NCBI GenBank assembly: GCA_945906305.1
Contig: CAMDQT010000010.1
Span: 1 to 64,000 of the forward strand
Length of the DNA stretch: 64,000 nt
Source of the DNA: Ferrithrix thermotolerans DSM 19514
GTDB taxonomy: Bacteria; Actinomycetota; Acidimicrobiia; Acidimicrobiales; CAIXPF01
Direction: 5' to 3'
A program made the position numbers and the translations under genes. Below the pieces are notes generated by a model that was not told the origin of the DNA, ran no database searches, and saw only the letters and a list, made by a program, of their open reading frames with translations. Position 1 is the first letter of the stretch, and every line of letters begins with the position of its first letter. Below, one piece after another: positions 1 to 64,000 of the stretch.

Positions 1-1
1 C

Positions 2-718
2 CAGAAGCTGGAACTGCTTGATGGCGCTGGCGTCGATGTCACCTATGTCGTGCGCTTCGACGAGGAGCGGTCCTTGGAGTCAGCGGAGCACTTCGTGGCT
101 GAGGTCATCGTGGGGTGTCTCGGCGCCTGCTGTGTGGTGGTAGGCGAGGATTTGCATTTCGGTCGGGGCAGGCTCGGCAATGTCGCCCTGTTACGCACCT
201 TGGGCGCGGCGTCCGGCTTTGACGTGATTGGGCTGGAGTTGCTGCAGGGCGGCGCCAAGGTCATCTCCTCAACCGCCATCCGTGAGGCGGTCACTGCCGG
301 CGATGTCGAGCTTGCCGCATCGCTGCTCGGACGGCCCCACGAACTACGAGGCGTGGTGATCGGCGGCGACCAACGGGGTCGGACGCTGGGCTTTCCGACG
401 GCCAATGTGGCGATTCCGGAGCAGATCTTGTTGCCTGCGGACGGGGTCTATGCCGGTTGGTATCTCCGGCCGGACCAGTCGCGTCACGGCGCCGCGGTGA
501 ATATCGGTCGGCGTCCAACCTTCTACCGGGACGGCACGGCGGCGCTCCTCGAGGCCTTCCTGCTCGATTTTTCTGGAGACCTGTACGGCGAGCAGGCCAG
601 CGTCGTGTTGACCCACCGTCTACGAGGAGAGGCCAAGTTCGACTCTGCGGGTGCGCTCGTGGCGCAGATGCGCTCCGACGTGGCAAGTGTGCGGCAGCTG
701 CTTGGCCTGCCCGGCTGA
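2..718 (+). CDS. ribF: Bifunctional riboflavin kinase / FAD synthetase RibF (5' end cut by window)
   Basis: The enzyme phosphorylates riboflavin to FMN and adenylates FMN to FAD in the cytoplasm. The reading frame is open to the first base, so the N-terminal part, including the HxGH nucleotide site, lies outside the window. What remains starts in the FAD synthetase half, with the family motif VVVGEDLHFGRGR and the ISSTAIR segment. The riboflavin kinase half follows, with the signature RGRTLGFPTANV and NIGRRPTF. A GTG at 50 is only an internal codon. The stop is at 716-718 and the dikinase homologue begins 28 bases later, so the two may be co-transcribed. Family identification is secure. Confidence 0.95.
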   Translation, partial: QKLELLDGAGVDVTYVVRFDEERSLESAEHFVAEVIVGCLGACCVVVGEDLHFGRGRLGNVALLRTLGAASGFDVIGLELLQGGAKVISSTAIREAVTAGDVELAASLLGRPHELRGVVIGGDQRGRTLGFPTANVAIPEQILLPADGVYAGWYLRPDQSRHGAAVNIGRRPTFYRDGTAALLEAFLLDFSGDLYGEQASVVLTHRLRGEAKFDSAGALVAQMRSDVASVRQLLGLPG

Positions 719-746
719 GCGAGGCCCAAGCGCCTGAAGGGCAGGG

Positions 747-3350
747 TTGTCGGAGATGCCGAATGGTCGCTACGTCTACGACTTCGATCACGGGCATGAA
801 CGACCGCCACGGGAGCTCGCCGACCTGCTCGGTGGGAAAGGCGCCAATCTGGCCGAGATGACCTCGGTTCTGCAGCTGCCGGTCCCGCCGGGTTTCACTA
901 TCAGCACAGAGGCGTGTCGCGCCTACCTGAGCGGCGGCTGGCCAGATGGCCTAAGCGCCGAACTCGAGGCTGCGCTGCACCGCCTGGAGCTGCGGACCGG
1001 TCGGTTACTCGCCGATCCCACCAACCCGCTGCTGCTCGCCGTGCGGTCGGGGGCGCGCTTCTCGATGCCGGGGATGATGGACACGGTGCTCAACCTGGGC
1101 TTGAACGATGAAACGGTGGCCGCACTCGCACGTCGCACCGAGCAGCGCTTCGCGCTTGACTCCTATCGTCGATTCATTGCTATGTACGCCCGGGTGGTGC
1201 TCGCGGTGCCAGCTGAGCTATTCGAGACTGCGCTCGCTGACGCGAGACGACGCTGCGGGGTACGCGCCGACTTTGAACTCGACACCGACGCGCTGGCAGA
1301 GGTCGTGGCCACGTCGCTCCAAGTGGTGCTGAATCACTCGGGGGCGGTGGTCCCCTCGGACCCGGCCCAGCAACTCCGCGGTGCCATTGAGGCGGTGTTC
1401 CGCTCCTGGGGATCGCCTCGAGCGAGGACCTACCGTCGACGCGAGGTAATCGCGGCAGACCTCGGAACTGCACTCAACGTGCAGGTCATGGTGTTCGGCA
1501 ATCGTGACGATCGCTCCGCCACTGGGGTGGGCTTCACCCGCAACCCCGTCACCGGGAGCGCGGAGCCCTATGGCGATTTCCTTATCAGAGCGCAGGGGGA
1601 GGACATCGTCGCGGGCATCAGCCGCCCCGAGCCGCTGGCGGCGATGGGTATGGCCTTTCCGGCCGCGTACGAGGAGTTGGTGGGCATATTCACCCGCCTC
1701 GAGCGTCACTATCGCGATGTGCTCGACACGGAGTTCACCATTGAGCAGGACAAGCTGTGGATGTTGCAGGCGCGGGTGGGCCAACGCAGCGGTGCCGCCG
1801 CGTTGCGAATTGCGGTGGCCATGGCCGAGGACCCCCACATCGCCCTTGATCGGCGGGAGGCGCTGCAGCGGATTCGGCCCGAGCATGTCGAACAGGTGCT
1901 GCGGCGGACCCTTTCGGGGACCGGGGCGGTAATCGCCACCGGACTGGCGGCTTCCCCGGGAGCGGCGGTTGGTCGCGTGTGCCTGAGCGCTGACGCCGCG
2001 GTGCAGGCCGCCGAACAGGGTCACGACGTCATCCTGGTGCGGGCGGAAACCTCGCCGGAGGATGTGCACGGCATGGCGGTGGCGCGTGGGTTGCTCACCA
2101 CCCGAGGGGGCCTGGTTTCCCACGCCGCCGTGGTGGCGCGTGGTTGGGGTATTCCCGCTGTTGTTGGGGCGCAAGGCCTAGCGATTGGGGAGGGCATGTT
2201 CACCGCCACCGTCGAAGGGGTCACGGTGGTGGTTCGAGAAGGCACCGTGATTGCCATCGACGGGAACTCCGGCGTGGTCATGCTTGATGGGTCAGCCACC
2301 GTTGAGCCAGACCCACCCGCTGAGCTTGCGTTGGTGTTGGGATGGGCCGACGAGGTCGGGCAGGGCCATCTTCGAGTGCTGGCGAATGCCGATACCGCGT
2401 CCGACGCTGCCATGGCGCGGGCTCTTGGCGCGCAAGGCGTTGGCCTGTGCCGCACGGAAGGCCACTTCCAAGCCGAGCGGCTACCGCTGCTGCGGCGGGC
2501 CATGTGGGCCACGACCGACGCTCAGCAGGCCGCCGCTCTCGCTGAGCTGGCGGCGCGGCAGCGGGCGGACTTCGAGGAGTTACTCCTGGCCTTGGACGGC
2601 CTGCCACTCACCGTACGGCTGCTCGATCCGCCCCGGCAGGGCTTTTGGCCCGCCACGGAGGACAGCAGCGATAGCACCAAGGCGGCCTTCGATCTGCTTC
2701 GTCCTCGCCTCTATCGAATGCAGGCCGCGGCGTTGCTAGATGCTGTGGCCGCCAGGCTCGCCCTCGGCGGTCACCCCAAGGCCGAGATCATCATCCCGAC
2801 GGCCCTCGACGGTGAAGAGTTGGTCCTGCTGCGCCAGTGGGTGCAGCGCGAGGTCTCCGCCGCCGCCTCCCGCCACGGCTGGGATCGGTGGCCCGCGGGC
2901 ATTCTGGCGTTAGGCCGGATGATCGAGACCCCGCCTGAGGTCCTTCGGGCGGCGGAGGTCGCGACGGGGGCAGACTTTTTCTGCTTCGACACGCAGCAGT
3001 TGACCGAGCTGAGCCTCGGGGTGCGCCGCGAGGACCTCGAAGCCCGATCCGGTTCGACGGCCCTCGAAACCAGGCGGTCGGTGCCTAACCCGTTCGAGAC
3101 CATCGATGTCGAGGTTCTCGGCCAGTTGGTTTCCATCGGGGTGACCCGGGGCCGAGGACGTAAAGCCGAGATCGGTATTGGGGTGTGGGGCGAACATGGC
3201 GGCGACCCTGCGTCCATTGCCTGGTTGGTGGCGGCTGGCGTGAACTACGTGAGCTGCCCGCTGTCCCGGGTCCCTGTGGCCCGCTTGGCGGCCGCTCACG
3301 CCGTGCTTGACCTGATGGGATTGGTCCCCAACGACCCGGCGGATCGATGA
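747..3350 (+). CDS. ppdK: Pyruvate phosphate dikinase homologue with eroded PEP/pyruvate site
   Basis: This 867-residue protein has the full PPDK layout: N-terminal ATP-grasp region (LLGGKGANLAEM, SMPGMMDTVLNLGL, GVGFTRNPVTG, AQGEDIVAG), central phosphohistidine domain with His459 in GGLVSHAAVVARG, and a C-terminal TIM barrel. The first two look functional. In the barrel, Arg624 (TVRLLDPP) and Glu727 (MIE) remain, but the catalytic Cys of CGEHGG is Trp814 (VWGEHGG), the GTNDLTQ motif reads DTQQLTE at 748-754, and the NPM-GHRG arginine segment is absent. Normal pyruvate-PEP interconversion is therefore doubtful. The TTG start at 747 has GAAGGG 6 bases upstream; ATG 756 is an alternative. It sits between ribF and dnaG. 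Confidence 0.88.
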   Translation: MSEMPNGRYVYDFDHGHERPPRELADLLGGKGANLAEMTSVLQLPVPPGFTISTEACRAYLSGGWPDGLSAELEAALHRLELRTGRLLADPTNPLLLAVRSGARFSMPGMMDTVLNLGLNDETVAALARRTEQRFALDSYRRFIAMYARVVLAVPAELFETALADARRRCGVRADFELDTDALAEVVATSLQVVLNHSGAVVPSDPAQQLRGAIEAVFRSWGSPRARTYRRREVIAADLGTALNVQVMVFGNRDDRSATGVGFTRNPVTGSAEPYGDFLIRAQGEDIVAGISRPEPLAAMGMAFPAAYEELVGIFTRLERHYRDVLDTEFTIEQDKLWMLQARVGQRSGAAALRIAVAMAEDPHIALDRREALQRIRPEHVEQVLRRTLSGTGAVIATGLAASPGAAVGRVCLSADAAVQAAEQGHDVILVRAETSPEDVHGMAVARGLLTTRGGLVSHAAVVARGWGIPAVVGAQGLAIGEGMFTATVEGVTVVVREGTVIAIDGNSGVVMLDGSATVEPDPPAELALVLGWADEVGQGHLRVLANADTASDAAMARALGAQGVGLCRTEGHFQAERLPLLRRAMWATTDAQQAAALAELAARQRADFEELLLALDGLPLTVRLLDPPRQGFWPATEDSSDSTKAAFDLLRPRLYRMQAAALLDAVAARLALGGHPKAEIIIPTALDGEELVLLRQWVQREVSAAASRHGWDRWPAGILALGRMIETPPEVLRAAEVATGADFFCFDTQQLTELSLGVRREDLEARSGSTALETRRSVPNPFETIDVEVLGQLVSIGVTRGRGRKAEIGIGVWGEHGGDPASIAWLVAAGVNYVSCPLSRVPVARLAAAHAVLDLMGLVPNDPADR

Positions 3351-3380
3351 GGGCCTGGCGGCGAGCTCAGCCCGGGCCCG

Positions 3381-3434
3381 GGGGCGAGGGTAGCTTCGCC
3401 CCACGGGCGGATGGTCCTGCCCCCAGTTCTGGGG
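3381..3434. repeat. Two small inverted repeats upstream of dnaG
   Basis: The 160-base gap between the dikinase homologue and dnaG carries GGGGCGA (3381-3387) pairing perfectly with TCGCCCC (3396-3402), and a perfect palindrome CCCCAGTTCTGGGG at 3421-3434. Neither is followed by a T-run. They could be a weak terminator for the upstream gene or an operator near the dnaG promoter; the sequence does not decide. Confidence 0.4.
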
Positions 3435-3510
3435 CTGGGCGGATAATCCGCTCCGCTGGGCGGCTCGCTTGTGGTTGTCTTGGCCTGATGTCGGTGCGGC
3501 TGGAGCGTTC

Positions 3511-5391
3511 ATGATCAACGAGGAGGACGTGCTCTCGGTCCGCAACGCGACGAATATCGTCGCCGTCGTCAGTCAGTTCGTGCCGCTCAAGCGGGTTGGC
3601 CGTCGCTGGGTGGGGTTGTGCCCATTTCATCCGGAGAAGTCGCCAAGCTTTTCGCTGAACGAGGAACAGGGCCTTTTCTACTGTTTCGGTTGCCAAAAAA
3701 AGGGCGACAGCATCACCTTTCTGCGCGAGCTCGAGGGGCTCGACTTCGTGGGGGCGGTCGAGCGCCTCGCAGCCAAGGCCAACCTCTCGCTGCGCTACAC
3801 CGACGCCGATGGCGGGCAAACCCGCAAGCGACGTCAACACCTCTCCGACATCATCGATCAGGCGGTCGAGTGGTACCACCAGCGGCTGTTAGGCGGCGCC
3901 GACGCTGGTCCGGCCCGTGGCTATCTACGCTCGCGGGGCATCACCGGCCAAGAGGTGAGGCAGTTTCGCCTTGGTTGGGCACCAGCGGGATGGGACGAGT
4001 TGTCCTTGTCCATGCGGCTCGGCGATGACGATTGGCGCGACAGCGGTCTCGGACTGATCAATCGACGAGGCCGCCAGCAGGACTTCTTCCGCAACCGGGT
4101 GCTGTTTCCGATCTTCGATCCGCAAGGCGATCCGATCGGTTTTGGGGGCCGGAAGATGGAGGGTTCGGATGGTCCGAAGTATCTCAATCCGGGCGCCACC
4201 CCTATTTACGATAAGTCCAAAGTCCTGTACGGCTTGTCCGCCGCGAAGGCCGAAATAGTTCAGGTGCATGAAGCCATCGTCTGCGAGGGGTATACCGACG
4301 TGATCGGGTTCTTCCAAGCAGGGATGAGCCGCGCCGTCGCCACGTGTGGCACCGCGTTGACAGAAGATCATGTGAGGCTGCTCACCCGCTTCGCGAAGCG
4401 GCTGGTGCTGGCCTTTGACGCCGATTCGGCTGGCCAGGCTGCGGCGGAGCGGTTCCATCAGTGGGAGCAGACCTATGAGCTCGACGTAGTCGTGGCCAAC
4501 CTGCCCGATGGCGTCGATCCGGCCGAGCTCGCCCGGCAAGATCCGGCCGCGCTTCGCACTGCGGTGGAGCATGCCGTTCCGTTCCTCGGGTTCCGGTTGG
4601 CGCGGATCTTGGCCGCGGGTGATCTTCTCCGTCCCGAGGGAAGGGCCCGCACCGCTGAACGAGCCCTTGACGCCATCGCGCAACACCCGAACCCGTTGGT
4701 GCGAGACCAGTATCTGTTCGAAGTCTCCTCCCATTGCCGCATCGAGGTCGACCGCCTGCGGCAGCTCCTCGACCGCCGCTCTGAACGCCCGCCCGCGGGC
4801 ATCGAGGCCGAACGAGGGCGTTCGCGGGCAGACGGCGACCGTTCCTACGCCAACGATGCAACCTCTGCCGGCGCGTCGAACCGAGGCCGTGATCGGATCG
4901 CCCAGATCGACCTGCGTGATCGCCGCCACGGGGTGCTGCAACAAGTCGACCGCGATGCCCTGCGCGTTGCGGTTGACGCCCCGGACGAATCGTTGGCGTG
5001 GCTTGATCCGGTGCTCTTCTCCGAAGGACCCCACCGGCGCGCCTTCGCGGCGTTGGTGGCATGGCCGAGCTTGGTCGAGGCCTTGGCGGCGACCGAGGAC
5101 GACGACCCCGAAGCGGCGGAGTTGCTGCGGCAGGCTGCCGCCGAACAGACCGATTCCACCATGGAGGACGTATTCCTCCGTCTGAGCCAGGAGGCGGTTC
5201 GCCGCGTGATCGCTGATTTGAGGCAGACCGCACTCGGTGCGGAGAACCCGCTGGCTCTAAGCAGCCGGCTGGCCTTTGTCGTCGGGTTGCAGTCGACCTT
5301 GATGAGTGACGAAAGCACTAGCGACACAAAGCTTCAAGCCGGGACGGACTTGCTAGCGTGGTTGCTCGACCAGGATGAGGCAATGCGATGA
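3511..5391 (+). CDS. dnaG: DNA primase DnaG
   Basis: DNA primase makes the RNA primers for replication and works with the replicative helicase DnaB. From ATG 3511 the protein has 626 residues, a normal length. The CHC2 zinc finger is at Cys37, His40, Cys58 and Cys61. The TOPRIM catalytic core shows EGYTDV (Glu259) and the DxD pair Asp303/Asp305 in FDADSAG. A less conserved C-terminal helicase-binding region follows. I chose ATG 3511 over an upstream in-frame TTG (3469) because GGAG lies 5 bases upstream and DnaG proteins normally begin near an acidic motif such as NEEDV. The stop overlaps the rpoD start (ATGA), implying translational coupling. Confidence 0.97.
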
Positions 5392-6677
5392 ATCAACCAA
5401 CGCCCCTGGCCCCAGAGGCTGCGGGTCTCGGCGATGACCTCCAGGCGCTGTTGACCAAAGCCCGTGAAGTCGGCCGGATCGCGTACGGCGACGTGGAGCA
5501 GGTCGTGCCGGCGGCACGGCGAACGAGCGAGTTGTACGCCGCAATCCGAGCGTTGGCCCTGGCCGAGGGGATCGAGGTGCTCGGCGAGCCTGCCGTGACA
5601 TTGCGGATCGTGCCCCTTGTCGGCACCGACACTCCGAGCGTGGATGCCGTTCGTGGCCGTCGGTTGAGCAAAGTAGACGATGATGCCCCTCGAACTCGTC
5701 GGCCCTCGGCTCGGGTCGATCCGAGCCTGCGAGCTGGATCGGCGGGTACCTCGGACACGGTCCGTATGTATCTCAAGGAAATCGGCCAAGTTGCGCTGCT
5801 CGCCGCCGAAGGTGAGGTGGCCTTGGCCATACGGATACAGGCCGGCATGTTGGCGGCAGAGCAACTTGCTGACCTGACCGCGGCCGGTGGGCTCGACACG
5901 ATAGAGCCCCGCGAACGTCGCCGGTTGCGTCGGGTGGCCAATGACGGCGACCTGGCCAAGCAGGAACTCACCCAGGCCAACTTGCGTCTGGTGGTTTCCA
6001 TCGCCAAGCGCTACGTGGGTCGGGGCATGCTTCTGCTCGACCTCATCCAGGAGGGCAACCTCGGTCTTATGCGGGCGGTCGAGAAGTTCGACCACACCAA
6101 GGGCTTCAAGTTCTCCACCTATGCCACCTGGTGGATCCGCCAGGCCATCACGAGGGCGATCGCCGATCAGGCCCGCACTATCCGGATCCCGGTGCATATG
6201 GTCGAGTCGATGAACAAGGTTCATCGGGTCCAACGCCAGATGGTGCAGGAACTCGAACGCGATGCCACGGTCGAGGAACTCGCCGCCCGGGTGGATATGA
6301 CGGCGGAGCGGGTCCGCGACATCCTGCGCTACAGCCAGGATCCTCTCTCGCTCGATTCGCCGGTGGGCGAGGAGGACGACTCGAACCTTGCCGACTTCAT
6401 CGCCGATGGAGGCGCGGAGGCCCCCGCCGATGCGGCGGCCAAGATGATGCTGGGCGAAGCCGTGATCGAAGCGCTCGCTGGCCTTTCGGACCGGGAGAAG
6501 CAGGTGGTACGGCTCCGCTTCGGCCTGGAGGACGGCCAAGCCCGCACGCTGGAGGAGGTCGGCAAGGAGTTTGGCGTCACGCGGGAACGAATTCGCCAGA
6601 TCGAGTCGAAAACGCTGGCCAAGTTGCGCCACCCGCTTCGCAGCCACAAGCTTCGTGATTATCTCGACGGAGCGTAA
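5388..6677 (+). CDS. rpoD: Primary RNA polymerase sigma factor RpoD/SigA (sigma-70)
   Basis: This is the principal vegetative sigma factor, 429 residues. A variable N-terminal stretch holds region 1.1-like sequence. Region 1.2 ([11 protein letters not shown]) follows at about residue 123, then region 2 with [34 protein letters not shown] and the -10 reader helix [14 protein letters not shown]. Region 3 contains RIPVHMVE. Region 4 has the helix-turn-helix [20 protein letters not shown]. The C-terminus ends LRDYLDGA, typical for group 1 sigma factors. The ATG overlaps the dnaG stop, so this is the dnaG-rpoD part of the classical macromolecular synthesis operon, without rpsU. A hairpin terminator follows 20 bases after the stop. 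Confidence 0.97.
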
Positions 6678-6696
6678 CCACCACCACCCTGAGTGA

Positions 6697-6735
6697 CCGG
6701 AGCCGGATCGAAAGAGCCGGTTCCGGCGGCTTTTT
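6697..6735 (+). terminator. Rho-independent terminator of the dnaG-rpoD operon
   Basis: A 10-bp stem is formed by CCGGAGCCGG (6697-6706) and CCGGTTCCGG (6717-6726), with a single G-T wobble and a 10-base loop. CGGC and five T residues (6731-6735) follow. Position and structure fit an intrinsic terminator closing the rpoD transcript. Confidence 0.85.
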
Positions 6736-6835
6736 GGCTCAAATCGCCACCAGAGCCAGTCTCACCCAACTAGAACAGTGCACTAGGTGCGAGCTGGTCG
6801 CATCTGGGTTCGATGTAAACGGCTGTGTGGACACG

Positions 6836-7852
6836 ATGGGTAAGCACGCTCGATCGCGTGGGCGACGAGCCGGGTGTTGGACGGTGCTGTGGGCAGTGGT
6901 CGCGGGCAGTCTCGGCGCCTGTGCCAGCGCGCAGGGCGCGGACGGCCGGCCGTTGGTGGTCACCACCGTCGCCCCCATCACGTCGATCGTGGCCAGCGTG
7001 GTCGGTGATCAGGCCAGGGTGGTGGGCATCGTGCCTGAGGGCATCAATTCCCACACCTTCGAGCCGAAGCCGTCGGTGGCCAAAGACCTCGCCCAGGCCG
7101 ACATCATCTTCATGAACGGCCTTCAACTCGAAGAGCCAACCCGCAAGCTGGCGGAGGCCAACCGAAAGAAGCGGACCGAACTGGTCCAACTCGGTGACCG
7201 CACCATCACTCCGGAGCAGTATCTGTTCGACTTTTCCTTCCCCAAGGAGGAGGGCAAGCCCAATCCGCATCTGTGGACCAACCCATTGATGGCCAAACGC
7301 TACGCCGAGATTGTGGCCGAAGCGATGAGCAAGATCGATCCTCGTTCGGCCGCCGTGTACACCAGCAACCTCGCCGCATTCTCGGCCCGGATCGACCGCC
7401 TCGATGCCGCCATGCGCACGGCCTTCGCCACCATTCCCGACGGCCAGCGCCAATTGCTCACGTATCACGACGCGTACGGCTACTTCGCCCTGGAGTACGG
7501 CTGGACCATCCTGGGGGCCATCCAGATGTCCGACTTCGAGGACCCCACCCCAAAGGACGTCGTCCGCTTGGTCCAACAACTCAAAGCGAGCGGGGTGAAG
7601 GCCATCTTCGGCTCAGAGGTCTTCCCCAGCCCGGTGCTCGATCAGCTCAGCAAAGAGGCCGGGGTGGCCTACGTGGATGATCTCCGTGACGATGATCTGC
7701 CCGGCGTTCCCGGCGGGGCAGAACATTCCTACCTGGCCCTGATGCGCTTCGACTTCATCACGATGACCGAGGCCCTGGGAGGCGACCCGCTGGCCTTGCA
7801 GCAGGTTGATGTGTCCCCAGTGGTCCCTGACCGGGCGATATACCCGCAATGA
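6836..7852 (+). CDS. Zinc-type metal ABC transporter substrate-binding lipoprotein (ZnuA/TroA family)
   Basis: This extracytoplasmic protein captures a divalent metal and delivers it to the permease encoded downstream. From ATG 6836 the 338-residue product begins with an Arg-rich n-region, a hydrophobic stretch and a lipobox LGAC with Cys29 as the likely lipidated residue. Cluster A-I metal ligands are visible: His73 (NSHTFEP), His145 (NPHLW), His211 (YHDAYGYF) and Asp281 (YVDDL). A His in the third position is typical of zinc rather than manganese binders. An upstream extension to 6734 would run into the rpoD terminator and is rejected. The stop overlaps the ATPase start (ATGA). Metal choice is inferred, not proven. 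Confidence 0.9.
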   Translation: MGKHARSRGRRAGCWTVLWAVVAGSLGACASAQGADGRPLVVTTVAPITSIVASVVGDQARVVGIVPEGINSHTFEPKPSVAKDLAQADIIFMNGLQLEEPTRKLAEANRKKRTELVQLGDRTITPEQYLFDFSFPKEEGKPNPHLWTNPLMAKRYAEIVAEAMSKIDPRSAAVYTSNLAAFSARIDRLDAAMRTAFATIPDGQRQLLTYHDAYGYFALEYGWTILGAIQMSDFEDPTPKDVVRLVQQLKASGVKAIFGSEVFPSPVLDQLSKEAGVAYVDDLRDDDLPGVPGGAEHSYLALMRFDFITMTEALGGDPLALQQVDVSPVVPDRAIYPQ

Positions 7853-8613
7853 GCGACACCCTGGTTCGTTTCGAGGACGTCTCGTTTGGCTACGGCCATC
7901 ACCTCGTGGTCGAAAAAATAAACCTGACCGTCGAACCCGGCTGTTTCATGGGAATCGTCGGACCATCCGGGTCGGGCAAGACCACGCTCCTTCGGTTGTT
8001 GGTAGGTGCCGTACGGCCCGTCAGGGGAACGGTGCAGCTACGTTCAGGCCTCCGAGTGGCCTACGTGCCGCAGGTGGAGACCGTGAACTGGGACTTTCCG
8101 GTCACGGTGGGCGAGGTGCTGGCCATGGCCTTGCTGGGCAAGCGTCGGCTGCCCTGGCGCTCGGCCGCGGAAGGGCGCGCGATCGAGGCCATGTTGGATC
8201 GCTTGGGGCTGGCGGGCCTGGCGTCGCGTCACATCAGAGCACTGTCGGGCGGTCAACAGCAGCGGGTGTTCCTGGCTAGGGCCCTCATCGGCTCGCCGGA
8301 TCTGTTGCTGATGGACGAGCCCACCTCCGGCGTTGACGTACGGACCCGCCACGAGATTCTGCACCTCCTCGACGAGCTCAACGCCGAGGGCACGGCCATG
8401 CTGCTTACCACCCACGACCTCAACGGCATCGCCGCGCATCTTCCGCAGTTGGTCTGCATGAACCGGCGCATCATTGGCCAGGGCCCGCCGGCAAGCGTGC
8501 TCACCCCTGCGGTACTCGAAGCCACCTACGGGGCGAGAATGGACGTCTTGTCCCATGCTGGCATGCCCGTGGTGGTGGACATCGACCTGCAACGTCCGCG
8601 TCGGGTGAGCTGA
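7849..8613 (+). CDS. Metal ABC transporter ATP-binding protein
   Basis: This is the ATPase that powers the zinc-type importer, 254 residues. It shows Walker A GPSGSGKTT (residues 38-46), a Q-loop at YVPQ, signature LSGGQ (132-136), Walker B LLLMDEP (152-158) and the switch His in TTHDLNG. Similarity is to the ZnuC/MntB/AztA class. It overlaps the binding-protein gene by 4 bases and the permease gene by 1 base, so all three are one translationally coupled unit. Confidence 0.95.
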   Translation: MSDTLVRFEDVSFGYGHHLVVEKINLTVEPGCFMGIVGPSGSGKTTLLRLLVGAVRPVRGTVQLRSGLRVAYVPQVETVNWDFPVTVGEVLAMALLGKRRLPWRSAAEGRAIEAMLDRLGLAGLASRHIRALSGGQQQRVFLARALIGSPDLLLMDEPTSGVDVRTRHEILHLLDELNAEGTAMLLTTHDLNGIAAHLPQLVCMNRRIIGQGPPASVLTPAVLEATYGARMDVLSHAGMPVVVDIDLQRPRRVS

Positions 8614-9458
8614 TGAACACGTTGTGGGAACCATTTAGCTTCACCTTCTTCCGCAACGGTTTGGTAGTCGCCACGTTGGCTGGGGCTCTGTGCGGACTTA
8701 TTGGCACCTATGTCGTGCTGCGCTCCATGAGCTTCATTGGCCACGGCCTCTCCCATGCGATCTTTGGTGGCTTCGTGGCCTCCTCGCTGGTAGGGGTGAA
8801 CTACCTGCTCGGAGCGGGCCTGTGGGGGTTGGCGTCCGCGCTCGCCATTGGTGCGGTGACCCGGCGCCGGCCGATCGGTTCCGACGCCGCCATCGGGGTG
8901 ATAACTACCGCGAGCTTTGCGCTGGGCCTCGTGCTCGGAGATGTGTTCCGCGGCCCCCGGGAGAGCTTTGACGCCGCCCTCTTCGGCAGCATTCTCGGTG
9001 TGTCGGGCCGCGACGTGGCATCAGTGGCCGGGGTGAGCGCGGCGGCGATCGTCGTGGTGTTCCTCGCCTACCGGCGGCTGCTCTTCGCCACGTTTGATCC
9101 CGACGTCGCGGCGGTCAGCGGCGTGCACACCGCCCGGGTCGATGCGCTGCTGATGGTGGTTCTCGCCACCTCGATCCTGGTTACGCTCAAGGTGGTCGGG
9201 GTGACGTTGCTGGCCGCCACCCTGGTCATTCCCGCCACGGTGGCACGCATGCTCACCAACTCCTTTTCCCAGATGTTGTGGCTGGCGACGGGGATTGGGG
9301 CGTTTTGCGGGTTCGTAGGCATGATCCTCAGTTACCACCTGAACTGGAAGTCCGGCCCTACCATTGTGCTGGTCGGTACGGTTCTGTTCTGTTTCGCCTT
9401 GACCGTCGGTGGCCGTCGAGGCCGGTCGCAGGTGGCCCATCTCGGACATGTCGGGTAG
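8613..9458 (+). CDS. Metal ABC transporter permease (ABC-3 family)
   Basis: This 281-residue integral membrane protein has about eight hydrophobic segments. It carries the ABC-3 family pattern FFRNGLVVATLAGALCGLIGTYVVLRSMSFIGHGLSHAIFGG in its first two helices (quoted here in outline: RNGL, then GTYVVLR, then LSHA). A later DALLMVVLATSILVT stretch precedes the segment that couples to the ATPase. The start overlaps the ATPase stop (TGATG). It forms the channel of the zinc-type importer, presumably as a homodimer. The Fur-family gene starts 6 bases after its stop. Confidence 0.94.
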   Translation: MNTLWEPFSFTFFRNGLVVATLAGALCGLIGTYVVLRSMSFIGHGLSHAIFGGFVASSLVGVNYLLGAGLWGLASALAIGAVTRRRPIGSDAAIGVITTASFALGLVLGDVFRGPRESFDAALFGSILGVSGRDVASVAGVSAAAIVVVFLAYRRLLFATFDPDVAAVSGVHTARVDALLMVVLATSILVTLKVVGVTLLAATLVIPATVARMLTNSFSQMLWLATGIGAFCGFVGMILSYHLNWKSGPTIVLVGTVLFCFALTVGGRRGRSQVAHLGHVG

Positions 9459-9464
9459 CTGGGG

Positions 9465-9890
9465 GTGAGCGCAGCAGGCCAACGGGCGGAGGTACTGATC
9501 CGCTCGCTCCGGGAGCAGGGCCAGCGGGTGACGACCGGACGCCGGGCCATCATCGAGGTCGTCGCGGCGAACGCCGACCTGTCCGCGGAGGAGATCGTTG
9601 GATTCGTGCAACGAGACCATCCCGAGGTCCATTCCTCGACGGTGTATCGCACGCTGGAGACGTTGGAGGAGGCTGGGCTGGTCCGACATCTGCACCTTGG
9701 CCATGGACCGGCTCGATGGCAGCTAGCCGCGGACCCCTCCTATCGTCTGGCCTGTGAGGGCTGTGGCACCGTGCAGTTGGTCCCGCGGGTTCGCTTCGAC
9801 GAGGTCCGTCGCCAGGTGCAGGCAGAGTTTGGCTTTGCCGTCGCCTTTCAACACTTCGCCATGACCGGTCGCTGTTCGGCCTGTCAGTAG
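9465..9890 (+). CDS. Fur-family metalloregulator, probable Zur of the zinc importer
   Basis: The 141-residue protein has the Fur winged helix (QRVTTGRRAII, then HSSTVYRTLETLEEAGLV) and a dimerisation domain with two structural CxxC pairs, Cys97/Cys100 and Cys137/Cys140. His130 in FQHFAM matches a conserved sensory ligand. The usual His-rich run just before the first CxxC is missing; the protein reads DPSYRLACEGC instead. A HLHLGHG stretch (His75-His80) is present. The GTG start lies 6 bases after the permease stop, so it is the fourth gene of the importer operon. Zinc-dependent autoregulation is the likely role, inferred from context. Fur or a peroxide sensor remain possible. Confidence 0.85.
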   Translation: MSAAGQRAEVLIRSLREQGQRVTTGRRAIIEVVAANADLSAEEIVGFVQRDHPEVHSSTVYRTLETLEEAGLVRHLHLGHGPARWQLAADPSYRLACEGCGTVQLVPRVRFDEVRRQVQAEFGFAVAFQHFAMTGRCSACQ

Positions 9891-9939
9891 GTGTGAACAG
9901 AGGACCAATAGCGTGGTGGGGTGGGTGAGCCCGGGCCGC

Positions 9940-10428
9940 TCAGTTGGGACGGGCGATGACGGCAAAGGTGCCGCCGGTGAGCGCCGCGAGCGCAACGGGT
10001 GCTAATTCGATCTCAAGGCCGCGCCGGCCGGCACTGACGAAGATGGTCGGCAGGTCTTGCGCCGAGGCATCGATGAACAGCGCCAGTCGCTGCTTTTGAC
10101 CCAAAGGGCTGATGCCCCCGACGAGATAGCCCGTTACCCGTTCGGCCATCGCCGGTTCGGCCATGACCATATGCTTTGCCCCCGCCGCGACGGCGAGTGC
10201 CTTGAGGTCGAGCTGGGAGCTCACCGGGACAACGGCGCACAGCGGCTTACCTCCGCCCGAGGCCACCGCGATCAGCGTCTTGAACGTACGAGCAGGGTCA
10301 AGGCCCAGCGCCTCAACTGCCTCGAGCCCGAAGCTGCGCTGCGCCGGATCATGGGTGTACTCGTGCAGCTGGTGCACCACCTTGGCCCGTTGGGCGGCCG
10401 TGGTGGCGGGAGTTGCCTTGCCAGCCAT
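9940..10428 (-). CDS. ybaK: YbaK/EbsC-family Cys-tRNA(Pro) deacylase
   Basis: Members of this family hydrolyse Cys-tRNA(Pro) made in error by prolyl-tRNA synthetase. The 162-residue product contains family landmarks: FKTLIA near residue 50, the GYLVGGISPLG loop, and SAGRRGLEIELAP near the C-terminus. The conserved substrate-site Lys is in TFKTLI. I start at ATG 10428; an upstream GTG at 10437 is possible. The gene lies 21 bases downstream of copA on the same strand and may be read from the copper operon, although its function is unrelated. It converges with the Fur-family gene. Confidence 0.9.
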   Translation of the reverse strand: MAGKATPATTAAQRAKVVHQLHEYTHDPAQRSFGLEAVEALGLDPARTFKTLIAVASGGGKPLCAVVPVSSQLDLKALAVAAGAKHMVMAEPAMAERVTGYLVGGISPLGQKQRLALFIDASAQDLPTIFVSAGRRGLEIELAPVALAALTGGTFAVIARPN

Positions 10429-10449
10429 GGCCGGCACCGTAGCCCGCCG

Positions 10450-12756
10450 TCACGTCATGACCCGGCCAGCCTGGCCCGTCGGGTCGGCCGGGGGCCGGAA
10501 ATGTCCCAGGCGCAGGCTGTTGCTGACCACAAAGAGACTGGAAGTGGCCATGGCGAGGCTGGCCAGCATCGGGTTGAGCAAGTTGCAGGCGGCCACCGGG
10601 ATCATGGCCACGTTGTAGGCGAAGGCCCAGAAGAGGTTTCCCTTGATCGTGCGTAGGGTTCGCCGAGACAGTTGTAGGGCCACAGCCACCGAGGTGAGAT
10701 CTGAACGCACCAGGGTCAGGTCGCTGGCCTCGATGGCGACGTCGGCCCCCGCCCCCATCGCGATGCCGAGGTCGGCCTGCGCCAGTGCGACGGCGTCGTT
10801 GACCCCGTCGCCCACCATGGCGACCACCTTCCCCGCGGCTTGCATTCGGGCGATTGCCGCGGCCTTGTCTGCCGGCAGGACCTCGGCGATTACCTCGTCG
10901 ATGCCGACCTCGGCCGCTACGGCGGCTGCCGTGCGAGCGTTGTCGCCGCTGAGCAGCACGGGGTGCAGCCCGAGGTTGCGCAGCGTGGCGATCGCCGTCG
11001 CGCTGGTGGGCCTAACCATGTCGGTGACCACGAAAAGGGCCAACGGCACCTCATCGATCCAGGCCGCCACGACGGTGGCCCCTTGCGCTTCACGTTGGGT
11101 CACCAATGCCCCTAACGCCGGGTCGAGGCCTTCTGGGCGGCCCACTCGTACGTGGTGGTCCTCGACGCGGCCTTCGACACCGGCGCCGGCGGTGGCCCGG
11201 AAGGATTCGACGTCGGGTAGTGGCCCGTGGCGGCGTTGGGCCTCGGTGGCGATGGCCCGTCCGATGGGATGCTCGCTGGCCGCTTCAAGTGCGCCGACGA
11301 GACGCAGGGCATCGGACTCATCGTGGCCGGGCGCTGCCAACACCTCACGCAGCGTCATGATGGCGGTGGTAACCGTGCCCGTCTTGTCCAGGACGATGGT
11401 GTCGATCTGACGGGTTGACTCGAGGATCTCGGGGCCCCGAATGACAATGCCGAGCTGCGCACCGCGGCCCGTGCCCACCAGCAGCGCCGTGGGGGTGGCC
11501 AGCCCAAGCGCACAGGGGCAGGCGATGGTCAGCACGGCCACCGCGGCGGTGAAGGCGTCGGTGACGTTGCCGCTGTTGGTGAGCCAGTAGCCGAAGGTGG
11601 CCAAAGCGATGGCAATGACCACCGGGACGAACACCGCCGACACCCGATCGGCGAGACGTTGCACGGGGGCCTTGCCAGCCTGTGCAGCTTGGACCAGCCG
11701 ACCCATCTGAGCGAGCACTGTGTCGGCACCGACCCGGCGCAGCTCCACCACAAGCTTGCCGTTTAGGTTGATGGTGGCACCGATCACCACATCGCCGACG
11801 CCGAGCTCTACGGGCACCGATTCTCCGGTCAGCCGCGACTTGTCTACTGCTGAACTGCCCTGCACGATCACGCCATCGGCGGCGATTGTTTCTCCGGGGC
11901 GGACCACGATGACGTCACCCGGCTGTAGCTCGCTGACCGCGACGGCTCGCTCGTGTCCATCGCGTAACACGTTCGCTTCGCGGGCGCCGATTGACAACAG
12001 TGCCCGTAGGGCGGCTCCCGCCCGGCGCTTGGCCCGGGCCTCGAGATAGCGGCCGAACAGGATGAACAGCACCACCGAGCAGGCCACTTCGAGGTAGAGG
12101 TGGTGGCCCGACCCCGCGCTGCGCTGCAGGGTGAGGGAGAACGGCATCGTCATTCCGGGCTCTCCCGCTCCGCCCAGGAACAGCGCCCAGGTGCTCCAGC
12201 CGAAGGCGGCGATCACCCCCAAGGAGATCAAGGTGTCCATGCTGGTGGTTGCGGCCCGAAGGTTCTTGGCGGCAACGGAGTGGAAAGGCCACGCGGCCCA
12301 GGTGGCCACCGGCGCGGCGAGGGCGAAGGCCAGCCACTGCCAGAAACGGAATTGCAGCGCTGGGATCATCGAACCCAGCAGGACCGGCAGCGACAGCAGA
12401 GCCGTGAGGACGACCCGTTGGCGCAACTGACGCAGCCGTGCCAGCACGGGGTCGGCATCATCGGGCGAGAGCGTGACCGCGGTTCCGCCGGCTCGGTGGG
12501 GGGTCGCACCCGAACCAAACGGGGGGCTGGCGCCATAGCCGGCCGCCTCTATTGCGGCGATGATCGCCTCGGTGGACTGCTCGCCATCGAGTTGCACCGA
12601 GGCATTCTCCGTGGCGTAATTAACGCTGGCCTGTACCCCGGGGATGCGGTTGAGCTTCTTCTCGATGCGTAGGGCACACGTGGCACAGGTCATGCCGGTG
12701 ATCTGCAGATGGACCTGACGACGGCCATCGAGGGCCGGGGCCTCAGTAGCATTCAT
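10450..12756 (-). CDS. copA: Copper-exporting P1B-type ATPase CopA
   Basis: This membrane ATPase exports Cu(I). The 768-residue protein has one N-terminal heavy-metal-associated domain (GMTCATC, Cys24/Cys27), about eight membrane helices, the actuator motif GESVPVE, the Cu(I)-translocating CPC in [13 protein letters not shown], phosphorylation site DKTGT (Asp457), the SEHPIG nucleotide-site motif and the hinge GDGVNDA. The C-terminal helix pair [10 protein letters not shown] and [15 protein letters not shown] is typical of P1B-1 copper pumps. ATG 12756 has GGGAGG about 9 bases upstream and overlaps the stop of a 27-30-codon ORF, so translation may be coupled to it. It is the main output gene of the CsoR-controlled operon. 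Confidence 0.97.
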
Positions 12757-12845
12757 TTCTCGTCGCCTCCCTTGCTGAGCCAATCATCTGGACAGAAGGT
12801 CTGGTGGGACCCGGCGCAGTATGGCCCAGCGATCATGTTGGTCAC
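12753..12845 (-). CDS. Putative 27-30 aa Cys/His peptide between copZ and copA
   Basis: A tiny open frame fills the gap between copZ and copA. It starts at GTG 12845, 7 bases after the copZ stop, or at ATG 12836 (27 residues), and its TGA (12755-12753) overlaps the copA ATG. The central sequence is [19 protein letters not shown]: two Cys and one His in a pattern suited to metal binding, then a conserved-looking DDWL-KGGD tail. About 73% of its third codon positions are G/C, consistent with but not proof of coding. No strong ribosome site is seen. I do not recognise a family. It could be a copper-binding peptide, a coupling leader for copA, or chance. Confidence 0.5.
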
Positions 12846-12852
12846 CGGGCGC

Positions 12853-13059
12853 TCATGGCCAGGCGATCTCGAACCCGGCTTCGTCGATGGCGGCGACGAG
12901 CTTGGCCCGCTCGATGTGCTCGCCGGTGACGACGACCGCCTTGGTTTCAAGCACGACCGAGGTATCGGTCACTCCAGGTACTTTGTGCAGCTCCTCGGTG
13001 ATCGCCGCGACGCAATGGTCACAGGTCATACCGGGAACCATGAAGATGATGGTGTCCAT
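12853..13059 (-). CDS. copZ: Copper chaperone CopZ (heavy-metal-associated domain)
   Basis: A 68-residue single-domain protein with the ferredoxin-like HMA fold and Cu(I)-binding motif MTCDHC (Cys13, Cys16). It shuttles Cu(I) to CopA and can hand copper to CsoR. I chose ATG 13059 because GGAG lies 5 bases upstream; the longer in-frame start at 13086 would add nine residues without support. It lies 48 bases downstream of csoR and upstream of the small Cys/His ORF and copA, all on the minus strand. Confidence 0.93.
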   Translation of the reverse strand: MDTIIFMVPGMTCDHCVAAITEELHKVPGVTDTSVVLETKAVVVTGEHIERAKLVAAIDEAGFEIAWP

Positions 13060-13107
13060 ATCCGCTCCGCTGGCTGTGGTTCGCATGGTTCGGGCCGGTC
13101 ATCCCGC

Positions 13108-13416
13108 TCAGGTCCGCAGGAGGCGCTCAAGGGCGCGTACCGCTTCGTTGAGCAATGTCTCCGGGCTGGGGGCGTTCGAGGGCTCTTGGTCGTGGCGGCT
13201 CGCGGCACCGGCGAGACACCGGCGTAGGTGCTCCTCGAGCAGTTGGACGGCCACGGCTTGCAATGCCTTGGTGGTGGCCGCGATCTGGGTGAGCACGTCG
13301 ATGCAGTAGGTCTCTTCGTCGATCATCCGCTCGAGGCCACGGACCTGGCCTTCGATGCGGCGCAGGCGGCGGAGTAGATCATCCTTGCGGTTGAGATGGC
13401 CCGGGGCGCTGCTCAC
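13108..13416 (-). CDS. csoR: Copper-sensing transcriptional repressor CsoR
   Basis: The 102-residue all-helical repressor releases DNA when it binds Cu(I). The CsoR fingerprint Cys-His-Cys is present as Cys38, His63 and Cys67 (YCIDVL and EEHLRRC), preceded by the conserved LRRIEGQVRGLERMI. GTG 13416 was chosen because CsoR proteins start shortly before this helix and because the perfect operator palindrome sits 11 bases upstream. Longer upstream starts would run through that operator. It is the first gene of the csoR-copZ-copA unit and presumably represses its own operon. Confidence 0.95.
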   Translation of the reverse strand: MSSAPGHLNRKDDLLRRLRRIEGQVRGLERMIDEETYCIDVLTQIAATTKALQAVAVQLLEEHLRRCLAGAASRHDQEPSNAPSPETLLNEAVRALERLLRT

Positions 13417-13426
13417 GTCACCATTG

Positions 13427-13441
13427 TACCCCCGAGGGGTA
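13427..13441. promoter_or_regulatory. CsoR operator palindrome upstream of csoR
   Basis: TACCCCCGAGGGGTA is a perfect 6-bp inverted repeat (TACCCC / GGGGTA) with a 3-base centre. GC-rich palindromes of this TACCCC-GGGGTA type are the known operators of CsoR proteins. Its position just ahead of the csoR start fits repression of the copper operon. Confidence 0.85.
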
Positions 13442-13562
13442 TGAGATGACGGGAAGTGGTCTTGAACGATTCGGCATGGTGCGCGCCGCTGCCAGCAACC
13501 AGGGCGAAGATGCCCAACGGGGGGCAATGCTCGATGTTGTTGCTGTACCGCGATGTCCACCG

Positions 13563-14096
13563 TCACGACGACGGCGACGGCCCTGGTGCCGCTCGACGGG
13601 CCATCAACGCCGCTGCCTCACCGTGCACATCCAAGCGCTCGACGCAGCGCCAGCCCCGCTCGAGGTAGTAACCCTCCTGGCCGGCAGTAAACAGCCACAC
13701 GGTGTCCACACCCAAGCCATCGGCCTCGGCCATCAACCGCTCGACCAGGGCCGCACCGACCCCGCCGTTTCGGTGCGCCGGGGCGACGAAGAGGCTGACC
13801 AACCAAGGCGAGAGCGACTCGTAACCGGGCAGATCATCGGTAAGAGCCAGGGTCACCGAGCCCATCACCGCGCCCTCGTCGCGGCGATCGCCGTCAAAGG
13901 CCACCCAGGTGGTAGGCAGCACGCCCGCCGTGGTCATGGCGGCGAATTCGGCCTCGGCCTGCACCTGGTCCCAGGTGTCGTAGAGGTGGCCCCACTCCTG
14001 CGCGTGCCACCGGGCCAACAGGGGGCCGAGGTGGGCGACGTAGGCGAACTCGACGATGTGTACCCCGGCCGGAGGTGTCGGGATGGCCGGTGTCAT
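13563..14096 (-). CDS. GNAT-family N-acetyltransferase
   Basis: The 177-residue protein has the GNAT acetyl-CoA fold. The motif A region reads WLVSLFVAPAHRNGGVGAALVERLMAEA in outline, with the pyrophosphate loop RNGGVG, followed by the late strand and YYLERGWR near the C-terminus. The substrate cannot be told. ATG 14096 is preferred to GTG 14123, though neither has a strong ribosome site. The gene lies upstream of csoR on the same strand with 146 bases between, which hold the CsoR operator, so it is probably a separate transcript. Confidence 0.85.
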   Translation of the reverse strand: MTPAIPTPPAGVHIVEFAYVAHLGPLLARWHAQEWGHLYDTWDQVQAEAEFAAMTTAGVLPTTWVAFDGDRRDEGAVMGSVTLALTDDLPGYESLSPWLVSLFVAPAHRNGGVGAALVERLMAEADGLGVDTVWLFTAGQEGYYLERGWRCVERLDVHGEAAALMARRAAPGPSPSS

Positions 14097-14162
14097 GACA
14101 TCGAAGGTAGTGGCGGAATCCACCGCTGGCGATGGCCCACCCCGGTAGGGCCCACGATGAGT

Positions 14163-14450
14163 TCAGGCGCCCTCGACGAGCACCATGTTGCTCGTCGACG
14201 CCTGATGGCGGATGGCTTTCACGGGCGCGTAGTCCGGGTCATCGACAAAGGCTCGGGCAGCATCGGCATCGGGGAATTGCAGCACCACCACCCGGCTCGG
14301 GGCCCACGTCCCTTCCAGGGTTTCGTGGGCGCCGCCACGCACGAGGTAGGTACCACCATGGCGGGCGACCAGCGGCGGCACCTGCGCCGCGTAACCCTTG
14401 TACGCCTCGGGGTCGTGCACGTCGATGTCGACAATCAGGTAGGCCGCCAT
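14163..14450 (-). CDS. DUF1330 family protein
   Basis: A 95-residue protein with the dimeric alpha-beta barrel pattern of DUF1330: YLIVDIDVHDPEAYKGY at the N-terminus, RHGGTYLVRGG in the middle and VVVLQFPDADAARAFVDDP later. No enzymatic role is established for the family. Its ATG overlaps the stop of the alcohol dehydrogenase gene by one base (TGATG), so the two are co-translated and may act on the same substrate. Confidence 0.85.
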   Translation of the reverse strand: MAAYLIVDIDVHDPEAYKGYAAQVPPLVARHGGTYLVRGGAHETLEGTWAPSRVVVLQFPDADAARAFVDDPDYAPVKAIRHQASTSNMVLVEGA

Positions 14451-15550
14451 CAGTCGAACACCAAGATCGAACGCCCGGCGATACGCCCATGCTCGAGGTC
14501 CACGACGGCCTCGCCGATGTCGTCGATCCCGTAACGGCGGGTGACGAGGGCGTCGAGGTCGAGGTCCCCACTGGCGTACCAGTCGAGAAAGCGGGGGAGA
14601 TCTTCGGCCGGCACGCAGCTACCGCCCAGGCTGGCGCGGTAGCTGCGCTCACCAATGAACAGGAAACGACTGTCCAGCTCCAACGAAGTCTGGGGCACTC
14701 CCACCAGCACCGCCACCCCGCCCCGGCTTTGGCCGAACTCGCCCGATCGGATGCACTTGGCGATCTGTCCCATCGTCACCGGTGCCCCAATGCAATCGAA
14801 GGCAAAGTCCACCCCGCGTAGTGGTTGGCGCAGAATGTCGTACCGGCCGGGCTGCACGGTGAGTTCACGGATGGCGGCTACCGGGTCAACCTCGGACGCG
14901 TTCACCCCATGGGTCGCCCCGAACTGCCGGGCGAAGTCGAGCTTCTCTTCGCTGAGGTCCACCACGATGATGGGGTCGGCTCCACACTTGCGGGCCGCGG
15001 CCACCGCACTGAGGCCCACCCCGCCTGCACCGAAGATGGCCACGCTGTCGCCTGGCTGTACTGCGGCGGTGTGCAGCACCGCGCCGGCACCGGTAATGAC
15101 CGCACAGCCGATGATGGCGGTGGTTTCACGGTCGATGTCGGCCGGTACCTTCACCACGAACATCTCGTCGGCGAGGGTGTGGGTGGCCCAGGTGAACACG
15201 TTCCGGCTTTCCGCTCGTCGGCCGTCGGGCAATTCGAGGGTCATCAGCTCGCCCTCGCGGCGCGCATGATGGCGGTCCTTCGGAACCCAGGTCACCATGA
15301 CGGTGTCGCCGACTGCCAGTCCGAGCACGGCGCGGCCAGTGGCGGTGATGACCCCGGTGGACTCGTGGCCGAGGATCTGTGCTTGGGTCCTGGGGCTGTG
15401 GATGGTGTGCAATTGGCTGTGACAGATCCCCGAGGCGTACTGCTTGACCACGACCTCGTGGGGGCCGGGGTCGGGCAGGACACAATCGAGAACTTCGAGC
15501 GGTTTTCCCAACTCCTGGGGGACCACCACGACACGGGATGGGGTCGGCAT
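14450..15550 (-). CDS. Zinc-dependent alcohol dehydrogenase (MDR family)
   Basis: The 366-residue protein is a medium-chain dehydrogenase. Catalytic zinc ligands appear in GICHSQL (Cys), ILGHE (His) and GCAV (Cys). The Rossmann motif GAGGVGLSAV is followed by IVVDLSEEKL, whose Asp favours NAD over NADP. The four-cysteine structural zinc lobe of classical alcohol dehydrogenases is absent; that region reads WVPKDRHHARREGE and contains no Cys. ATG 15550 is preferred over the upstream start because GAGAGG lies 7 bases before it. It is the third gene of a minus-strand run with two MaoC-type genes upstream and DUF1330 downstream. The substrate is unknown. Confidence 0.9.
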   Translation of the reverse strand: MPTPSRVVVVPQELGKPLEVLDCVLPDPGPHEVVVKQYASGICHSQLHTIHSPRTQAQILGHESTGVITATGRAVLGLAVGDTVMVTWVPKDRHHARREGELMTLELPDGRRAESRNVFTWATHTLADEMFVVKVPADIDRETTAIIGCAVITGAGAVLHTAAVQPGDSVAIFGAGGVGLSAVAAARKCGADPIIVVDLSEEKLDFARQFGATHGVNASEVDPVAAIRELTVQPGRYDILRQPLRGVDFAFDCIGAPVTMGQIAKCIRSGEFGQSRGGVAVLVGVPQTSLELDSRFLFIGERSYRASLGGSCVPAEDLPRFLDWYASGDLDLDALVTRRYGIDDIGEAVVDLEHGRIAGRSILVFD

Positions 15551-15561
15551 GTGCAGGCCTC

Positions 15562-15975
15562 TCAGTTCGGAGCGACGAAGGTGGCCCACCCCTTGAGGTG
15601 GGTGCCTCCGCCCTGGCGGTTACAGGACAACTCCACGTCGATGAGGCGCTCGCCGTCCTGCTCGCGCACCGTGGCGATGGTACCGGAGTAGGTGAGCACG
15701 TCGCCCGGCCACGCCTGCTCACGGAACTGCACCTTGAATGAGCGCACGTTGTCGGCCCCCAGCCAGTCGGTGGCGAAGGTGGCGAGCACGCCTGCTTGCA
15801 GCATGCCCACCGCAAAGGGGGTGGGGTAGCCAGCCTTGGACGCGAAGCTGCTGTCGTGATGGATGGGGTTCATGTCGCCCGATGCGCCCTGATAGCGCAC
15901 AAAGTCGGTGATGGTGAGGGGTTTGTCCACGAAAGGCTCGCGGCAGGCACCCACGGTGAGGTCCTTGGTGGTCAT
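15562..15975 (-). CDS. MaoC-like dehydratase (C-terminal hot-dog type)
   Basis: A 137-residue hot-dog protein with the R-hydratase 2 signature FVRYQGASGDMNPIHHD, in which Asp and His are the catalytic pair. It probably hydrates an enoyl-CoA or removes water from a 3-hydroxyacyl thioester. ATG 15975 has GGAGGG 7 bases upstream and lies 2 bases after the stop of the partner gene. Proteins of this type often pair with a MaoC N-terminal-type subunit, as in the steroid hydratase ChsH1-ChsH2 and mycobacterial HadAB. That is the arrangement seen here. Confidence 0.9.
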   Translation of the reverse strand: MTTKDLTVGACREPFVDKPLTITDFVRYQGASGDMNPIHHDSSFASKAGYPTPFAVGMLQAGVLATFATDWLGADNVRSFKVQFREQAWPGDVLTYSGTIATVREQDGERLIDVELSCNRQGGGTHLKGWATFVAPN

Positions 15976-15977
15976 AC

Positions 15978-16481
15978 TCAACCCTCCGTTGTTGCTTTGG
16001 ACGTTTCAATCATGGTGGACCGCAGTTCAGCGACAAGCCGCCCTGACTGGTCCCGGAAATCGGTCACCTGCTCGGTGAAAATCATCGTGCCGCCTCGCTT
16101 GCCCGCCTTTTCGAACACCTTGTCGATACGGGCTTGTCCGCGGAGCACGTCGCCCGCCCGCGGCGGGGTGCCGTGGAAGACGAACTCCTGCTCGCCATGC
16201 AGGATGCGCTCCCAGTTCAACTCGACTCCGGCCAGCGGGCTGTTTTCCGCACTTTGCCAGAATTGGGCGCTCATCAGGAACGTGGCCGGGCTTATCGGCT
16301 GGCCCTGGGGGCCACCGTCGTAGGCCGGGTTCTGTGACTTGGTGGCGCGGGCGAATTCCCTGATCTTGCCCGCCTCCACGACCATCGTGAACGGTTTGGC
16401 GGTGCGTCCTTCGAGCGAGTGGTCCACATGGCTCCCTACGTCATCGATCCTGTCCCAGGTTTGGGCCAGCCTTGTCATCAT
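15978..16481 (-). CDS. FAS1-like (MaoC N-terminal-type) dehydratase subunit
   Basis: A 167-residue hot-dog protein of the MaoC-dehydratase N-terminal family: KPFTMVVEAGKIREFARA is followed by the proline-rich ISPATFLM stretch and HGEQEFVFHGTPPRAGDVL. It lacks the Asp-His hydratase pair and so is likely the structural or substrate-binding half of a heterodimer with the MaoC protein encoded 2 bases downstream. Two adjacent ATG codons (16481 and 16478) could start it. Confidence 0.87.
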   Translation of the reverse strand: MMTRLAQTWDRIDDVGSHVDHSLEGRTAKPFTMVVEAGKIREFARATKSQNPAYDGGPQGQPISPATFLMSAQFWQSAENSPLAGVELNWERILHGEQEFVFHGTPPRAGDVLRGQARIDKVFEKAGKRGGTMIFTEQVTDFRDQSGRLVAELRSTMIETSKATTEG

Positions 16482-16539
16482 GGCCTAGTGGCGACGCTTC
16501 TTGCCTGGCCGTGGCCCTGAGCCTTGCGCCGCGAGGGGT

Positions 16540-18099
16540 TCAGCCTGCGCTCAGGCGCCGGACGCTGCCGTCGCCGTCGCAACCGACGAGCACCGCGTCG
16601 CGCTCCGCCAGTAGCGGCGAGAACGCATGGGCCATCCGCACGCCAGCCACCGGCGGGCCCAGCGGCAGGTCGGTGGCGACATCGAGGCGGGTGCCGCCAC
16701 GCGGATCGAGACGCACCACGGCCCGGCGGGCGGTGTCTGCCACCCAAATCGCGCCGTCATGCCAGGCGATACCTTGGGGGTCGTCGAACCCTTCGATGGT
16801 GGCTACGACCGCACCGTCAACGAGGCCGGTGATGCCACCGCGACGGCTGACCCACAGCGTTGCGTCGCCGTCGTGCGCCACCGCCACCGGTGCATCGAGT
16901 CCTGTCGCGACCTCGCGCCAACCGCCTTCACCGTCGAGGTGGCGAATGCGGCCCGCCCGTCGCTCCACGACGTAGGCGCCGCCGCCGGCCGTGCTGGTGA
17001 GGGTTGTGGCACCCTCGAGACGGCTGGCCACGGTGCTGAAGTGGCCATCGCGGTGGCGGCGGAGGACCTGGCCTCGTGTCAGCAGGACAAGAGGGTCCCC
17101 GTCGTGGTGGGCGACGTCGGAAGCCATGCCGGGCAGGTCCGCCAGCAGGCTCATCGCCACGGAGCTGACCCCGTCGGGCGACGTGCGGTTGACTGCGAGG
17201 CCATCGGCGCTGAGTAGTGAGCCGTCGGGCATCCGGTCGAGGCCGAAGGGGCCGATGAGCCCCGAGGGCGACAACACCCTTTCGACACCTCCGGTCACCT
17301 CAGCCACCCGGCCGTCGGTGAAATGAGAGACGAACAGCCGCCCGTCCGCGGCGATGGCGAAATTGTCGATACCGGGGTTGACCTGGGCCAGCGTCTCGCG
17401 GGCGCCAGTCTTGAGGTCGATGCGGGTCAGCCGTCCGGCGCCTCCCTCGCTGGTGAGCAGCCGTCCGGCGCGGTCGAACTTGACCGCAGTTGGCGTGGCG
17501 AGATCGGTGAAACGCCGTTCGAGGGTCCGGCTGTCGAGGTCGTAGCGCCAGATCTCCCCGGCGAGGACCTGAGGAAAGTACAAGGCGCCGTCGGGGCCCA
17601 TGGCGAAGGCGTTGGGCATGGCGAGGTCATCTGCGAGCACGATCGGGGGCTTCTCGCCGCTGGGGTCGAGTTCGAGCAGACGACCACCGGGGCGGAACTC
17701 ATCGACGAAAAGTCGGCGGCCGTCGTGGCTGACGGTCATTCCGTTGGCCGAGGGCAAATCGTCGCGCAGCGTGTGATAGCTGCCGTCGGGCCGGCGGGCG
17801 GACACGGTGGCGTTCATCGGTTCGGTGGCGAAGAACGTGCCGTCGTGGCCGAACGCGCCGTCGTCGGGAGCGGCGATGCCACCCCCGAGCGGGGCATAGA
17901 CCTGGTGGGTTCCTGCCCGGACCTCAATAGCGGTCACCTGGGAGCCGAAGACCTGGGTCACCATCAGTCGGTCATCGGGTGACCACACGATGCCGTTGGC
18001 GCCCCACAGTCGACTGGGCTCGACGACGGTGTCGATGCGCCAACCGGATGCCACCGCGGTTTCGGTGCTTACATAGGTCGTCCAACGGTTCTGGCTCAT
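16540..18099 (-). CDS. SMP-30/gluconolactonase-like beta-propeller protein
   Basis: The 519-residue protein is built of repeated four-stranded blades with NHL/SMP-30 character. Examples are NGIVWSPDDRLMVTQ, PNAFAMGPDGALYFPQ, IDNFAIAADGRLFVSHF and PQGIAWHDGAIWVAD. It has no signal peptide. Family members bind a divalent metal at the propeller centre and several hydrolyse lactones; others are of unknown role. It is longer than SMP-30 itself (about 300 residues), suggesting a fuller or doubled propeller. ATG 18099 has GAGGGG upstream. It follows the MaoC pair in order but is transcribed toward the same direction from its own divergent promoter region at 18100-18279. Confidence 0.8.
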   Translation of the reverse strand: MSQNRWTTYVSTETAVASGWRIDTVVEPSRLWGANGIVWSPDDRLMVTQVFGSQVTAIEVRAGTHQVYAPLGGGIAAPDDGAFGHDGTFFATEPMNATVSARRPDGSYHTLRDDLPSANGMTVSHDGRRLFVDEFRPGGRLLELDPSGEKPPIVLADDLAMPNAFAMGPDGALYFPQVLAGEIWRYDLDSRTLERRFTDLATPTAVKFDRAGRLLTSEGGAGRLTRIDLKTGARETLAQVNPGIDNFAIAADGRLFVSHFTDGRVAEVTGGVERVLSPSGLIGPFGLDRMPDGSLLSADGLAVNRTSPDGVSSVAMSLLADLPGMASDVAHHDGDPLVLLTRGQVLRRHRDGHFSTVASRLEGATTLTSTAGGGAYVVERRAGRIRHLDGEGGWREVATGLDAPVAVAHDGDATLWVSRRGGITGLVDGAVVATIEGFDDPQGIAWHDGAIWVADTARRAVVRLDPRGGTRLDVATDLPLGPPVAGVRMAHAFSPLLAERDAVLVGCDGDGSVRRLSAG

Positions 18100-18279
18100 G
18101 GCTCGATCCCCTCGCGTACGGTGACCCGGCGGACAGACCGGGGCAGGACACGGGGGAAACCTAACCGGAACATCGCGCCTCCGGTGCGCAAAGATCCGCG
18201 ACCGAATTCGCCGGATTTCGGACCGCAGTGATGGCTACACCTTCATCGCCGCTGCGCAGGCCTCGCCTAGGCTCGCCCG

Positions 18280-18930
18280 ATGCGTATCGACATCTGGTCC
18301 GACGTGATCTGCCCTTGGTGCTACCTCGGCAAACGACGCCTGGAGCGGGCCATGGAACGACTCGATTGGGCCGATGAGATCGAGATCCACTGGCGGGCCT
18401 ATCTGCTCGACCCGACCGCCACGGCCCAGCCCCAGGATCTCGAGGCGTCGCTGAACCGCAAATATGGTCCCGGCGCGTTCGCAGGGATGAAACAGCGCCT
18501 TGGCGCCCTCGGCGAGGCTGAAGGCATCGGGTACAACTTCGATGCCGCGGTTCGGGTGTCTACCTTCGATGCCCACCGCCTGCTCGCCTGGGCGTGGGAT
18601 GACGCCGGAGCGGCCGGTCAGGGAGCGTTGAAGGAACGATTGCTGCGGGCGTACTTCGAGGAGGGGACCAACGTGGCCGATGCTTCGACGCTGGCCCGCC
18701 TGGCGGGGGAGGTGGGGCTCGATGGGACCGTGGCCGGCGAGATCGTGGCGGCCGGTGCGTACCGCGACGTCGTGCTCGCCGATGTGCAGGCCGCACTAGA
18801 TCGAGAGATCACCGGCGTGCCCGCCTTTGTGGTTCAAGACCGTCTGATGATCCCGGGCGCCCAGGACATCGATACGTTTGAGAACGTGCTGAATCGGGTG
18901 CGCGTTCGCTTCGCTGAAAAGGGCTTCTGA
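18280..18930 (+). CDS. DsbA-family oxidoreductase, FrnE-like
   Basis: A 216-residue cytoplasmic thioredoxin-fold protein with active site CPWC (Cys11-Cys14) directly after the first strand (MRIDIWSDVICPWC) and the helical insert typical of FrnE/2-hydroxychromene-2-carboxylate isomerase relatives. A GVPAFVVQDRLMIPGAQ segment near the end holds the cis-Pro loop. There is no signal peptide. Both cysteines suggest a dithiol-disulfide role in stress or polyketide-like metabolism. It is followed 2 bases later by an SDR gene. Confidence 0.9.
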   Translation: MRIDIWSDVICPWCYLGKRRLERAMERLDWADEIEIHWRAYLLDPTATAQPQDLEASLNRKYGPGAFAGMKQRLGALGEAEGIGYNFDAAVRVSTFDAHRLLAWAWDDAGAAGQGALKERLLRAYFEEGTNVADASTLARLAGEVGLDGTVAGEIVAAGAYRDVVLADVQAALDREITGVPAFVVQDRLMIPGAQDIDTFENVLNRVRVRFAEKGF

Positions 18931-18932
18931 GA

Positions 18933-19715
18933 ATGAGTGCTGGTGGGTTTCCGCTTCCCTATGGTTCGACCGATCTGAGCGGTCAAGTGGCGTTGGTGAC
19001 CGGCGCAAGCTCGGGGTTGGGTCGCCGCTTTGCCTGTGTGCTGGCTGCCGCCGGAGCATCGGTGGTGGCGACGGCGCGTCGAGCGGACCGACTCGAGGCC
19101 TTGGCGGCGGAGATCACCGCCGTGGGCGGTACATGCCTCGCCGTGCCCATGGATGTCACCGACGCCGCCTCGATCGTGGCGGCAGTCGAAAGCGCCGAGG
19201 CGGCCTTCGGAACGGTGACGATCTTGGTCAACAACGCCGGGATCCCGGACGCGCAGCGAGCCCACAAGATGTCCGTCGAACTGGTCGACGCGGTGATCGA
19301 CACCAATCTGCGCGGTCCGTACTTGCTTGCCATTGAGGTAGGTCGACGGCTGATAGAGGCTCGCATGCCAGGTCGTATGGTGAACATCTCGTCCATGGGG
19401 GCGTTCCAGTACGACGGGGTTGGCGCCGCGCTCTATTCGATCACCAAGGCTGCAGTGAACCGCATGACGGAGACCCTGGCTGTGGAATGGGCCCGCTTCC
19501 ACATCAACGTGAACGGGATTGCGCCCGGAGCGTTCTCCTCGGAGATGATGGATGGCATGGTCGCTCGCCTCGGTGATTTCACCCAAGGCATGGCCAGGGC
19601 ACGCATGGGCGATCCGGCGCAGCTTGACAGCACCCTGTTGTACCTGTGCGCGCCGGCGTCGGAGTTTGTCACCGGCACGGTGATCAAGGTCGATGACGGC
19701 CAGATGCCTCGCTGA
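18933..19715 (+). CDS. Short-chain dehydrogenase/reductase (SDR)
   Basis: A classical SDR of 260 residues. The NAD(P) motif TGASSGLG is at residues 23-30, ATARRADRL follows strand 2 and suggests NADP use, NNAG marks strand 4, and the catalytic Ser (about 154), Tyr168 and Lys172 (YSITK) are in place. The substrate is unknown. It starts 2 bases after the FrnE-like gene and is very likely co-transcribed with it. Confidence 0.92.
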   Translation: MSAGGFPLPYGSTDLSGQVALVTGASSGLGRRFACVLAAAGASVVATARRADRLEALAAEITAVGGTCLAVPMDVTDAASIVAAVESAEAAFGTVTILVNNAGIPDAQRAHKMSVELVDAVIDTNLRGPYLLAIEVGRRLIEARMPGRMVNISSMGAFQYDGVGAALYSITKAAVNRMTETLAVEWARFHINVNGIAPGAFSSEMMDGMVARLGDFTQGMARARMGDPAQLDSTLLYLCAPASEFVTGTVIKVDDGQMPR

Positions 19716-19756
19716 CTGCGGTGGCGCGTCAGGTCGGCCCGTCGTTCAACCATGCC

Positions 19757-19775
19757 GACGGCAGGGGTTGCCGTC
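19757..19775. terminator. Candidate bidirectional terminator hairpin
   Basis: GACGGCA (19757-19763) and TGCCGTC (19769-19775) form a perfect 7-bp stem with a 5-base loop in the 65-base gap between two convergent genes. No T-run follows on either strand, which is common in high-GC actinobacteria, so termination is inferred from position. Confidence 0.45.
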
Positions 19776-19780
19776 CCGGT

Positions 19781-20836
19781 TCAGCGCCGGGGTCGAATCT
19801 CCCAACAGAAGGCTTCATCGCCAAGATCTTGGCGCTCGGTGAGCACGAGGCGAAGGCCTTCCATTGCCGCGAGTCCCTCCCAGAGTCCGTTCCAGGCTTC
19901 GAAGGATTCCTCGGGGAGCACCAGGCCCTCTGCCAACCTCCAACCAACCTGGCGCAGGACCGGGTGCGGCCCACGATCGCTGATCTGAACGGCGTTGCCG
20001 TGCGCGGCCAACAGACGCGCCAGGCGGCTCGCGAACCCATGGGCGCCGGTGGATGTTGCTGTCCCGCGGGGCTCGAGCAAAGCGGTGATCGCGTTGCGGT
20101 ATTGCATGGCAACCTGGCGTGCCGCGATGCGTCCGATGAATCCGGCTTCGGCGGGGCCAAGCACGGCGGCCATTTCGGCCAGGATGCTGCGCACATACGC
20201 CACCGAGTAGTTCCGCTCGACCTTGGCCATTCGACGAGGGTCCCAATCGGGCAGGGCAAGCTCGGCTGGTGGGCCAGGCGGACGCTCGCCCGGAGCAAAA
20301 CGAAGTCGGTCCTCGGGATCGAGCGGGTGGTCTTCCTCGATGTAGTAGCCCTCCAACCCCGGCTGTCCGTCGGTGGTCTGCATCGTGCACACGAAGCCGA
20401 GCCGGTCATTGCCCAGTGAAACGCCGTTGTGAGCGTGCCAGCCGTGCATCATCGCGCGGCTGACCTCGGTCGGGATCGCGCAGACCGCGGTGCCATCGAA
20501 GATCCAACGGGGCGGGTGATAACGAACCCACGATTTGGTGTCGCTCTCGGGGATCCAGCTCACCTGTACCCCGCCGAGGGCGTTGGACAAGACGTGATAT
20601 TTGGCGCACGCCACGGCGGGCGGCAGGTCGGTCAGGCCGAGCTTGGCGAGGCCCGGTAGGAACAGCTCGAGGTGCTGCCGACGGAAGGTTGCCCGCACCA
20701 CGCTGGCGGTGCGAGCGGTGCCCTCCCGGCTGGCGAGGGCCAGCAGCAGGCCGGTCACATAGCGGTGGTAGAGCTCGGCCAGAGCAGCCCACGCCGCTCG
20801 GTCGTCACGGCCCTCGATGGCCGCGAGGGAACTCAT
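19781..20836 (-). CDS. Conserved-looking protein of unknown function, coupled to a nitroreductase gene
   Basis: I do not recognise this 351-residue protein. It has no clear signal peptide or long hydrophobic segment. It opens with helical sequence (AAWAALAELYHRYVTGLL) and has Trp- and His-rich stretches in the middle (VSWIPESDTKSWVRYHPPRW, then MMHGWHAHNG). A Pro-rich linker precedes a second helical part. The long upstream extension to 21274 is antisense to the nitroreductase gene and is rejected. ATG 20836 overlaps the nitroreductase stop (ATGA), so the two proteins are translationally coupled and probably work together. A hydrolase of the thiazoline-carboxylate type is a weak possibility only. 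Confidence 0.75.
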   Translation of the reverse strand: MSSLAAIEGRDDRAAWAALAELYHRYVTGLLLALASREGTARTASVVRATFRRQHLELFLPGLAKLGLTDLPPAVACAKYHVLSNALGGVQVSWIPESDTKSWVRYHPPRWIFDGTAVCAIPTEVSRAMMHGWHAHNGVSLGNDRLGFVCTMQTTDGQPGLEGYYIEEDHPLDPEDRLRFAPGERPPGPPAELALPDWDPRRMAKVERNYSVAYVRSILAEMAAVLGPAEAGFIGRIAARQVAMQYRNAITALLEPRGTATSTGAHGFASRLARLLAAHGNAVQISDRGPHPVLRQVGWRLAEGLVLPEESFEAWNGLWEGLAAMEGLRLVLTERQDLGDEAFCWEIRPRR

Positions 20837-21516
20837 GGATGCGGGTTTGACGCGTCGAGTTTTGGTCCGTCGAAGGTCTCGAGGTGGGTGAACTCGCTGA
20901 CTGGCTTGCGGGTGAGCTTGGTGAGCACCTTTTGGGGTCGTCCAAGGGGGATGAGCGCCGCCACGGCGATGTGGCTGGGCAGGTGCAAGAGCGCCTGGAC
21001 GTCGGGTTCGGCCGCGGCGATGAACGTGGTGAGGGCTCCTGCCCAGCCCCGGTCGCGGGCGGCGAGCAAGATGTTCTGGGCGAAGGGGTACACCGATGCG
21101 CCGCTGATCACGCCGATGCGGTTGAGGTTTCGGTCTGCTGAGGCTACGACGCGGAGATCGAGGGCAACGACCAAAAAGACGGGAGCTTGGGCCAAGTCTC
21201 GATACCAAGCTGTCGCCGCCGGGGAAACTGACACCGTCGCCGGATCGACAGTGGAGGGGTCCACCGTGTTCCACGGGTTCTCACCGGCGGCGCGTTGTGC
21301 GACATAGAGCTCGATCGCGGGTACGGACAAGTCGATGAGCGTCGATTTGCGCTCGGCGTTGCGCACCACGATGACCTGCCACCCTTGGCGATTCCCGCCG
21401 CTGGGGGCGAATCTCGCCACGTCGAGGATCGCCGCGAGTTCGTGATCAGGGAGGGGTTCATCGCTGAAGGAACGACAGGCGAAGGTGGTTCGCATCATCT
21501 GCTCGAGGTCGGCCAT
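20833..21516 (-). CDS. Nitroreductase-family flavoprotein
   Basis: A 227-residue FMN protein of the nitroreductase fold. The N-terminus has the FMN-phosphate motif TTFACRSFSDEPLPD (Arg-Ser in the RS pair), then ARFAPSGGNRQGWQVIVV, and a later PFAQNILLAARDRGWAG helix. AALIPLGRPQ near the C-terminus completes the flavin site. Substrates in this family range from nitro compounds to enones. It is coupled to the unknown protein encoded downstream by a 4-base overlap. Confidence 0.88.
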   Translation of the reverse strand: MADLEQMMRTTFACRSFSDEPLPDHELAAILDVARFAPSGGNRQGWQVIVVRNAERKSTLIDLSVPAIELYVAQRAAGENPWNTVDPSTVDPATVSVSPAATAWYRDLAQAPVFLVVALDLRVVASADRNLNRIGVISGASVYPFAQNILLAARDRGWAGALTTFIAAAEPDVQALLHLPSHIAVAALIPLGRPQKVLTKLTRKPVSEFTHLETFDGPKLDASNPHP

Positions 21517-21597
21517 GTCCGCAACCTATCGACTGCACGTCGCCCATGGGTGCTACCCGTGCCTCGCTTGGTAGGTGCCGGCCCGGCGGTATTGACC

Positions 21598-22059
21598 CTA
21601 GGGGGCCACTCGACGGGCCACCTCGCGCAACAAGGTCCGGTCCCCGGCGTCCCAAGTCTGATTGAACGCCACCTTCGAGAGGCGCCAACGACCGGCGATA
21701 CAGGTGGCCTCGTTGTCATACCAACCGCCCACGAGGTACCAGCGGTCCCGGCTCATCCAGTGTTGTGCCTGGACATAGGCGGTGTATCGTGCCGACGTTT
21801 CGGAGTCCACGGTGATGCGCTGATTGCCGATGAGGTGCTGTGTTGAGGCGAAGCCTTCGATGGTTCCTTTCACCACGGCGACCCATGCCGCGCCGTCCAC
21901 TGGCTCCGCCGGTGCCGGTGCATGGGAGAAGCTCGAGAAGTCGACCCGGACGGTTGGGGCAAATACCTCCAGCATGTCCGCCCAGTTGCGACGGTCGATA
22001 GCCTCGGCATAGCGCAGCGACAGGTCGAATACCGCCTGCCAATCACTGAAGTCGGTCAT
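21598..22059 (-). CDS. SnoaL-like / NTF2-fold protein
   Basis: The 153-residue protein has the cone-shaped NTF2 fold of the SnoaL-4 type: an N-terminal helix (AVFDLSLRYAEAIDRRNW) followed by the conserved LEVFAPTVRVDFS strand, QHLIGNQRITVD, and a closing GRWRLSKVAF strand. Such proteins may be small-molecule isomerases, hydratases or dehydratases; the active residues cannot be assigned here. It is divergent from the tandem CoA transferase gene. Confidence 0.82.
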   Translation of the reverse strand: MTDFSDWQAVFDLSLRYAEAIDRRNWADMLEVFAPTVRVDFSSFSHAPAPAEPVDGAAWVAVVKGTIEGFASTQHLIGNQRITVDSETSARYTAYVQAQHWMSRDRWYLVGGWYDNEATCIAGRWRLSKVAFNQTWDAGDRTLLREVARRVAP

Positions 22060-22152
22060 GGCAGCACCGTAGCGGGAACCTTTGCTGCTCGATCCGCTTT
22101 ATGGGGATCTAGGCTTCGCACACGGCATGATGCCGTATCGAGGGAGACTACG

Positions 22153-24612
22153 TTGCCCCTGCTCACGCCGTACCGCGTCGTGGATCTGACCGACCACCGA
22201 GGCAATCTCGCGGGACTGATGCTGGCCCAACTTGGAGCCGAGGTCATTGCGGTCGAACCGCCGGGTGGTAGCGCGGCTCGAGCCGAGGGGCCATTCCTGG
22301 GCGATGTGGCGGATCTCGAACGGTCATTGGTGCATTGGTCTTTCAACCGCGGCAAGCGTTCGGTCGTCTGGGACCTCGTCACCTCGGCGCTGCATCGTGA
22401 CCGCTTTCGGGCCCTGGTCCGTGGGGCGGACATCCTGATCGACAACGAAGCGCCAGGAGCCTTGAGCGCCTTGGGTCTCGATCCGGGCGAGTTGGCGGCG
22501 GACAATCCGGCATTGGTGCATGTGTCGATCACGCCGTTTGGCCAGGACGGACCCAAGGCTGGATATCTGGCCACTGACCTCACGCTGATGGCCGCGGGCG
22601 GCTATCTCGCTCTCACGGGCGACGATGATCGGGCGCCGGTGCGGGTCTCACTGCCCCAGGCGTGGCACCACGCCGCGGCTGACGCGGCTGACGTGGCGCT
22701 GATCGCGTTGTTCGAACGACAGCGAAGCGGTTTGGGTCAGTTCATCGATGTCTCGGTGCAGGCTTCGGTCTTGCAGTCCACCCAGTCGATGGTGTTGTCC
22801 CAACCTTTCGGCGCGCCGAAAGTCGTGCGGATCGCCGGTGGCGTGAAGCTGCCTCCGCTCGATCTCCGCTTGGTGTGGCAGTGCAAGGACGGGCACGTGA
22901 CGGTGGCCTTCCTCTTCGGCTCCTCGATCGGACCGTTCTCTGAGCGGCTTATGCGCTGGGTTCACGAGGAGGGCTTCTGCGACGCCGCCACCCTGGATAA
23001 AGACTGGATCGAGTTCGCGGTACATGTCGACGAAGGACGCGAGACCGTCGAGGAGTTCGAGCGCCTAAAGGGCTGTGTCGGCGCCTTTCTGCTGACCAAG
23101 ACCAAGGCCGAATTGCTCGAGCAGTCCCTCACCCGGCGGCTGCTGATCGCCCCGGTCACCACCGTCGCTGACGTTGCGGTCAGCCCGCAGCTGGAGTCGC
23201 GAGGGTACTGGCAGCAGGTCGAGGTTCCCGGCCTGGACGTCGCGGTCCGCATGCCGGGCAACATGACGAGGGCCTCGCGGACGCCGTTGGAGCCACTGGC
23301 GCCGCCACCACGGCTCGGTGCCGATACCGACGCCGTGGAACGCGAGCTGGCGACGCCTCGCCGGCCGGCGGTACCCGCAACGCTCAAAGGGACCGCGGCC
23401 GGTGAGCTACCCCTTGCTGGGGTCAAGGTGCTCGATTTTATGTGGGCCATGGCCGGGCCAGCCACCACCAGGGTCATGGCGGACTACGGCGCGACCGTGG
23501 TGCGGGTCGAGTCTGAACACAAGCTGGAAGTGGCGCGGACCATGCAGCCCTTCCTCGCGGGCCGTATCGGCGCCGAGAACTCGGGCCTGTTCTTGAACAT
23601 GAATGCTGGCAAGCTTGGCCTAGCCATAGATCTGGGAAACCCGGAAGCTCGCGCCGTGGTCCTGGACCTGGTGCGATGGGCGGACGTGGTGTGCGAATCG
23701 TTCTCCCCGCGGGCCATGAAGGCCTGGGGTTTGGGCTATGACACGTTGCGGGAGGTCAACCCGAGCCTGATCATGTTGTCGAGTTGTCTGATGGGACAGA
23801 CCGGGCCGTTGGCCTATTTCGCCGGATTCGGCAACCTCGCGGCGGCGATTTCGGGGTTCCATCACATCACCGGATGGTCGGATCGCGCTCCATCGGGACC
23901 GTTCTCCGCCTACACCGATTATGTGTCGCCGCGGTTCTCGCTCGCGGTGCTGATGGCGGCGCTCGAGGAACGTCGGCGCACCGGCGAAGGCCAGTACCTC
24001 GACTTCTCTCAGGCCGAGGCTTGCCTGCACCTGCTTGGACCGGCGCTGGTTGATTACCACGTCAACGGCCGGGTGGCCGGCCGAGAGGGCAACCGTGATC
24101 GGGTCATGGCACCACACGGCGTCTACCGCACCGCCCCCCGAGGCGGCGACACCGATCGCTGGGTGGCCATCGCCGTGACCGACGACGCGGCGTGGAAGGC
24201 CCTGTGCGGGGTGATTGGTCGCCAGGAACTGGCCGGCTTGGACATCGAGGAGCGGCACCGGCGCCACGACGACCTCGACGAGTTGATCAACGCCTATGTG
24301 GCAAACCTCGACGAGGACGACGTGGAAAGGCTGCTTCAACAGGCCGGTGTGGCGGCGCACGCGGTGGCCAACAGCCCCGAGTCCAACGCCGACTCACAAC
24401 TGGCCCATCGCGGTCATTTCGTGGAGGTCAACCATGACATCCACGGACCGATACGGATCGAGGGAAGCCGTTTTCGTTTCTCGCGGACCTTTCCGACGCG
24501 CTACGGCGCCGCACCGACGCTCGGTCAGGACGGGTTTTCTATCCTGTCGGACTTCCTCGGTTATGACACCGACCGTATTGCTGAACTCGCGGCGGCGGCG
24601 CTGCTGGAGTAA
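22153..24612 (+). CDS. Tandem two-domain family III CoA transferase (CaiB/BaiF type)
   Basis: The 819-residue protein contains two complete CaiB/BaiF modules. The first runs from YRVVDLTDHRGNLAGLMLAQ to about residue 400 and contains RSGLGQFIDVSVQ. The second starts near residue 419 with LAGVKVLDFMWAMAGPATTR and contains RTGEGQYLDFSQAE. Family III enzymes transfer CoA between organic acids. Single-domain members work as interlocked homodimers, so a fused tandem may fold as an internal pair. TTG 22153 is chosen because GAGGGAG lies 7 bases upstream; the open frame extends further but is antisense to the SnoaL-like gene. The substrate is unknown. Confidence 0.9.
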   Translation: MPLLTPYRVVDLTDHRGNLAGLMLAQLGAEVIAVEPPGGSAARAEGPFLGDVADLERSLVHWSFNRGKRSVVWDLVTSALHRDRFRALVRGADILIDNEAPGALSALGLDPGELAADNPALVHVSITPFGQDGPKAGYLATDLTLMAAGGYLALTGDDDRAPVRVSLPQAWHHAAADAADVALIALFERQRSGLGQFIDVSVQASVLQSTQSMVLSQPFGAPKVVRIAGGVKLPPLDLRLVWQCKDGHVTVAFLFGSSIGPFSERLMRWVHEEGFCDAATLDKDWIEFAVHVDEGRETVEEFERLKGCVGAFLLTKTKAELLEQSLTRRLLIAPVTTVADVAVSPQLESRGYWQQVEVPGLDVAVRMPGNMTRASRTPLEPLAPPPRLGADTDAVERELATPRRPAVPATLKGTAAGELPLAGVKVLDFMWAMAGPATTRVMADYGATVVRVESEHKLEVARTMQPFLAGRIGAENSGLFLNMNAGKLGLAIDLGNPEARAVVLDLVRWADVVCESFSPRAMKAWGLGYDTLREVNPSLIMLSSCLMGQTGPLAYFAGFGNLAAAISGFHHITGWSDRAPSGPFSAYTDYVSPRFSLAVLMAALEERRRTGEGQYLDFSQAEACLHLLGPALVDYHVNGRVAGREGNRDRVMAPHGVYRTAPRGGDTDRWVAIAVTDDAAWKALCGVIGRQELAGLDIEERHRRHDDLDELINAYVANLDEDDVERLLQQAGVAAHAVANSPESNADSQLAHRGHFVEVNHDIHGPIRIEGSRFRFSRTFPTRYGAAPTLGQDGFSILSDFLGYDTDRIAELAAAALLE

Positions 24613-24708
24613 GGCGCTTCGGCGGGCGTGACCGGCGCTGGGCAGTCCGCGCCGGCGTGGCGACGGTTCGCCACCTTCCGTGTCCTACGCGCTGCGTACG
24701 CTGCATCC

Positions 24709-27700
24709 ATGATCCGGAATGTGGTGACGGTGGGCTACGGGCGACCTGCCTCGTTGGCATTGGCGCACGCCATCACCGATGCCAAGCAAGGCCGGTCTCT
24801 CTCGCCGGTCACCGTGGTGGTGCCGTCGAACTTCGCGGGTCTTTCCGCCCGTCGACTTCTCGGGTCCGCCACGCTCGGCGTACCAGGCATTGCCAACGTC
24901 TCGTTCTTGACCCCCTTTCGCCTGGCCGAATTGCTGGGGGCCGATCAACCGCTTGAGACCCGACCGCTCACCAAGGCGGTGCTCGGTGCTGCGGTGCGTC
25001 TGGCGCTCAAGGACAACCCGGGTCCATTCGCCAACGTGGCCGGACACCACGCCACCGAGGCCGCTCTGGTCGGGCTGTTCAGCGAGATCAGCAACATCAG
25101 CGCTGATGCCCGCAACCGAGTAGCCGAACATGGCCGAACGGCACGGACGGCGGTACATCTTTGCGACGCCATCGCCGGCTATCTCACCGCCTTCCACTCC
25201 GAGGCGGAGGTGGCCCGCGCCGCCGCTGACCGGCCACTGCTGGCGCAGGCACTGGAACCGTTCGGGTCATTCGTGTGGTATCTGCCGGCCTCGATGCACC
25301 TCCCGTTGGCGCATTTGTTGTCCATCGTGCTCGCCGTTGCACCCTCCACCGTGATTGTGGGCCTCACCGGCATCGAGGACGCCGATGAGGCCGTCATGGA
25401 GGTATGCCGACGGGCTGGGGTCCGTATTTCGGCCCCGTCGCCGGCCCTCAGCGTGCCGAGTGCCGATCGCCTGATCTCAGTCACCGACGCCGATGAGGAG
25501 GTCAGGGCCACCGTTCGCAGCATTGTTGAACTGTGTGGTGAGGGCGTGCGCCTCGACCGAATTGGCGTGTTCTATCCCGCAGCCGATCCCTACCTTGCCG
25601 TCCTCGAGCAACAGTTGGCGGCGGCGGACTTGCCAGCCAACGGGCCGTCCCGAGTGCGCCTGGCGGAATCGGCTGCGGGTCGCAGCTTGCTCGCGGCGCT
25701 GGGTTTGCCCTCCGTGCAGTGGCGACGCGACCGAGTGCTGGCTCTGATCGGTGGCGCACCGTTGCGCCACGGTGCCGATCCCGTCCGACCGGTGCTTTGG
25801 GAGCGGATATCGCGCCGTGCCGGGGTGGTGAGTGGCCTGGAAGGGTGGTCGCGGCAACTGGCTGAGTTCGCCCGTAGCAACCGACGCCCGGTGGACCAAG
25901 CGGCCCAGGGTGGCGGTCGTTCCTACCCCCGGTTGGCTGATGCCGAGCAGGCGGAAGACTTGTCGGCCTTTGTCCGCGGTCTGGCGGCGGCGGTGCTGCG
26001 TGTTCAGCAGGCGACGAGTTGGTCGGCCAAGTCCGAGCAATCCCTGGCGCTGCTTCGTCAGCTTTTCGGCGCTGCGGCTCAACGAGGGTTCTGGCCGGAG
26101 GCAGAGTTGCGGGCGTGGGACGGTATCGAGGCCGCGCTGCAACGCCTTGCCCCGCTCGACGAGCTCGAAGCAGATCCCCACCACGAGGTGTTTCTTCGGG
26201 CGCTGCGTGCGGCGCTGGACAGTGCCGGTGGCCGTAACGGCCGATTCGGTACCGGGGTGCTCTACGGGCCGTTGGCGGCAAGCGTGGGCCTAGACCTCGA
26301 TGCGGTGTTCATTTTGGGTTGCACCGAAGGGCTGTGCCCGTCGGCGCGTCGCGAGGACGCCCTACTTGGCGACGAGGCCCGCAAGCTGGCCCATGGCGAA
26401 CTCGAGTTGCGGGCGAGCCGGATGCAAGACCAACACCGGTGGCTGCTGGCGGCGTTGGCCGCGGCGCCGGAGGGCCGGCGGGCGATGCTGCTGCCGCGAG
26501 GCGACCTTCGCAGCAGCCGCGAGGCGCTGCCATCGCGCTGGCTCCTCGACAGCGCGGCGGTGATCGCCGCCAGGCCGATTCCGATGACTGAGTTCGCGGA
26601 TCTTGGTGCGCCGGTTGTGCAGGTGGTGGCCTCCTTCGCCGCCGGACAGGCCGGGGCTGCAATGGCCGCCGATCTTGTCGAGCGCGATCTGGTGACGCTG
26701 AGCGAGGCGGTGCGCCAAGGCTGGGACCCACTCGAACATCCCCTGTCGGCGCTGGCCGGCCGTGGACTGCAGGCGCAGTCGGCGCGCGCCTCTGACCGCT
26801 TCACCGAGTGGGACGGAAACCTGGCCGGGGTTGGCCTGCCTGCGGCGGGCGACGTGTCGTGGTCCGCTTCGCGTCTGGAGACTTGGGCTTCTTGCGGCTT
26901 TCGCTATCTACTCACCTATGTGCTCGGCGTTGGCCAACGCGATGACCCCGAGCGGGTGATCGAACTCAGCGCGCTGGATCGGGGCTCCTTGCTGCACGAG
27001 GTGCTGGAGCGGTTTTACCGCGAGGTCATCGATGACGGGGTGCCCGATCCCGATCAACGCTGGCAGGACAGCACTCGCCAGCGGGCATTCGACATCGCGG
27101 CGGAGGTGTTTGAAGGGTATGAACGGCGCTCGCGGACCGGTCGAGCCTTGCGGTGGCAGATCACACGCGCCGATCTTCTGAGCGATCTCGACCAGTTCTT
27201 GACCGCAGACGAGCGCTACCGTCTCGAAGCCCGCAGCCGCCCCGAACGGGTCGAGTGGGCCTTCGGGACCGGAGCGGAGACGGACCCCGTTCGGGTCGAT
27301 CTGGGCGACGGACGTCAGCTCAAGCTGTCGGGTCGGGCCGACCGGGTCGATCGAGCCGAAGATGGTCGGGTTCTCGTGTTCGACTACAAGACGGGCAAGG
27401 CCGACCGGTATCGCGCCCTCGATGTCGATGCGGTCGGTGCTGGCACCAAGCTGCAACTCGGGCTGTACGCACAGGCTGCCTTGGCGCACCTCGGCGCGGA
27501 TCGCGCCGCGGCGTACTACTGGTTTATCAGCTCCGATGGGGGCTTCAAACAGCACGGTTACGACTGGGACCAGGCGCGACAGCAGCGCTTGGTCAGCGTG
27601 GTGTCCGCCATCACAACGGGTATCGAGCAGGGTGTTTTCAGTGCCGTCCCGGGGGAGTGGAACCATTATTTCGCCGCTCATGAGGGCTGTCGTTATTGCC

Positions 27701-27807
27701 CCTTCGATCGGGTGTGTCCGCGAGAACGCAGCGAGATGGCCGACGCCAAGGCGGCTGACCCACGCCTGGCGATACGGGCTGCGCTCAACATGGCGTCCTC
27801 ACCATGA
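24709..27807 (+). CDS. addB: AddB-like PD-(D/E)XK nuclease subunit of a double-strand-break repair complex
   Basis: The 1032-residue protein has an N-terminal helicase-like region without a usable Walker A (GYGRPASLAL replaces GxxGxGKT) and a C-terminal RecB-type nuclease. The nuclease shows LHEVLERFY, GRADRVD and VFDYKTGK (Asp892, Lys894). Cysteines Cys729, Cys994, Cys997 and Cys1003 reproduce the AddB iron-sulfur staple, including the Cx2Cx5C tail CRYCPFDRVC. It should act with the AddA-like helicase encoded next, whose start overlaps its stop (ATGA), to resect broken DNA ends. ATG 24709 is preferred to GTG 24628, which adds 27 poorly supported residues; no good ribosome site is seen for either. 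Confidence 0.88.
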   Translation: MIRNVVTVGYGRPASLALAHAITDAKQGRSLSPVTVVVPSNFAGLSARRLLGSATLGVPGIANVSFLTPFRLAELLGADQPLETRPLTKAVLGAAVRLALKDNPGPFANVAGHHATEAALVGLFSEISNISADARNRVAEHGRTARTAVHLCDAIAGYLTAFHSEAEVARAAADRPLLAQALEPFGSFVWYLPASMHLPLAHLLSIVLAVAPSTVIVGLTGIEDADEAVMEVCRRAGVRISAPSPALSVPSADRLISVTDADEEVRATVRSIVELCGEGVRLDRIGVFYPAADPYLAVLEQQLAAADLPANGPSRVRLAESAAGRSLLAALGLPSVQWRRDRVLALIGGAPLRHGADPVRPVLWERISRRAGVVSGLEGWSRQLAEFARSNRRPVDQAAQGGGRSYPRLADAEQAEDLSAFVRGLAAAVLRVQQATSWSAKSEQSLALLRQLFGAAAQRGFWPEAELRAWDGIEAALQRLAPLDELEADPHHEVFLRALRAALDSAGGRNGRFGTGVLYGPLAASVGLDLDAVFILGCTEGLCPSARREDALLGDEARKLAHGELELRASRMQDQHRWLLAALAAAPEGRRAMLLPRGDLRSSREALPSRWLLDSAAVIAARPIPMTEFADLGAPVVQVVASFAAGQAGAAMAADLVERDLVTLSEAVRQGWDPLEHPLSALAGRGLQAQSARASDRFTEWDGNLAGVGLPAAGDVSWSASRLETWASCGFRYLLTYVLGVGQRDDPERVIELSALDRGSLLHEVLERFYREVIDDGVPDPDQRWQDSTRQRAFDIAAEVFEGYERRSRTGRALRWQITRADLLSDLDQFLTADERYRLEARSRPERVEWAFGTGAETDPVRVDLGDGRQLKLSGRADRVDRAEDGRVLVFDYKTGKADRYRALDVDAVGAGTKLQLGLYAQAALAHLGADRAAAYYWFISSDGGFKQHGYDWDQARQQRLVSVVSAITTGIEQGVFSAVPGEWNHYFAAHEGCRYCPFDRVCPRERSEMADAKAADPRLAIRAALNMASSP

Positions 27808-30800
27808 GCACCACGCACGTCCCAGGCGACCAAGCAGAGCGCGACCGGATCACCCGCGGCAGTCTCGACCGAACGCTCTTCGTCGAGGCTGGAGCAGGCA
27901 CCGGTAAGACCACCGAGCTGGTCCGTCGTATCTGTAACCTGGTCGTGGTAGGCGGCGTCTGTTTGCACGAGGTGGCGGCGATCACCTTTACCGAAGCCGC
28001 GGCGGCGGAACTGCAAAGTCGCATCCGCGTCGAGTTCGAACGGCGCAGCCGCGAGAGCGCGGACCCAGAAGAGGTGCGTCGCTGTCTGGCGGCGCTGGCC
28101 GACGCCGACCGCGCTGCGATCACCACTCTGCACGGGTTTGCCAGCCGAATTTTGGGCGAGTTTGCCGTTGCCGCCAAGCTGCCTCCGCGCATCGAGGTGC
28201 TGGACGAGCTTTCCTCACAACTGGCGGCCGAGGATCGATGGCAGCAGTTTGTGGACGAAATCTACGACGGCGGTAACCATGACGCGTTGCTGACCCGAGC
28301 CATCCTGCTCGAGATCGCCCTCGAACCCCAGTATCTTTTTCAGCCCAGCATGCGCGAGGTTGCCGCCGAGCTGAACCAGAACTGGGACCTCCTCGGTCCC
28401 CTCGCCGCGCAGCCAATCCCCGACATCGCCCCGGTCGACGTTGCCCGCCTGCTGCCTTTCGTTGAGCGGGTGGAGTTGACCATGCACTCCTGCACCGCCG
28501 CCGATGACAAGTTGCTCGAGCGGCTGGCTCAAACGGTCGAGGAGGCACGCCAGCTACTGGGTCTCGATTCTGACAGTCAAGTTCGGGCCTTGTTGCCCCA
28601 GGCGAAAAGTTGGGAGAAAGGCAACTCGTTCGGCCGCAAGGAGAACTGGCCCGATGTCGTCGCCGCTCGAGCCGTCCGAGCGGAACTCGCGGTCCAAGTC
28701 CGCGCGCTGGCGGACCGCGCTGTGCAGGAGACACTGGGTGGGCTGCTCGTACTCACGGCGCGTTTCGTGCTCGACAGTGCGGCCCAACGTCGCGCCGAGG
28801 GTGGGCTCGAGTTCCATGACCTGCTCGTACTCGCCCGCGACCTTTTGCGCCATCATGACGAGGCGCGTGCCGTGTTGCACCAGCGTTATCAGCATCTCCT
28901 GCTCGACGAGTTCCAAGATACCGACCCCATCCAGATCGAACTCGCGTTGCTCATCGCCACCTCGATCGCCCGACCGGGCACGATGGGTTGGACCGAACTC
29001 GACCCCACCGAAGGCAGCCTGTTCTTTGTCGGCGATCCGAAACAATCGATCTACCGGTTTCGTCGGGCGGACATCGAACTGTTCCTGGCCGCCCGTGATC
29101 GGTTCGGCGCCGACGGCGGTCTGGCCCGGCTGAGTACCAACTTTCGGACCGTCGAGCCGGTGCTGCGCTGGATAAATGCCCTCTTTGGCGACCGGATGCA
29201 TGAGGTAGCCCAACAACAACCCGCCTATGAACCCCTCGAGGCGTTCCGAGCGGCGGACTCGGGGGCCGATCATCGTCCGGTTCTGCTTGGCGGTCCGCAC
29301 CTCGATGCAAAGGTGAAGGCGGCAGGCCTGCGCGAAGCCGAAGCAGACGACGTCGCCGCCATCATTGCCAACATGTTGGCTGGGCCTGAGCGCTGGCCCG
29401 TGCAGGACCTGCGTTCGAAACAATGGCGACCGGTAACTCCGGCCGATATCACGATCCTGCTGCCGACCCGGACATCGCTGCCTTACCTCCGCCAAGCCCT
29501 CGAAGCAGCCCAGGTTCCCTACCGGCTCGCCACCGGCACCCTCGTCTACGACACGCAAGAGGTCCGAGACCTCATCGCAACTCTGCGGGCCATTGACGAC
29601 CCTGGCGATGAGTCCAGCCTTGTTGCGGCGTTACGTTCAGCGTTGTACGGCTGTTCCGACGTTGATCTGTTCACCTTCCGCCAAGCCGGTGGACGGTGGG
29701 ATCTACGATCCACACCACCACCGTCACTTGAGCCGGACCACCCGGTGCTCTCGGCGTTGGCTCATCTGCGGTCCTTGCGCGAGCAGCGCTGGTGGTTGAC
29801 GCCTTCGGCCATGCTCGCCCGAGTGGTGCGCGAACGTCACGCCTTCCTGCTCGGCTTCGGCTCGGCTCGCCCCGCCGACGTCTGGCGGCGTCTGCGCTTC
29901 CTCATCGACCAGGCTCGGGCCTTCGAGCAAGCCAGCGGCGCCGGCCTACGTGGTTTCGTCGAGTGGGCGGCGATGCAGGGAGCTGACGGGGCGCGAGTCC
30001 ATGAGCCGCTCCTGCCCGAGACCGACGAGGCAGCGGTACAAATCATGACTATCCATGGGGCCAAGGGCCTCGAGTTCCCCGTCACCATTCTGTCCGGTAT
30101 GACCTCGTTGTCGACCCCACGAGCGCACGGGATCAGCCTGTTGTGGGAACCGATGGGCCTGCCGCAACTCGCTCTGAACAAGGAAATGAAGACGGCGCAA
30201 CACCAACTACGGGCCGATATCGAAACCGAGATGGATAGCCACGAGAAGCTGCGCTTGTTCTATGTCGCGGCCACTCGGGCCCGCGATCACCTCGTGGTCA
30301 GTTGCCATCACCGGAGCGACGCGGGGTCCACCTATGCCCAACAAGCATGGGAGTTCGCCACCCTTGCGCCAGACTTGATACGGGTTTGGCCCGCGCCCAC
30401 AACGCCAACTGCTGATGGCTTGGTTGGGTTGGGCCTAGCAGCTTCACCCCCCGCGCCACACTCAGACGGACGGTCCTCCCCAACATCAACGACGCCACCG
30501 GCGGTTCTGGTACCGGTCCCGACCGGTCCTGGGTTGGCTGATGAGGTGCTCGGCCAGCGTGAGGCGTGGGTGGCGGCGCGTGCCGCGCTGGTCCAGCCGT
30601 ACAGTACGGCCCGTACGGTGTCCGCCACCGGGGTGGTGTCGCTGTGGCTCGAAGCTCATGGGCACCAGGGCGAAACGACTTCGCTCGTCGAGCAGGACGA
30701 CGACCAGGCGGACGCGGTGGACGGTGACGGTCCGCTGGTCCGGCGGAGGGGGCGGGCGGGAACAGCCGTGGGCCAAGCGGTACACGCCACCCTCCAGGTC

Positions 30801-31268
30801 CTGGACCTTTCGCGGCCCACCGCGGTGGCTGCGGTCGTGCGTCAGCATTGCGCCATCGAGGCCATCGAGCCGCTCGTGGATACCGTTGAACGCCTAGTGG
30901 CAGCGGCCTTAGCCAGCGATGCGGTGCGCTTGGCCGCTCGCTACCCCCATCACAAGGAGCTGTACGTGGCGGCCCCCTTCGGTGAGCGGGTCCTAGAGGG
31001 CTACGTCGACCTGCTCATCGAAACCCCCAACGGCCTTGTCGTGGTCGATTACAAGACCGATACAGTCACCTCCGAGGCCGAGATCGATGCGAAACTCGAT
31101 CGGTACGAGCTTCAGGCGGCGTCCTACGCGGTGGCCCTCGAGGCAGTTACGGGCCAGACGGTGCGGGAGTGCCGTTTCGTTTTCTGTCGGCCCAGCGGTC
31201 CGATTGAACGCTCCGTTCGCGACCTGCCGGCGGCGAAAGCCGAGGTCCTCGCGGTGTTGGCACGCTAG
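27804..31268 (+). CDS. addA: AddA-like UvrD-family helicase-nuclease
   Basis: The 1154-residue protein is the motor of an AddAB/RecBCD-type complex. Superfamily 1 helicase motifs are clear: Walker A GAGTGKTT (30-37), motif II LLLDEFQDTDP, motif III FFVGDPKQSIYRFRRAD, motif V TIHGAKGLEFP and motif VI FYVAATRARDHL. The C-terminal RecB nuclease follows with LEGYVDLLIE and VVVDYKTD (Asp1082, Lys1084). A Pro/Ala-rich linker lies between helicase and nuclease near residue 880. With the AddB-like partner the complex would carry two nucleases and one motor, as known for AddAB. Confidence 0.93.
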   Translation: MSTTHVPGDQAERDRITRGSLDRTLFVEAGAGTGKTTELVRRICNLVVVGGVCLHEVAAITFTEAAAAELQSRIRVEFERRSRESADPEEVRRCLAALADADRAAITTLHGFASRILGEFAVAAKLPPRIEVLDELSSQLAAEDRWQQFVDEIYDGGNHDALLTRAILLEIALEPQYLFQPSMREVAAELNQNWDLLGPLAAQPIPDIAPVDVARLLPFVERVELTMHSCTAADDKLLERLAQTVEEARQLLGLDSDSQVRALLPQAKSWEKGNSFGRKENWPDVVAARAVRAELAVQVRALADRAVQETLGGLLVLTARFVLDSAAQRRAEGGLEFHDLLVLARDLLRHHDEARAVLHQRYQHLLLDEFQDTDPIQIELALLIATSIARPGTMGWTELDPTEGSLFFVGDPKQSIYRFRRADIELFLAARDRFGADGGLARLSTNFRTVEPVLRWINALFGDRMHEVAQQQPAYEPLEAFRAADSGADHRPVLLGGPHLDAKVKAAGLREAEADDVAAIIANMLAGPERWPVQDLRSKQWRPVTPADITILLPTRTSLPYLRQALEAAQVPYRLATGTLVYDTQEVRDLIATLRAIDDPGDESSLVAALRSALYGCSDVDLFTFRQAGGRWDLRSTPPPSLEPDHPVLSALAHLRSLREQRWWLTPSAMLARVVRERHAFLLGFGSARPADVWRRLRFLIDQARAFEQASGAGLRGFVEWAAMQGADGARVHEPLLPETDEAAVQIMTIHGAKGLEFPVTILSGMTSLSTPRAHGISLLWEPMGLPQLALNKEMKTAQHQLRADIETEMDSHEKLRLFYVAATRARDHLVVSCHHRSDAGSTYAQQAWEFATLAPDLIRVWPAPTTPTADGLVGLGLAASPPAPHSDGRSSPTSTTPPAVLVPVPTGPGLADEVLGQREAWVAARAALVQPYSTARTVSATGVVSLWLEAHGHQGETTSLVEQDDDQADAVDGDGPLVRRRGRAGTAVGQAVHATLQVLDLSRPTAVAAVVRQHCAIEAIEPLVDTVERLVAAALASDAVRLAARYPHHKELYVAAPFGERVLEGYVDLLIETPNGLVVVDYKTDTVTSEAEIDAKLDRYELQAASYAVALEAVTGQTVRECRFVFCRPSGPIERSVRDLPAAKAEVLAVLAR

Positions 31269-31293
31269 GCGGCGGACCGTTGTAGCACCATCC

Positions 31294-32550
31294 TCACGAG
31301 GGGCGTCCACGGTGGGTCTGCTGCTCCTCGGGCGGGCGGAGATCTCGGAACATCTGGAGCAGTATGAGGTCGTACGCCGCTTTGAGGATGCCGGCGATGA
31401 CCAGCGGCCAGCCGAAGGAGGTGGTCGACAAGAGCCAACCTGCGGCGAACGGGGTAGCTGCGGCGGCAAGGCTGCGGGGCACGTTCGTGGCACTCGCCGC
31501 CGCGGGTCGCTCCGCTGGGGTGACCACGGCCATCACGTAGCTAGTGCGGGCGGGGACGTCCATCTGGCTGAGCACCGCTCTCGCCAGCAGGAAGATCACC
31601 GCACCGGTGGCCGAAGGCATAAAGGCCGCGACAACCAAGAAGGCGTTCGCCGGGAGATGGGTGAACACCATGGTCCGGATAAGGCCGATCCGACGGGCGA
31701 GCCAGGGCGCGGATAGGGCCGACGCGGCCGAGGCGAGGCCAGCCCAAAAGAACAACAGGCCGGTTGTCGTGGTGGACAACTCGTGGCGCTGACGGAGCCA
31801 CAGCACCAAGATGGCCTGGACCACGAAGCCCCCGCCAAAGGCATCGAGAGAGAACAACAGCGCCAGGCGCATCACAATGGGACGTGATGGCCCCAGCGGC
31901 ACGACCATGGCCGTCTCGGTATTACCCAGACCTGGGGTCAGACGTCGGTAGGTACTCCACACCACCAGTCCGATCACCGCGTAGAGGCCGAACGCGGCCC
32001 GCAGGACCACGACCTCGGAGGGGCCCAACCAGCGCTGCAACGGGGTCGCTGCCACCGCCGCGAGCGCGCCCAACGCGGCCAGTCCGAACCCAACGAAGGC
32101 GTAACGGGCAAACAGCGAGGTGCGATGGCGATCCTCGACGGTGCTTGGGAGCAGCGCCTGTTCGGTGGGCAGGAACACGCTCACATCTCCGCTTGACGGG
32201 TTGAGCGTGCCCACGGTTGCCACGATCAGCAACGGCCAGAAGCCACTGCAGGCAAAGAACAACACCCCGGTCGCGGCCATGGCCAAGGCCACGGTGCGCA
32301 GCAAAGCGGTGCGGTCGACCCGGTAGGCCCAAAACCCCACACCGAGGGACACCGCAGCAGACCCAAGCAGGGTGGCAGTCACCAGCGCCCCGATACGCAG
32401 CGGCGAAAAGCCCCGGGCCAACAGGTATAACGGCAGGACGACGGACACCAAGCCGTCGGCGAAGGCGCGCAGACCGCGGGCCTGGAGCAACACCTTGGCA
32501 TCGTGGGTGATACGCAAGCGGTCGGGCCTGTTTGCGCTCACCCAAGCCAC
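31294..32550 (-). CDS. Major facilitator superfamily transporter
   Basis: The 418-residue protein has about twelve hydrophobic helices in two halves split by a central loop near residue 200, the MFS layout. The loop after helix 2 reads GFWAYRVDRTALLR, matching the MFS GxxxDRxGRR motif loosely. It is most likely a drug or metabolite exporter; the substrate cannot be told. Two GTG starts are possible (32550 and 32541); the second has AGGTGG a few bases upstream. It converges with the AddA-like gene. Confidence 0.85.
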   Translation of the reverse strand: MAWVSANRPDRLRITHDAKVLLQARGLRAFADGLVSVVLPLYLLARGFSPLRIGALVTATLLGSAAVSLGVGFWAYRVDRTALLRTVALAMAATGVLFFACSGFWPLLIVATVGTLNPSSGDVSVFLPTEQALLPSTVEDRHRTSLFARYAFVGFGLAALGALAAVAATPLQRWLGPSEVVVLRAAFGLYAVIGLVVWSTYRRLTPGLGNTETAMVVPLGPSRPIVMRLALLFSLDAFGGGFVVQAILVLWLRQRHELSTTTTGLLFFWAGLASAASALSAPWLARRIGLIRTMVFTHLPANAFLVVAAFMPSATGAVIFLLARAVLSQMDVPARTSYVMAVVTPAERPAAASATNVPRSLAAAATPFAAGWLLSTTSFGWPLVIAGILKAAYDLILLQMFRDLRPPEEQQTHRGRPS

Positions 32551-32606
32551 CTGGGCCGGGCCGAGTTAGCGGCGAACGTGGTCGGTGTCGACTTTACGGG
32601 TGATGT

Positions 32607-33113
32607 TCAGTCGGTCTTGGGAGGCCGGAAGCACACCCCGAGCTGCGCGAAGCCTCCGCCGATGCCACCCACGAGGCTGATCGCAAACCCCCACCAGGTG
32701 CTGTAGAACGGCTTGCTGAGCCCGAGTATGTCGTCGGCGGACCATTCACCGGGGCCGATCCCACCGATCACCAGGGCGGAAAGGCCGATGATGAACACAT
32801 ACTCCCAGCCTGGACTCTTGTTGTTGATGAAGAACCCGTTTTTGCGGTGCGCCACCCAATAGGCCACCAGCATCACGCCAATCATCGCGGCCGAGGCGAA
32901 GGGCGTGAACAGGCCGATGGCCAGCAGCGCCCCGCTCCCGATCTCGGTGCAGGCGGCCAGGTAGGCGTTCAGCTTGGCCGGTCGCATGCCGATGCCCCGG
33001 AACCAGCCTGCGGTACCGTCGATACCTTTGTGGAACTTGTTCCAGCCGTGTAAGGCCAGGGTGACACCGAGGCCGACCCGGAACGCGAACAGTATGAAGT
33101 TGACGTTGCCCAT
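32607..33113 (-). CDS. DoxX-family membrane protein
   Basis: The 168-residue protein has four hydrophobic helices. The first contains FRVGLGVTLALHGWNKF, with the DoxX-type LxHGxxKF motif, and the second AACTEIGSGALLAIGLFTPFA. A longer C-terminal helix pair follows. DoxX proteins sit in the cytoplasmic membrane and have been linked to thiol or sulfur redox balance and quinone metabolism; no specific role can be given. ATG 33113 is chosen over a GTG two codons upstream. Confidence 0.85.
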   Translation of the reverse strand: MGNVNFILFAFRVGLGVTLALHGWNKFHKGIDGTAGWFRGIGMRPAKLNAYLAACTEIGSGALLAIGLFTPFASAAMIGVMLVAYWVAHRKNGFFINNKSPGWEYVFIIGLSALVIGGIGPGEWSADDILGLSKPFYSTWWGFAISLVGGIGGGFAQLGVCFRPPKTD

Positions 33114-33222
33114 GGGCACATCATGGCTGACGCAGGGGTGTGGTGCTCGTGATGTTCGGCGTAGGAGGCAGTGCAGGGGGCGGCGGCGTCAACGTCGCGA
33201 CGCAGAACCAGGTGGCAACCGT

Positions 33223-34233
33223 TCAGGGGCGCACGATGAGTTTGCCGACATGCTCGTCCCGGGCCAGGTCGTCCTGGGCTGTGAGGGCCTCGTCGAGCGG
33301 GTAGACCCGGTGGATCACTGGGCGCAGTGCACCGGCGTCCAGCGCGTTGGTGAGTTCCCGCCGGGCGGCCTGCACCACCTCCAGACGCTCGGCTCGGGTG
33401 CGGGTGCGAAAGGTGACCCCGATCAACGAGATGCGCTTCCGGGCCAACTCGTCGAGGTCCAAGCTGCCGATGCGTCCGCCGAGCCGTCCGACTTGCACCA
33501 TGCGGCCCTTGATTGCCATTGAGGCCACCGATGCCTCGAGCACCGCAGCACCGACGTTGTCGATGATGACATCAACGCCTCGGTCCGCCGTGAGCGTGGC
33601 GCTGCGCGTCGCTAGGTCGCCCGGCACCACCATCACCGCTCGACCCTGCTCTACGGCGGACCCCAGCGCGGCGGACAGGACCGGCCACTTGGCCGGTGTG
33701 CGGGAGGTGCCGAAAACCAGCGGGGCACCGAGGTGCAATGCCAACTGCATGCCCACCACGCCGACCCCTGAGGTGGCTGCATGTACGGCCACGGTGTCAC
33801 CAGGCTGCCAGCGGCCGTTGGTGACCAGCGCGTCATGCATGGTGAGCAGGGCCACCGGCAACCCACCGGCTTCCTCCCAGCTCAACGAGGATGGTTTGGG
33901 TATGGCCAGGCCCGCCTCCACCAGCGCCAACTCGGCGTAGCCCCGCCCTTGGGCCATGACGGCATCGCCAACCCGCCAGCCCGACACGTCTGCGCCCACG
34001 GCCACGACCTCACCCGCCAGTTCCGCTCCGGCGATCGTCGGGGTCGAGGGTCGAGCGTTGCTCGCGGCACGGCTGGTTGACACCACGTATCCTCCGGCGC
34101 GCACGGCGAGGTCGGCCCGGTTCAGTCCGGCGGCTCGCACCGCGATCAGCAGCTCGCCCGGGCCGGGCTCAGGGTCGGGCACCTCGGTGACCACGAGGCT
34201 GTGACGGTTCGGGTCGATGATTGCGGCGCGCAT
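33223..34233 (-). CDS. Zinc-free quinone oxidoreductase-like dehydrogenase (MDR family)
   Basis: The 336-residue protein begins MRAAIIDPNRHSLVVTEVPDPEPGPGELLI and continues AAGLNRADLAVRAGGY, typical of NADPH:quinone oxidoreductases and PIG3-like enzymes. The catalytic zinc cysteine is replaced by Asn/Arg here (GLNRADL). The cofactor region reads ATSGVGVVGMQLALHLGA, and FGTSRTPAKW suggests NADPH. It likely reduces quinones or enones. It is divergent from the glyoxalase-fold gene at 34418. Confidence 0.88.
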   Translation of the reverse strand: MRAAIIDPNRHSLVVTEVPDPEPGPGELLIAVRAAGLNRADLAVRAGGYVVSTSRAASNARPSTPTIAGAELAGEVVAVGADVSGWRVGDAVMAQGRGYAELALVEAGLAIPKPSSLSWEEAGGLPVALLTMHDALVTNGRWQPGDTVAVHAATSGVGVVGMQLALHLGAPLVFGTSRTPAKWPVLSAALGSAVEQGRAVMVVPGDLATRSATLTADRGVDVIIDNVGAAVLEASVASMAIKGRMVQVGRLGGRIGSLDLDELARKRISLIGVTFRTRTRAERLEVVQAARRELTNALDAGALRPVIHRVYPLDEALTAQDDLARDEHVGKLIVRP

Positions 34234-34417
34234 GAACGAACCGTAGGGCGCGTCGGGCCTCCCAATACGCGTCGTCGTAGTGATGATGCAGGTCTTCCAA
34301 AGGGGCGACCATGGCGGCGGCCCTGGCCGCTAGCGCCGGTGGGTGCTGACGCCGGTGCCGCCTGTCGTTGCCCGACAGGACTTGCGCCACCAGCTGCGGG
34401 GGCTACCGTTGTTTGAC

Positions 34418-34825
34418 ATGGCGTCCCGCATCGAGGTCATCGGATTTGACCATCTCGTGCTCATCACCCCCGACGTCGAGCGTTCGCTGCGCTTCTACAG
34501 TGAGGAATTGGGCCTGGCCACCGAGCGGGTGCAGGAGTGGCGGGAGGGCAGGGTCCCATTCCCGTCGGTACGGGTGGATGAGACCACCGTGATCGACATG
34601 TTGCACGGCCAAAGTGATGTGGATCTGAGTGCGGGTCAGCGAGGCAACGTGGATCACCTGTGTCTGGTGGTTGCGGACATCGACCTCGCCGAGCTTGCAG
34701 CGTCTGGTCGCTTCACCGTCGTGGAAGGTCCCGGGCCCCGCTGGGGGGCGCAAGGTACCGGTACCAGTGTCTACGTGCTCGACCCCGACGCCAATGTGGT
34801 GGAGCTGCGTACCTATTCTCGGTAG
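34418..34825 (+). CDS. VOC-family (glyoxalase/bleomycin resistance/dioxygenase fold) protein
   Basis: The 135-residue protein has two beta-alpha-beta-beta-beta modules. Likely metal ligands are the His in GFDHLVLI, the His in NVDHLCLVV and the Glu in VVELRTYS. The first module includes SLRFYSEELGL, a hallmark of the family. The reaction (isomerase, dioxygenase or binding protein) cannot be told. ATG 34418 is preferred because the family fold begins a few residues later; the frame is open upstream to 34343. Confidence 0.86.
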   Translation: MASRIEVIGFDHLVLITPDVERSLRFYSEELGLATERVQEWREGRVPFPSVRVDETTVIDMLHGQSDVDLSAGQRGNVDHLCLVVADIDLAELAASGRFTVVEGPGPRWGAQGTGTSVYVLDPDANVVELRTYSR

Positions 34826-34959
34826 CGGTCCACTGCGCCGCCAGCCCGAGCGCGGCAGGGCAACGGTACGGTCCGCGGCGTCACCGCCACCACGGCAGCA
34901 AACGTGAACCGCCGACCGCCCGCCTGGTGGTGCCGGTGATCCCGGCCCCGTTCCAGACG

Positions 34960-34976
34960 GACGGCCGGCGGCCGTC
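34960..34976. terminator. Candidate terminator hairpin between convergent genes
   Basis: GACGGCC-GGC-GGCCGTC is a perfect 7-bp stem with a 3-base loop in the 177-base gap between the VOC gene and the D-aminoacylase gene, which converge here. No T-run follows, so this is a positional inference. I see no other feature in the gap. Confidence 0.4.
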
Positions 34977-35002
34977 ACGTAGCTGTTGATTTGGTGTGGC
35001 GC

Positions 35003-36742
35003 TCAGCCCTTGCCGTGGCGGAGCAGACGACCGGGTAGGGCGCCGGTGCACTCGCCATCGGTGAAGGTGATCTCACCGTTGACCATGATCTCCTTGTAGC
35101 CCTTGGCCCTTTGCACCCGACGCCACTCGCCGCCGGGCAGGTCGTACTCCTGGGTGCCGATCCACGGCGGATCGATGGCCAACTCTTCCATGTCGTAGAC
35201 GACGACGTCGGCCGCGGCGCCTTCGCGCAGCACCCCACGGTCGCGGAATCCGGCGGCATGGGCGGCGAGGGCGGAGAGACGGTAGTGCGCCTCCTCCAGG
35301 GTGATCACACCCTCGTCACGCACGAGCCAGGTGAGAAAGTCTGTCGTGTAGGCGCCACCGGTGAAGAACTTGGTGTGCGCCCCACCGTCGGAAACGCCGG
35401 GCACGGTGAAGGGGGAGTCGTTCATCATCTCGGCCATGAACTGGGCGTTGGAGCCCTTGTCTGGGCCGAGGAACTCGACGTTGAGATCGCCCATGAGCGA
35501 CAGGTCGAGCATCGTTTCGATGACGTCCTTGCCCTCGGCAGCGGCGATTTCGCCTATCGAGCGGCCGACGTACTTCTGCAGGTCGGCCTGGCGGTTGACG
35601 CCCTGCACGATGAGTCCAGCCGGGTTGCCACCGACACCAGCCTGGATGACCTGGAGGCGACGGTCGGCCTCTTCGGACTCCGCGACCACTGCGGCGCGCA
35701 GTTCGGGATCGCGCATCTTGGTCATGCGCTCCTCCTTGGTGCCCGTGGTGATGGCCCGCCATGCCGGTGAGGCGTCGTAGAGGTTCCAGTGCTCAAGGGT
35801 GAAGGCGAAGCCGGCCCGGCCGGTGCCGCACTGAGCGTAGATGGGTAGGCCCTTTTGCCAGGCCTTCTCGAGCCACCGCAACGGACGGCGGTGAACCTCG
35901 GGGTCCTTACGGGCGGGGGCGACCACATTGTGCAAGATCGGGCGGCGAGCCACCTCGGCCAGCTTCTCGATGAAGGCGATGTCGGCGCGGATGTCTCCGG
36001 TGCCTTGGGTGAGCTGAATGAAGCCCTCGTCACGCTCGGCGAGCACCTCGCCGAGGGCCAAGATGTCCTCGTCACACATGGTGTCAGTGACCATCGGGGT
36101 GCCGTCGTAGTCGGCCTGCACCGAGTTGGGGCCGAGGCGCTGGACGGAGAAACCGCACAGGCCGGCATCCATGCCCTCGTGCAGCAGGCGCTGCATTTCC
36201 TTGCGCTCCTGGGGGGTGGCGGCGCGGGTTTTGGCCGCCTCGAGACCCATCACGTAGATCATGAGCGAGGCGGTGGGCATGTACTGGATGCAGTTCACGC
36301 CGAGGGGCGCCCGGGCGAGGCTGTCGAGGTACTCGGGGATGGTCTCCCAATCCCAGGTGGGGAGCATTCCCTCGACCATGGACTGGTAGGGGATGGCCTC
36401 GGTGCGCACCATGGTGAGCATCGAACGCTCGCGGAAGTCGGGCTTGACCGGGGCGAAGCCGAAACCGCAGTTGCCGAGCACCACGGAGGTGACGCCGTGC
36501 CAGCCGGAGATGGTGCAGTAGGGGTCCCAGCGGATTTGCGCGTCGTAGTGGGTGTGCAGGTCGACGAAACCGGGGGCCACGATGAGGCCATCGGCCTCGA
36601 CGATCTTGTTTGAGACGCCCTTTGCCCGGCCACCGATCTGGGCGATCTTGCCGTCTTTGATCCAGATGTCGCCGCGATATCGGGGCACCCGGGTGCCGTC
36701 GACGATCGTGCCACCCTTGATATGGATGTCGAAATCGGTCAT
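35003..36742 (-). CDS. N-acyl-D-amino-acid deacylase (D-aminoacylase) family amidohydrolase
   Basis: The 579-residue protein matches D-aminoacylases. It opens with the dihydroorotase-like strand (IVDGTRVPRYRGDIWIKDGKI), then VDLHTHYDAQ (metal His63 and His65), and GNCGFGFAP with Cys92, the bridging cysteine ligand typical of this family. A later SDGGAHTKFF supplies the catalytic Asp. It probably releases an acid from an N-acyl-D-amino acid or a related amide; many actinobacterial members have unknown substrates. ATG 36742 has GGGGAAGGA upstream. It is divergent from the amidase pair, another amide-cleaving system, which may be related in role. Confidence 0.92.
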   Translation of the reverse strand: MTDFDIHIKGGTIVDGTRVPRYRGDIWIKDGKIAQIGGRAKGVSNKIVEADGLIVAPGFVDLHTHYDAQIRWDPYCTISGWHGVTSVVLGNCGFGFAPVKPDFRERSMLTMVRTEAIPYQSMVEGMLPTWDWETIPEYLDSLARAPLGVNCIQYMPTASLMIYVMGLEAAKTRAATPQERKEMQRLLHEGMDAGLCGFSVQRLGPNSVQADYDGTPMVTDTMCDEDILALGEVLAERDEGFIQLTQGTGDIRADIAFIEKLAEVARRPILHNVVAPARKDPEVHRRPLRWLEKAWQKGLPIYAQCGTGRAGFAFTLEHWNLYDASPAWRAITTGTKEERMTKMRDPELRAAVVAESEEADRRLQVIQAGVGGNPAGLIVQGVNRQADLQKYVGRSIGEIAAAEGKDVIETMLDLSLMGDLNVEFLGPDKGSNAQFMAEMMNDSPFTVPGVSDGGAHTKFFTGGAYTTDFLTWLVRDEGVITLEEAHYRLSALAAHAAGFRDRGVLREGAAADVVVYDMEELAIDPPWIGTQEYDLPGGEWRRVQRAKGYKEIMVNGEITFTDGECTGALPGRLLRHGKG

Positions 36743-36863
36743 GTGTTGTCCTTCCCCCGCAACATCCCCCGATGCTGCGCTCGTGGTAGTTCAAAACTTA
36801 CCGCATCGCGCGCCCAGTCAAGCCTTCGCGGAGGGTAAAGCCGTCAGCTATTAGGGTGCAGCG

Positions 36864-37034
36864 ATGGACGATGAGCCGCTGAGCCTGGCCGCCGATGTCC
36901 TTGTGGCCGCGTTGTTGGAGCTGCACGGCATAGCGGTCCCACCCGATGATCTGGGCGCTATTGCCGCGCTGTACCCCAGTCTGCGGCGCCGAATGGAGCG
37001 GATCCATGCGGTGGATTGCGGGGATGGGTCATGA
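36864..37034 (+). CDS. Small AtzG/GatC-like partner of the downstream amidase (56 aa)
   Basis: A 56-residue ORF beginning MDDEPLSLAADVLVAALLE and ending HAVDCGDGS precedes the amidase. Its TGA overlaps the amidase ATG (ATGA), and AGGG lies about 8 bases before its own start. The sequence has two predicted amphipathic helices separated by GIAVPPDDLGA, then LYPSLRRRMERI. Known small partners of amidase-signature enzymes (AtzG for AtzE, GatC for GatA) have this size, helix-loop-helix form and gene position. The assignment to that group is an inference from position and shape; I cannot confirm homology. Confidence 0.65.
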   Translation: MDDEPLSLAADVLVAALLELHGIAVPPDDLGAIAALYPSLRRRMERIHAVDCGDGS

Positions 37035-38467
37035 AGGCCGATGAGATCCGTCGCCGTGGAGTGGTGGAGCTTGCTGCTGCGCTCGACGCCGGCTCGCTTA
37101 CCTCGGTGGAGATGGTGCGTGCTTATCAGGCGGCGGCGGACCGTATCGACCCCCAGACCGGCACCTACCTGAGCCGGTTCGATGACCTCGCGCTCGCGGC
37201 CGCGGAGCAACTCGACTCCGAACGCGCCCAGGGTCGAGTGCGTTCGGTGCTGCACGGGATCCCCCTGGGGGTCAAGGACATTGTGGCCACCCACGAGGGC
37301 CCGACGACGGCGCAGTCCCTCGCTCTCGATCCAGCTTGGGGGGCGGCGGGCGATGGGCCGGTCATGGCGCGGTTACGTGCTGCGGGCGTCATCGTGCTGG
37401 GAAAGACCACCACGATGGAGTTTGCCATCGGCTTTCCCGACCTGCGTCTGCACCGAATCGACGACAGCGCGTCGGAGGCCGCTAAGCCCTTTCCCTTGCC
37501 ACGCAACCCTTGGGGGTTGGACCACTGGCCGGGGGGCTCGTCCTCCGGTACCGCCACCGGCGTCGCCGCCGGGTTGTTCCCGGCCGGGCTCGGTACCGAC
37601 ACTGCCGGCAGCGTGCGCTTGCCTGCGGGGTATTGCGGGGTCACCGGACATAAGCCGACATTCGGACTGGTGGCCAAGAACGGGGTCGTGCCGCTGGGCT
37701 TCAGCTACGACCACATGGGGCCGCTGGCGCGCAGCGCGGCAGATTGCGCCACCTTGCTCAACGTCATGGCGGGTGCTGACCCGGGCGATGACACGACGGT
37801 GCAACGCCCGGCGGAGGATTTCGCGGCGGGCCTGGACCGCGGCGTGGCCGGAATGCGCATCGGCGTAGCTCGATCGGTGACCGTGGATGCGGGTTCGGCT
37901 TCCGACGCGGTGGCCGGCTGCTTCGAGGCGGCGTTGGACGCTTTGCGCGCTGCCGGTGCGGTGCTCGTAGCGGTGCAGTTCCCGCTGTGGGACGAGCTTG
38001 GCGAGTCTTGCTTCAGTGGCTTGTTTGCCGAGGCCTTTGCCTGGCACCGCGACCTGCTGGCTCGCCGTTGGGACGATTATGGGGTGGACACCCGGCGCGG
38101 TATCGCCCAAGGGGCGTTGATCAGCGGCGGCGATTACGTGCAGATCCAACGTTTGCGGACTTTGGGGCGGCGCCGCGTCGCTGAACTGTTCCAGTCGGTG
38201 GATCTGATCGCCACCCCGACGACGGGAACCACGGCCATTCGCTATGGAGCGGACCCCGACCGTGCGGCGCGGCTGCGTACGTTGTACACCCCGCCGTACA
38301 ACTCGCTGGGCTTGCCGGCGATCGCCCTGCCGATGGGTCTCGCCGATTCGATGCCAGCCTCGCTGCAGCTTGCCGGACCGGCGTTCGCCGACGCGGTGGT
38401 GCTGCAGGCTGGGGCCGCCTTCCAACACTTCACCGATTGGCATCTTGCCACCCCCCCGCTTTGGTGA
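37031..38467 (+). CDS. Amidase-signature family amidase
   Basis: The 478-residue enzyme carries the Ser-cisSer-Lys triad of the amidase signature family: Lys82 (GIPLGVKDI), the Gly/Ser-rich loop at 168-173 (GGSSSG) and nucleophile Ser194 (DTAGSVRLPA). Between 136 and 160 it has an unusual insert (FPDLRLHRIDDSASEAAKP). It hydrolyses a carboxamide; the substrate is unknown. ATG 37031 overlaps the stop of the 56-residue ORF upstream. A longer TTG start at 37016 would only run further into that ORF. Confidence 0.93.
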   Translation: MKADEIRRRGVVELAAALDAGSLTSVEMVRAYQAAADRIDPQTGTYLSRFDDLALAAAEQLDSERAQGRVRSVLHGIPLGVKDIVATHEGPTTAQSLALDPAWGAAGDGPVMARLRAAGVIVLGKTTTMEFAIGFPDLRLHRIDDSASEAAKPFPLPRNPWGLDHWPGGSSSGTATGVAAGLFPAGLGTDTAGSVRLPAGYCGVTGHKPTFGLVAKNGVVPLGFSYDHMGPLARSAADCATLLNVMAGADPGDDTTVQRPAEDFAAGLDRGVAGMRIGVARSVTVDAGSASDAVAGCFEAALDALRAAGAVLVAVQFPLWDELGESCFSGLFAEAFAWHRDLLARRWDDYGVDTRRGIAQGALISGGDYVQIQRLRTLGRRRVAELFQSVDLIATPTTGTTAIRYGADPDRAARLRTLYTPPYNSLGLPAIALPMGLADSMPASLQLAGPAFADAVVLQAGAAFQHFTDWHLATPPLW

Positions 38468-38501
38468 GCACTAGACGTCACCATGTAGGAAAGGACCTGC
38501 T

Positions 38502-39176
38502 ATGAGCACCTCGAGGGCCGCCGATGTCGAATTCTTCTGGGACCCGGTCTGTCCCTGGGCCTGGCTCACCTCCCGCTGGGTGGCCGAAGTGGCCACACTG
38601 CGCAACCTCGAGGTCGACTGGCGCTTCATCTGCCTGCGCTTGTTGAACAAGGACAAGGACTACCTCAAGGACTTTCCGGAGGGGTATATCGCGGGCCACG
38701 GCAGCGGCCAGAAGCTGCTGCGGGTAGCGGCGGCCATCCGTGCCGCCGAGGGCTCGGGTTCCATGGGCGAGCTGTACACCCAGTTCGGTGGCGATTTACA
38801 TGTGCGTCGGCGCCGCCACGACATCGTGGACCATTTCGAAGCTGGCTTCCCCGACTACCTCCGCTCGGTCGGCATCGCCGAGCACTACCTCTCCGCCGCC
38901 AACGACCCGGCCTGGGACGAGGTGTTGCAGGCCGAGACCGACGAGGCCCTCAGCCGTACCGGTCGGGATGTCGGCACACCCATCATCAGCTTCGCCCGTG
39001 ACGGGCAAACCTATTCCTTCTTTGGCCCGGTGATCAGCCGGGTCCCGCGGGGTGAGGAGGCGCTGCGATTGTGGGACGCGGTATGGGAAGTGGCGACCTT
39101 CCCCGGTATGGCGGAACTCAAGCGATCCCTTCGCGAAAGGCCGCAACTGGCGGAAAGTCTCGGCGACGGCGCATAG
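38502..39176 (+). CDS. DsbA-like thioredoxin-fold protein, Rv2466c-type, with CPWA active site
   Basis: The 224-residue protein starts with VEFFWDPVCPWAWLTSRWV, like mycothiol-dependent reductase Rv2466c and related DsbA-type proteins. The active-site position is CPWA (Cys17, Ala20), so only the first cysteine is present and a monothiol mechanism with mycothiol is likely if it is a reductase. A GTPIISFARDGQ segment (GTPI holds the cis-Pro) is near residue 164. It lies 34 bases after the amidase on the same strand and may share its transcript. Confidence 0.85.
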   Translation: MSTSRAADVEFFWDPVCPWAWLTSRWVAEVATLRNLEVDWRFICLRLLNKDKDYLKDFPEGYIAGHGSGQKLLRVAAAIRAAEGSGSMGELYTQFGGDLHVRRRRHDIVDHFEAGFPDYLRSVGIAEHYLSAANDPAWDEVLQAETDEALSRTGRDVGTPIISFARDGQTYSFFGPVISRVPRGEEALRLWDAVWEVATFPGMAELKRSLRERPQLAESLGDGA

Positions 39177-39241
39177 CGCTGATCGCGTTCAACCCACCAC
39201 GGTGTAAAACCAGCGGGTGTGATGGCGACCGCGGGCGCGGC

Positions 39242-40276
39242 TCAGGGTGGGCCGAGCAGCATGGTCTCGAGTTCGGCCACCAGCACGGCATACCGTTGGG
39301 GATCCACCCCCCAACTCGGCGGCCGCACCACCATTGAGTCGGCTCGGTCCCAGAGCTTTTCCAGTCGGCCCAAGACGTCATCACGGTCCCCGCACAGCAC
39401 GAACGTGCGGGCCATGGCCTCGGGAACGAGATCGACGCACTCGGCGACGGGCTTGGTGCGTCGGGCTTCGATAAGGCGATCGACCACGTCACCGAACCCG
39501 TGGGCGGCAAAGTACGGCCGATACTGGTCGATGCCACCATAGAAGGCCATGTTGCCCCGGGCGCGACGTACGGCTTGGGCCGGGTCCGTGTCCACCGACG
39601 CGGTCACCCAGAGCTGCAGATGGACCGATGCGGGGTCACGACCGGCGGCGGCCGCACCGCGTGCGAGGGCATCCATGGCCGGGCCGAAGGTCCAGTCCGT
39701 TGACCAAACCGGGTGGCCGATGAGGCCGTCGGCGCTCGACCCTGCGAGCTCACACAGGCGCTCGCGCAATGCCGCGACCCAGATCGGTAGGGGCGCCGAA
39801 CGGGGGGCGAACGTCGGCTCCATGCCGACGAAGTCCAGGTCGTAGTGCCGACCGGGAAAGGGGCTGATTGCTTGCCGGTGCCGGGCGGCGTCGGCCACGT
39901 GGCGGACCACTTCTATCACCTCGGCCAATCGCCCGATCGGCGGCTCGTAGGCGGCACCGAAGTAGCGCTCGGTCCAATACTTCGGTGCCGCGCCGAGGCC
40001 GAGCGTGAACCGTCCGCGGGCGAGGTGGTCGAGGTCGAGCGCGGCGCATGCCGTCTCGAATGGGCTGCGCACGAAAGCCATGACGATGCCTGAAGCCACC
40101 TCGAGCGTGGTCGTCGCCGAGGCCGCGACGGCGAGTTGGGCCCAGGGCGGTCCGTAGACCTGGGTGCCGACAACGCCCCGATAGCCTCGGTCCTCGGCCC
40201 GCCGGGCGGCCTCGGCCACGGTGGTGGCGTCGGCCCCTCGGGGCAGGCCAGTCCAATACGCCCGGTCGGTCCTCAT
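39242..40276 (-). CDS. LLM-class flavin/F420-dependent oxidoreductase
   Basis: A 344-residue luciferase-like monooxygenase fold. Family features are TVAEAARRAEDRGYRGV early, ASATTTLEVASGIVMAFVR, LDHLARGRFTLGLGA (the loop that binds the flavin phosphate), and PLPIWVAALRER in the second half. Actinobacterial members frequently use F420. Substrate unknown. The start ATG 40276 lies divergent from the enoyl-CoA hydratase gene. Confidence 0.88.
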   Translation of the reverse strand: MRTDRAYWTGLPRGADATTVAEAARRAEDRGYRGVVGTQVYGPPWAQLAVAASATTTLEVASGIVMAFVRSPFETACAALDLDHLARGRFTLGLGAAPKYWTERYFGAAYEPPIGRLAEVIEVVRHVADAARHRQAISPFPGRHYDLDFVGMEPTFAPRSAPLPIWVAALRERLCELAGSSADGLIGHPVWSTDWTFGPAMDALARGAAAAGRDPASVHLQLWVTASVDTDPAQAVRRARGNMAFYGGIDQYRPYFAAHGFGDVVDRLIEARRTKPVAECVDLVPEAMARTFVLCGDRDDVLGRLEKLWDRADSMVVRPPSWGVDPQRYAVLVAELETMLLGPP

Positions 40277-40413
40277 CGTGTTCGCCCCTCGTCCACGTCG
40301 CGGCGGCGATGGGTTGGTGCCGGGCGCGGTCGGAGATTACCGCCGCGACGTGGTCGCGGTTGTCCCTCGACGTTGACCGGCGCGCACGGTCAACCTCGGC
40401 CAGACTGGGAACC

Positions 40414-41205
40414 ATGGCTGATGAGGTGCTCTACGACGTGGTTGATGGTGTGGCGACGCTGACTCTGAACCGGCCCGCTCGGCTCAACGCACAAACCACC
40501 GCGATGTTCGAGCTCGCGATGAAGTACCTCGACACGGCGGCCTCGGATCGAGGCGTGCGCGTCGTGGTCGTGACCGGCGCCGGTCGGGCGTTCTCTGCCG
40601 GAGGCGATCTCAGTGTCATGTCCGAACCCGCTGGTGATGAAGTGGCCCCGCGCCCCACCCGGGTGCGGGCCCTACGCGAGCTGACCCGTACCTCGCAGAT
40701 GCTCTACGAGATGCCTAAGGTCACCATCGCCGCTATCAACGGCGCCTGCGCCGGGGGCGGGTTCTCGTGGGCCATGGCATGTGATCTTCGTTACGCCGCA
40801 GTGTCGGCGAAGTTCACGACGGCGTTCGTGAACGCCGGGTTGTCCGGTGATTTTGGGTTGACGTGGTTTCTGCCTCGAACGGTGGGCTCCACCCGAGCCA
40901 AGGAGCTGTTTTTCTTCGGCGACGTGTTCGATGCCGCGCAGGCCAAGGAACTCGGCATCGTGAACGACGTGTTCGACGACGACCAATTGCTGGTGGAGGT
41001 CGCAGCGCGGACCACCCGGCTGGTGGGGAAATCGCCCCGGGCCCTGGCAGGAATCAAGGCCAACTTGAACGAGGGTGGCAACGTGGATCTCGGCCGGCAT
41101 CTCGAGTTCGAGTCGGACCGTCTGATCAGCCTGATCGGCTCGGCGGACAATCGGGAAGCCGCGGCGGCCTTTCTCCAGAAGCGGCCGGCAAAATTCGTGG
41201 ACTGA
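40414..41205 (+). CDS. Enoyl-CoA hydratase/isomerase family protein
   Basis: The 263-residue crotonase-fold protein has the two oxyanion-hole segments AGRAFSAGGDL and INGACAGGGFSWAMACDLRYA. The region that carries the second catalytic Glu in hydratases reads AGLSGDFGLTWFLPRTVG, with Asp/Gly at that place, so isomerase or another crotonase chemistry is possible. ATG 40414 was chosen since the family begins with the EVLYDVVDGVATLTLNRP strand; upstream in-frame codons lie in the divergent promoter region. It is followed by an LLM gene on the same strand. Confidence 0.9.
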   Translation: MADEVLYDVVDGVATLTLNRPARLNAQTTAMFELAMKYLDTAASDRGVRVVVVTGAGRAFSAGGDLSVMSEPAGDEVAPRPTRVRALRELTRTSQMLYEMPKVTIAAINGACAGGGFSWAMACDLRYAAVSAKFTTAFVNAGLSGDFGLTWFLPRTVGSTRAKELFFFGDVFDAAQAKELGIVNDVFDDDQLLVEVAARTTRLVGKSPRALAGIKANLNEGGNVDLGRHLEFESDRLISLIGSADNREAAAAFLQKRPAKFVD

Positions 41206-41300
41206 ACGGTGCGGGGGCGTGAGCAGCCGCGGCCGCTTTCGGCTCGAACACACGCCGTTGCACCCATGAACGGGGCAAGGACGGGTGCTAACTTGCCGCG

Positions 41301-42323
41301 GTGGAGATCGGCTTGCTTTCCCTCGGTGATGTGCTGCCCGACCCGATTGGCGGCACTCTGCCATCTGATGGTCAGCGAACCCGCGCCATCGTGGAGATGG
41401 CGGTAGCGGGGGAGGCGCTCGGCTTTGACCTGGTGCATCTCGGCGAGCATCACGGTAGCGGCTATCAACTGTCCGCTCCGCCGGTCGTGCTCGCTGCTAT
41501 CAGCTCTCGGACCACCACGGTGCGTTTGTCCACCGGGGTGACGCTGGCGGCCAACCTCGATCCGGTGCGTATGGCGGAGGACTACGCCACCCTTGACGGG
41601 CTCAGCGAAGGGCGAGCCGAGATCGTGGCCGGTCGGGGGAGCTACTTCGCTCGTACCTTTGAGTATCTCGGTCAGGATTTCCGCCAGAGTAAGGCGTTGT
41701 TCGCCGAGCACGTCGAGTTGCTGGTGCGCCTCCTGCGGGAGGAGAACGTGAGCCACCCCGGTGGCTTGCGACCGGCGCTCGATGGCTTCACCTCTCGCCC
41801 GCGCCCCGAAGGTCACCTGCCAGTTTGGGTCGGTGGCGGCTCGAGTCGCGATACCCCCGCGCTGGCCGCCCGCCTGGGTCTGCCGCTGATGCTGCCCAGT
41901 GTGTTCGCCCCACCGGAACAGTTCGTGGCGGCGGCGGAGGCCTACCGTGCCGCGTGGGACGCGGCAGGTCATGCTGGCCCGGCGCGGGTCGGCGCCATCT
42001 GCCATTGCCACGTCGGGGCCAGCACCCAAGCGGCCCGACGGACCTTCGAGCCGCACTACCTCCAGTATTGGGCCTGGGTGCAGGACCTCGTTGCTGCCTA
42101 CACCCCCAACGCGCCGCGCCTGGCCTTCGACTTCGACACCATGCTCAACGGCCCCGCCATCTGCGGCAGTGCCCAACAGGTCATCGACCGCGTGGGCCAG
42201 TGGAAGGCCATGTTGGGACTGGACCGGTTCGCCTTCATGTTCGATCTGGGCGGCATGGCGCAGCCCTTGATGCTGGACACGTTGGAGCGTTTCGGCACCG
42301 AGGTGCTACCGGCCATTTCTTGA
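41301..42323 (+). CDS. LLM-class flavin-dependent oxidoreductase
   Basis: A 340-residue luciferase-like protein starting at GTG 41301 with MEIGLLSLGDVLPDP. It shows GFDLVHLGEHH (typical of the alkanal-monooxygenase-like group), VRLSTGVTLAANLDPVRMAEDYATLD, LSEGRAEIVAGRGSY and LPVWVGGGSSRDT. The EHH motif places it nearer FMN-dependent members. Substrate unknown. It lies 95 bases after the enoyl-CoA hydratase gene. Confidence 0.9.
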   Translation: MEIGLLSLGDVLPDPIGGTLPSDGQRTRAIVEMAVAGEALGFDLVHLGEHHGSGYQLSAPPVVLAAISSRTTTVRLSTGVTLAANLDPVRMAEDYATLDGLSEGRAEIVAGRGSYFARTFEYLGQDFRQSKALFAEHVELLVRLLREENVSHPGGLRPALDGFTSRPRPEGHLPVWVGGGSSRDTPALAARLGLPLMLPSVFAPPEQFVAAAEAYRAAWDAAGHAGPARVGAICHCHVGASTQAARRTFEPHYLQYWAWVQDLVAAYTPNAPRLAFDFDTMLNGPAICGSAQQVIDRVGQWKAMLGLDRFAFMFDLGGMAQPLMLDTLERFGTEVLPAIS

Positions 42324-42354
42324 CCTGGCTGCAACCGATCTTGGACCCGATGTC

Positions 42355-42382
42355 GGGCAGGCCACCGAGTGCTGGCCCGCCC
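42355..42382. terminator. Candidate terminator hairpin between convergent genes
   Basis: GGGCAGGCCA (42355-42364) can pair with TGGCCCGCCC (42373-42382), nine pairs with one A-C mismatch and an 8-base loop. It fills the 73-base gap between the convergent LLM and HpaB-family genes. No T-run is present. Confidence 0.4.
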
Positions 42383-42396
42383 TGACGATCGGTTAC

Positions 42397-43782
42397 TCAG
42401 TGAACGTCGTTCTCGCTCATTCCGGCGATGGCCAGGGCCTTACGCTTGGCGAGATCCATGTTGTAGTGGTTTCGAGTCACGATGCGCTGGGCGTAGAGAC
42501 CACCACCGGCTTGGATGTTGGTGACAAACTTCCAACCGCCGTAGGCATCCGCGGTGAGATCGCGGATGGTGTGCATCAGCATGGTGCGATACTCCCCGTC
42601 CGCCGCGCCGGTGGACATGTACTTGCGGGCGAGGTGGCCGACCTCTTCGTTCTCGAGGTCGGCGGGTGCGGGAGCGGTGAGCACCGCACCGCCAGCAATA
42701 TCGTGCACGTGCCGCACGATTTGGTTGTAGTTGGCGGCGGCGTGGAACTTGCCTGCGTTGACGTACAACTCGTTGGGGAACGCCGCGCCCTCAGGGCCGA
42801 TATTGCAGTTGGCGATGGCGGCCTCCAGCGTCGCCCGGATGAGGGTGGCATGGATGATCATCTCGGAGATTTTCTCCTTGACGTGGCTGATGCCGGCGGT
42901 GCCATTGGCCTCGGCTACGAGCTGGGCGAGACCGACGAGCTCGTCGGCCTCGTCTACGAACGCAGAGAGGCCTCCCAGGCGCTCCCACAGCCCGAGGGAG
43001 TGGGCGAAGACCGCAGCGTAGGCGGTTTCCCCATCGAGGAAGATCCGTTCGTTCGGTACGAAGACATCATCGAAAATCACGAAGCCTTCGGGGTAGTGAT
43101 ACCGGGAGGACACCGGGAAGGAACGGGTGTCGTGATGGCGGGGCGCGTAGGTGGTGTTGATGATGCGGACGCCGGGGGAACTCACCGGCACGGAACACGC
43201 GATGGACCATTCCTCCTCTCCGGGTTTCATGGCCTTGGTCGGCATGGTGAGCAGATCGTGCCCGTAGGAGGCGCCGGTGATGTGCAGCTTGGCGCCGCGT
43301 AGCACCACGCCGTCGCGCTGGCGATCCACGACGTGCACATACATGTCGGGGTCGTCCTGCTTGCCGGGGGGACGGCTGCGATCACCCTTGGCGTCGGTAA
43401 TGCATTGGGTGATGCGCACGTCGTTTTTCTGCGCCTCCTCGATGTAGGCGTCCATGCGCTCGATGTACTCGGGCTTGACGCCCGCCATGCGGCCCGACGC
43501 CGTCTTGAGCGTCTGGATGGAGGTCGAGGTGACGTGCGCCATCATCCCGGCGTCGTGCAGCATCGGGATGAGCGCCCGCAGGTCGTCCGCGGAGCGCGGC
43601 ACCCCGAGCAAGGGGCTGGTGGCACCGGGGGTCGGGTCGTAGTACTTGTCGTAGGCGCGGGCGGTGAAATCGGCGGTCTGGCCGAGCAGCGGATGGCTGG
43701 GCAGGTCTGGGACACGCTCACCCTCGAAGTAGGTGAGCCGACCGTCCCGCAGCGACTGCTTGTACTGCTCTCCTGTCAACAT
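42397..43782 (-). CDS. HpaB / 4-hydroxybutyryl-CoA dehydratase superfamily flavoprotein lacking the Fe-S ligands
   Basis: The 461-residue protein has the acyl-CoA-dehydrogenase-like fold of HpaB-type monooxygenases and AbfD-type dehydratases. It shows MLTGEQYKQSLRDGR, TDAKGDRSRPPGKQ (flavin contact loop), GVVLRGAKLHITGA, FDDVFVPNERIFL, HVKEKISEMIIHATL and HDIAGGAVLTAP. Overall form and C-terminus recall AbfD, but only three Cys exist (the first is Cys127) and none lies in the 80-100 region where AbfD has its CxxxC; the His-x6-Cys ligand pair is also absent. It is therefore probably a flavin monooxygenase or flavin-only enzyme. It follows an MFS exporter on the same strand. Confidence 0.85.
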   Translation of the reverse strand: MLTGEQYKQSLRDGRLTYFEGERVPDLPSHPLLGQTADFTARAYDKYYDPTPGATSPLLGVPRSADDLRALIPMLHDAGMMAHVTSTSIQTLKTASGRMAGVKPEYIERMDAYIEEAQKNDVRITQCITDAKGDRSRPPGKQDDPDMYVHVVDRQRDGVVLRGAKLHITGASYGHDLLTMPTKAMKPGEEEWSIACSVPVSSPGVRIINTTYAPRHHDTRSFPVSSRYHYPEGFVIFDDVFVPNERIFLDGETAYAAVFAHSLGLWERLGGLSAFVDEADELVGLAQLVAEANGTAGISHVKEKISEMIIHATLIRATLEAAIANCNIGPEGAAFPNELYVNAGKFHAAANYNQIVRHVHDIAGGAVLTAPAPADLENEEVGHLARKYMSTGAADGEYRTMLMHTIRDLTADAYGGWKFVTNIQAGGGLYAQRIVTRNHYNMDLAKRKALAIAGMSENDVH

Positions 43783-43863
43783 GGTGACCGTTCCCCCGGA
43801 TCTATCTGGCTCGCCACCGCTCCGTCGGAGGGTGCGTCGCCGCTGTGGATGTGGCCTCGCAAC

Positions 43864-45099
43864 CTAGTTCGCGTTGATGGTGCCATCATCGCCAAAGCGG
43901 GTGGCACGCATGAGCACGAGACCGGTGACGATGGTGGCCGCGCCACCGACTCCGACCGCCACTTGCGGCGTGGCGACCTCGGAGATGGCGCTGACGATGA
44001 TGGCGCCCACCGGGGTGGAACCCAGGAACAAGATGGCGTACAGCGCCACCACCCTGGCCCGGAAAGCAGGGTCCGCGACGTGTTGAAGGCGTGTGTTGGT
44101 GGCCGCGACGTACATCGAGGCGAAGAAGCTGGTCAACGCGAGTAGCGGTAAGGCCATCTCGGCGCGGGGCGCGACGGCGACGCCGGTCGCGGCGAGGCCG
44201 AACAACAGCGCCGCACGGCCGATGAGGGCTGCACCGGCGTTGCGTCGGGAGGCCGCGGTGAGCGCGCCGAGCAGGGCACCGGCGCCGCTGACCGAGCCGA
44301 ACGCGGCGAACATGGTGGGACCGGACCCAAAGGTGATGCGGGCGAGCAGGGGAGTGGTGAGCTGCTGGTTGAGGGCGAGGGTGCCGATCACTGCCAGCGC
44401 GGCCAGGGGTAGGCGTACCTCTCGCTCGTGCAGGGCGTAACGCACTCCTTGACGGATCTGCGCCTTGCCCGCGGCCGCCCGTCCCACGGTGAAGAGTTCG
44501 CTGCGGCGAAGCCGCTGCATGGCGATCACCACGGCCAGGAAGGACACCGCATTGACGTACAGACAAGCTGAAGCGCCGATGGTGCCAATCAGCAGGCCGG
44601 CGATAGCGGCGCCGACGAGGCGCGAACTGGTCATGATGGCGCCATTGAGCCCGACCGCGCTGGGCAGATCGGCGGGAGGCACCAGTTCGGCCGCCATTGA
44701 ACTACGGGTCGGGGTCTCGAAGGCGTTGGCGCATCCGCCGAGCAGCGCCATCACCGCCAGCAGCGGCGTGGACTGATGACCGCTGGACACCGCCACGGCG
44801 GTAGCCAGCGCAATCACCGCCGCCGCGCCGTTGGTGAACTGAAGCATGGTCGGCTTGTCCGAGCGGTCCGCAATGGCCCCCGCCCAGGCGCCGAACACCA
44901 GCAGCGGGGTGAACTGCAGCGCGACGATCAGGCCCAGCGACAGCGACGAGTCGCTTTGATGCAGCACGATCCACGCGACGGCGGTGTTCTGGGTCCAGGT
45001 GCCGATGACGGAGAGAACCTGCCCGGTGAAGAACAGCCGGTAATTGCGCACCCGCAAGGCCCGGAACGGGGCTGGTCGATCCCGCCGGCTGATGCGCAC
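43864..45099 (-). CDS. MFS exporter (EntS/MFS_3-like)
   Basis: The 411-residue protein has about twelve helices. After an Arg-rich start (FRALRVRNYRLFFTGQ) comes the pattern of EntS-type exporters: SVIGTWTQNTAVAWIVL, FGAWAGAIADRSDKPTMLQ (motif A, with the DRxxR-like element) and GGCANAFETPTRSSMAAELVP. Exporters of siderophores and drugs share these features. The start is GTG 45099 with only a weak ribosome site. It lies upstream of the HpaB-family gene with 81 bases between, and is divergent from the dehydrogenase at 45212. Confidence 0.87.
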   Translation of the reverse strand: MRISRRDRPAPFRALRVRNYRLFFTGQVLSVIGTWTQNTAVAWIVLHQSDSSLSLGLIVALQFTPLLVFGAWAGAIADRSDKPTMLQFTNGAAAVIALATAVAVSSGHQSTPLLAVMALLGGCANAFETPTRSSMAAELVPPADLPSAVGLNGAIMTSSRLVGAAIAGLLIGTIGASACLYVNAVSFLAVVIAMQRLRRSELFTVGRAAAGKAQIRQGVRYALHEREVRLPLAALAVIGTLALNQQLTTPLLARITFGSGPTMFAAFGSVSGAGALLGALTAASRRNAGAALIGRAALLFGLAATGVAVAPRAEMALPLLALTSFFASMYVAATNTRLQHVADPAFRARVVALYAILFLGSTPVGAIIVSAISEVATPQVAVGVGGAATIVTGLVLMRATRFGDDGTINAN

Positions 45100-45211
45100 C
45101 GGGTCGGTCTAGCACCTTGGTACTGGGCACAGTCGGTAGCGGCATCGTCGCTGGTGCCAATCATGGTTAGGGTGCACGATGCGCCCACGCGCGGTGTCCA
45201 GCGTGGGGACG

Positions 45212-46339
45212 ATGGAGAGGGAACGCCATGCCAACCCGGCGCCGTTCAGCAGGCGGGTCGTGACTGCGGTGCGAAGCCGACCTCGGGTCGCGGTCGTGCC
45301 CGGCGACGGGGCATCGCCGGGCGCCATGGCGGCCACGTTGGACGTGTTGTACGCCGCCGATGTCGACATCGACTTCGACGTGTTGCCCGATGGGGCGGTG
45401 CTGAAGGCGTTGAGCCCCACCGAGCGTGGCGAGGTGGTCCATCCCCGTCTTGATGCCGCCGATTCGGTGCTGCTCGGCTCGACGGGGGGCATCACCCCAG
45501 GTCCGATCTACCTTCGTTACCAGCGCGGCACCTGGGCCAACCTACGGCCGGTGCAGTGGCGGCGGGGGTTTGCCTCTCCCTATGCACAGCCCGAGGGCAT
45601 CGACTATCTGATCGTGCGCGAATGCCATGAGGATCTTTACATCGGCTTCGAAGGTGAATTGGCGACATTGCGGGCGAGCGGCCTGGCTGAAGGTATTCGC
45701 GGGGTGCGCGTCCCTCCCGGTATTGATGGCCGGTATGCGGTGAAGATCATCACCCGTGATTTCACCGAACGTATCGCTCACCGGGCCTGTCAGGAGACCG
45801 TCTCCCGCAAGGCCGCCGGGTACCCGGGACGACTCACCATCGGCGCCAAGACCAACATGCTCACCGTCACCGACCGCTTCTTCGCCGATATCTGCGCCGA
45901 GGTGGGTTCGCAGTACCCGATCGAGGTGGAGACGGTCATCATCGACGACCTCGCTCACCGTCTGGCGCTCCGCCCGCACGATTTCGACGTGGTGGTGCTG
46001 CCCAACCAGTACGGCGACATTCTCGCTGATGGCGGCGCCGGCCAGGTGGGAGGCATGACGCTCACACCATCGGGCTGTTTCGGCGACGACTTCGCCTACT
46101 TCGAGGCGCCACAGGGCGCGCCAGCACCAGCGGATCAGGCTGATGTGGTGAACCCGACGGCGTTGATGCTGGCCGGCGCTTGGCTGTTACGCCATGTGGG
46201 TCAAATCGCCGCCGGGGACCGCGTCGATGCCGCGGTCAGCGCGGTGTACGCCGCGGGTGTGGTGCTTCCCATCGACCAGGGCGGCTCGGCTACCACGGTG
46301 CAATTCGCCGCCGCAGTAATCGAGGCTCTCGGCGGTTGA
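45212..46339 (+). CDS. Isocitrate/isopropylmalate dehydrogenase family protein
   Basis: A 375-residue beta-decarboxylating dehydrogenase. Family motifs are VAVVPGDGASPG (the usual GDGIGPE is altered), WANLRPVQW (substrate Arg), IVRECHEDLYIG (usually RENTEGLY), KTNMLTVTDRFF (catalytic Lys) and NQYGDILADGGAGQVGGM (metal Asp and NAD loop). The variations suggest a 2-hydroxyacid substrate other than isocitrate or isopropylmalate; tartrate-type or homo-acids are possible. The start is uncertain: ATG 45212 is taken, and a GTG nearer the GDG motif is possible. Confidence 0.87.
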   Translation: MERERHANPAPFSRRVVTAVRSRPRVAVVPGDGASPGAMAATLDVLYAADVDIDFDVLPDGAVLKALSPTERGEVVHPRLDAADSVLLGSTGGITPGPIYLRYQRGTWANLRPVQWRRGFASPYAQPEGIDYLIVRECHEDLYIGFEGELATLRASGLAEGIRGVRVPPGIDGRYAVKIITRDFTERIAHRACQETVSRKAAGYPGRLTIGAKTNMLTVTDRFFADICAEVGSQYPIEVETVIIDDLAHRLALRPHDFDVVVLPNQYGDILADGGAGQVGGMTLTPSGCFGDDFAYFEAPQGAPAPADQADVVNPTALMLAGAWLLRHVGQIAAGDRVDAAVSAVYAAGVVLPIDQGGSATTVQFAAAVIEALGG

Positions 46340-46381
46340 AACGCTGAGGGGCCGAACTCGACTCGAGATCGGCCGGTTCGG

Positions 46382-47326
46382 TCAGGGAGCTTCCCGCCAG
46401 CTTTCCTCGATGGGCGTGGGCTGGAGGTGGCGGGGCTGCTGTTGTGGTCGACCACCCGCCGGTACGACGCGGGAGAGGAACTCCACCACGGCGTCGGCGA
46501 AAATATCGTTGCGGTCACCGGCAACCATGTGCGACGCGTCGGACACATTGACGTACTCGCTATGCGGGCACAGCTCGAGGAAGCTGCGGGCGCCTTGCTC
46601 GCTGAGCACATCGGACAAGCCACCGCGCACCAACAGGGTGGGCAACGTGAGACGCCGGGCGCATGCGGCCTGCCGTTCATAGAGGGTCTCGAGGTCGGGC
46701 GCGCTGCTGCGCCAGCGCGGGTCCCAGTGCCAGTGGTAGCGGCCGTCTGCGCCGAGGCGGACGTTCTTGGCCAGCCCGTCGATCTTGCGCGGGGTGCTGC
46801 GATGGGGCTGGTAGGTGCCGATGGCGTCGGCCACCTCCTCCAACGTCGCGAAACCGTCCGGGCGCTGGTCCATGAAGGAGAGGATCTTGTCGACTCCTTC
46901 CGGTTCGAGACGAGGGGCGGTGTCGACCATGACCAAGGCGGTGGCGTCGACATGGTCCTGGCCCACCGCGGTGAGGCTGATGCCACCGCCCATCGAGGCC
47001 CCGACGAGCACCGGTCGCCGGTCGCCCAGCGTGTGCAGGAGGGCCACGAGGTCTGCCACCATCACATCGGGTCCATAGACGCCGTCGACAGACCAGTCCG
47101 AGTCGCCGTGGCCGCGGGCATCGACCGCCACGGCGCGATAGCCCGCCCGCCCTAGGCGTTCGCCCGTTCCCTTCCAGGCGTGACGGGTTTGGCCTCCGCC
47201 GTGCAGCAGCAGGACCAGTGGCCCCTCGAGGTCCCCCCAGCAATCACCGGCCACGGTGGTGCCGGTGGACAGTGGCCAGCGATGCATGGGCTCGGGGGTT
47301 CCATCCAACCGACGTCCTGCACTCAT
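46382..47326 (-). CDS. Alpha/beta hydrolase
   Basis: The 314-residue protein has the oxyanion motif LLLHGGGQTRHAW, the early-strand DARGHGDSD, nucleophile elbow VGASMGGG (Ser), an acid after LLVRGGLSD and the catalytic His in SDASHMVAG. A 20-residue tail rich in Pro and Gln ends it. It may hydrolyse an ester or C-C bond of an aromatic ring-cleavage product, but nothing fixes the substrate. It lies downstream of the SCO6745-family gene on the same strand. Confidence 0.9.
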   Translation of the reverse strand: MSAGRRLDGTPEPMHRWPLSTGTTVAGDCWGDLEGPLVLLLHGGGQTRHAWKGTGERLGRAGYRAVAVDARGHGDSDWSVDGVYGPDVMVADLVALLHTLGDRRPVLVGASMGGGISLTAVGQDHVDATALVMVDTAPRLEPEGVDKILSFMDQRPDGFATLEEVADAIGTYQPHRSTPRKIDGLAKNVRLGADGRYHWHWDPRWRSSAPDLETLYERQAACARRLTLPTLLVRGGLSDVLSEQGARSFLELCPHSEYVNVSDASHMVAGDRNDIFADAVVEFLSRVVPAGGRPQQQPRHLQPTPIEESWREAP

Positions 47327-47437
47327 AGGTCAGTTCCTTGTCTGGCCGGTGCGCACTACCGGTACCACCGGTGAATCTAACCCGCGTTCGGATCGGACCC
47401 ACACCTGGGGACCTCACGACTGCGGCGCCGATCGGGA

Positions 47438-48352
47438 TCAGCGGGCGGGGTCTTGGCCCTTGAGCACATGGTCGGGTGGCCATTTGCCGGGGATCTCGCC
47501 GCGGCTGAGCAACACCTGGTGCACGGGGTCGAGCAGTTCGGCGAGTCGGGCGAGGCCGGACGCGCCCAACCGCCGAGCCGGTTCTGCGGCCAAGGCATCG
47601 GTGTGGGTCTCGATGGCACTTCGGCCATTGCGACCCTCAACGGTCAGCGCTCCGGCCCCATCCAACCATCCGCGCTGCACGAGGGCATCGACCGCGCCAT
47701 CCCATTCGGAGTCGTTCCAGCCCCGAATGGCCTGCAGGGTTTGCTTGTTGCCATGGCCGCGCGCTGCCATGAGCACTTGGCAACCCACCGGGTCCACGCT
47801 GGCGGCGGCGAGGGCAATGGCGTGGCTGTCGCCTCGGTGTTCACGCAACAGCGTGCAGGCATGCCACAGCTGCAGGTGGGCAGGCTCGGGCCATGGCAGC
47901 GTCAGATGGCCGCCATAGAGCGGGCGGGCCCCTGATTGCACGCCTTCGATGCATTGCCGGGCCAGCACCGCGGCCTCGGCGATGGCAGCGTGATGGGCGT
48001 TGCTCGCGCCGTCGAAGATCCGTTGCCACGCCCGGTCGACCGCATCGAGGCGAACGTCAAGGCACTGCTGCGGGCTGATGTACTGCCATACCTCGGGCAC
48101 GGCGCGCTGCACCATGCGCAACGCGAAGCCGTAGAACGTGGCCGCGATGACCTCTGGCTCGACCTTGCCCATCGGCGCGGAGCGGTAGGCGAAGTACGAC
48201 GTCCACCAGCCCTTGATGCCGAACTCGGCGAAGACTTTTATTTCGGGTGTGTAGTACGAGACGTTGTGTATGGGCGCGACCAGAGCGGCCAGCTGGCGCG
48301 TGAGCGGCCAGGCGGCCTGATCGCCGACGGTGGGAAATGCAACCTCGGACAT
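47438..48352 (-). CDS. SCO6745/SalK-family protein
   Basis: A 304-residue helical protein resembling the actinobacterial SCO6745 family (related to SalK), whose biochemical role is unknown. It begins with TRQLAALVAPIHNVSYYTPE, then GWWTSYFAYRSAPMGKVEPEVIAATFYGF, a family hallmark, and LLREHRGDSHAIALAAA in the middle. The C-terminus resembles a winged helix (LVQRGWLDGAGALTVEGR). AAGGAGGT lies 8 bases before ATG 48352, an excellent ribosome site. It follows the acyl-CoA dehydrogenase pair on the same strand. Confidence 0.85.
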   Translation of the reverse strand: MSEVAFPTVGDQAAWPLTRQLAALVAPIHNVSYYTPEIKVFAEFGIKGWWTSYFAYRSAPMGKVEPEVIAATFYGFALRMVQRAVPEVWQYISPQQCLDVRLDAVDRAWQRIFDGASNAHHAAIAEAAVLARQCIEGVQSGARPLYGGHLTLPWPEPAHLQLWHACTLLREHRGDSHAIALAAASVDPVGCQVLMAARGHGNKQTLQAIRGWNDSEWDGAVDALVQRGWLDGAGALTVEGRNGRSAIETHTDALAAEPARRLGASGLARLAELLDPVHQVLLSRGEIPGKWPPDHVLKGQDPAR

Positions 48353-48394
48353 CGAACCGGGACCTCCTTGCAGCGGCGACGTTGGACGCGTCGG

Positions 48395-49399
48395 TCAGCG
48401 AACCGCGGCTGGCGGCCATTTGGTTATGGCCGGCCACAGCGCTCGCCCGCCCGCAGCGGCCAGGCTGGCACCGAGGGCAGCGGCCCATTCGGCTTCTGCG
48501 CCGTGCTCGTCACGCCAAGACCACAGACGACGTGTCGTGTACTGGAGGCGATGCTCGTCGGTGTAGCCGATGGCGCCGTGGATCTGATGGGCCAGCTTGT
48601 TGATGATGCCCACCGCACGGCCGGTGACGGTCTTGGCCGCGGCGACGACTCGCATCGCCTCGTCCTGGTCGGCGCCGGCGGCAAGTACGTCTACGGCGTT
48701 GTCGGCGGCGGCTTGCGCCGCGGCGGCCTCACCCGCCATCTGGGAGAGGTACTGCTGGAGTACCTGGAACTTGCCGATCGGCTTGCCGAACTGCTCGCGC
48801 TCGTTGCAGTACTGCACGGACAGGTCCGCGGCATGGGACAAAGCCCCCGCCATCAGCAGCGAGCGGGCCAGTGCCCCGCGGCCATGGACTGCGGCCACCG
48901 ATGGCCCTGCCACCAACGACGCTGCGGACACTGTCACCTTCGCCCACGGCTCTCCGGCATAGTTTCGGCCGGACTCGCCGAGGATGACATCAGCGCTGCT
49001 CACCACGGCGACCCCAGCGTCGGTGACCACCACAAAGGCCGTGGCCACCGGGGCCCAGTAGGTTCGAGCGCCTTCGCCGATGACCACCGCCATGGGGCCT
49101 TCGGGCAACTGCAATCCTGCCTGCTCGCACACCCAGCCGCCCACAATGGACAGCTCCGTCAGCGGAACTGGGGCGCAGTGGCGCCCTGCGGCCTTGGCGA
49201 TAGCGGCGGCGTCGTGAAGGGTCCCGCCCGAGCCACCGATGGACTCGGCCAAGCCAACAGTGGACATGCCCGATTCGGTCAGGGCGTTCCAGAGCACGGC
49301 ATCGAGGCCGCCCTCGGCGGCGCCCACTTTCTCGGGCTCGCACAGATCGCCGAACATCGACTCGATGGTCTCTATCAGCAGTGGATCGACGGTGCTCAT
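48395..49399 (-). CDS. Acyl-CoA dehydrogenase, smaller subunit of a probable heteromeric pair
   Basis: The 334-residue protein is a short acyl-CoA dehydrogenase fold. It has the helix YCNEREQFGKPIGKFQVLQQYLS and QIHGAIGYTDEHRLQYTTRR, both typical of FadE28/ChsE-type subunits. The usual late catalytic Glu region (YEGT-like) is missing. The N-terminal flavin-binding loop is reduced. Its ATG overlaps the stop of the larger acyl-CoA dehydrogenase gene. In mycobacteria such neighbours form alpha2-beta2 enzymes with one active site per pair, acting on steroid side chains or rings. That role here is an inference. Confidence 0.88.
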   Translation of the reverse strand: MSTVDPLLIETIESMFGDLCEPEKVGAAEGGLDAVLWNALTESGMSTVGLAESIGGSGGTLHDAAAIAKAAGRHCAPVPLTELSIVGGWVCEQAGLQLPEGPMAVVIGEGARTYWAPVATAFVVVTDAGVAVVSSADVILGESGRNYAGEPWAKVTVSAASLVAGPSVAAVHGRGALARSLLMAGALSHAADLSVQYCNEREQFGKPIGKFQVLQQYLSQMAGEAAAAQAAADNAVDVLAAGADQDEAMRVVAAAKTVTGRAVGIINKLAHQIHGAIGYTDEHRLQYTTRRLWSWRDEHGAEAEWAAALGASLAAAGGRALWPAITKWPPAAVR

Positions 49400-50547
49400 C
49401 AGCGCACTCCCAACTCTCGGGCGACGATGCCGCGAAGGATCTCGTTGGTACCGCCGCGGAGGGTGAACCCGGGGGCGGACAGTATGGAATCGCCCAGAAG
49501 CTGGTCGAAACGCTCGCTCACGCCGGGCGGTACGAGGCGTCGGGCCACTTCGGGGATCTCACCCTCGAGTTGGGTGCCAAGGTCCTTGACCAGGGCGGCT
49601 TCGGTAACTGGGGACCGGCCTGCGTCGAGCGACAGCGCCACGGAGATGCACAGCCGACGCAAGGCGGTCATACGGCCGAACAAGGTGGCGATCTCGGCTG
49701 AAGCTTCCGAGGAGGGAGTTGGGCCGACGGCGTCCACCAGCGCGGCCAGTAGAGGGTAGGTGGACAGGATCCGTTCGGGTCCGGAACGCTCGTAGGCCAG
49801 TTCGCCGATGACCTGGGCCCAACCATTGCCCTCGACGCCGAGCATCATGTACTCGGGTACGAACACGTCGGTCATGACCACCTCGTTGAAGTGGTGGTGG
49901 CCCGACAGCAGCCGGATCGGGCGAATCTGCACGCCGGGGGAGCGCAGGTCCAGCACGAATTGGCTCATACCGTTGTGGCGGCCGTTGGCCTCCGCCGCGG
50001 GGGTGCTGCGCACCAGCACGATGAAGTACTGGTTGTTGTGGGCCTGGCTGGTCCACACCTTGGTGCCGTTGATCACCCAGCCACCATCGACCCGTCGCGC
50101 CGTTGAGCGGATTGACGCCAGGTCTGAGCCGGAGTCAGGCTCGGACATGCCGATGGAGAAGTACGTTTCGCCGCGTACGATGCCCGGCACGAGTTCCTCG
50201 CGTAGCGCATCGTTGCCGTGCTTGATGATGGTGGGCCCGGACTGCCGTTCGGCGATCCAGTGCGCCGCGATTGGGGCGCCGTAGGCCAGCAACTCCTCGA
50301 CGACCACGAAACGGTCGAGGGCGGACCGCTCCTGGCCGCCGTACTGTTTGGGGTACGTCAGCCCGAGGAAGCCTTCCGCGCCCAATTTGCGCGAAAAGCT
50401 GGGGTCGTGGCCCGATAGCCACGTGTCCGCCCGCGGTGTGAACGTACCGTTGGCCAGTTCGGCCTCCAGGAACGCCCGAACACGGGTGCGGATCGCTTCA
50501 GTGGAAGCCGGTAGGGCGGCATCGGGGAACACAAGGCGGTTGGCCAT
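49399..50547 (-). CDS. Acyl-CoA dehydrogenase, larger subunit
   Basis: The 382-residue protein has the full fold: GFLGLTYPKQYGGQ, ETYFSIGMSEPDSGSDLASI (FAD loop), WVINGTKVWTSQAHNNQY, VFVPEYMMLG, LAYERSGPERIL and RGGTNEILRGIVAREL. The position of the medium-chain catalytic Glu (YEGT) is Gly here, so the base must be elsewhere; the Glu in AYERSG is a candidate. ATG 50547 was chosen over a long upstream extension. It is the first gene of a run with the smaller subunit, the SCO6745-family protein and a hydrolase. Confidence 0.9.
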   Translation of the reverse strand: MANRLVFPDAALPASTEAIRTRVRAFLEAELANGTFTPRADTWLSGHDPSFSRKLGAEGFLGLTYPKQYGGQERSALDRFVVVEELLAYGAPIAAHWIAERQSGPTIIKHGNDALREELVPGIVRGETYFSIGMSEPDSGSDLASIRSTARRVDGGWVINGTKVWTSQAHNNQYFIVLVRSTPAAEANGRHNGMSQFVLDLRSPGVQIRPIRLLSGHHHFNEVVMTDVFVPEYMMLGVEGNGWAQVIGELAYERSGPERILSTYPLLAALVDAVGPTPSSEASAEIATLFGRMTALRRLCISVALSLDAGRSPVTEAALVKDLGTQLEGEIPEVARRLVPPGVSERFDQLLGDSILSAPGFTLRGGTNEILRGIVARELGVR

Positions 50548-50942
50548 GGACCCAGTTTTCAGCCCCGAGGGGTCACTTGGCGAATCCTTGGGCCGAAGCC
50601 GCCGGACCCGAACCGTAGTTGGGGCGCTGAAGCGCTCATCGGGTGCGCCGAGCAGGCGGTTCGTGGACGGCGGCGCCGTCGTCACCGAGCATGGCTCGAA
50701 AGGACCGTCCATGTTCAGCGAGGTACTCGCTCTGCGCCGCTACGCCGTTTCCCGGTACCTCGAGGTGGTGTCCGACCTCGGCAAGACCGCGTCGGGCAAC
50801 GATCCCAAGCAAGCGATGCGCGACGCTGGCAAAGTGCCCCAAGCGGGGACTGTGAATTGGCGGGCTTCACCATTCGTCGCTGAGTCCGGTCACTGCGCTG
50901 TCCCCGCCTGCGAACTCGTCCCCAGCCCCCGAAAGGCCCCCA
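50548..50942. other. 395-base gap between divergent genes, with an uncertain open frame
   Basis: This gap separates the acyl-CoA dehydrogenase operon (minus) from an alpha/beta hydrolase (plus) and must hold both promoters. On the plus strand a frame from ATG 50711 (MFSEVLALRRYAVSRYLEV...) has G/C-rich third positions for its first 50 codons but then runs about 110 bases into the hydrolase gene in another frame, and it matches no family I know. It may be a decayed or chance frame. No repeat or RNA gene is evident. Confidence 0.35.
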
Positions 50943-51662
50943 GTGCCCGACGAAGCAACGCCCGATCCGCTCCTCGACGCGAACCTGTCCCATCTGTACG
51001 TGCAGACCTGCGGCCAGGGTCAGCGGATGATCTTTACCCATGGCGGCGGTGACCGAGCCGAGACGTGGGCGTCGCCGTCGGCCGATTTCGCCCGTCGGGG
51101 CTGGGCCACCGTGGCGTGGGACCTGCGCGGCCATGGCCGTTCTGCCGCCCCCGCTGTTGCTGATTACTACAGCCGGGAGACGGCCCTGACCGACCTTGAG
51201 ATGCTGGCCGGCGGCCAAGCGGTGGTGCTGGTCGGCCATTCTCTCGGCGGGTACCTGTCCATGGCGTTCGCGCTGCGCCATCCGGCGCAGGTGCGGGCCT
51301 TGATCCTGGTGGCGGCGGGCCCCGGTTTCCGCGACCCGCAGGCCCGGGCGCGCTGGAACGCCAACGTTACGAGGGCCATCGCCCGCTTCGGGATGCCGGC
51401 GGAGGCGGCGGGGATTCTGGCGCAGCACGACTCGTGGGTCATCGACGAACTCGGTTCGATCACGGTGCCGGTGTTGCAGCTGGCGGGCGCACGCGATGTC
51501 CGCTTCCTGGCGTCGCTGAACTATGTGGCCACACGGCTCGGTGGCCCCAACCGTTTCGTCGTCGTTGCCGAGGCCGGCCACCACGTGCACCGCCACGCGG
51601 CCGAGGTAGTGAACGCCGAAATCGTGACGTTCCTCGACGAACACGGCCTGGCACCTACCTGA
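50943..51662 (+). CDS. Alpha/beta hydrolase
   Basis: A 239-residue hydrolase. The oxyanion motif is FTHGGGDRAETW, then WDLRGHGRS, the nucleophile elbow VGHSLGGYL, an acid near LAGARDVRF and the catalytic His in EAGHHVHRH. The start is GTG 50943. Substrate unknown. It converges with the next hydrolase gene. Confidence 0.9.
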   Translation: MPDEATPDPLLDANLSHLYVQTCGQGQRMIFTHGGGDRAETWASPSADFARRGWATVAWDLRGHGRSAAPAVADYYSRETALTDLEMLAGGQAVVLVGHSLGGYLSMAFALRHPAQVRALILVAAGPGFRDPQARARWNANVTRAIARFGMPAEAAGILAQHDSWVIDELGSITVPVLQLAGARDVRFLASLNYVATRLGGPNRFVVVAEAGHHVHRHAAEVVNAEIVTFLDEHGLAPT

Positions 51663-51698
51663 TCGGGCGGCGTGACCCGGCCGGGCAATCGCTTCCGC

Positions 51699-52460
51699 TT
51701 AGTTCGACACCGTGAAGGTGGGGCTGGTGTCGGTGGTTGCGCCCTTGAGGTGACCGACAAGGAAATCGATGCTGTGCTCGAGCTCCTCCACCGGCACCGC
51801 GGGGTGCAGTCCCGGGTTGGCGTGCAGTCGCTTGTCCGTTGAGCCGAACGCATCGAACAAGGCCAGGTATTCCTCGCGGGAGAACAACTCGTCCTCCAGC
51901 TGGCACAAGAACAACACCGGGCAGGTGATGGCCTGCGCCGCGGCCGAAATGCGGGGGCGGTAATGGTCGGGGCCAGTGATGCCCATCAGGCCCAGGACGG
52001 CCACCTCAACGCGTCGCTCGACGGCCACAAACGGGGCGCCGAAGATGGTGCCCATCGACAAACCCCAGTAGCCGATGGGGCCGGAGCCAACTTCGGGAAG
52101 GGCCGCCACGTGGTCGAGGGCATATTGCCAGTCCGCGATCATGTCCTCCACGCTGCCCTCTCGGCGCCATTCCGGCCAGAACGATTCGCGGCCACCTGGA
52201 GCGCGGAAACGCCGACCGTGCACTGGTCCGTCGATGGACAGCACGAAACAGCCGTGCTCACCGGCGAGGCGTCGGGCCAGCCACGGGATGGGGGCCTGAT
52301 GGCGGTCACCGGACGCGCCGTGTCCACAACACACCAATGGGGCGCCGGGCGCCACGTCGTCGGGTTGCCACAACACGCCCGACACCAGCCGACCGTCACG
52401 GTCGAGGTCGAACTCGCGCTTGACCAGCGCACCTTCACGTTGTTCGTCAACGAAGCTCAC
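51699..52460 (-). CDS. Alpha/beta hydrolase (dienelactone-hydrolase-like family, Ser nucleophile)
   Basis: The 253-residue protein has CCGHGASGDRHQ as the oxyanion region, FVLSIDGPVHGRR, the nucleophile elbow GYWGLSMGTIFG and a late His in NPGLHPAVP. Serine rather than cysteine is the nucleophile, so it is not a true dienelactone hydrolase. The start is GTG 52460, divergent from the iron-ADH gene. An esterase or acetyl-xylan-type role is possible. Confidence 0.85.
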   Translation of the reverse strand: MSFVDEQREGALVKREFDLDRDGRLVSGVLWQPDDVAPGAPLVCCGHGASGDRHQAPIPWLARRLAGEHGCFVLSIDGPVHGRRFRAPGGRESFWPEWRREGSVEDMIADWQYALDHVAALPEVGSGPIGYWGLSMGTIFGAPFVAVERRVEVAVLGLMGITGPDHYRPRISAAAQAITCPVLFLCQLEDELFSREEYLALFDAFGSTDKRLHANPGLHPAVPVEELEHSIDFLVGHLKGATTDTSPTFTVSN

Positions 52461-52557
52461 CGCACGAGTCTGTCATTCCCGCCCGGGCGCCGCCGGCCCG
52501 CGGCTTCGGGTCGCCATTCCTGCTCACGGCTGGTGGGCACGGTGCTACGTTCCGCCG

Positions 52558-53766
52558 ATGGTCCTCGATCCCGCTCACTCGTCCGCCGCGCCGCTGGTTG
52601 GTCGCATTTCCAATCCGGCCGCGGAAGGCATTGTCTACGGTCCGGGGACCACCCGGGCCGAGCTGAACAAGCTGCTTGAGCGCTGCGGCGTCGAGCGGGC
52701 GTTCGTGGTGACCACGCCCTCTGTGCTGCGCTGCGGGCTTGCCGCCACGGTAGAAGCGATCCTCGGCGAGCGCTTCGTGGGGATGTTCCACGGCTCGATG
52801 GAACACACCCCAGAACCAGTCGTGCTGGCTGGCGCGAGCGCGGCCCGCTCCGCCCAGGCCGACGGCCTGATCAGCCTGGGAGGTAGTTCAGTGGTGGACC
52901 TCACCAAGGGCATCGCCATGGTGCTGGCCGAGGGTGAAGACCTGTCTCAGCTCCGTATGGAATTCCGCGCCGGGCAACCCGGTCGTAATCGCCGTCCCGA
53001 GCTCAACGCGCCGAAGTTGGTCCACATCGCGTTGCCGACGACGTTGTCGGGGGCCGAGTTCACCGGGGCGGCCGGAATCACCGACCCTGTCGGCGGGGTG
53101 AAGCAGATCTACCGCGACGCCAAGCTGACCCCGCGCTGGGTGCTTCTCGATCCGGAGTTGACCCGCGATACGCCGGCCTCGTTGTGGGCGGCGACGGGTA
53201 TGAAGGCGCTGGCGGACACCATTGAGGTGTTGTGCTCGCGGCGGGCCACGCCGCTTTCGGACGCGGTGGCGCTGGCCGCGCTGTCCATGCTGAGCGAGGA
53301 ATTGGGCCCGGCTACCGCGGATGGCGACAACCTCGCGGCGCGCGGCCGCTGCCAGTTCGCGGTGGGTATGGCCCTGCCGCAGTTGGCCATGGTGGGTGTC
53401 GGCCTGGTGGCAGGTTTGCGTCACCAACTCGGTGCTGGCCTCGGGGTCGGCCACGGTGTGGCCTCCACCATCGTGCTTCCCCATGTGTTGCGCTGGAACG
53501 CGCCAGCCGCCGGTTCGGCGCTGCGTCGCGCTGGCGCGGCGGTCGGCGTTGATGCCGGTGGGGACGCCATCGAGGGGCTGATCGTGGGCATCGAGCAGCT
53601 CACGCAGACCCTGGGTCTGCCTACCCGGCTGCGTGATGTAGGCGTGGCTGAACGCGACCTGGCCGGTGTCGCTGAACATGTGCTCGGCGACGGTGCCCTG
53701 GCCACGAACCCGAGGCCGGTCACCGATGCGGCCGAGGTGCTTGAGGTGTTGCACGCCGCTTGGTGA
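52558..53766 (+). CDS. Iron-containing alcohol dehydrogenase family, maleylacetate-reductase-like
   Basis: The 402-residue protein has the dehydroquinate-synthase-like fold: VTTPSVLRCG, the cofactor loop SLGGSSVVDLTKGIA, ALPTTLSGAEFTGAAGIT, and VLLDPELTRDTP. In the metal site the usual GMDALAH reads GMKALAD (Lys216, Asp220), losing two of four metal ligands; His residues remain in LRHQLGAGLGVGHG and LPHVLRWN. Maleylacetate reductases are also metal-independent, so that activity or a similar enone reduction is plausible. ATG 52558 is supported by similarity only. Neighbouring hydrolases fit an aromatic breakdown setting. Confidence 0.85.
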   Translation: MVLDPAHSSAAPLVGRISNPAAEGIVYGPGTTRAELNKLLERCGVERAFVVTTPSVLRCGLAATVEAILGERFVGMFHGSMEHTPEPVVLAGASAARSAQADGLISLGGSSVVDLTKGIAMVLAEGEDLSQLRMEFRAGQPGRNRRPELNAPKLVHIALPTTLSGAEFTGAAGITDPVGGVKQIYRDAKLTPRWVLLDPELTRDTPASLWAATGMKALADTIEVLCSRRATPLSDAVALAALSMLSEELGPATADGDNLAARGRCQFAVGMALPQLAMVGVGLVAGLRHQLGAGLGVGHGVASTIVLPHVLRWNAPAAGSALRRAGAAVGVDAGGDAIEGLIVGIEQLTQTLGLPTRLRDVGVAERDLAGVAEHVLGDGALATNPRPVTDAAEVLEVLHAAW

Positions 53767-53785
53767 GTGACCTCCCGGTGCGGCG

Positions 53786-54148
53786 TCAGGCGTCAGGCGT
53801 GGGTTCGTGGGGTTTGTCGTCGCGGTCAGCGTGACGGAAGGCGCGGCGCAGATCGTCGCTGATCTCGGCGAAGGTGGTGGCGAGGGCGTCGGACAATGCG
53901 GTCCCGACCTGTTTCACATCGTCTTTGACTGCGGGGTCTTTGACCGCGGCGCCGACTGCGTCGAGCACCCCGTCGAGCGCATCACCCAGCTTTCGCACCG
54001 CTTCGTGGACCCGTGCGTCACGAGCAGTGTCGGCCCCGGTCGCCCCCGGCTCCGCGCTGCGGGTCTGCTCGAAGTGGTAGCGCAGCTTTTGGCCCAACCC
54101 GCTGACGTGGGATCCGACCTCACTCCATTTGTTCGATGCATCTGCCAT
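53786..54148 (-). CDS. Small helical protein of unknown function
   Basis: The 120-residue product is strongly helical and charged (HFEQTRSAEPG, then HEAVRKLGDALDGVLDAVGAAVKDPAVKDDVKQVG), ending in a polar tail DRDDKPHEPTPDA. It has no signal peptide, Cys or membrane segment. The helical repeats suggest a coiled-coil or amphipathic protein. No family recognised. ATG 54148 is chosen; it is divergent from the LLM gene at 54280. Confidence 0.7.
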   Translation of the reverse strand: MADASNKWSEVGSHVSGLGQKLRYHFEQTRSAEPGATGADTARDARVHEAVRKLGDALDGVLDAVGAAVKDPAVKDDVKQVGTALSDALATTFAEISDDLRRAFRHADRDDKPHEPTPDA

Positions 54149-54279
54149 GGTGCCATGGTGCCACCGGCGCACGCGGTATGCAGGGCCGGAGCCGCGGCAA
54201 CGCTGGCTGGCGGCCAGGGTGGCTGCTGGGGGAGGCTGGTTACGGCGTCCGCACAGGGGGTACGCCAGGGGGATCGACG

Positions 54280-55194
54280 ATGAAGATCGCAGTGGAGTTT
54301 CCCAGCGTGGCCTTCCGGGAGGGCCCCAAGCAGGTTGCCGCCGTGGCTCGGGCCATCGAGGAGATCGGTTACGACGAGCTCGCCGTGTTCGACCACGTGG
54401 TGATGGGCTATCCCACCGAGCACCGACCGGCGCCGCGGTACCCCTCGAACATGCCCGTGCTCGAGGCTTTGATCCTGTTGGGCTTCGCCGCGGCGGTGAC
54501 CGAGCGGGTCAGCTTGTCGACCGAGGTCCTGGTGTTACCCCAGCGTCAGCCCGTACTGGTTGCCAAGCAGGTCAGCACCCTCGACACGCTGTCGGCGGGC
54601 CGGATGCGGCTCGGGGTCGGTGTCGGCTGGCAGGAGGCCGAGTTCGACGTGTTGCAGACCTCCTTCAAAGATCGCGGTCGGCGCATGGACGAAGCCATCG
54701 AGGTGTTGCGGGCCTACTGGGGCCAGGAGCGCATCGACCGTGACGGGGGGTATTACCCCGCTGACGCCATAGCCATGGACCCCAAGCCACCGCAGGGCGG
54801 CAAGCTGCCGATTTGGATCGGCGGGCTCACCGACGCGGCGTTGCGCCGCGCTGGCCGACTCGGCGACGGCTGGATGGGTTCGGCCACCGGCAGCGACGAG
54901 GGTGTGGTGAAGGCCATGGCCAAGATTCGCGGCTACGCCGAACAAGCAGGTCGAGACCCTTCCGCCATTGGGATGCAGCTCATGCTGGCCCCGCCTCCAA
55001 CCGATGCCGAGGGCAAGTCCTTCTACGCCGATCATGACCGGGTCGTTCGTCGGGCGGAGCAGATCTCCGCCATGGGTGTCGACTGGACGGCGGTGAATGC
55101 CACCGCCATCTTCCAGGCCGGTGCTCGCTCGGTGGACGCCATGATCGACAAGCTCGCTCAGATCCACACCAAACTGCGGGCCGCTCTCGGGTAG
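54280..55194 (+). CDS. LLM-class F420-dependent oxidoreductase (TIGR03619-like)
   Basis: The 304-residue protein starts MKIAVEFPSVAFREGPKQV and has EEIGYDELAVFDHVVMG, VSLSTEVLVLPQRQPVLVAKQVSTLD, LSAGRMRLGVGVGW and LPIWIGGLTDAALRRAGR. These features match the actinobacterial F420-dependent LLM group. ATG 54280 has AGGGGGG 8 bases upstream; an open frame extends to 54136 but overlaps the divergent gene. Substrate unknown. It is followed by a PPOX flavoprotein gene. Confidence 0.9.
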   Translation: MKIAVEFPSVAFREGPKQVAAVARAIEEIGYDELAVFDHVVMGYPTEHRPAPRYPSNMPVLEALILLGFAAAVTERVSLSTEVLVLPQRQPVLVAKQVSTLDTLSAGRMRLGVGVGWQEAEFDVLQTSFKDRGRRMDEAIEVLRAYWGQERIDRDGGYYPADAIAMDPKPPQGGKLPIWIGGLTDAALRRAGRLGDGWMGSATGSDEGVVKAMAKIRGYAEQAGRDPSAIGMQLMLAPPPTDAEGKSFYADHDRVVRRAEQISAMGVDWTAVNATAIFQAGARSVDAMIDKLAQIHTKLRAALG

Positions 55195-55244
55195 TTACGC
55201 CCTCGCGGCGAGCGGGCCAGTGGGGCCGGGAGTACCGTGGGACC

Positions 55245-55847
55245 ATGTCCCGCACCGGCTCCGGCCACCCGTTCCTCGCTTCGGCTATCGCCTCGGAGGC
55301 TGAACTCGACGCCCTCTATGGCCATCCGGTCCCTGCTGCGGTCACCAAGGAGCTGGGCTTCATCTCCCAGGACTACCGGCGATTCATCGAGCAATCGCCT
55401 TTCGTGTTACTTGCCACGGCCGGCCCCGAAGGGCTGGACTGCTCACCGCGGGGCGAGCTAGGTGGCGTGGTCCGGGTGCACGATGAGCGGACGCTGTTGC
55501 TGCCCGACCGGCGTGGCAACAACCGGGTCGATTCGCTCCGCAACATCGTGCGCGACCCCAGGGTCGGCATGTTGTTCCTGGTCCCCGGTGTGGGTGAGAC
55601 GCTGCGACTGAACGGTGCGGCGTCGTTGAGCACCGATGCCGCGTTGTGCCGAAGCTTCGCCGGACCTCAAGGCGACAAGGTTCCAACCTGCGTCATCGTG
55701 GTCGACGTGCAGGCGGTCTACATCCAGTGTCCCAAGGCCCTCACCCGTTCGCAGTTGTGGGATCCGGCGCATTTCGTCGAGCGTGACCGTCTGCCCTCGG
55801 TCGGACAGATGATTCAGGCCATCGCCGAGGGCACCGTTTGCCCTTAG
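55245..55847 (+). CDS. Pyridoxamine-phosphate-oxidase-like FMN flavoprotein (MSMEG_1061-type)
   Basis: A 200-residue split-barrel flavoprotein. Family features are ELGFISQDYRRFIEQSPFVLLAT, LDCSPRGELGGVVRV, LLLPDRRGNNRVDSLRNIVRDPRVGML (the FMN-phosphate loop) and CPKALTRSQLW near the end. It resembles the MSMEG_1061 group of FMN proteins. Role unknown. It lies 50 bases after the LLM gene on the same strand. Confidence 0.88.
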   Translation: MSRTGSGHPFLASAIASEAELDALYGHPVPAAVTKELGFISQDYRRFIEQSPFVLLATAGPEGLDCSPRGELGGVVRVHDERTLLLPDRRGNNRVDSLRNIVRDPRVGMLFLVPGVGETLRLNGAASLSTDAALCRSFAGPQGDKVPTCVIVVDVQAVYIQCPKALTRSQLWDPAHFVERDRLPSVGQMIQAIAEGTVCP

Positions 55848-55873
55848 GGTGCGACCGAACGGTCCCGCCAGGA

Positions 55874-56728
55874 TCAACGATTGGCGATGGCGGCGAGGAT
55901 CCGGCGACGTTCGGGTGGAGTATGGCCGTGCAGGTACAGGCACAAGACGTCGATGCCCGCGTCGTCGTAGGTAGCTATTGCGGCGCGCATGGCACCGATG
56001 TCGTCCACGTCGAGACAGGTGCCCGCGACGACGGCATCAGGGTCTGTGAGTCCCTGGGCCACGAAGTGCCGGTGGTAGTTGGCCATCTGGTCGTAGCCGA
56101 TGGCATCGGGTCGTAGACCCATCGCCGTACCAACCCGTATGTAGAGCACGCTCTGGGCCTTGCGGTAAGGGCCGGTGACAGCCTTGACGGTGGCCACGGT
56201 GGTTCGCGCGGTGGCTGGGGTCAGCCAATTGAGCACCACACCGTCGCCATGGCCCGCGCCCAGCGTGACCATCTTCGGCCCGAGGGCGCCGACGAGGACC
56301 GCGAAGTCGTTGCCGAAGCGCAACCGGCCGCGCCAATCCTTCAACTCGTCGAGACAGTGGCGAAGGGTGGCGAGCGGCGAGGTAGGAAAGGCCACCTCGA
56401 AGCGGGCGGCGATCTCGCGGTGAGACACCCCGATACCGAGGTCGAAACGCCCGCCGGACTGCTCGGCCAGGGTGCCCGCCCGCAACGCCAGTTGCGGCAT
56501 GCGCTGGAAGATGGCCTGGGCCACCCCGACCGCACCGATCAGCGTCGAGGTCGCTTCGAACACTGCGGCCAGTGTCACGAAGGGGTCGCGGCCAGCCAAC
56601 CTCGCTTCGTTGTCGATCTGGCTGCCTTCGGGCAAGTACAGGTGGCTGTAGCCGAGGCCCTCGGCCTCGCGGGCCAAGCCGACCACGTCTGCCACGGCGA
56701 TATCACGGACACAGACCCCGAGTTGCAC
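55874..56728 (-). CDS. LLM-class flavin/F420-dependent oxidoreductase
   Basis: A 284-residue luciferase-like protein, shorter than its neighbours. It has LAREAEGLGYSHLYLPEG, LAEQSGGRFDLGIGVSH, LVGALGPKMVTLGAGHGDGVVLNW and DVLCLYLHG. The start is uncertain: GTG 56728 gives the normal family opening (QLGVCVRD), while ATG 56770 adds fourteen residues. It follows the VOC gene on the same strand. Confidence 0.84.
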   Translation of the reverse strand: MQLGVCVRDIAVADVVGLAREAEGLGYSHLYLPEGSQIDNEARLAGRDPFVTLAAVFEATSTLIGAVGVAQAIFQRMPQLALRAGTLAEQSGGRFDLGIGVSHREIAARFEVAFPTSPLATLRHCLDELKDWRGRLRFGNDFAVLVGALGPKMVTLGAGHGDGVVLNWLTPATARTTVATVKAVTGPYRKAQSVLYIRVGTAMGLRPDAIGYDQMANYHRHFVAQGLTDPDAVVAGTCLDVDDIGAMRAAIATYDDAGIDVLCLYLHGHTPPERRRILAAIANR

Positions 56729-56896
56729 GGCGCGACCGTAGCTCCCAAGGCCGCGCCAACGGTGTCGCATTCGTCGGTGGACTTCTGCGCTGGCGGGCGC
56801 GTCTCAACGCTGCTTGCGTCACGGGCCGTAGCCATACGGTGACCGCGCCGGGCGCCAGCTAGCGCGGCGTGGGCACGGGGCGCGGTTGGTCGACGT

Positions 56897-57298
56897 TCAG
56901 CTCGCCGCGGCCGCAGCCGGCTCGCGAGTTGTCCGACGTGAGGTCAGCGGCTCGTTGAGCTCGATGCCGTTACCCGAGGGGTCCTTGAAGAAGCACTGAC
57001 GGCCGACCTGGGCGATCTCGGAAACCTTGGAGACCTTGATGCCTTGGGCCATCAACTCGTCGCGGATCGCATCGAGATCGGCCACGTGCAGGGCGAAGTG
57101 CGGACCCTTCGGCGGCACGAAGTCATCGCTTTGGATCAGGTGGACCTGGCGCCCGTCAGGGAGGCCAAGCCACGAGCCGGGAAAGCCGAAATCGGGGCGA
57201 GGCAGCTTTGCCAGGCCGAGGACGTCAGTGTAGAAACGCTCGGCCGCTTCGTTGTCGGCGACGTTGAGCGAGATGTGGTGAACCCCGAGAAATTCCAT
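56897..57298 (-). CDS. VOC-family (glyoxalase fold) protein
   Basis: The 133-residue protein begins MEFLGVHHISLNVADNEAAERFYTDVLGL in outline, with the family pattern H-I-S-L and ERFYTDVLGL. HLIQSDD and the late pair FALHVADLD and NGIELNEP give likely metal ligands (His, His, Glu). The Ala-rich C-terminus is probably disordered. ATG 57298 is chosen; the upstream extension to 57433 crosses the hairpin at 57342-57386. Reaction unknown. Confidence 0.88.
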   Translation of the reverse strand: MEFLGVHHISLNVADNEAAERFYTDVLGLAKLPRPDFGFPGSWLGLPDGRQVHLIQSDDFVPPKGPHFALHVADLDAIRDELMAQGIKVSKVSEIAQVGRQCFFKDPSGNGIELNEPLTSRRTTREPAAAAAS

Positions 57299-57341
57299 AG
57301 TGCAAGCGTACGCCTCATTGCTGTGACGCGCGCGCCGAACG

Positions 57342-57386
57342 CGCACCAGGTGGGGGCCCCGAGGTTCGGGGACGCCACCTGGTGCG
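57342..57386. terminator. Large nested hairpin downstream of the amidohydrolase gene
   Basis: The outer arms CGCACCAGGTGG (57342-57353) and CCACCTGGTGCG (57375-57386) pair over 12 bases without mismatch. Inside, CCCCGA (57357-57362) pairs with TCGGGG (57366-57371) around GGT. It lies 15 bases after the amidohydrolase stop on the minus strand and before the VOC gene. No T-run follows; a transcription terminator or mRNA-stabilising hairpin is likely. Confidence 0.6.
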
Positions 57387-57401
57387 TTCATTCGTTGTGG
57401 A

Positions 57402-58547
57402 TCAGGCGGTGCTGGTGGCCAACGTGTCGCCACCGACGGGCAGCAATGACGTGTCGATGCCGTACAACTCGGCGACGTTGTCGCAGAGAATGCCCCGGCG
57501 CTGCTCCTCGGTGAGGTGGCTGGTGTGTTCGGTCAGCATCTCCTGGCTCCACGGCCACGTGGAGTCGGAGTGGGGGAAGTCATTCGCCCAGCACAGCCGT
57601 CGCCAATTCATCTGGTCGGCGTTGCGGAAGGCGACGAAGTCGTCTTGGAAGGTCATGTAGATGTGCTCACGGAAGTACTCCGAGGGCATCTTGTCGATGT
57701 TGGCGGTGAGCCACTTGCGGTGCCGGTTGAAGGCGTGGTCCATCCGGTACATGAAGTGCGGGGCCCAGCCGGCATCGGCTTCGACACAAACCAGCTTCAG
57801 GCGGGGCTTGCGCTCGAATACGCCACCGAGCACGAACATGCCCATGATGTCCTGGCAGCCCCGGATGATGGACAAGAAGCCGTTCATCTTGGGTCCGCGG
57901 TTGCGGTTGAGGCCGTCGGCGGCGCTGGTGAGGATGTGGAAGCTCGGCACCAGGCCGAGATCGACACAGGCATCCCAGAACTCGTCGTAGACCGGCGAGT
58001 CATAGTCCTCGACTTGGGGGTTACCCGGCATCATCACGCCGCGCATGCCCATGGCCTTCATCTTCTCTAGGTCGGCAATGCCTTCTTCGGGCGAGCGCAT
58101 CGCGGTCTGGCCGAGGGCCAGCAGGCGGTTACGGTCCAGGTCGCAGTACTCCGAAATCCAGCGGTTGTAGGCGTCCATCACCGCCTTCTTGTAGTCGAAG
58201 TCGGGGTGGTTGCACAGCACCATGCCCACCGACGGATAGATGACCTCGGCCGAGACGCCGTCGCGGTTTTGGTCCGCAATTCGGTAGGAGGAGTCATAGC
58301 CGGATTTGGGCAGGTCCGAGTAGCGGGCCTTGGGGTTGAGTTCGTCGGCCTTTTGGCCGGCGGCGGCCACCAGCCCCATGGGGATGGACCGCTTCATCCC
58401 GTCGATGACGTAGACGTCGCCATGGTTGTCCGTCTCCACGACCCGGGGTGCTATGTCGACGTACTTGCGGTCGATGTAGTCCAGATAGGTGTTCGGTGCC
58501 TCGGTGATGTGCGAATCAGCCGAGATGATCGGAAAATCGACCTTCAC
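57402..58547 (-). CDS. Amidohydrolase-2 family (ACMSD-like) metal-dependent hydrolase
   Basis: The 381-residue protein has the ACMSD/amidohydrolase-2 pattern. SADSHITEAP holds the DxH metal pair, FHILTS the next His, and WANDFPHSDSTWPW the catalytic Asp. GMRGVMMPGNP, RLKLVCVEADAGWAPHFMYRMD and the C-terminal LCDNVAELYGID are also typical. Members decarboxylate or hydrolyse aromatic acids and related compounds. The start is probably GTG 58547 with GGGGGAA just upstream; a TTG at 58559 is an alternative. The hydratase gene is upstream on the same strand. Confidence 0.92.
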   Translation of the reverse strand: MKVDFPIISADSHITEAPNTYLDYIDRKYVDIAPRVVETDNHGDVYVIDGMKRSIPMGLVAAAGQKADELNPKARYSDLPKSGYDSSYRIADQNRDGVSAEVIYPSVGMVLCNHPDFDYKKAVMDAYNRWISEYCDLDRNRLLALGQTAMRSPEEGIADLEKMKAMGMRGVMMPGNPQVEDYDSPVYDEFWDACVDLGLVPSFHILTSAADGLNRNRGPKMNGFLSIIRGCQDIMGMFVLGGVFERKPRLKLVCVEADAGWAPHFMYRMDHAFNRHRKWLTANIDKMPSEYFREHIYMTFQDDFVAFRNADQMNWRRLCWANDFPHSDSTWPWSQEMLTEHTSHLTEEQRRGILCDNVAELYGIDTSLLPVGGDTLATSTA

Positions 58548-58646
58548 GTGTTCCCCCAACGCTGTCTCCGGGCGGCGTGCCCTTGTCCGCCAAGTTACAC
58601 CTCACCCGCCGCGCCGGGCACGGTAGGGCGTCCTCACCGGCGATGA

Positions 58647-59456
58647 TCAGCGCCAATGAAGGGTGACGTGGCCTAACGAGGCAAAGTCGGCGACCACCGT
58701 CGAGCCGGCATCAGCGGTGAACACTTCGGTGCAGACCCCGGTGGTGACGAGGTCGCCCGCGCCCAAGCACCGGCCCCGGGCCAGCAGTTCGTTGGCCAAC
58801 CAGGCGGCCACGTTGAGCGGATGGCCGAGGACCGCAGCGCCGCTACCGGTGCCCACCACGACGCCGTCGACGCGGGCCTCGATTGGCTGGCGGGCCAGGT
58901 CGAGATCTCGCCAATCACCGGCGTAGGGGCGGCCAGCTACCCAGCCACCGTGGATGGCGTTGTCCGCCGCGATCGACGCCGCACCGAGGGACCAGTCGGC
59001 AAAGCGGTGATCGACGATTTCGATGGAAGGAAACACCGCATCCACGAACGGGGCGATTGACGCCGCGTCATAGGGTCTCTCGCCCGCAGGCACGTCGGCG
59101 CCGAAGCGCAACCCGAACTCGCATTCAATGATGCGGGTGGTGAACCGTGCGGCCTCGAGCGTGACCGGTTCGGGCCACACAGAGTGGCTGAGCAGTCGGC
59201 CGAACAGCGGACTGTCCACCTGTAGGGCCTGTTGGGCGACGACGTTGGTGCACGCCACCTTGTAGCCCACTGGTCGGCCACCCGCGGCGCGGCACAGCCG
59301 TTCGACGAGCAGGTCTTGCACGGCATAGGCGTCCGCCAGGGTGACCGGACAGATGGCGCTGGGCAGGCCGCGGAGTTGGTGGCCGTTGGCGCGGTGCGCG
59401 GCGAGCAGATCGGCGGCGGCGGCCACGGCGTCGGGGCTCAGCGTTGGCGTCGGCAT
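58647..59456 (-). CDS. 2-keto-4-pentenoate hydratase-like protein (MhpD/HpaH family)
   Basis: The 269-residue protein fits the FAH-related hydratases of meta-cleavage pathways. LAAHRANGHQLRGLPS and the helix YAVQDLLVERLCRAAGGRPVGYKVACTN open it. IIECEFGLRFGADVPA and SIEIVDHRF carry likely metal Glu residues. GHPLNVAAWLANELLARG and GDLVTTGVCTEVF follow. These enzymes add water to 2-hydroxypenta-2,4-dienoate or decarboxylate related oxo acids. ATG 59456 has GGAG 7 bases upstream. It is divergent from an SDR gene and precedes the amidohydrolase, consistent with aromatic catabolism. Confidence 0.9.
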   Translation of the reverse strand: MPTPTLSPDAVAAAADLLAAHRANGHQLRGLPSAICPVTLADAYAVQDLLVERLCRAAGGRPVGYKVACTNVVAQQALQVDSPLFGRLLSHSVWPEPVTLEAARFTTRIIECEFGLRFGADVPAGERPYDAASIAPFVDAVFPSIEIVDHRFADWSLGAASIAADNAIHGGWVAGRPYAGDWRDLDLARQPIEARVDGVVVGTGSGAAVLGHPLNVAAWLANELLARGRCLGAGDLVTTGVCTEVFTADAGSTVVADFASLGHVTLHWR

Positions 59457-59560
59457 GGGGTTTCTCCGGTTGTGGGTTCCAGGTTGGCGCATTTTGTCAT
59501 GATGAACCCATCTGCCGGCAGAACCAGACACCGCCGGCCGTCCCCGAGAGGAACGCGGTC

Positions 59561-60358
59561 ATGCTGTTGGAGAACAAGGTCGCCATCGTCACTGGAGCCG
59601 CGTCGGGAATCGGTGAGGCGAGCGTCCGCCGATTTGCCCAGGAGGGCGCACTGGTGGTGGTGGCGGACATCCGTCACGCCAAGGCGGAAGCGGTGGCCCA
59701 GGCCATTCGGGACGAACAGGGCGAAGCCATTGCCGTGGAGGTCGACGTGGCCGACGCTGCCTCGGTGGAGGCGATGGTGAACGTGGCGATCCGTCAGTAC
59801 GGTCGACTCGACGTGCTTTTCAACAATGCGGGGACGCTGCGCCCTGGTACCGCCGTGGAACTCAGCGTGGCGGACTGGGATTTCGTCATGGCGGTGAACG
59901 TGCGCTCGGTGTTCCTCGGCGCCAAGTTCGCCGTGCCGCACATGGTGGCGCAGGGCCGCGGATCGATCATCAACACCGCATCCATCTCGGGACTGCACGG
60001 AGACGGTGGGGCCGTCTGTTATGCCGCATCAAAGGCCGCAGTCATCAACCTGACCCGTGCCCTGTCCACCGACCACGGCCCCCAGGGCGTGCGGGTCAAC
60101 GCCATCTGCCCCGGCACCATCGAGACGCCTCCGGTGAAGCGGATGATGGCCGAACCGGCGGTGCTCGAACGAAACATCAATGCCCATGCCCTGCGTCGCC
60201 TCGGCCTTCCGCAGGAGATCGCCGCGGCGGCGTTGTGGCTGGCGTCGGACGAGTCTTCCTTCGTGTGCGGCGAGGCAATTGCCGTCGACGGCGGCCTGCG
60301 GGCCCAATCGCCGCTCGGTGTGCTCGCCGATCCACGACCGGTTTCCCGGCGGGCCTAG
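59561..60358 (+). CDS. Short-chain dehydrogenase/reductase (SDR)
   Basis: A 265-residue classical SDR. TGAASGIG (residues 11-18) binds the cofactor, VADIRHAKAE has the Asp that favours NAD, NNAG follows, and the triad is Ser141, Tyr154 and Lys158 (YAASK). The ending CGEAIAVDGGL is standard. ATG 59561 has GAGAGGAA 9 bases upstream. Substrate unknown. The SnoaL-like gene follows 78 bases later on the same strand. Confidence 0.93.
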   Translation: MLLENKVAIVTGAASGIGEASVRRFAQEGALVVVADIRHAKAEAVAQAIRDEQGEAIAVEVDVADAASVEAMVNVAIRQYGRLDVLFNNAGTLRPGTAVELSVADWDFVMAVNVRSVFLGAKFAVPHMVAQGRGSIINTASISGLHGDGGAVCYAASKAAVINLTRALSTDHGPQGVRVNAICPGTIETPPVKRMMAEPAVLERNINAHALRRLGLPQEIAAAALWLASDESSFVCGEAIAVDGGLRAQSPLGVLADPRPVSRRA

Positions 60359-60436
60359 CTCTGCGGTCGCGGCCTGGGGGCTGCGGCCGGGCATTTCGCG
60401 AGGCGCAGGGCGCAGCAGAGGAGTAGAAACGACGAC

Positions 60437-60964
60437 ATGGCGCTCACCATTGAAGACCTGCTGGCCAAACAAGAGATCGCCGATGTCATTCACCGTTATG
60501 CACGGGGCATCGACCGGATGGACTTTGACCTCGTGCGGTCCTGCTACCACCCTGATGCCTACGACGACCACGGCTCGATGAAGGGCGACGTGGACCTGTT
60601 TATCGGCGGTGCGGAGCAGTTCTTGCCCGGCTTCGTGGCCACGATGCATTTCATGGGCAACATGCTCATCGAAGTCGATGGCGACGTCGCCCGAGCAGAG
60701 ACCTACGCCGTTGCCTATCACCGCGAACAATTCGAGGACCGCTCTGGTCGGGACGACATCTGGGGTATTCGTTACGTCGATCGCTTCGAAAAACGCCAGG
60801 GCGATTGGTTGATTGCCTACCGGGTGGTGGCCCAGGAGTGGCGTCGGGTCGATCCAATCCCCGTCGGCCGGGTCCGTGGTGGGGGCCCCGGCATGTGGGG
60901 TACCCGCGACGGTAATGACGCCATCGACTGGGTGCTTGAGGCCCAAGGCCCCGCCACGGGCTGA
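60437..60964 (+). CDS. SnoaL-like / NTF2-fold protein
   Basis: The 175-residue protein has the SnoaL-4 layout: LLAKQEIADVIHRYARGIDRMDFDLVRSCYHPDAYDDHG in outline, with the conserved HRYARGID helix and the Tyr/His/Asp residues of the cavity, then HFMGNMLIEVDGDVARAETY and RYVDRFEKRQGDWLI. GAGGAG lies upstream of ATG 60437. It may be a small-molecule dehydratase or hydroxylating-dioxygenase-like subunit. It probably shares a transcript with the SDR gene. Confidence 0.87.
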   Translation: MALTIEDLLAKQEIADVIHRYARGIDRMDFDLVRSCYHPDAYDDHGSMKGDVDLFIGGAEQFLPGFVATMHFMGNMLIEVDGDVARAETYAVAYHREQFEDRSGRDDIWGIRYVDRFEKRQGDWLIAYRVVAQEWRRVDPIPVGRVRGGGPGMWGTRDGNDAIDWVLEAQGPATG

Positions 60965-61047
60965 ACGATTCGACTCCACTCACACCCGGTTCCTCGCGGC
61001 TCGGGATGCGGCCCGCCCTAGCGGTCATTGTAAGATTCATGTCAGCA

Positions 61048-61086
61048 ATTGGAAACAATCGTTCACTTCGTGGCAACGATCGTTCA
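61048..61086. promoter_or_regulatory. Candidate GntR operator region upstream of the ABC transporter operon
   Basis: The 169-base gap ahead of the GntR gene has an unusually AT-rich patch with an inverted repeat ATTG-GAAA-CAAT (61048-61059) and two direct copies of ATCGTTCA (61058-61065 and 61079-61086) spaced 21 bases, two helical turns. Position and spacing suggest a regulator binding site and promoter; no consensus was tested. Confidence 0.45.
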
Positions 61087-61133
61087 TGCAGCGTCCATCC
61101 AGCGCTCACAACGAGTTCCTACGGTGCGCAGCG

Positions 61134-61880
61134 ATGTATACCGCTCGGCACACCGAAGGCCCCAAGGGCCGCGAATTTGGACTCGCGGACCCGATCTCGG
61201 GGTCCGCGACCTTGGCCGACGTCGCCTACCGCGCCCTGAAGACCCGGATCTTGCGGGGCGAGTTTCCGGTGAACATCAGGCTGGCCGAAGCTCGCCTCGC
61301 GGGCGAACTCGATGTCTCACGGACCCCGGTACGCGAGGCGCTGAGACGGCTCAGCGGCGAAGGGCTCGTCGAGGCGCACCCCGACGGTGGATTCCGGCCG
61401 TGTCTGCCCGACACCGAGGTGATGCGCGAACTCTACGAGGTGCGCGCCGCGCTGGAACTGCAGGCGATAAGTCGGCCGGGTCGTGTGGGGACCGTGCACG
61501 ACCGGGCCATGCTGGTTTCGCTGCGCGATCAGTGGCGGACGCTACGGGTCGGGCCGCGGCCCGACGCCGACCCTGACTTCGTTCTGGTGGACGAATCGTT
61601 CCACGAGACCCTGGCCATGGCCGCAGGGAACCGGGTTCTGGTTGAGTTGCTGCACAGCATCAACGAGCGCATTCGGTTGATCCGCATGTACGACTTCCTC
61701 AGCGAGGAGCGCATCGCGGCGACCATCGACGAGCACCTCGTCATCGTCGAACAGGTGCTCGATGGGGAACTCGTGGCCGCCATCGCGGCCTTCGATGCCC
61801 ACCTCAGCGGGTCTTTGGCCGTGGTCGAGGAACGGGCCCTTGAGGCATTGGCCCGAATGGCCAGAGGGGTTCGTCCATGA
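61134..61880 (+). CDS. GntR-family transcriptional regulator (FadR/FCD type)
   Basis: The 248-residue protein has an N-terminal winged helix ([31 protein letters not shown], with the SRTPVREAL recognition core) and a C-terminal FCD domain ([46 protein letters not shown]) that senses a ligand with metal-binding His residues. ATG 61134 is the usual opening; ATG 61086 is possible but overlaps the ATCGTTCA repeat. Its stop overlaps the ABC ATPase start (ATGA). It presumably represses this importer operon in response to a substrate-related acid or sugar. Confidence 0.9.
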
Positions 61881-63433
61881 ATGCGTCCATAAGTCCACCT
61901 ACCGTCTTGCTCGAAGCGCGGGGTATCACCAAGGCCTTTGGTTCACTGGTGGCTAACGATGAGGTCGACCTGACCGTGCACGAGGGCGAAGTGCATGCCG
62001 TGCTGGGCGAAAACGGCGCTGGCAAGTCGACCCTGATGAAGGTCATCTACGGGTTGTATCCGCCCGAGCGCGGCACGATCCGAGTGCGCGGTAGCGAAGT
62101 GGCGGTGACCAGCCCCGCGGTGGCACGGGCGCACGGCATCGGCATGGTCTTTCAGGACCTGCGCCTCGTACCGGCATTGACGGTCACCGAAAACGTCTCC
62201 ATGGCGTTGCCCCTACGGGGAATTCGCCTCGATCGACGGGGCCTCGCGACGCGTATCGAGGAGGCGGCGTCGACCTACGGACTTCAGGTCAACCCCTCAG
62301 CGAAGGTCCGCGACCTCTCTATCGGCGAGCGCCAGCGGGTCGAGATTCTCAAGGTGCTGCTGGCGGGGGCCCGGCTGGTGATTCTCGACGAGCCGACCAG
62401 CGTTCTCGCCCCCCAAGAGGTAGATGATCTCTTCCGCGGGTTGCGTACCCTGCGCGAGGGCGGACTTTCCGTGGTGGTGATCACCCACAAACTGGCCGAG
62501 TCGCGTTCCATCGCCGACCGGGTCACGATCTTGCGCGGCGGCAAGCTGATCTGCGACGGCATCGATCCCTCAACGTGTAGCGACGACGAGCTGATCGAAT
62601 CGATGGTGGGTCGTCGGGTTGCTCCGCTGCCGGCGGAAAGGCCCGCGCCCGCGGGGCAGCCCTCGGCCGTGCTGGCGATAAAGGGCGTCACCATCACGCA
62701 GCCGCACCGGGGCAACCTGCTCGACAACGTCGATCTCGAGGTGTTCCCCGGTGAGATCGTCGGTGTGGCCGGTGTGGCTGGCAACGGTCAGCTGCCGCTG
62801 TACGAACTCGCTTTGGGCCTGCGCCGAGCCAGCAGCGGATCGGTGACCCTCAATGGGGTCGACATGAGCCGGGCCACGGCTCGCCGGGCTCTGGGGGCAG
62901 GTGCGGTCGGTGTCCCCGAGGACCCGGTGGCCGATTCGGTGGTACCTGGACTCAGCGTGTTCGATCACGTCGCACTCGACGACCTCAAGGCGGTACGCAA
63001 GGGCTGGGGCATCGACTGGCCTGCGGTCAGGCGCCGTTACGAGGATCGCAACGAGCGCTGCGGACTACAAGGGGCGGATGGCTTGCGGATTGTGCAGAGC
63101 CTGTCCGGTGGCAACATCCAGCGGATCATGCTGGTGCGAGCTCTCGGGGCTCCCGCAGCCTTACTGGTGGCGGCCTATCCCAGCCGAGGACTCGATGTCG
63201 CCACGACACGCCGGACCCAGGAATTGCTGCTCGAGCGTCGAGCGCAAGGCTGCGCCATTCTGCTTATCTCCGAGGACCTCGACGAGCTGTTTGAACTATC
63301 TGACCGCATTGCGGTGATGCACGCCGGTGCGGTGGCTGGCGTGGTGGATCCGAGACAGAGCGACACGTACGAGGTTGGGCGGATGATGCTGGGTGCGCTT
63401 GGCGTTGGCGGCGCAGGAGTGAGTTCTTCATGA
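61877..63433 (+). CDS. Nucleoside/simple-sugar ABC transporter ATP-binding protein (two ABC domains)
   Basis: The 518-residue protein has two ABC modules. The first is complete: [39 protein letters not shown]. The second has a reduced Walker A ([10 protein letters not shown]), signature [11 protein letters not shown] and Walker B-like [11 protein letters not shown], which is normal for RbsA/YufO-type transporters. It matches the class that works with BmpA-type binding lipoproteins and imports nucleosides. ATG overlaps the GntR stop and its own stop overlaps the permease start, so all are coupled. Confidence 0.93.
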
Positions 63434-64000
63434 CCAGCGTTGGGAGCGAGACGAATCCCGCCGCGAGCGGACCGGCTGCCTTGCACCGGTGGCTGAGTTG
63501 GCGGTCCGCATGCGTGTTCGGTCGGGCTATGAGGAGGCCGGTGCTCGCGTTGGGCGCGGCCATGGCCATCTTCGCCGCGCTGATGCTGGTCAAGGGAGTG
63601 AACCCGTTCGCGGCATATCGAGACATGTTCATCAGTACCTTCACCACGACCACCTCCCTCGGTGGTATCGCGGTACGGGCGACGCCACTCATCCTGGCCG
63701 GCCTGGCCGTCGCCGTGCCGGCGAGGGCGGGCCTCATCAACGTCGGAGGTGAGGGGCAGTTGATCATGGGCGGTGTGGCGGCCATGGGCGTGTCACTGGC
63801 CCTCGGCGGGGCGCTGCACGGACCAGGCGCGCTGGTGCTCATGGCGGTGGCGGCCGCGGCCGCGGGCGCCCTGTGGTCGGGGCTGGCGGCACTGTTGCGC
63901 CTCAAAGGGGGCATCAGCGAAGCGGTGACCACGCTGTTGCTCAACTACATCGCCCTGGACTTCATGTTCTTTCTGATCTACGAGCGCTGGAAGGATCCCC
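63430..64000 (+). CDS. ABC transporter permease, nucleoside/simple-sugar type (3' end cut by window)
   Basis: The gene starts at ATG 63430, overlapping the ATPase stop, and stays open to the end of the window (190 codons seen). After a polar N-terminus (residues 1-35) come membrane helices: [36 protein letters not shown], and the family motif [30 protein letters not shown] is the coupling segment typical of YufP/NupP-like permeases. A second permease and a BmpA-like binding protein are expected beyond the window. Confidence 0.9.

Follow-up and report, generated by a model that had tools for sequence, protein, structure and literature searches.

Pyruvate phosphate dikinase (PPDK), an enzyme of central metabolism, works as a two-site machine, in which the two sites are joined by a swivelling phospho-histidine domain. 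In the enzyme of Clostridium symbiosum, the residues at the PEP/pyruvate-site positions compared below bind or protonate PEP or pyruvate; Asp769 and Glu745 are metal ligands, Cys831 is the acid/base and Thr453 is the regulatory threonine. The PPDK dimer interface is built by the PEP domains (PMC5556012). In Mycobacterium tuberculosis, the barrel-less PPDK VadK (Rv1127c) uses Mg-ATP to phosphorylate its own His422, and it influences the methylcitrate cycle by contacting other proteins; several genera of actinobacteria have VadK forms, possibly of more than one origin, and some mycobacteria contain a full-length PPDK lacking the kinase motifs (PMC13400623).

The window, by which we mean the whole stretch of 64,000 nucleotides analysed here, contained a ppdK-like gene (Table 1) whose frame, as first reported, runs through 867 codons with no stop. 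Translation probably starts from an in-frame ATG at position 756, giving 864 aa; this ATG lines up with the congener start MPNRSYVYDFDH, and a purine-rich stretch precedes it. The product scored 884.6 bits against the NCBIfam PPDK equivalog TIGR01828 (cut-off 843.45), its best solved-structure relatives were PPDKs without exception, and its nearest named relatives came from Acidimicrobiia-type Actinomycetota MAGs. The gene order ribF-ppdK-dnaG-rpoD was common to the window and two congeners (G001 and G003), and its downstream side was also kept in less closely related members of the order; a further genome, G002, is uninformative on the locus, since its contig stops just upstream of dnaG. Window and congener proteins shared 69 per cent identity over 896 aligned positions. 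By its syntenic locus and this identity of about 70 per cent, the window gene is a PPDK by descent, that is, an orthologue. Between ribF and ppdK the congeners carry a thymidine kinase gene (tdk; L114 8350-8940 (-)), which is absent from the window (718-747), and a PF00265 profile search for thymidine kinase returned zero matches in the window's genome. On the 3′ side of rpoD, positions 6734-9458 hold genes named from their translations as a znuA-like binding protein, an ABC ATPase and an ABC-3 type membrane protein, apparently a zinc/manganese importer, and the znuA-like gene occupies the same place in the congeners.

Table 1. Positions of the ppdK-like gene, its parts and its neighbours in the window, followed by reduced homologues in other genomes (positions in L124, L125 and L126)
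Feature	Position	Strand	Remarks
ribF (3′ part), upstream neighbour	50..718	+	domain search, synteny
ppdK-like gene	747..3350	+	867 codons from TTG; PPDK_N, PEP-utilizers and PEP-utilizers_C Pfam domains
ATP-grasp (nucleotide-binding) domain, residues 9-345	771..1781	+	K31, R100, E329, Q341, R343 kept
Swivelling phospho-histidine domain, residues 391-510	1917..2276	+	slowest-changing part, 1/57 invariant columns changed
His459 codon (= catalytic His455)	2121..2123	+	alignment to C. symbiosum PPDK
C-terminal PEP/pyruvate barrel, residues 511-867	2277..3347	+	eight strands predicted, active site eroded
Arg569 (= Arg561), kept	2451..2453	+	alignment
Arg624 (= Arg617), kept	2616..2618	+	alignment
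Deletion scar	2630..2690	+	31 extra residues in congeners, including NPMLGTRGV with Arg665
Glu727 (= Glu745), kept	2925..2927	+	alignment
DTQQLTE in place of GTNDLTQ	2988..3008	+	G766D, N768Q, D769Q, Q772E
Trp814 in place of catalytic Cys831	3186..3188	+	alignment, pattern search
dnaG, downstream neighbour, rate control	3469..5391	+	domain search, synteny
rpoD-type sigma factor gene, neighbour, rate control	5388..6677	+	domain search, synteny
About-520-aa His + barrel homologue, L124	5991-7532	-	
About-520-aa His + barrel homologue, L125	5149-6657	+	
About-520-aa His + barrel homologue, L126	5135-6559	-	

When the window protein was aligned to C. symbiosum PPDK, whose residue numbers are used here, the equivalents of the ATP-site residues K22, R92, E323, Q335 and R337 and of the phospho-histidine H455 were all found to be kept. 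Only three of the seven PEP/pyruvate-site residues (R561, R617 and E745) were kept; the other four were lost (R665 by deletion, N768 and D769 each to Gln, C831 to Trp), and G766 was replaced by Asp. The NPM-GHRG block was missing through the deletion of 31 congener columns, 13 of which are invariant in relatives. Across 107 homologues from many phyla the catalytic columns were invariant (14/14), except that one sequence was gapped at two ATP-site columns. The position of Thr453 was occupied by Val in the window protein and in 27/27 sampled relatives, so that this Val is not special to the window protein. In the functional sense of the name PPDK, the ATP-site residues and the catalytic histidine are therefore present and the PEP/pyruvate-site set is incomplete. 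The original prediction had described intact ATP and phosphohistidine machinery, the loss of most PEP/pyruvate-site residues and an absent NPM-GHRG block, and had placed His459, Arg624, Glu727, DTQQLTE (748-754) and Trp814 where we find them; all of this agrees with the alignment. It went astray in listing Arg617 with the altered residues: a loss of Arg617 is ruled out by its alignment with the kept Arg624, and the arginine lost with the block is Arg665.

The canonical motifs HEQNPMLGTRGVRLG, GTNDLTQ and VCGEHGG were present at the same locus in both G001 and G003, indicating that the loss is specific to the window lineage. The search for homologues sharing Trp814 that accompanied the original prediction was run as a pattern search over 397 genomes of the order, where the Cys form occurred in 244 and the window gene was the sole PPDK with Trp, no second species among the PPDKs sharing it. 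Another Trp-pattern match (G185) sits outside any PPDK and was rejected as a Trp814 homologue. The window genome (3.10 Mb, 97.9% complete) was likewise searched by profile for the second, canonical ppdK envisaged earlier. It contained a single PPDK_N gene and a single PEP-utilizers domain, and PF02896 matched the window gene and one sub-cut-off 159-bp stretch that is also found in congeners; these searches found no second PPDK or credible PEP barrel elsewhere in this genome, and that candidate was rejected. Pyruvate kinase and GTP-PEPCK are both encoded, so the pyruvate-PEP step of PPDK would be dispensable.

AlphaFold2 was run on an alignment headed by the window protein and otherwise made up of canonical homologues, so that the resulting model (pLDDT 86.1, pTM 0.83; TM 0.86 against 1KBL) shows the fold to be compatible rather than proven. 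Eight barrel strands were predicted (543-547, 565-569, 620-624, 678-683, 720-726, 744-748, 810-814 and 834-837); confidence was low around the deletion scar (about 630-650) and across 767-778. The (beta-alpha)8 barrel of the window protein may still be folded, as a catalytically inert structure.

The distribution of changes along the gene was uneven. In a relative-rate test of amino-acid changes since the window/G001 split, polarised by an outgroup, window-only versus G001-only changes were 23 versus 17 in the ATP-grasp domain, 2 versus 2 in the His domain, 21 versus 3 in the first part of the barrel (barrel_a, p=3e-4) and 45 versus 4 in its second part (barrel_b, p=8e-10), and 20 versus 15 for dnaG and 4 versus 6 for rpoD. 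With the excess confined to the barrel and absent from the ATP-grasp and His domains, dnaG and rpoD, the whole gene is not simply decaying. Invariant columns had changed at 46/156 barrel positions, with 13 further ones deleted, and at 14/221 positions of the ATP-grasp and His domains together (Fisher p=3e-9), compared with 7/156 and 11/221 (p=1) in G001 as control. For the ATP-grasp domain alone the counts were 13/164 in the window protein (including N281R, T294P and T342A) and 11/164 in G001; the linker carried K346Q. A three-taxon codon model with no outgroup gave a barrel_b omega of 0.224 on the window branch and 0.045 in congeners (p=3e-7), left the ATP-grasp (0.090 versus 0.105) and His omegas unchanged, and rejected omega=1 for the barrel as a branch average. 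The four-taxon model raised the ATP-grasp omega (0.134 versus 0.036), a less reliable fit with a saturated outgroup; because the four-taxon and single-partition fits had saturated outgroup branches and unstable omegas (12.3 for the His domain), we rely on the three-taxon fit and the amino-acid test. Since the mutation rate is equal within one gene and its halves changed unequally, the ATP/His half must have stayed under selection once the barrel had been released from it. A search for repeats in the barrel gave nothing notable.

The best explanation, to which we assign a probability of about 0.6, is that the window protein is a PPDK orthologue in which the PEP/pyruvate half-reaction would be lost and the ATP half-reaction kept; against it count that a single genome carries the dead-PEP-half form, that the ATP-grasp domain has changed too (though about as much as in G001), and that the small genome and lost adjacent tdk fit general reduction. 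Judging from its residues and by analogy with VadK, the protein is now probably a histidine kinase. We infer that PPDK activity is lost and autophosphorylation kept, that the phosphate has a different acceptor or the protein a regulatory role, and that the barrel serves as a dimer scaffold. The ATP-grasp domain would bind Mg-ATP and phosphorylate His459 on the swivelling domain, so that ATP, with or without Pi, would yield phospho-His together with AMP and PPi or Pi. With Asn768, Arg665, the acid/base Cys831 and the metal ligand Asp769 all missing, transfer of the phosphate from His459 to pyruvate would fail. Another acceptor could receive the phosphate instead, or phospho-His itself might act via protein contacts, as proposed for VadK; the original prediction likewise supposed another target or a regulatory role, for which VadK offers a characterised parallel. 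The inert barrel could be retained, perhaps as a dimer scaffold, because PPDK dimers form through their PEP domains.

A dying gene is an unlikely alternative, yet one with evidence of its own: PPDK would be dispensable in a shrinking genome with pyruvate kinase and PEPCK, and the gene would be an early pseudogene whose frame is open by chance. Several of 59 relatives are without a clear PPDK match, which points to dispensability in the order; at 3.1 Mb the genome is smaller than those of G001/G003 (4.1-4.4 Mb), and it has lost tdk; and simulated neutral drift left the barrel stop-free in 23-51% of runs before indels, turning unlikely only under an assumed indel rate. The open frame alone therefore proves little, and the earlier argument that the gene is not decayed because its frame is open is weak as it was put, although its conclusion of no obvious decay stands on the domain-specific rates. 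A useless gene would drift evenly, but here the ATP-grasp/His half evolved like that of the congeners and the barrel did not; the reading frame is unbroken, also across the deletion, and conserved columns of barrel_b changed less than variable ones (0.30 versus 0.53).

It is rather improbable that the barrel site was remodelled to bind another small molecule, with Arg561, Arg617 and Glu745 kept and Asp748, Gln750, Gln751 and Trp814 new. Such acceptor chemistry could agree with the predicted fold, the three kept active-site residues and a mean barrel omega well under 1, and dikinase-fold enzymes with other acceptors are known, for example rifampin phosphotransferase (PMC4844700). Nevertheless, the metal ligand and the entire R665 loop are lost, the changes are spread across the barrel instead of being limited to the pocket, and the pattern search of the 397 genomes turned up no related sequence that shares these new residues. 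A working PPDK with unusual residues would fit the score above the equivalog cut-off and the predicted overall fold, but would have to do without Asp769, Asn768, Arg665 and Cys831 together, none of which varies in the 107 homologues, and we consider it highly improbable. The sequencing error that the original prediction raised as an alternative, or an assembly artefact, is the least probable of all: the gene is close to one end of its contig (contig position 747), but its divergence is even and consists of dozens of in-frame replacements, its codon-position GC is normal and like that of neighbouring genes, the flanking genes on both sides are syntenic with the congeners, and an artefact could not yield about 43 per cent divergence limited to one domain.

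Other members of the order have undergone the opposite loss. In the sister genus (G004), the gene at the same locus (L116 5385-7619 (-), 744 aa) has lost K22, R92, E323 and Q335 with its PEP site whole, and three genomes of other families (G017, G031 and G058) encode His + barrel homologues of about 520 aa, two of the three directly upstream of dnaG, with no PPDK_N anywhere in these genomes. Like the window protein, these homologues are all PPDK-derived, keep the phospho-His and have lost one partner site; having lost the ATP site or the whole ATP-grasp domain while the PEP site is intact, they are its mirror image. The short PPDK of G005 (L117 6552-8020 (+)), a genome of the same family as the window's, is limited to the ATP-grasp and His domains, a VadK-like layout, and lies away from the ribF-dnaG locus. 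Together with the window form, these genes indicate that the two half-reactions were lost separately in the order. All of the reduced forms retain the phospho-histidine domain, which suggests that this domain is the part selection keeps. At somewhat less than even odds, we tentatively propose a full-length, barrel-retaining, PPDK-derived histidine kinase with an origin separate from that of VadK, an intermediate between enzyme and kinase, with a barrel that is now structural or regulatory, and a sister genus holding the opposite half of the same ancestral gene.

VadK illustrates that loss of the PEP domain can give a regulatory kinase. Given that the window gene remains at the ancestral locus, keeps a dead barrel and has canonical congeners, the order of steps, PEP site first and domain later, becomes directly testable. 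The PPDK equivalog model still labels such proteins PPDK, so that PEP-pyruvate reactions would be wrongly entered in metabolic models.

The window protein resembles canonical PPDK (C. symbiosum 1KBL; G001/G003) in three-domain order, length, ATP-site residues, catalytic His and locus, and differs from it in lacking R665, G766, N768, D769 and C831 and 31 barrel residues. It has the phospho-His domain and the PEP barrel fold in common with PTS Enzyme I, which takes phosphate from PEP and has no ATP-grasp domain, so that the window protein would have the opposite set of working sites. Like VadK and the short actinobacterial PPDKs (NCBIfam PRK05878 type), it is PPDK-derived and actinobacterial, keeps the ATP-grasp and phospho-His domains and has no usable PEP/pyruvate site, and, the sub-cut-off PF02896 match aside, no other PEP-domain protein in the genome could supply one. 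Unlike VadK, which has no barrel and lies beside methylcitrate genes, it keeps an eroded barrel, predicted to be folded, at the ancestral ribF-dnaG location, and is therefore VadK-like in its working at most, and not a VadK member by architecture; autophosphorylation is experimental for VadK (PMC13400623) and is predicted for the window protein. As far as its residues indicate, the window gene adds a third state to VadK and the full-length PPDK lacking kinase motifs, being full length with the kinase half kept and the PEP half dead.
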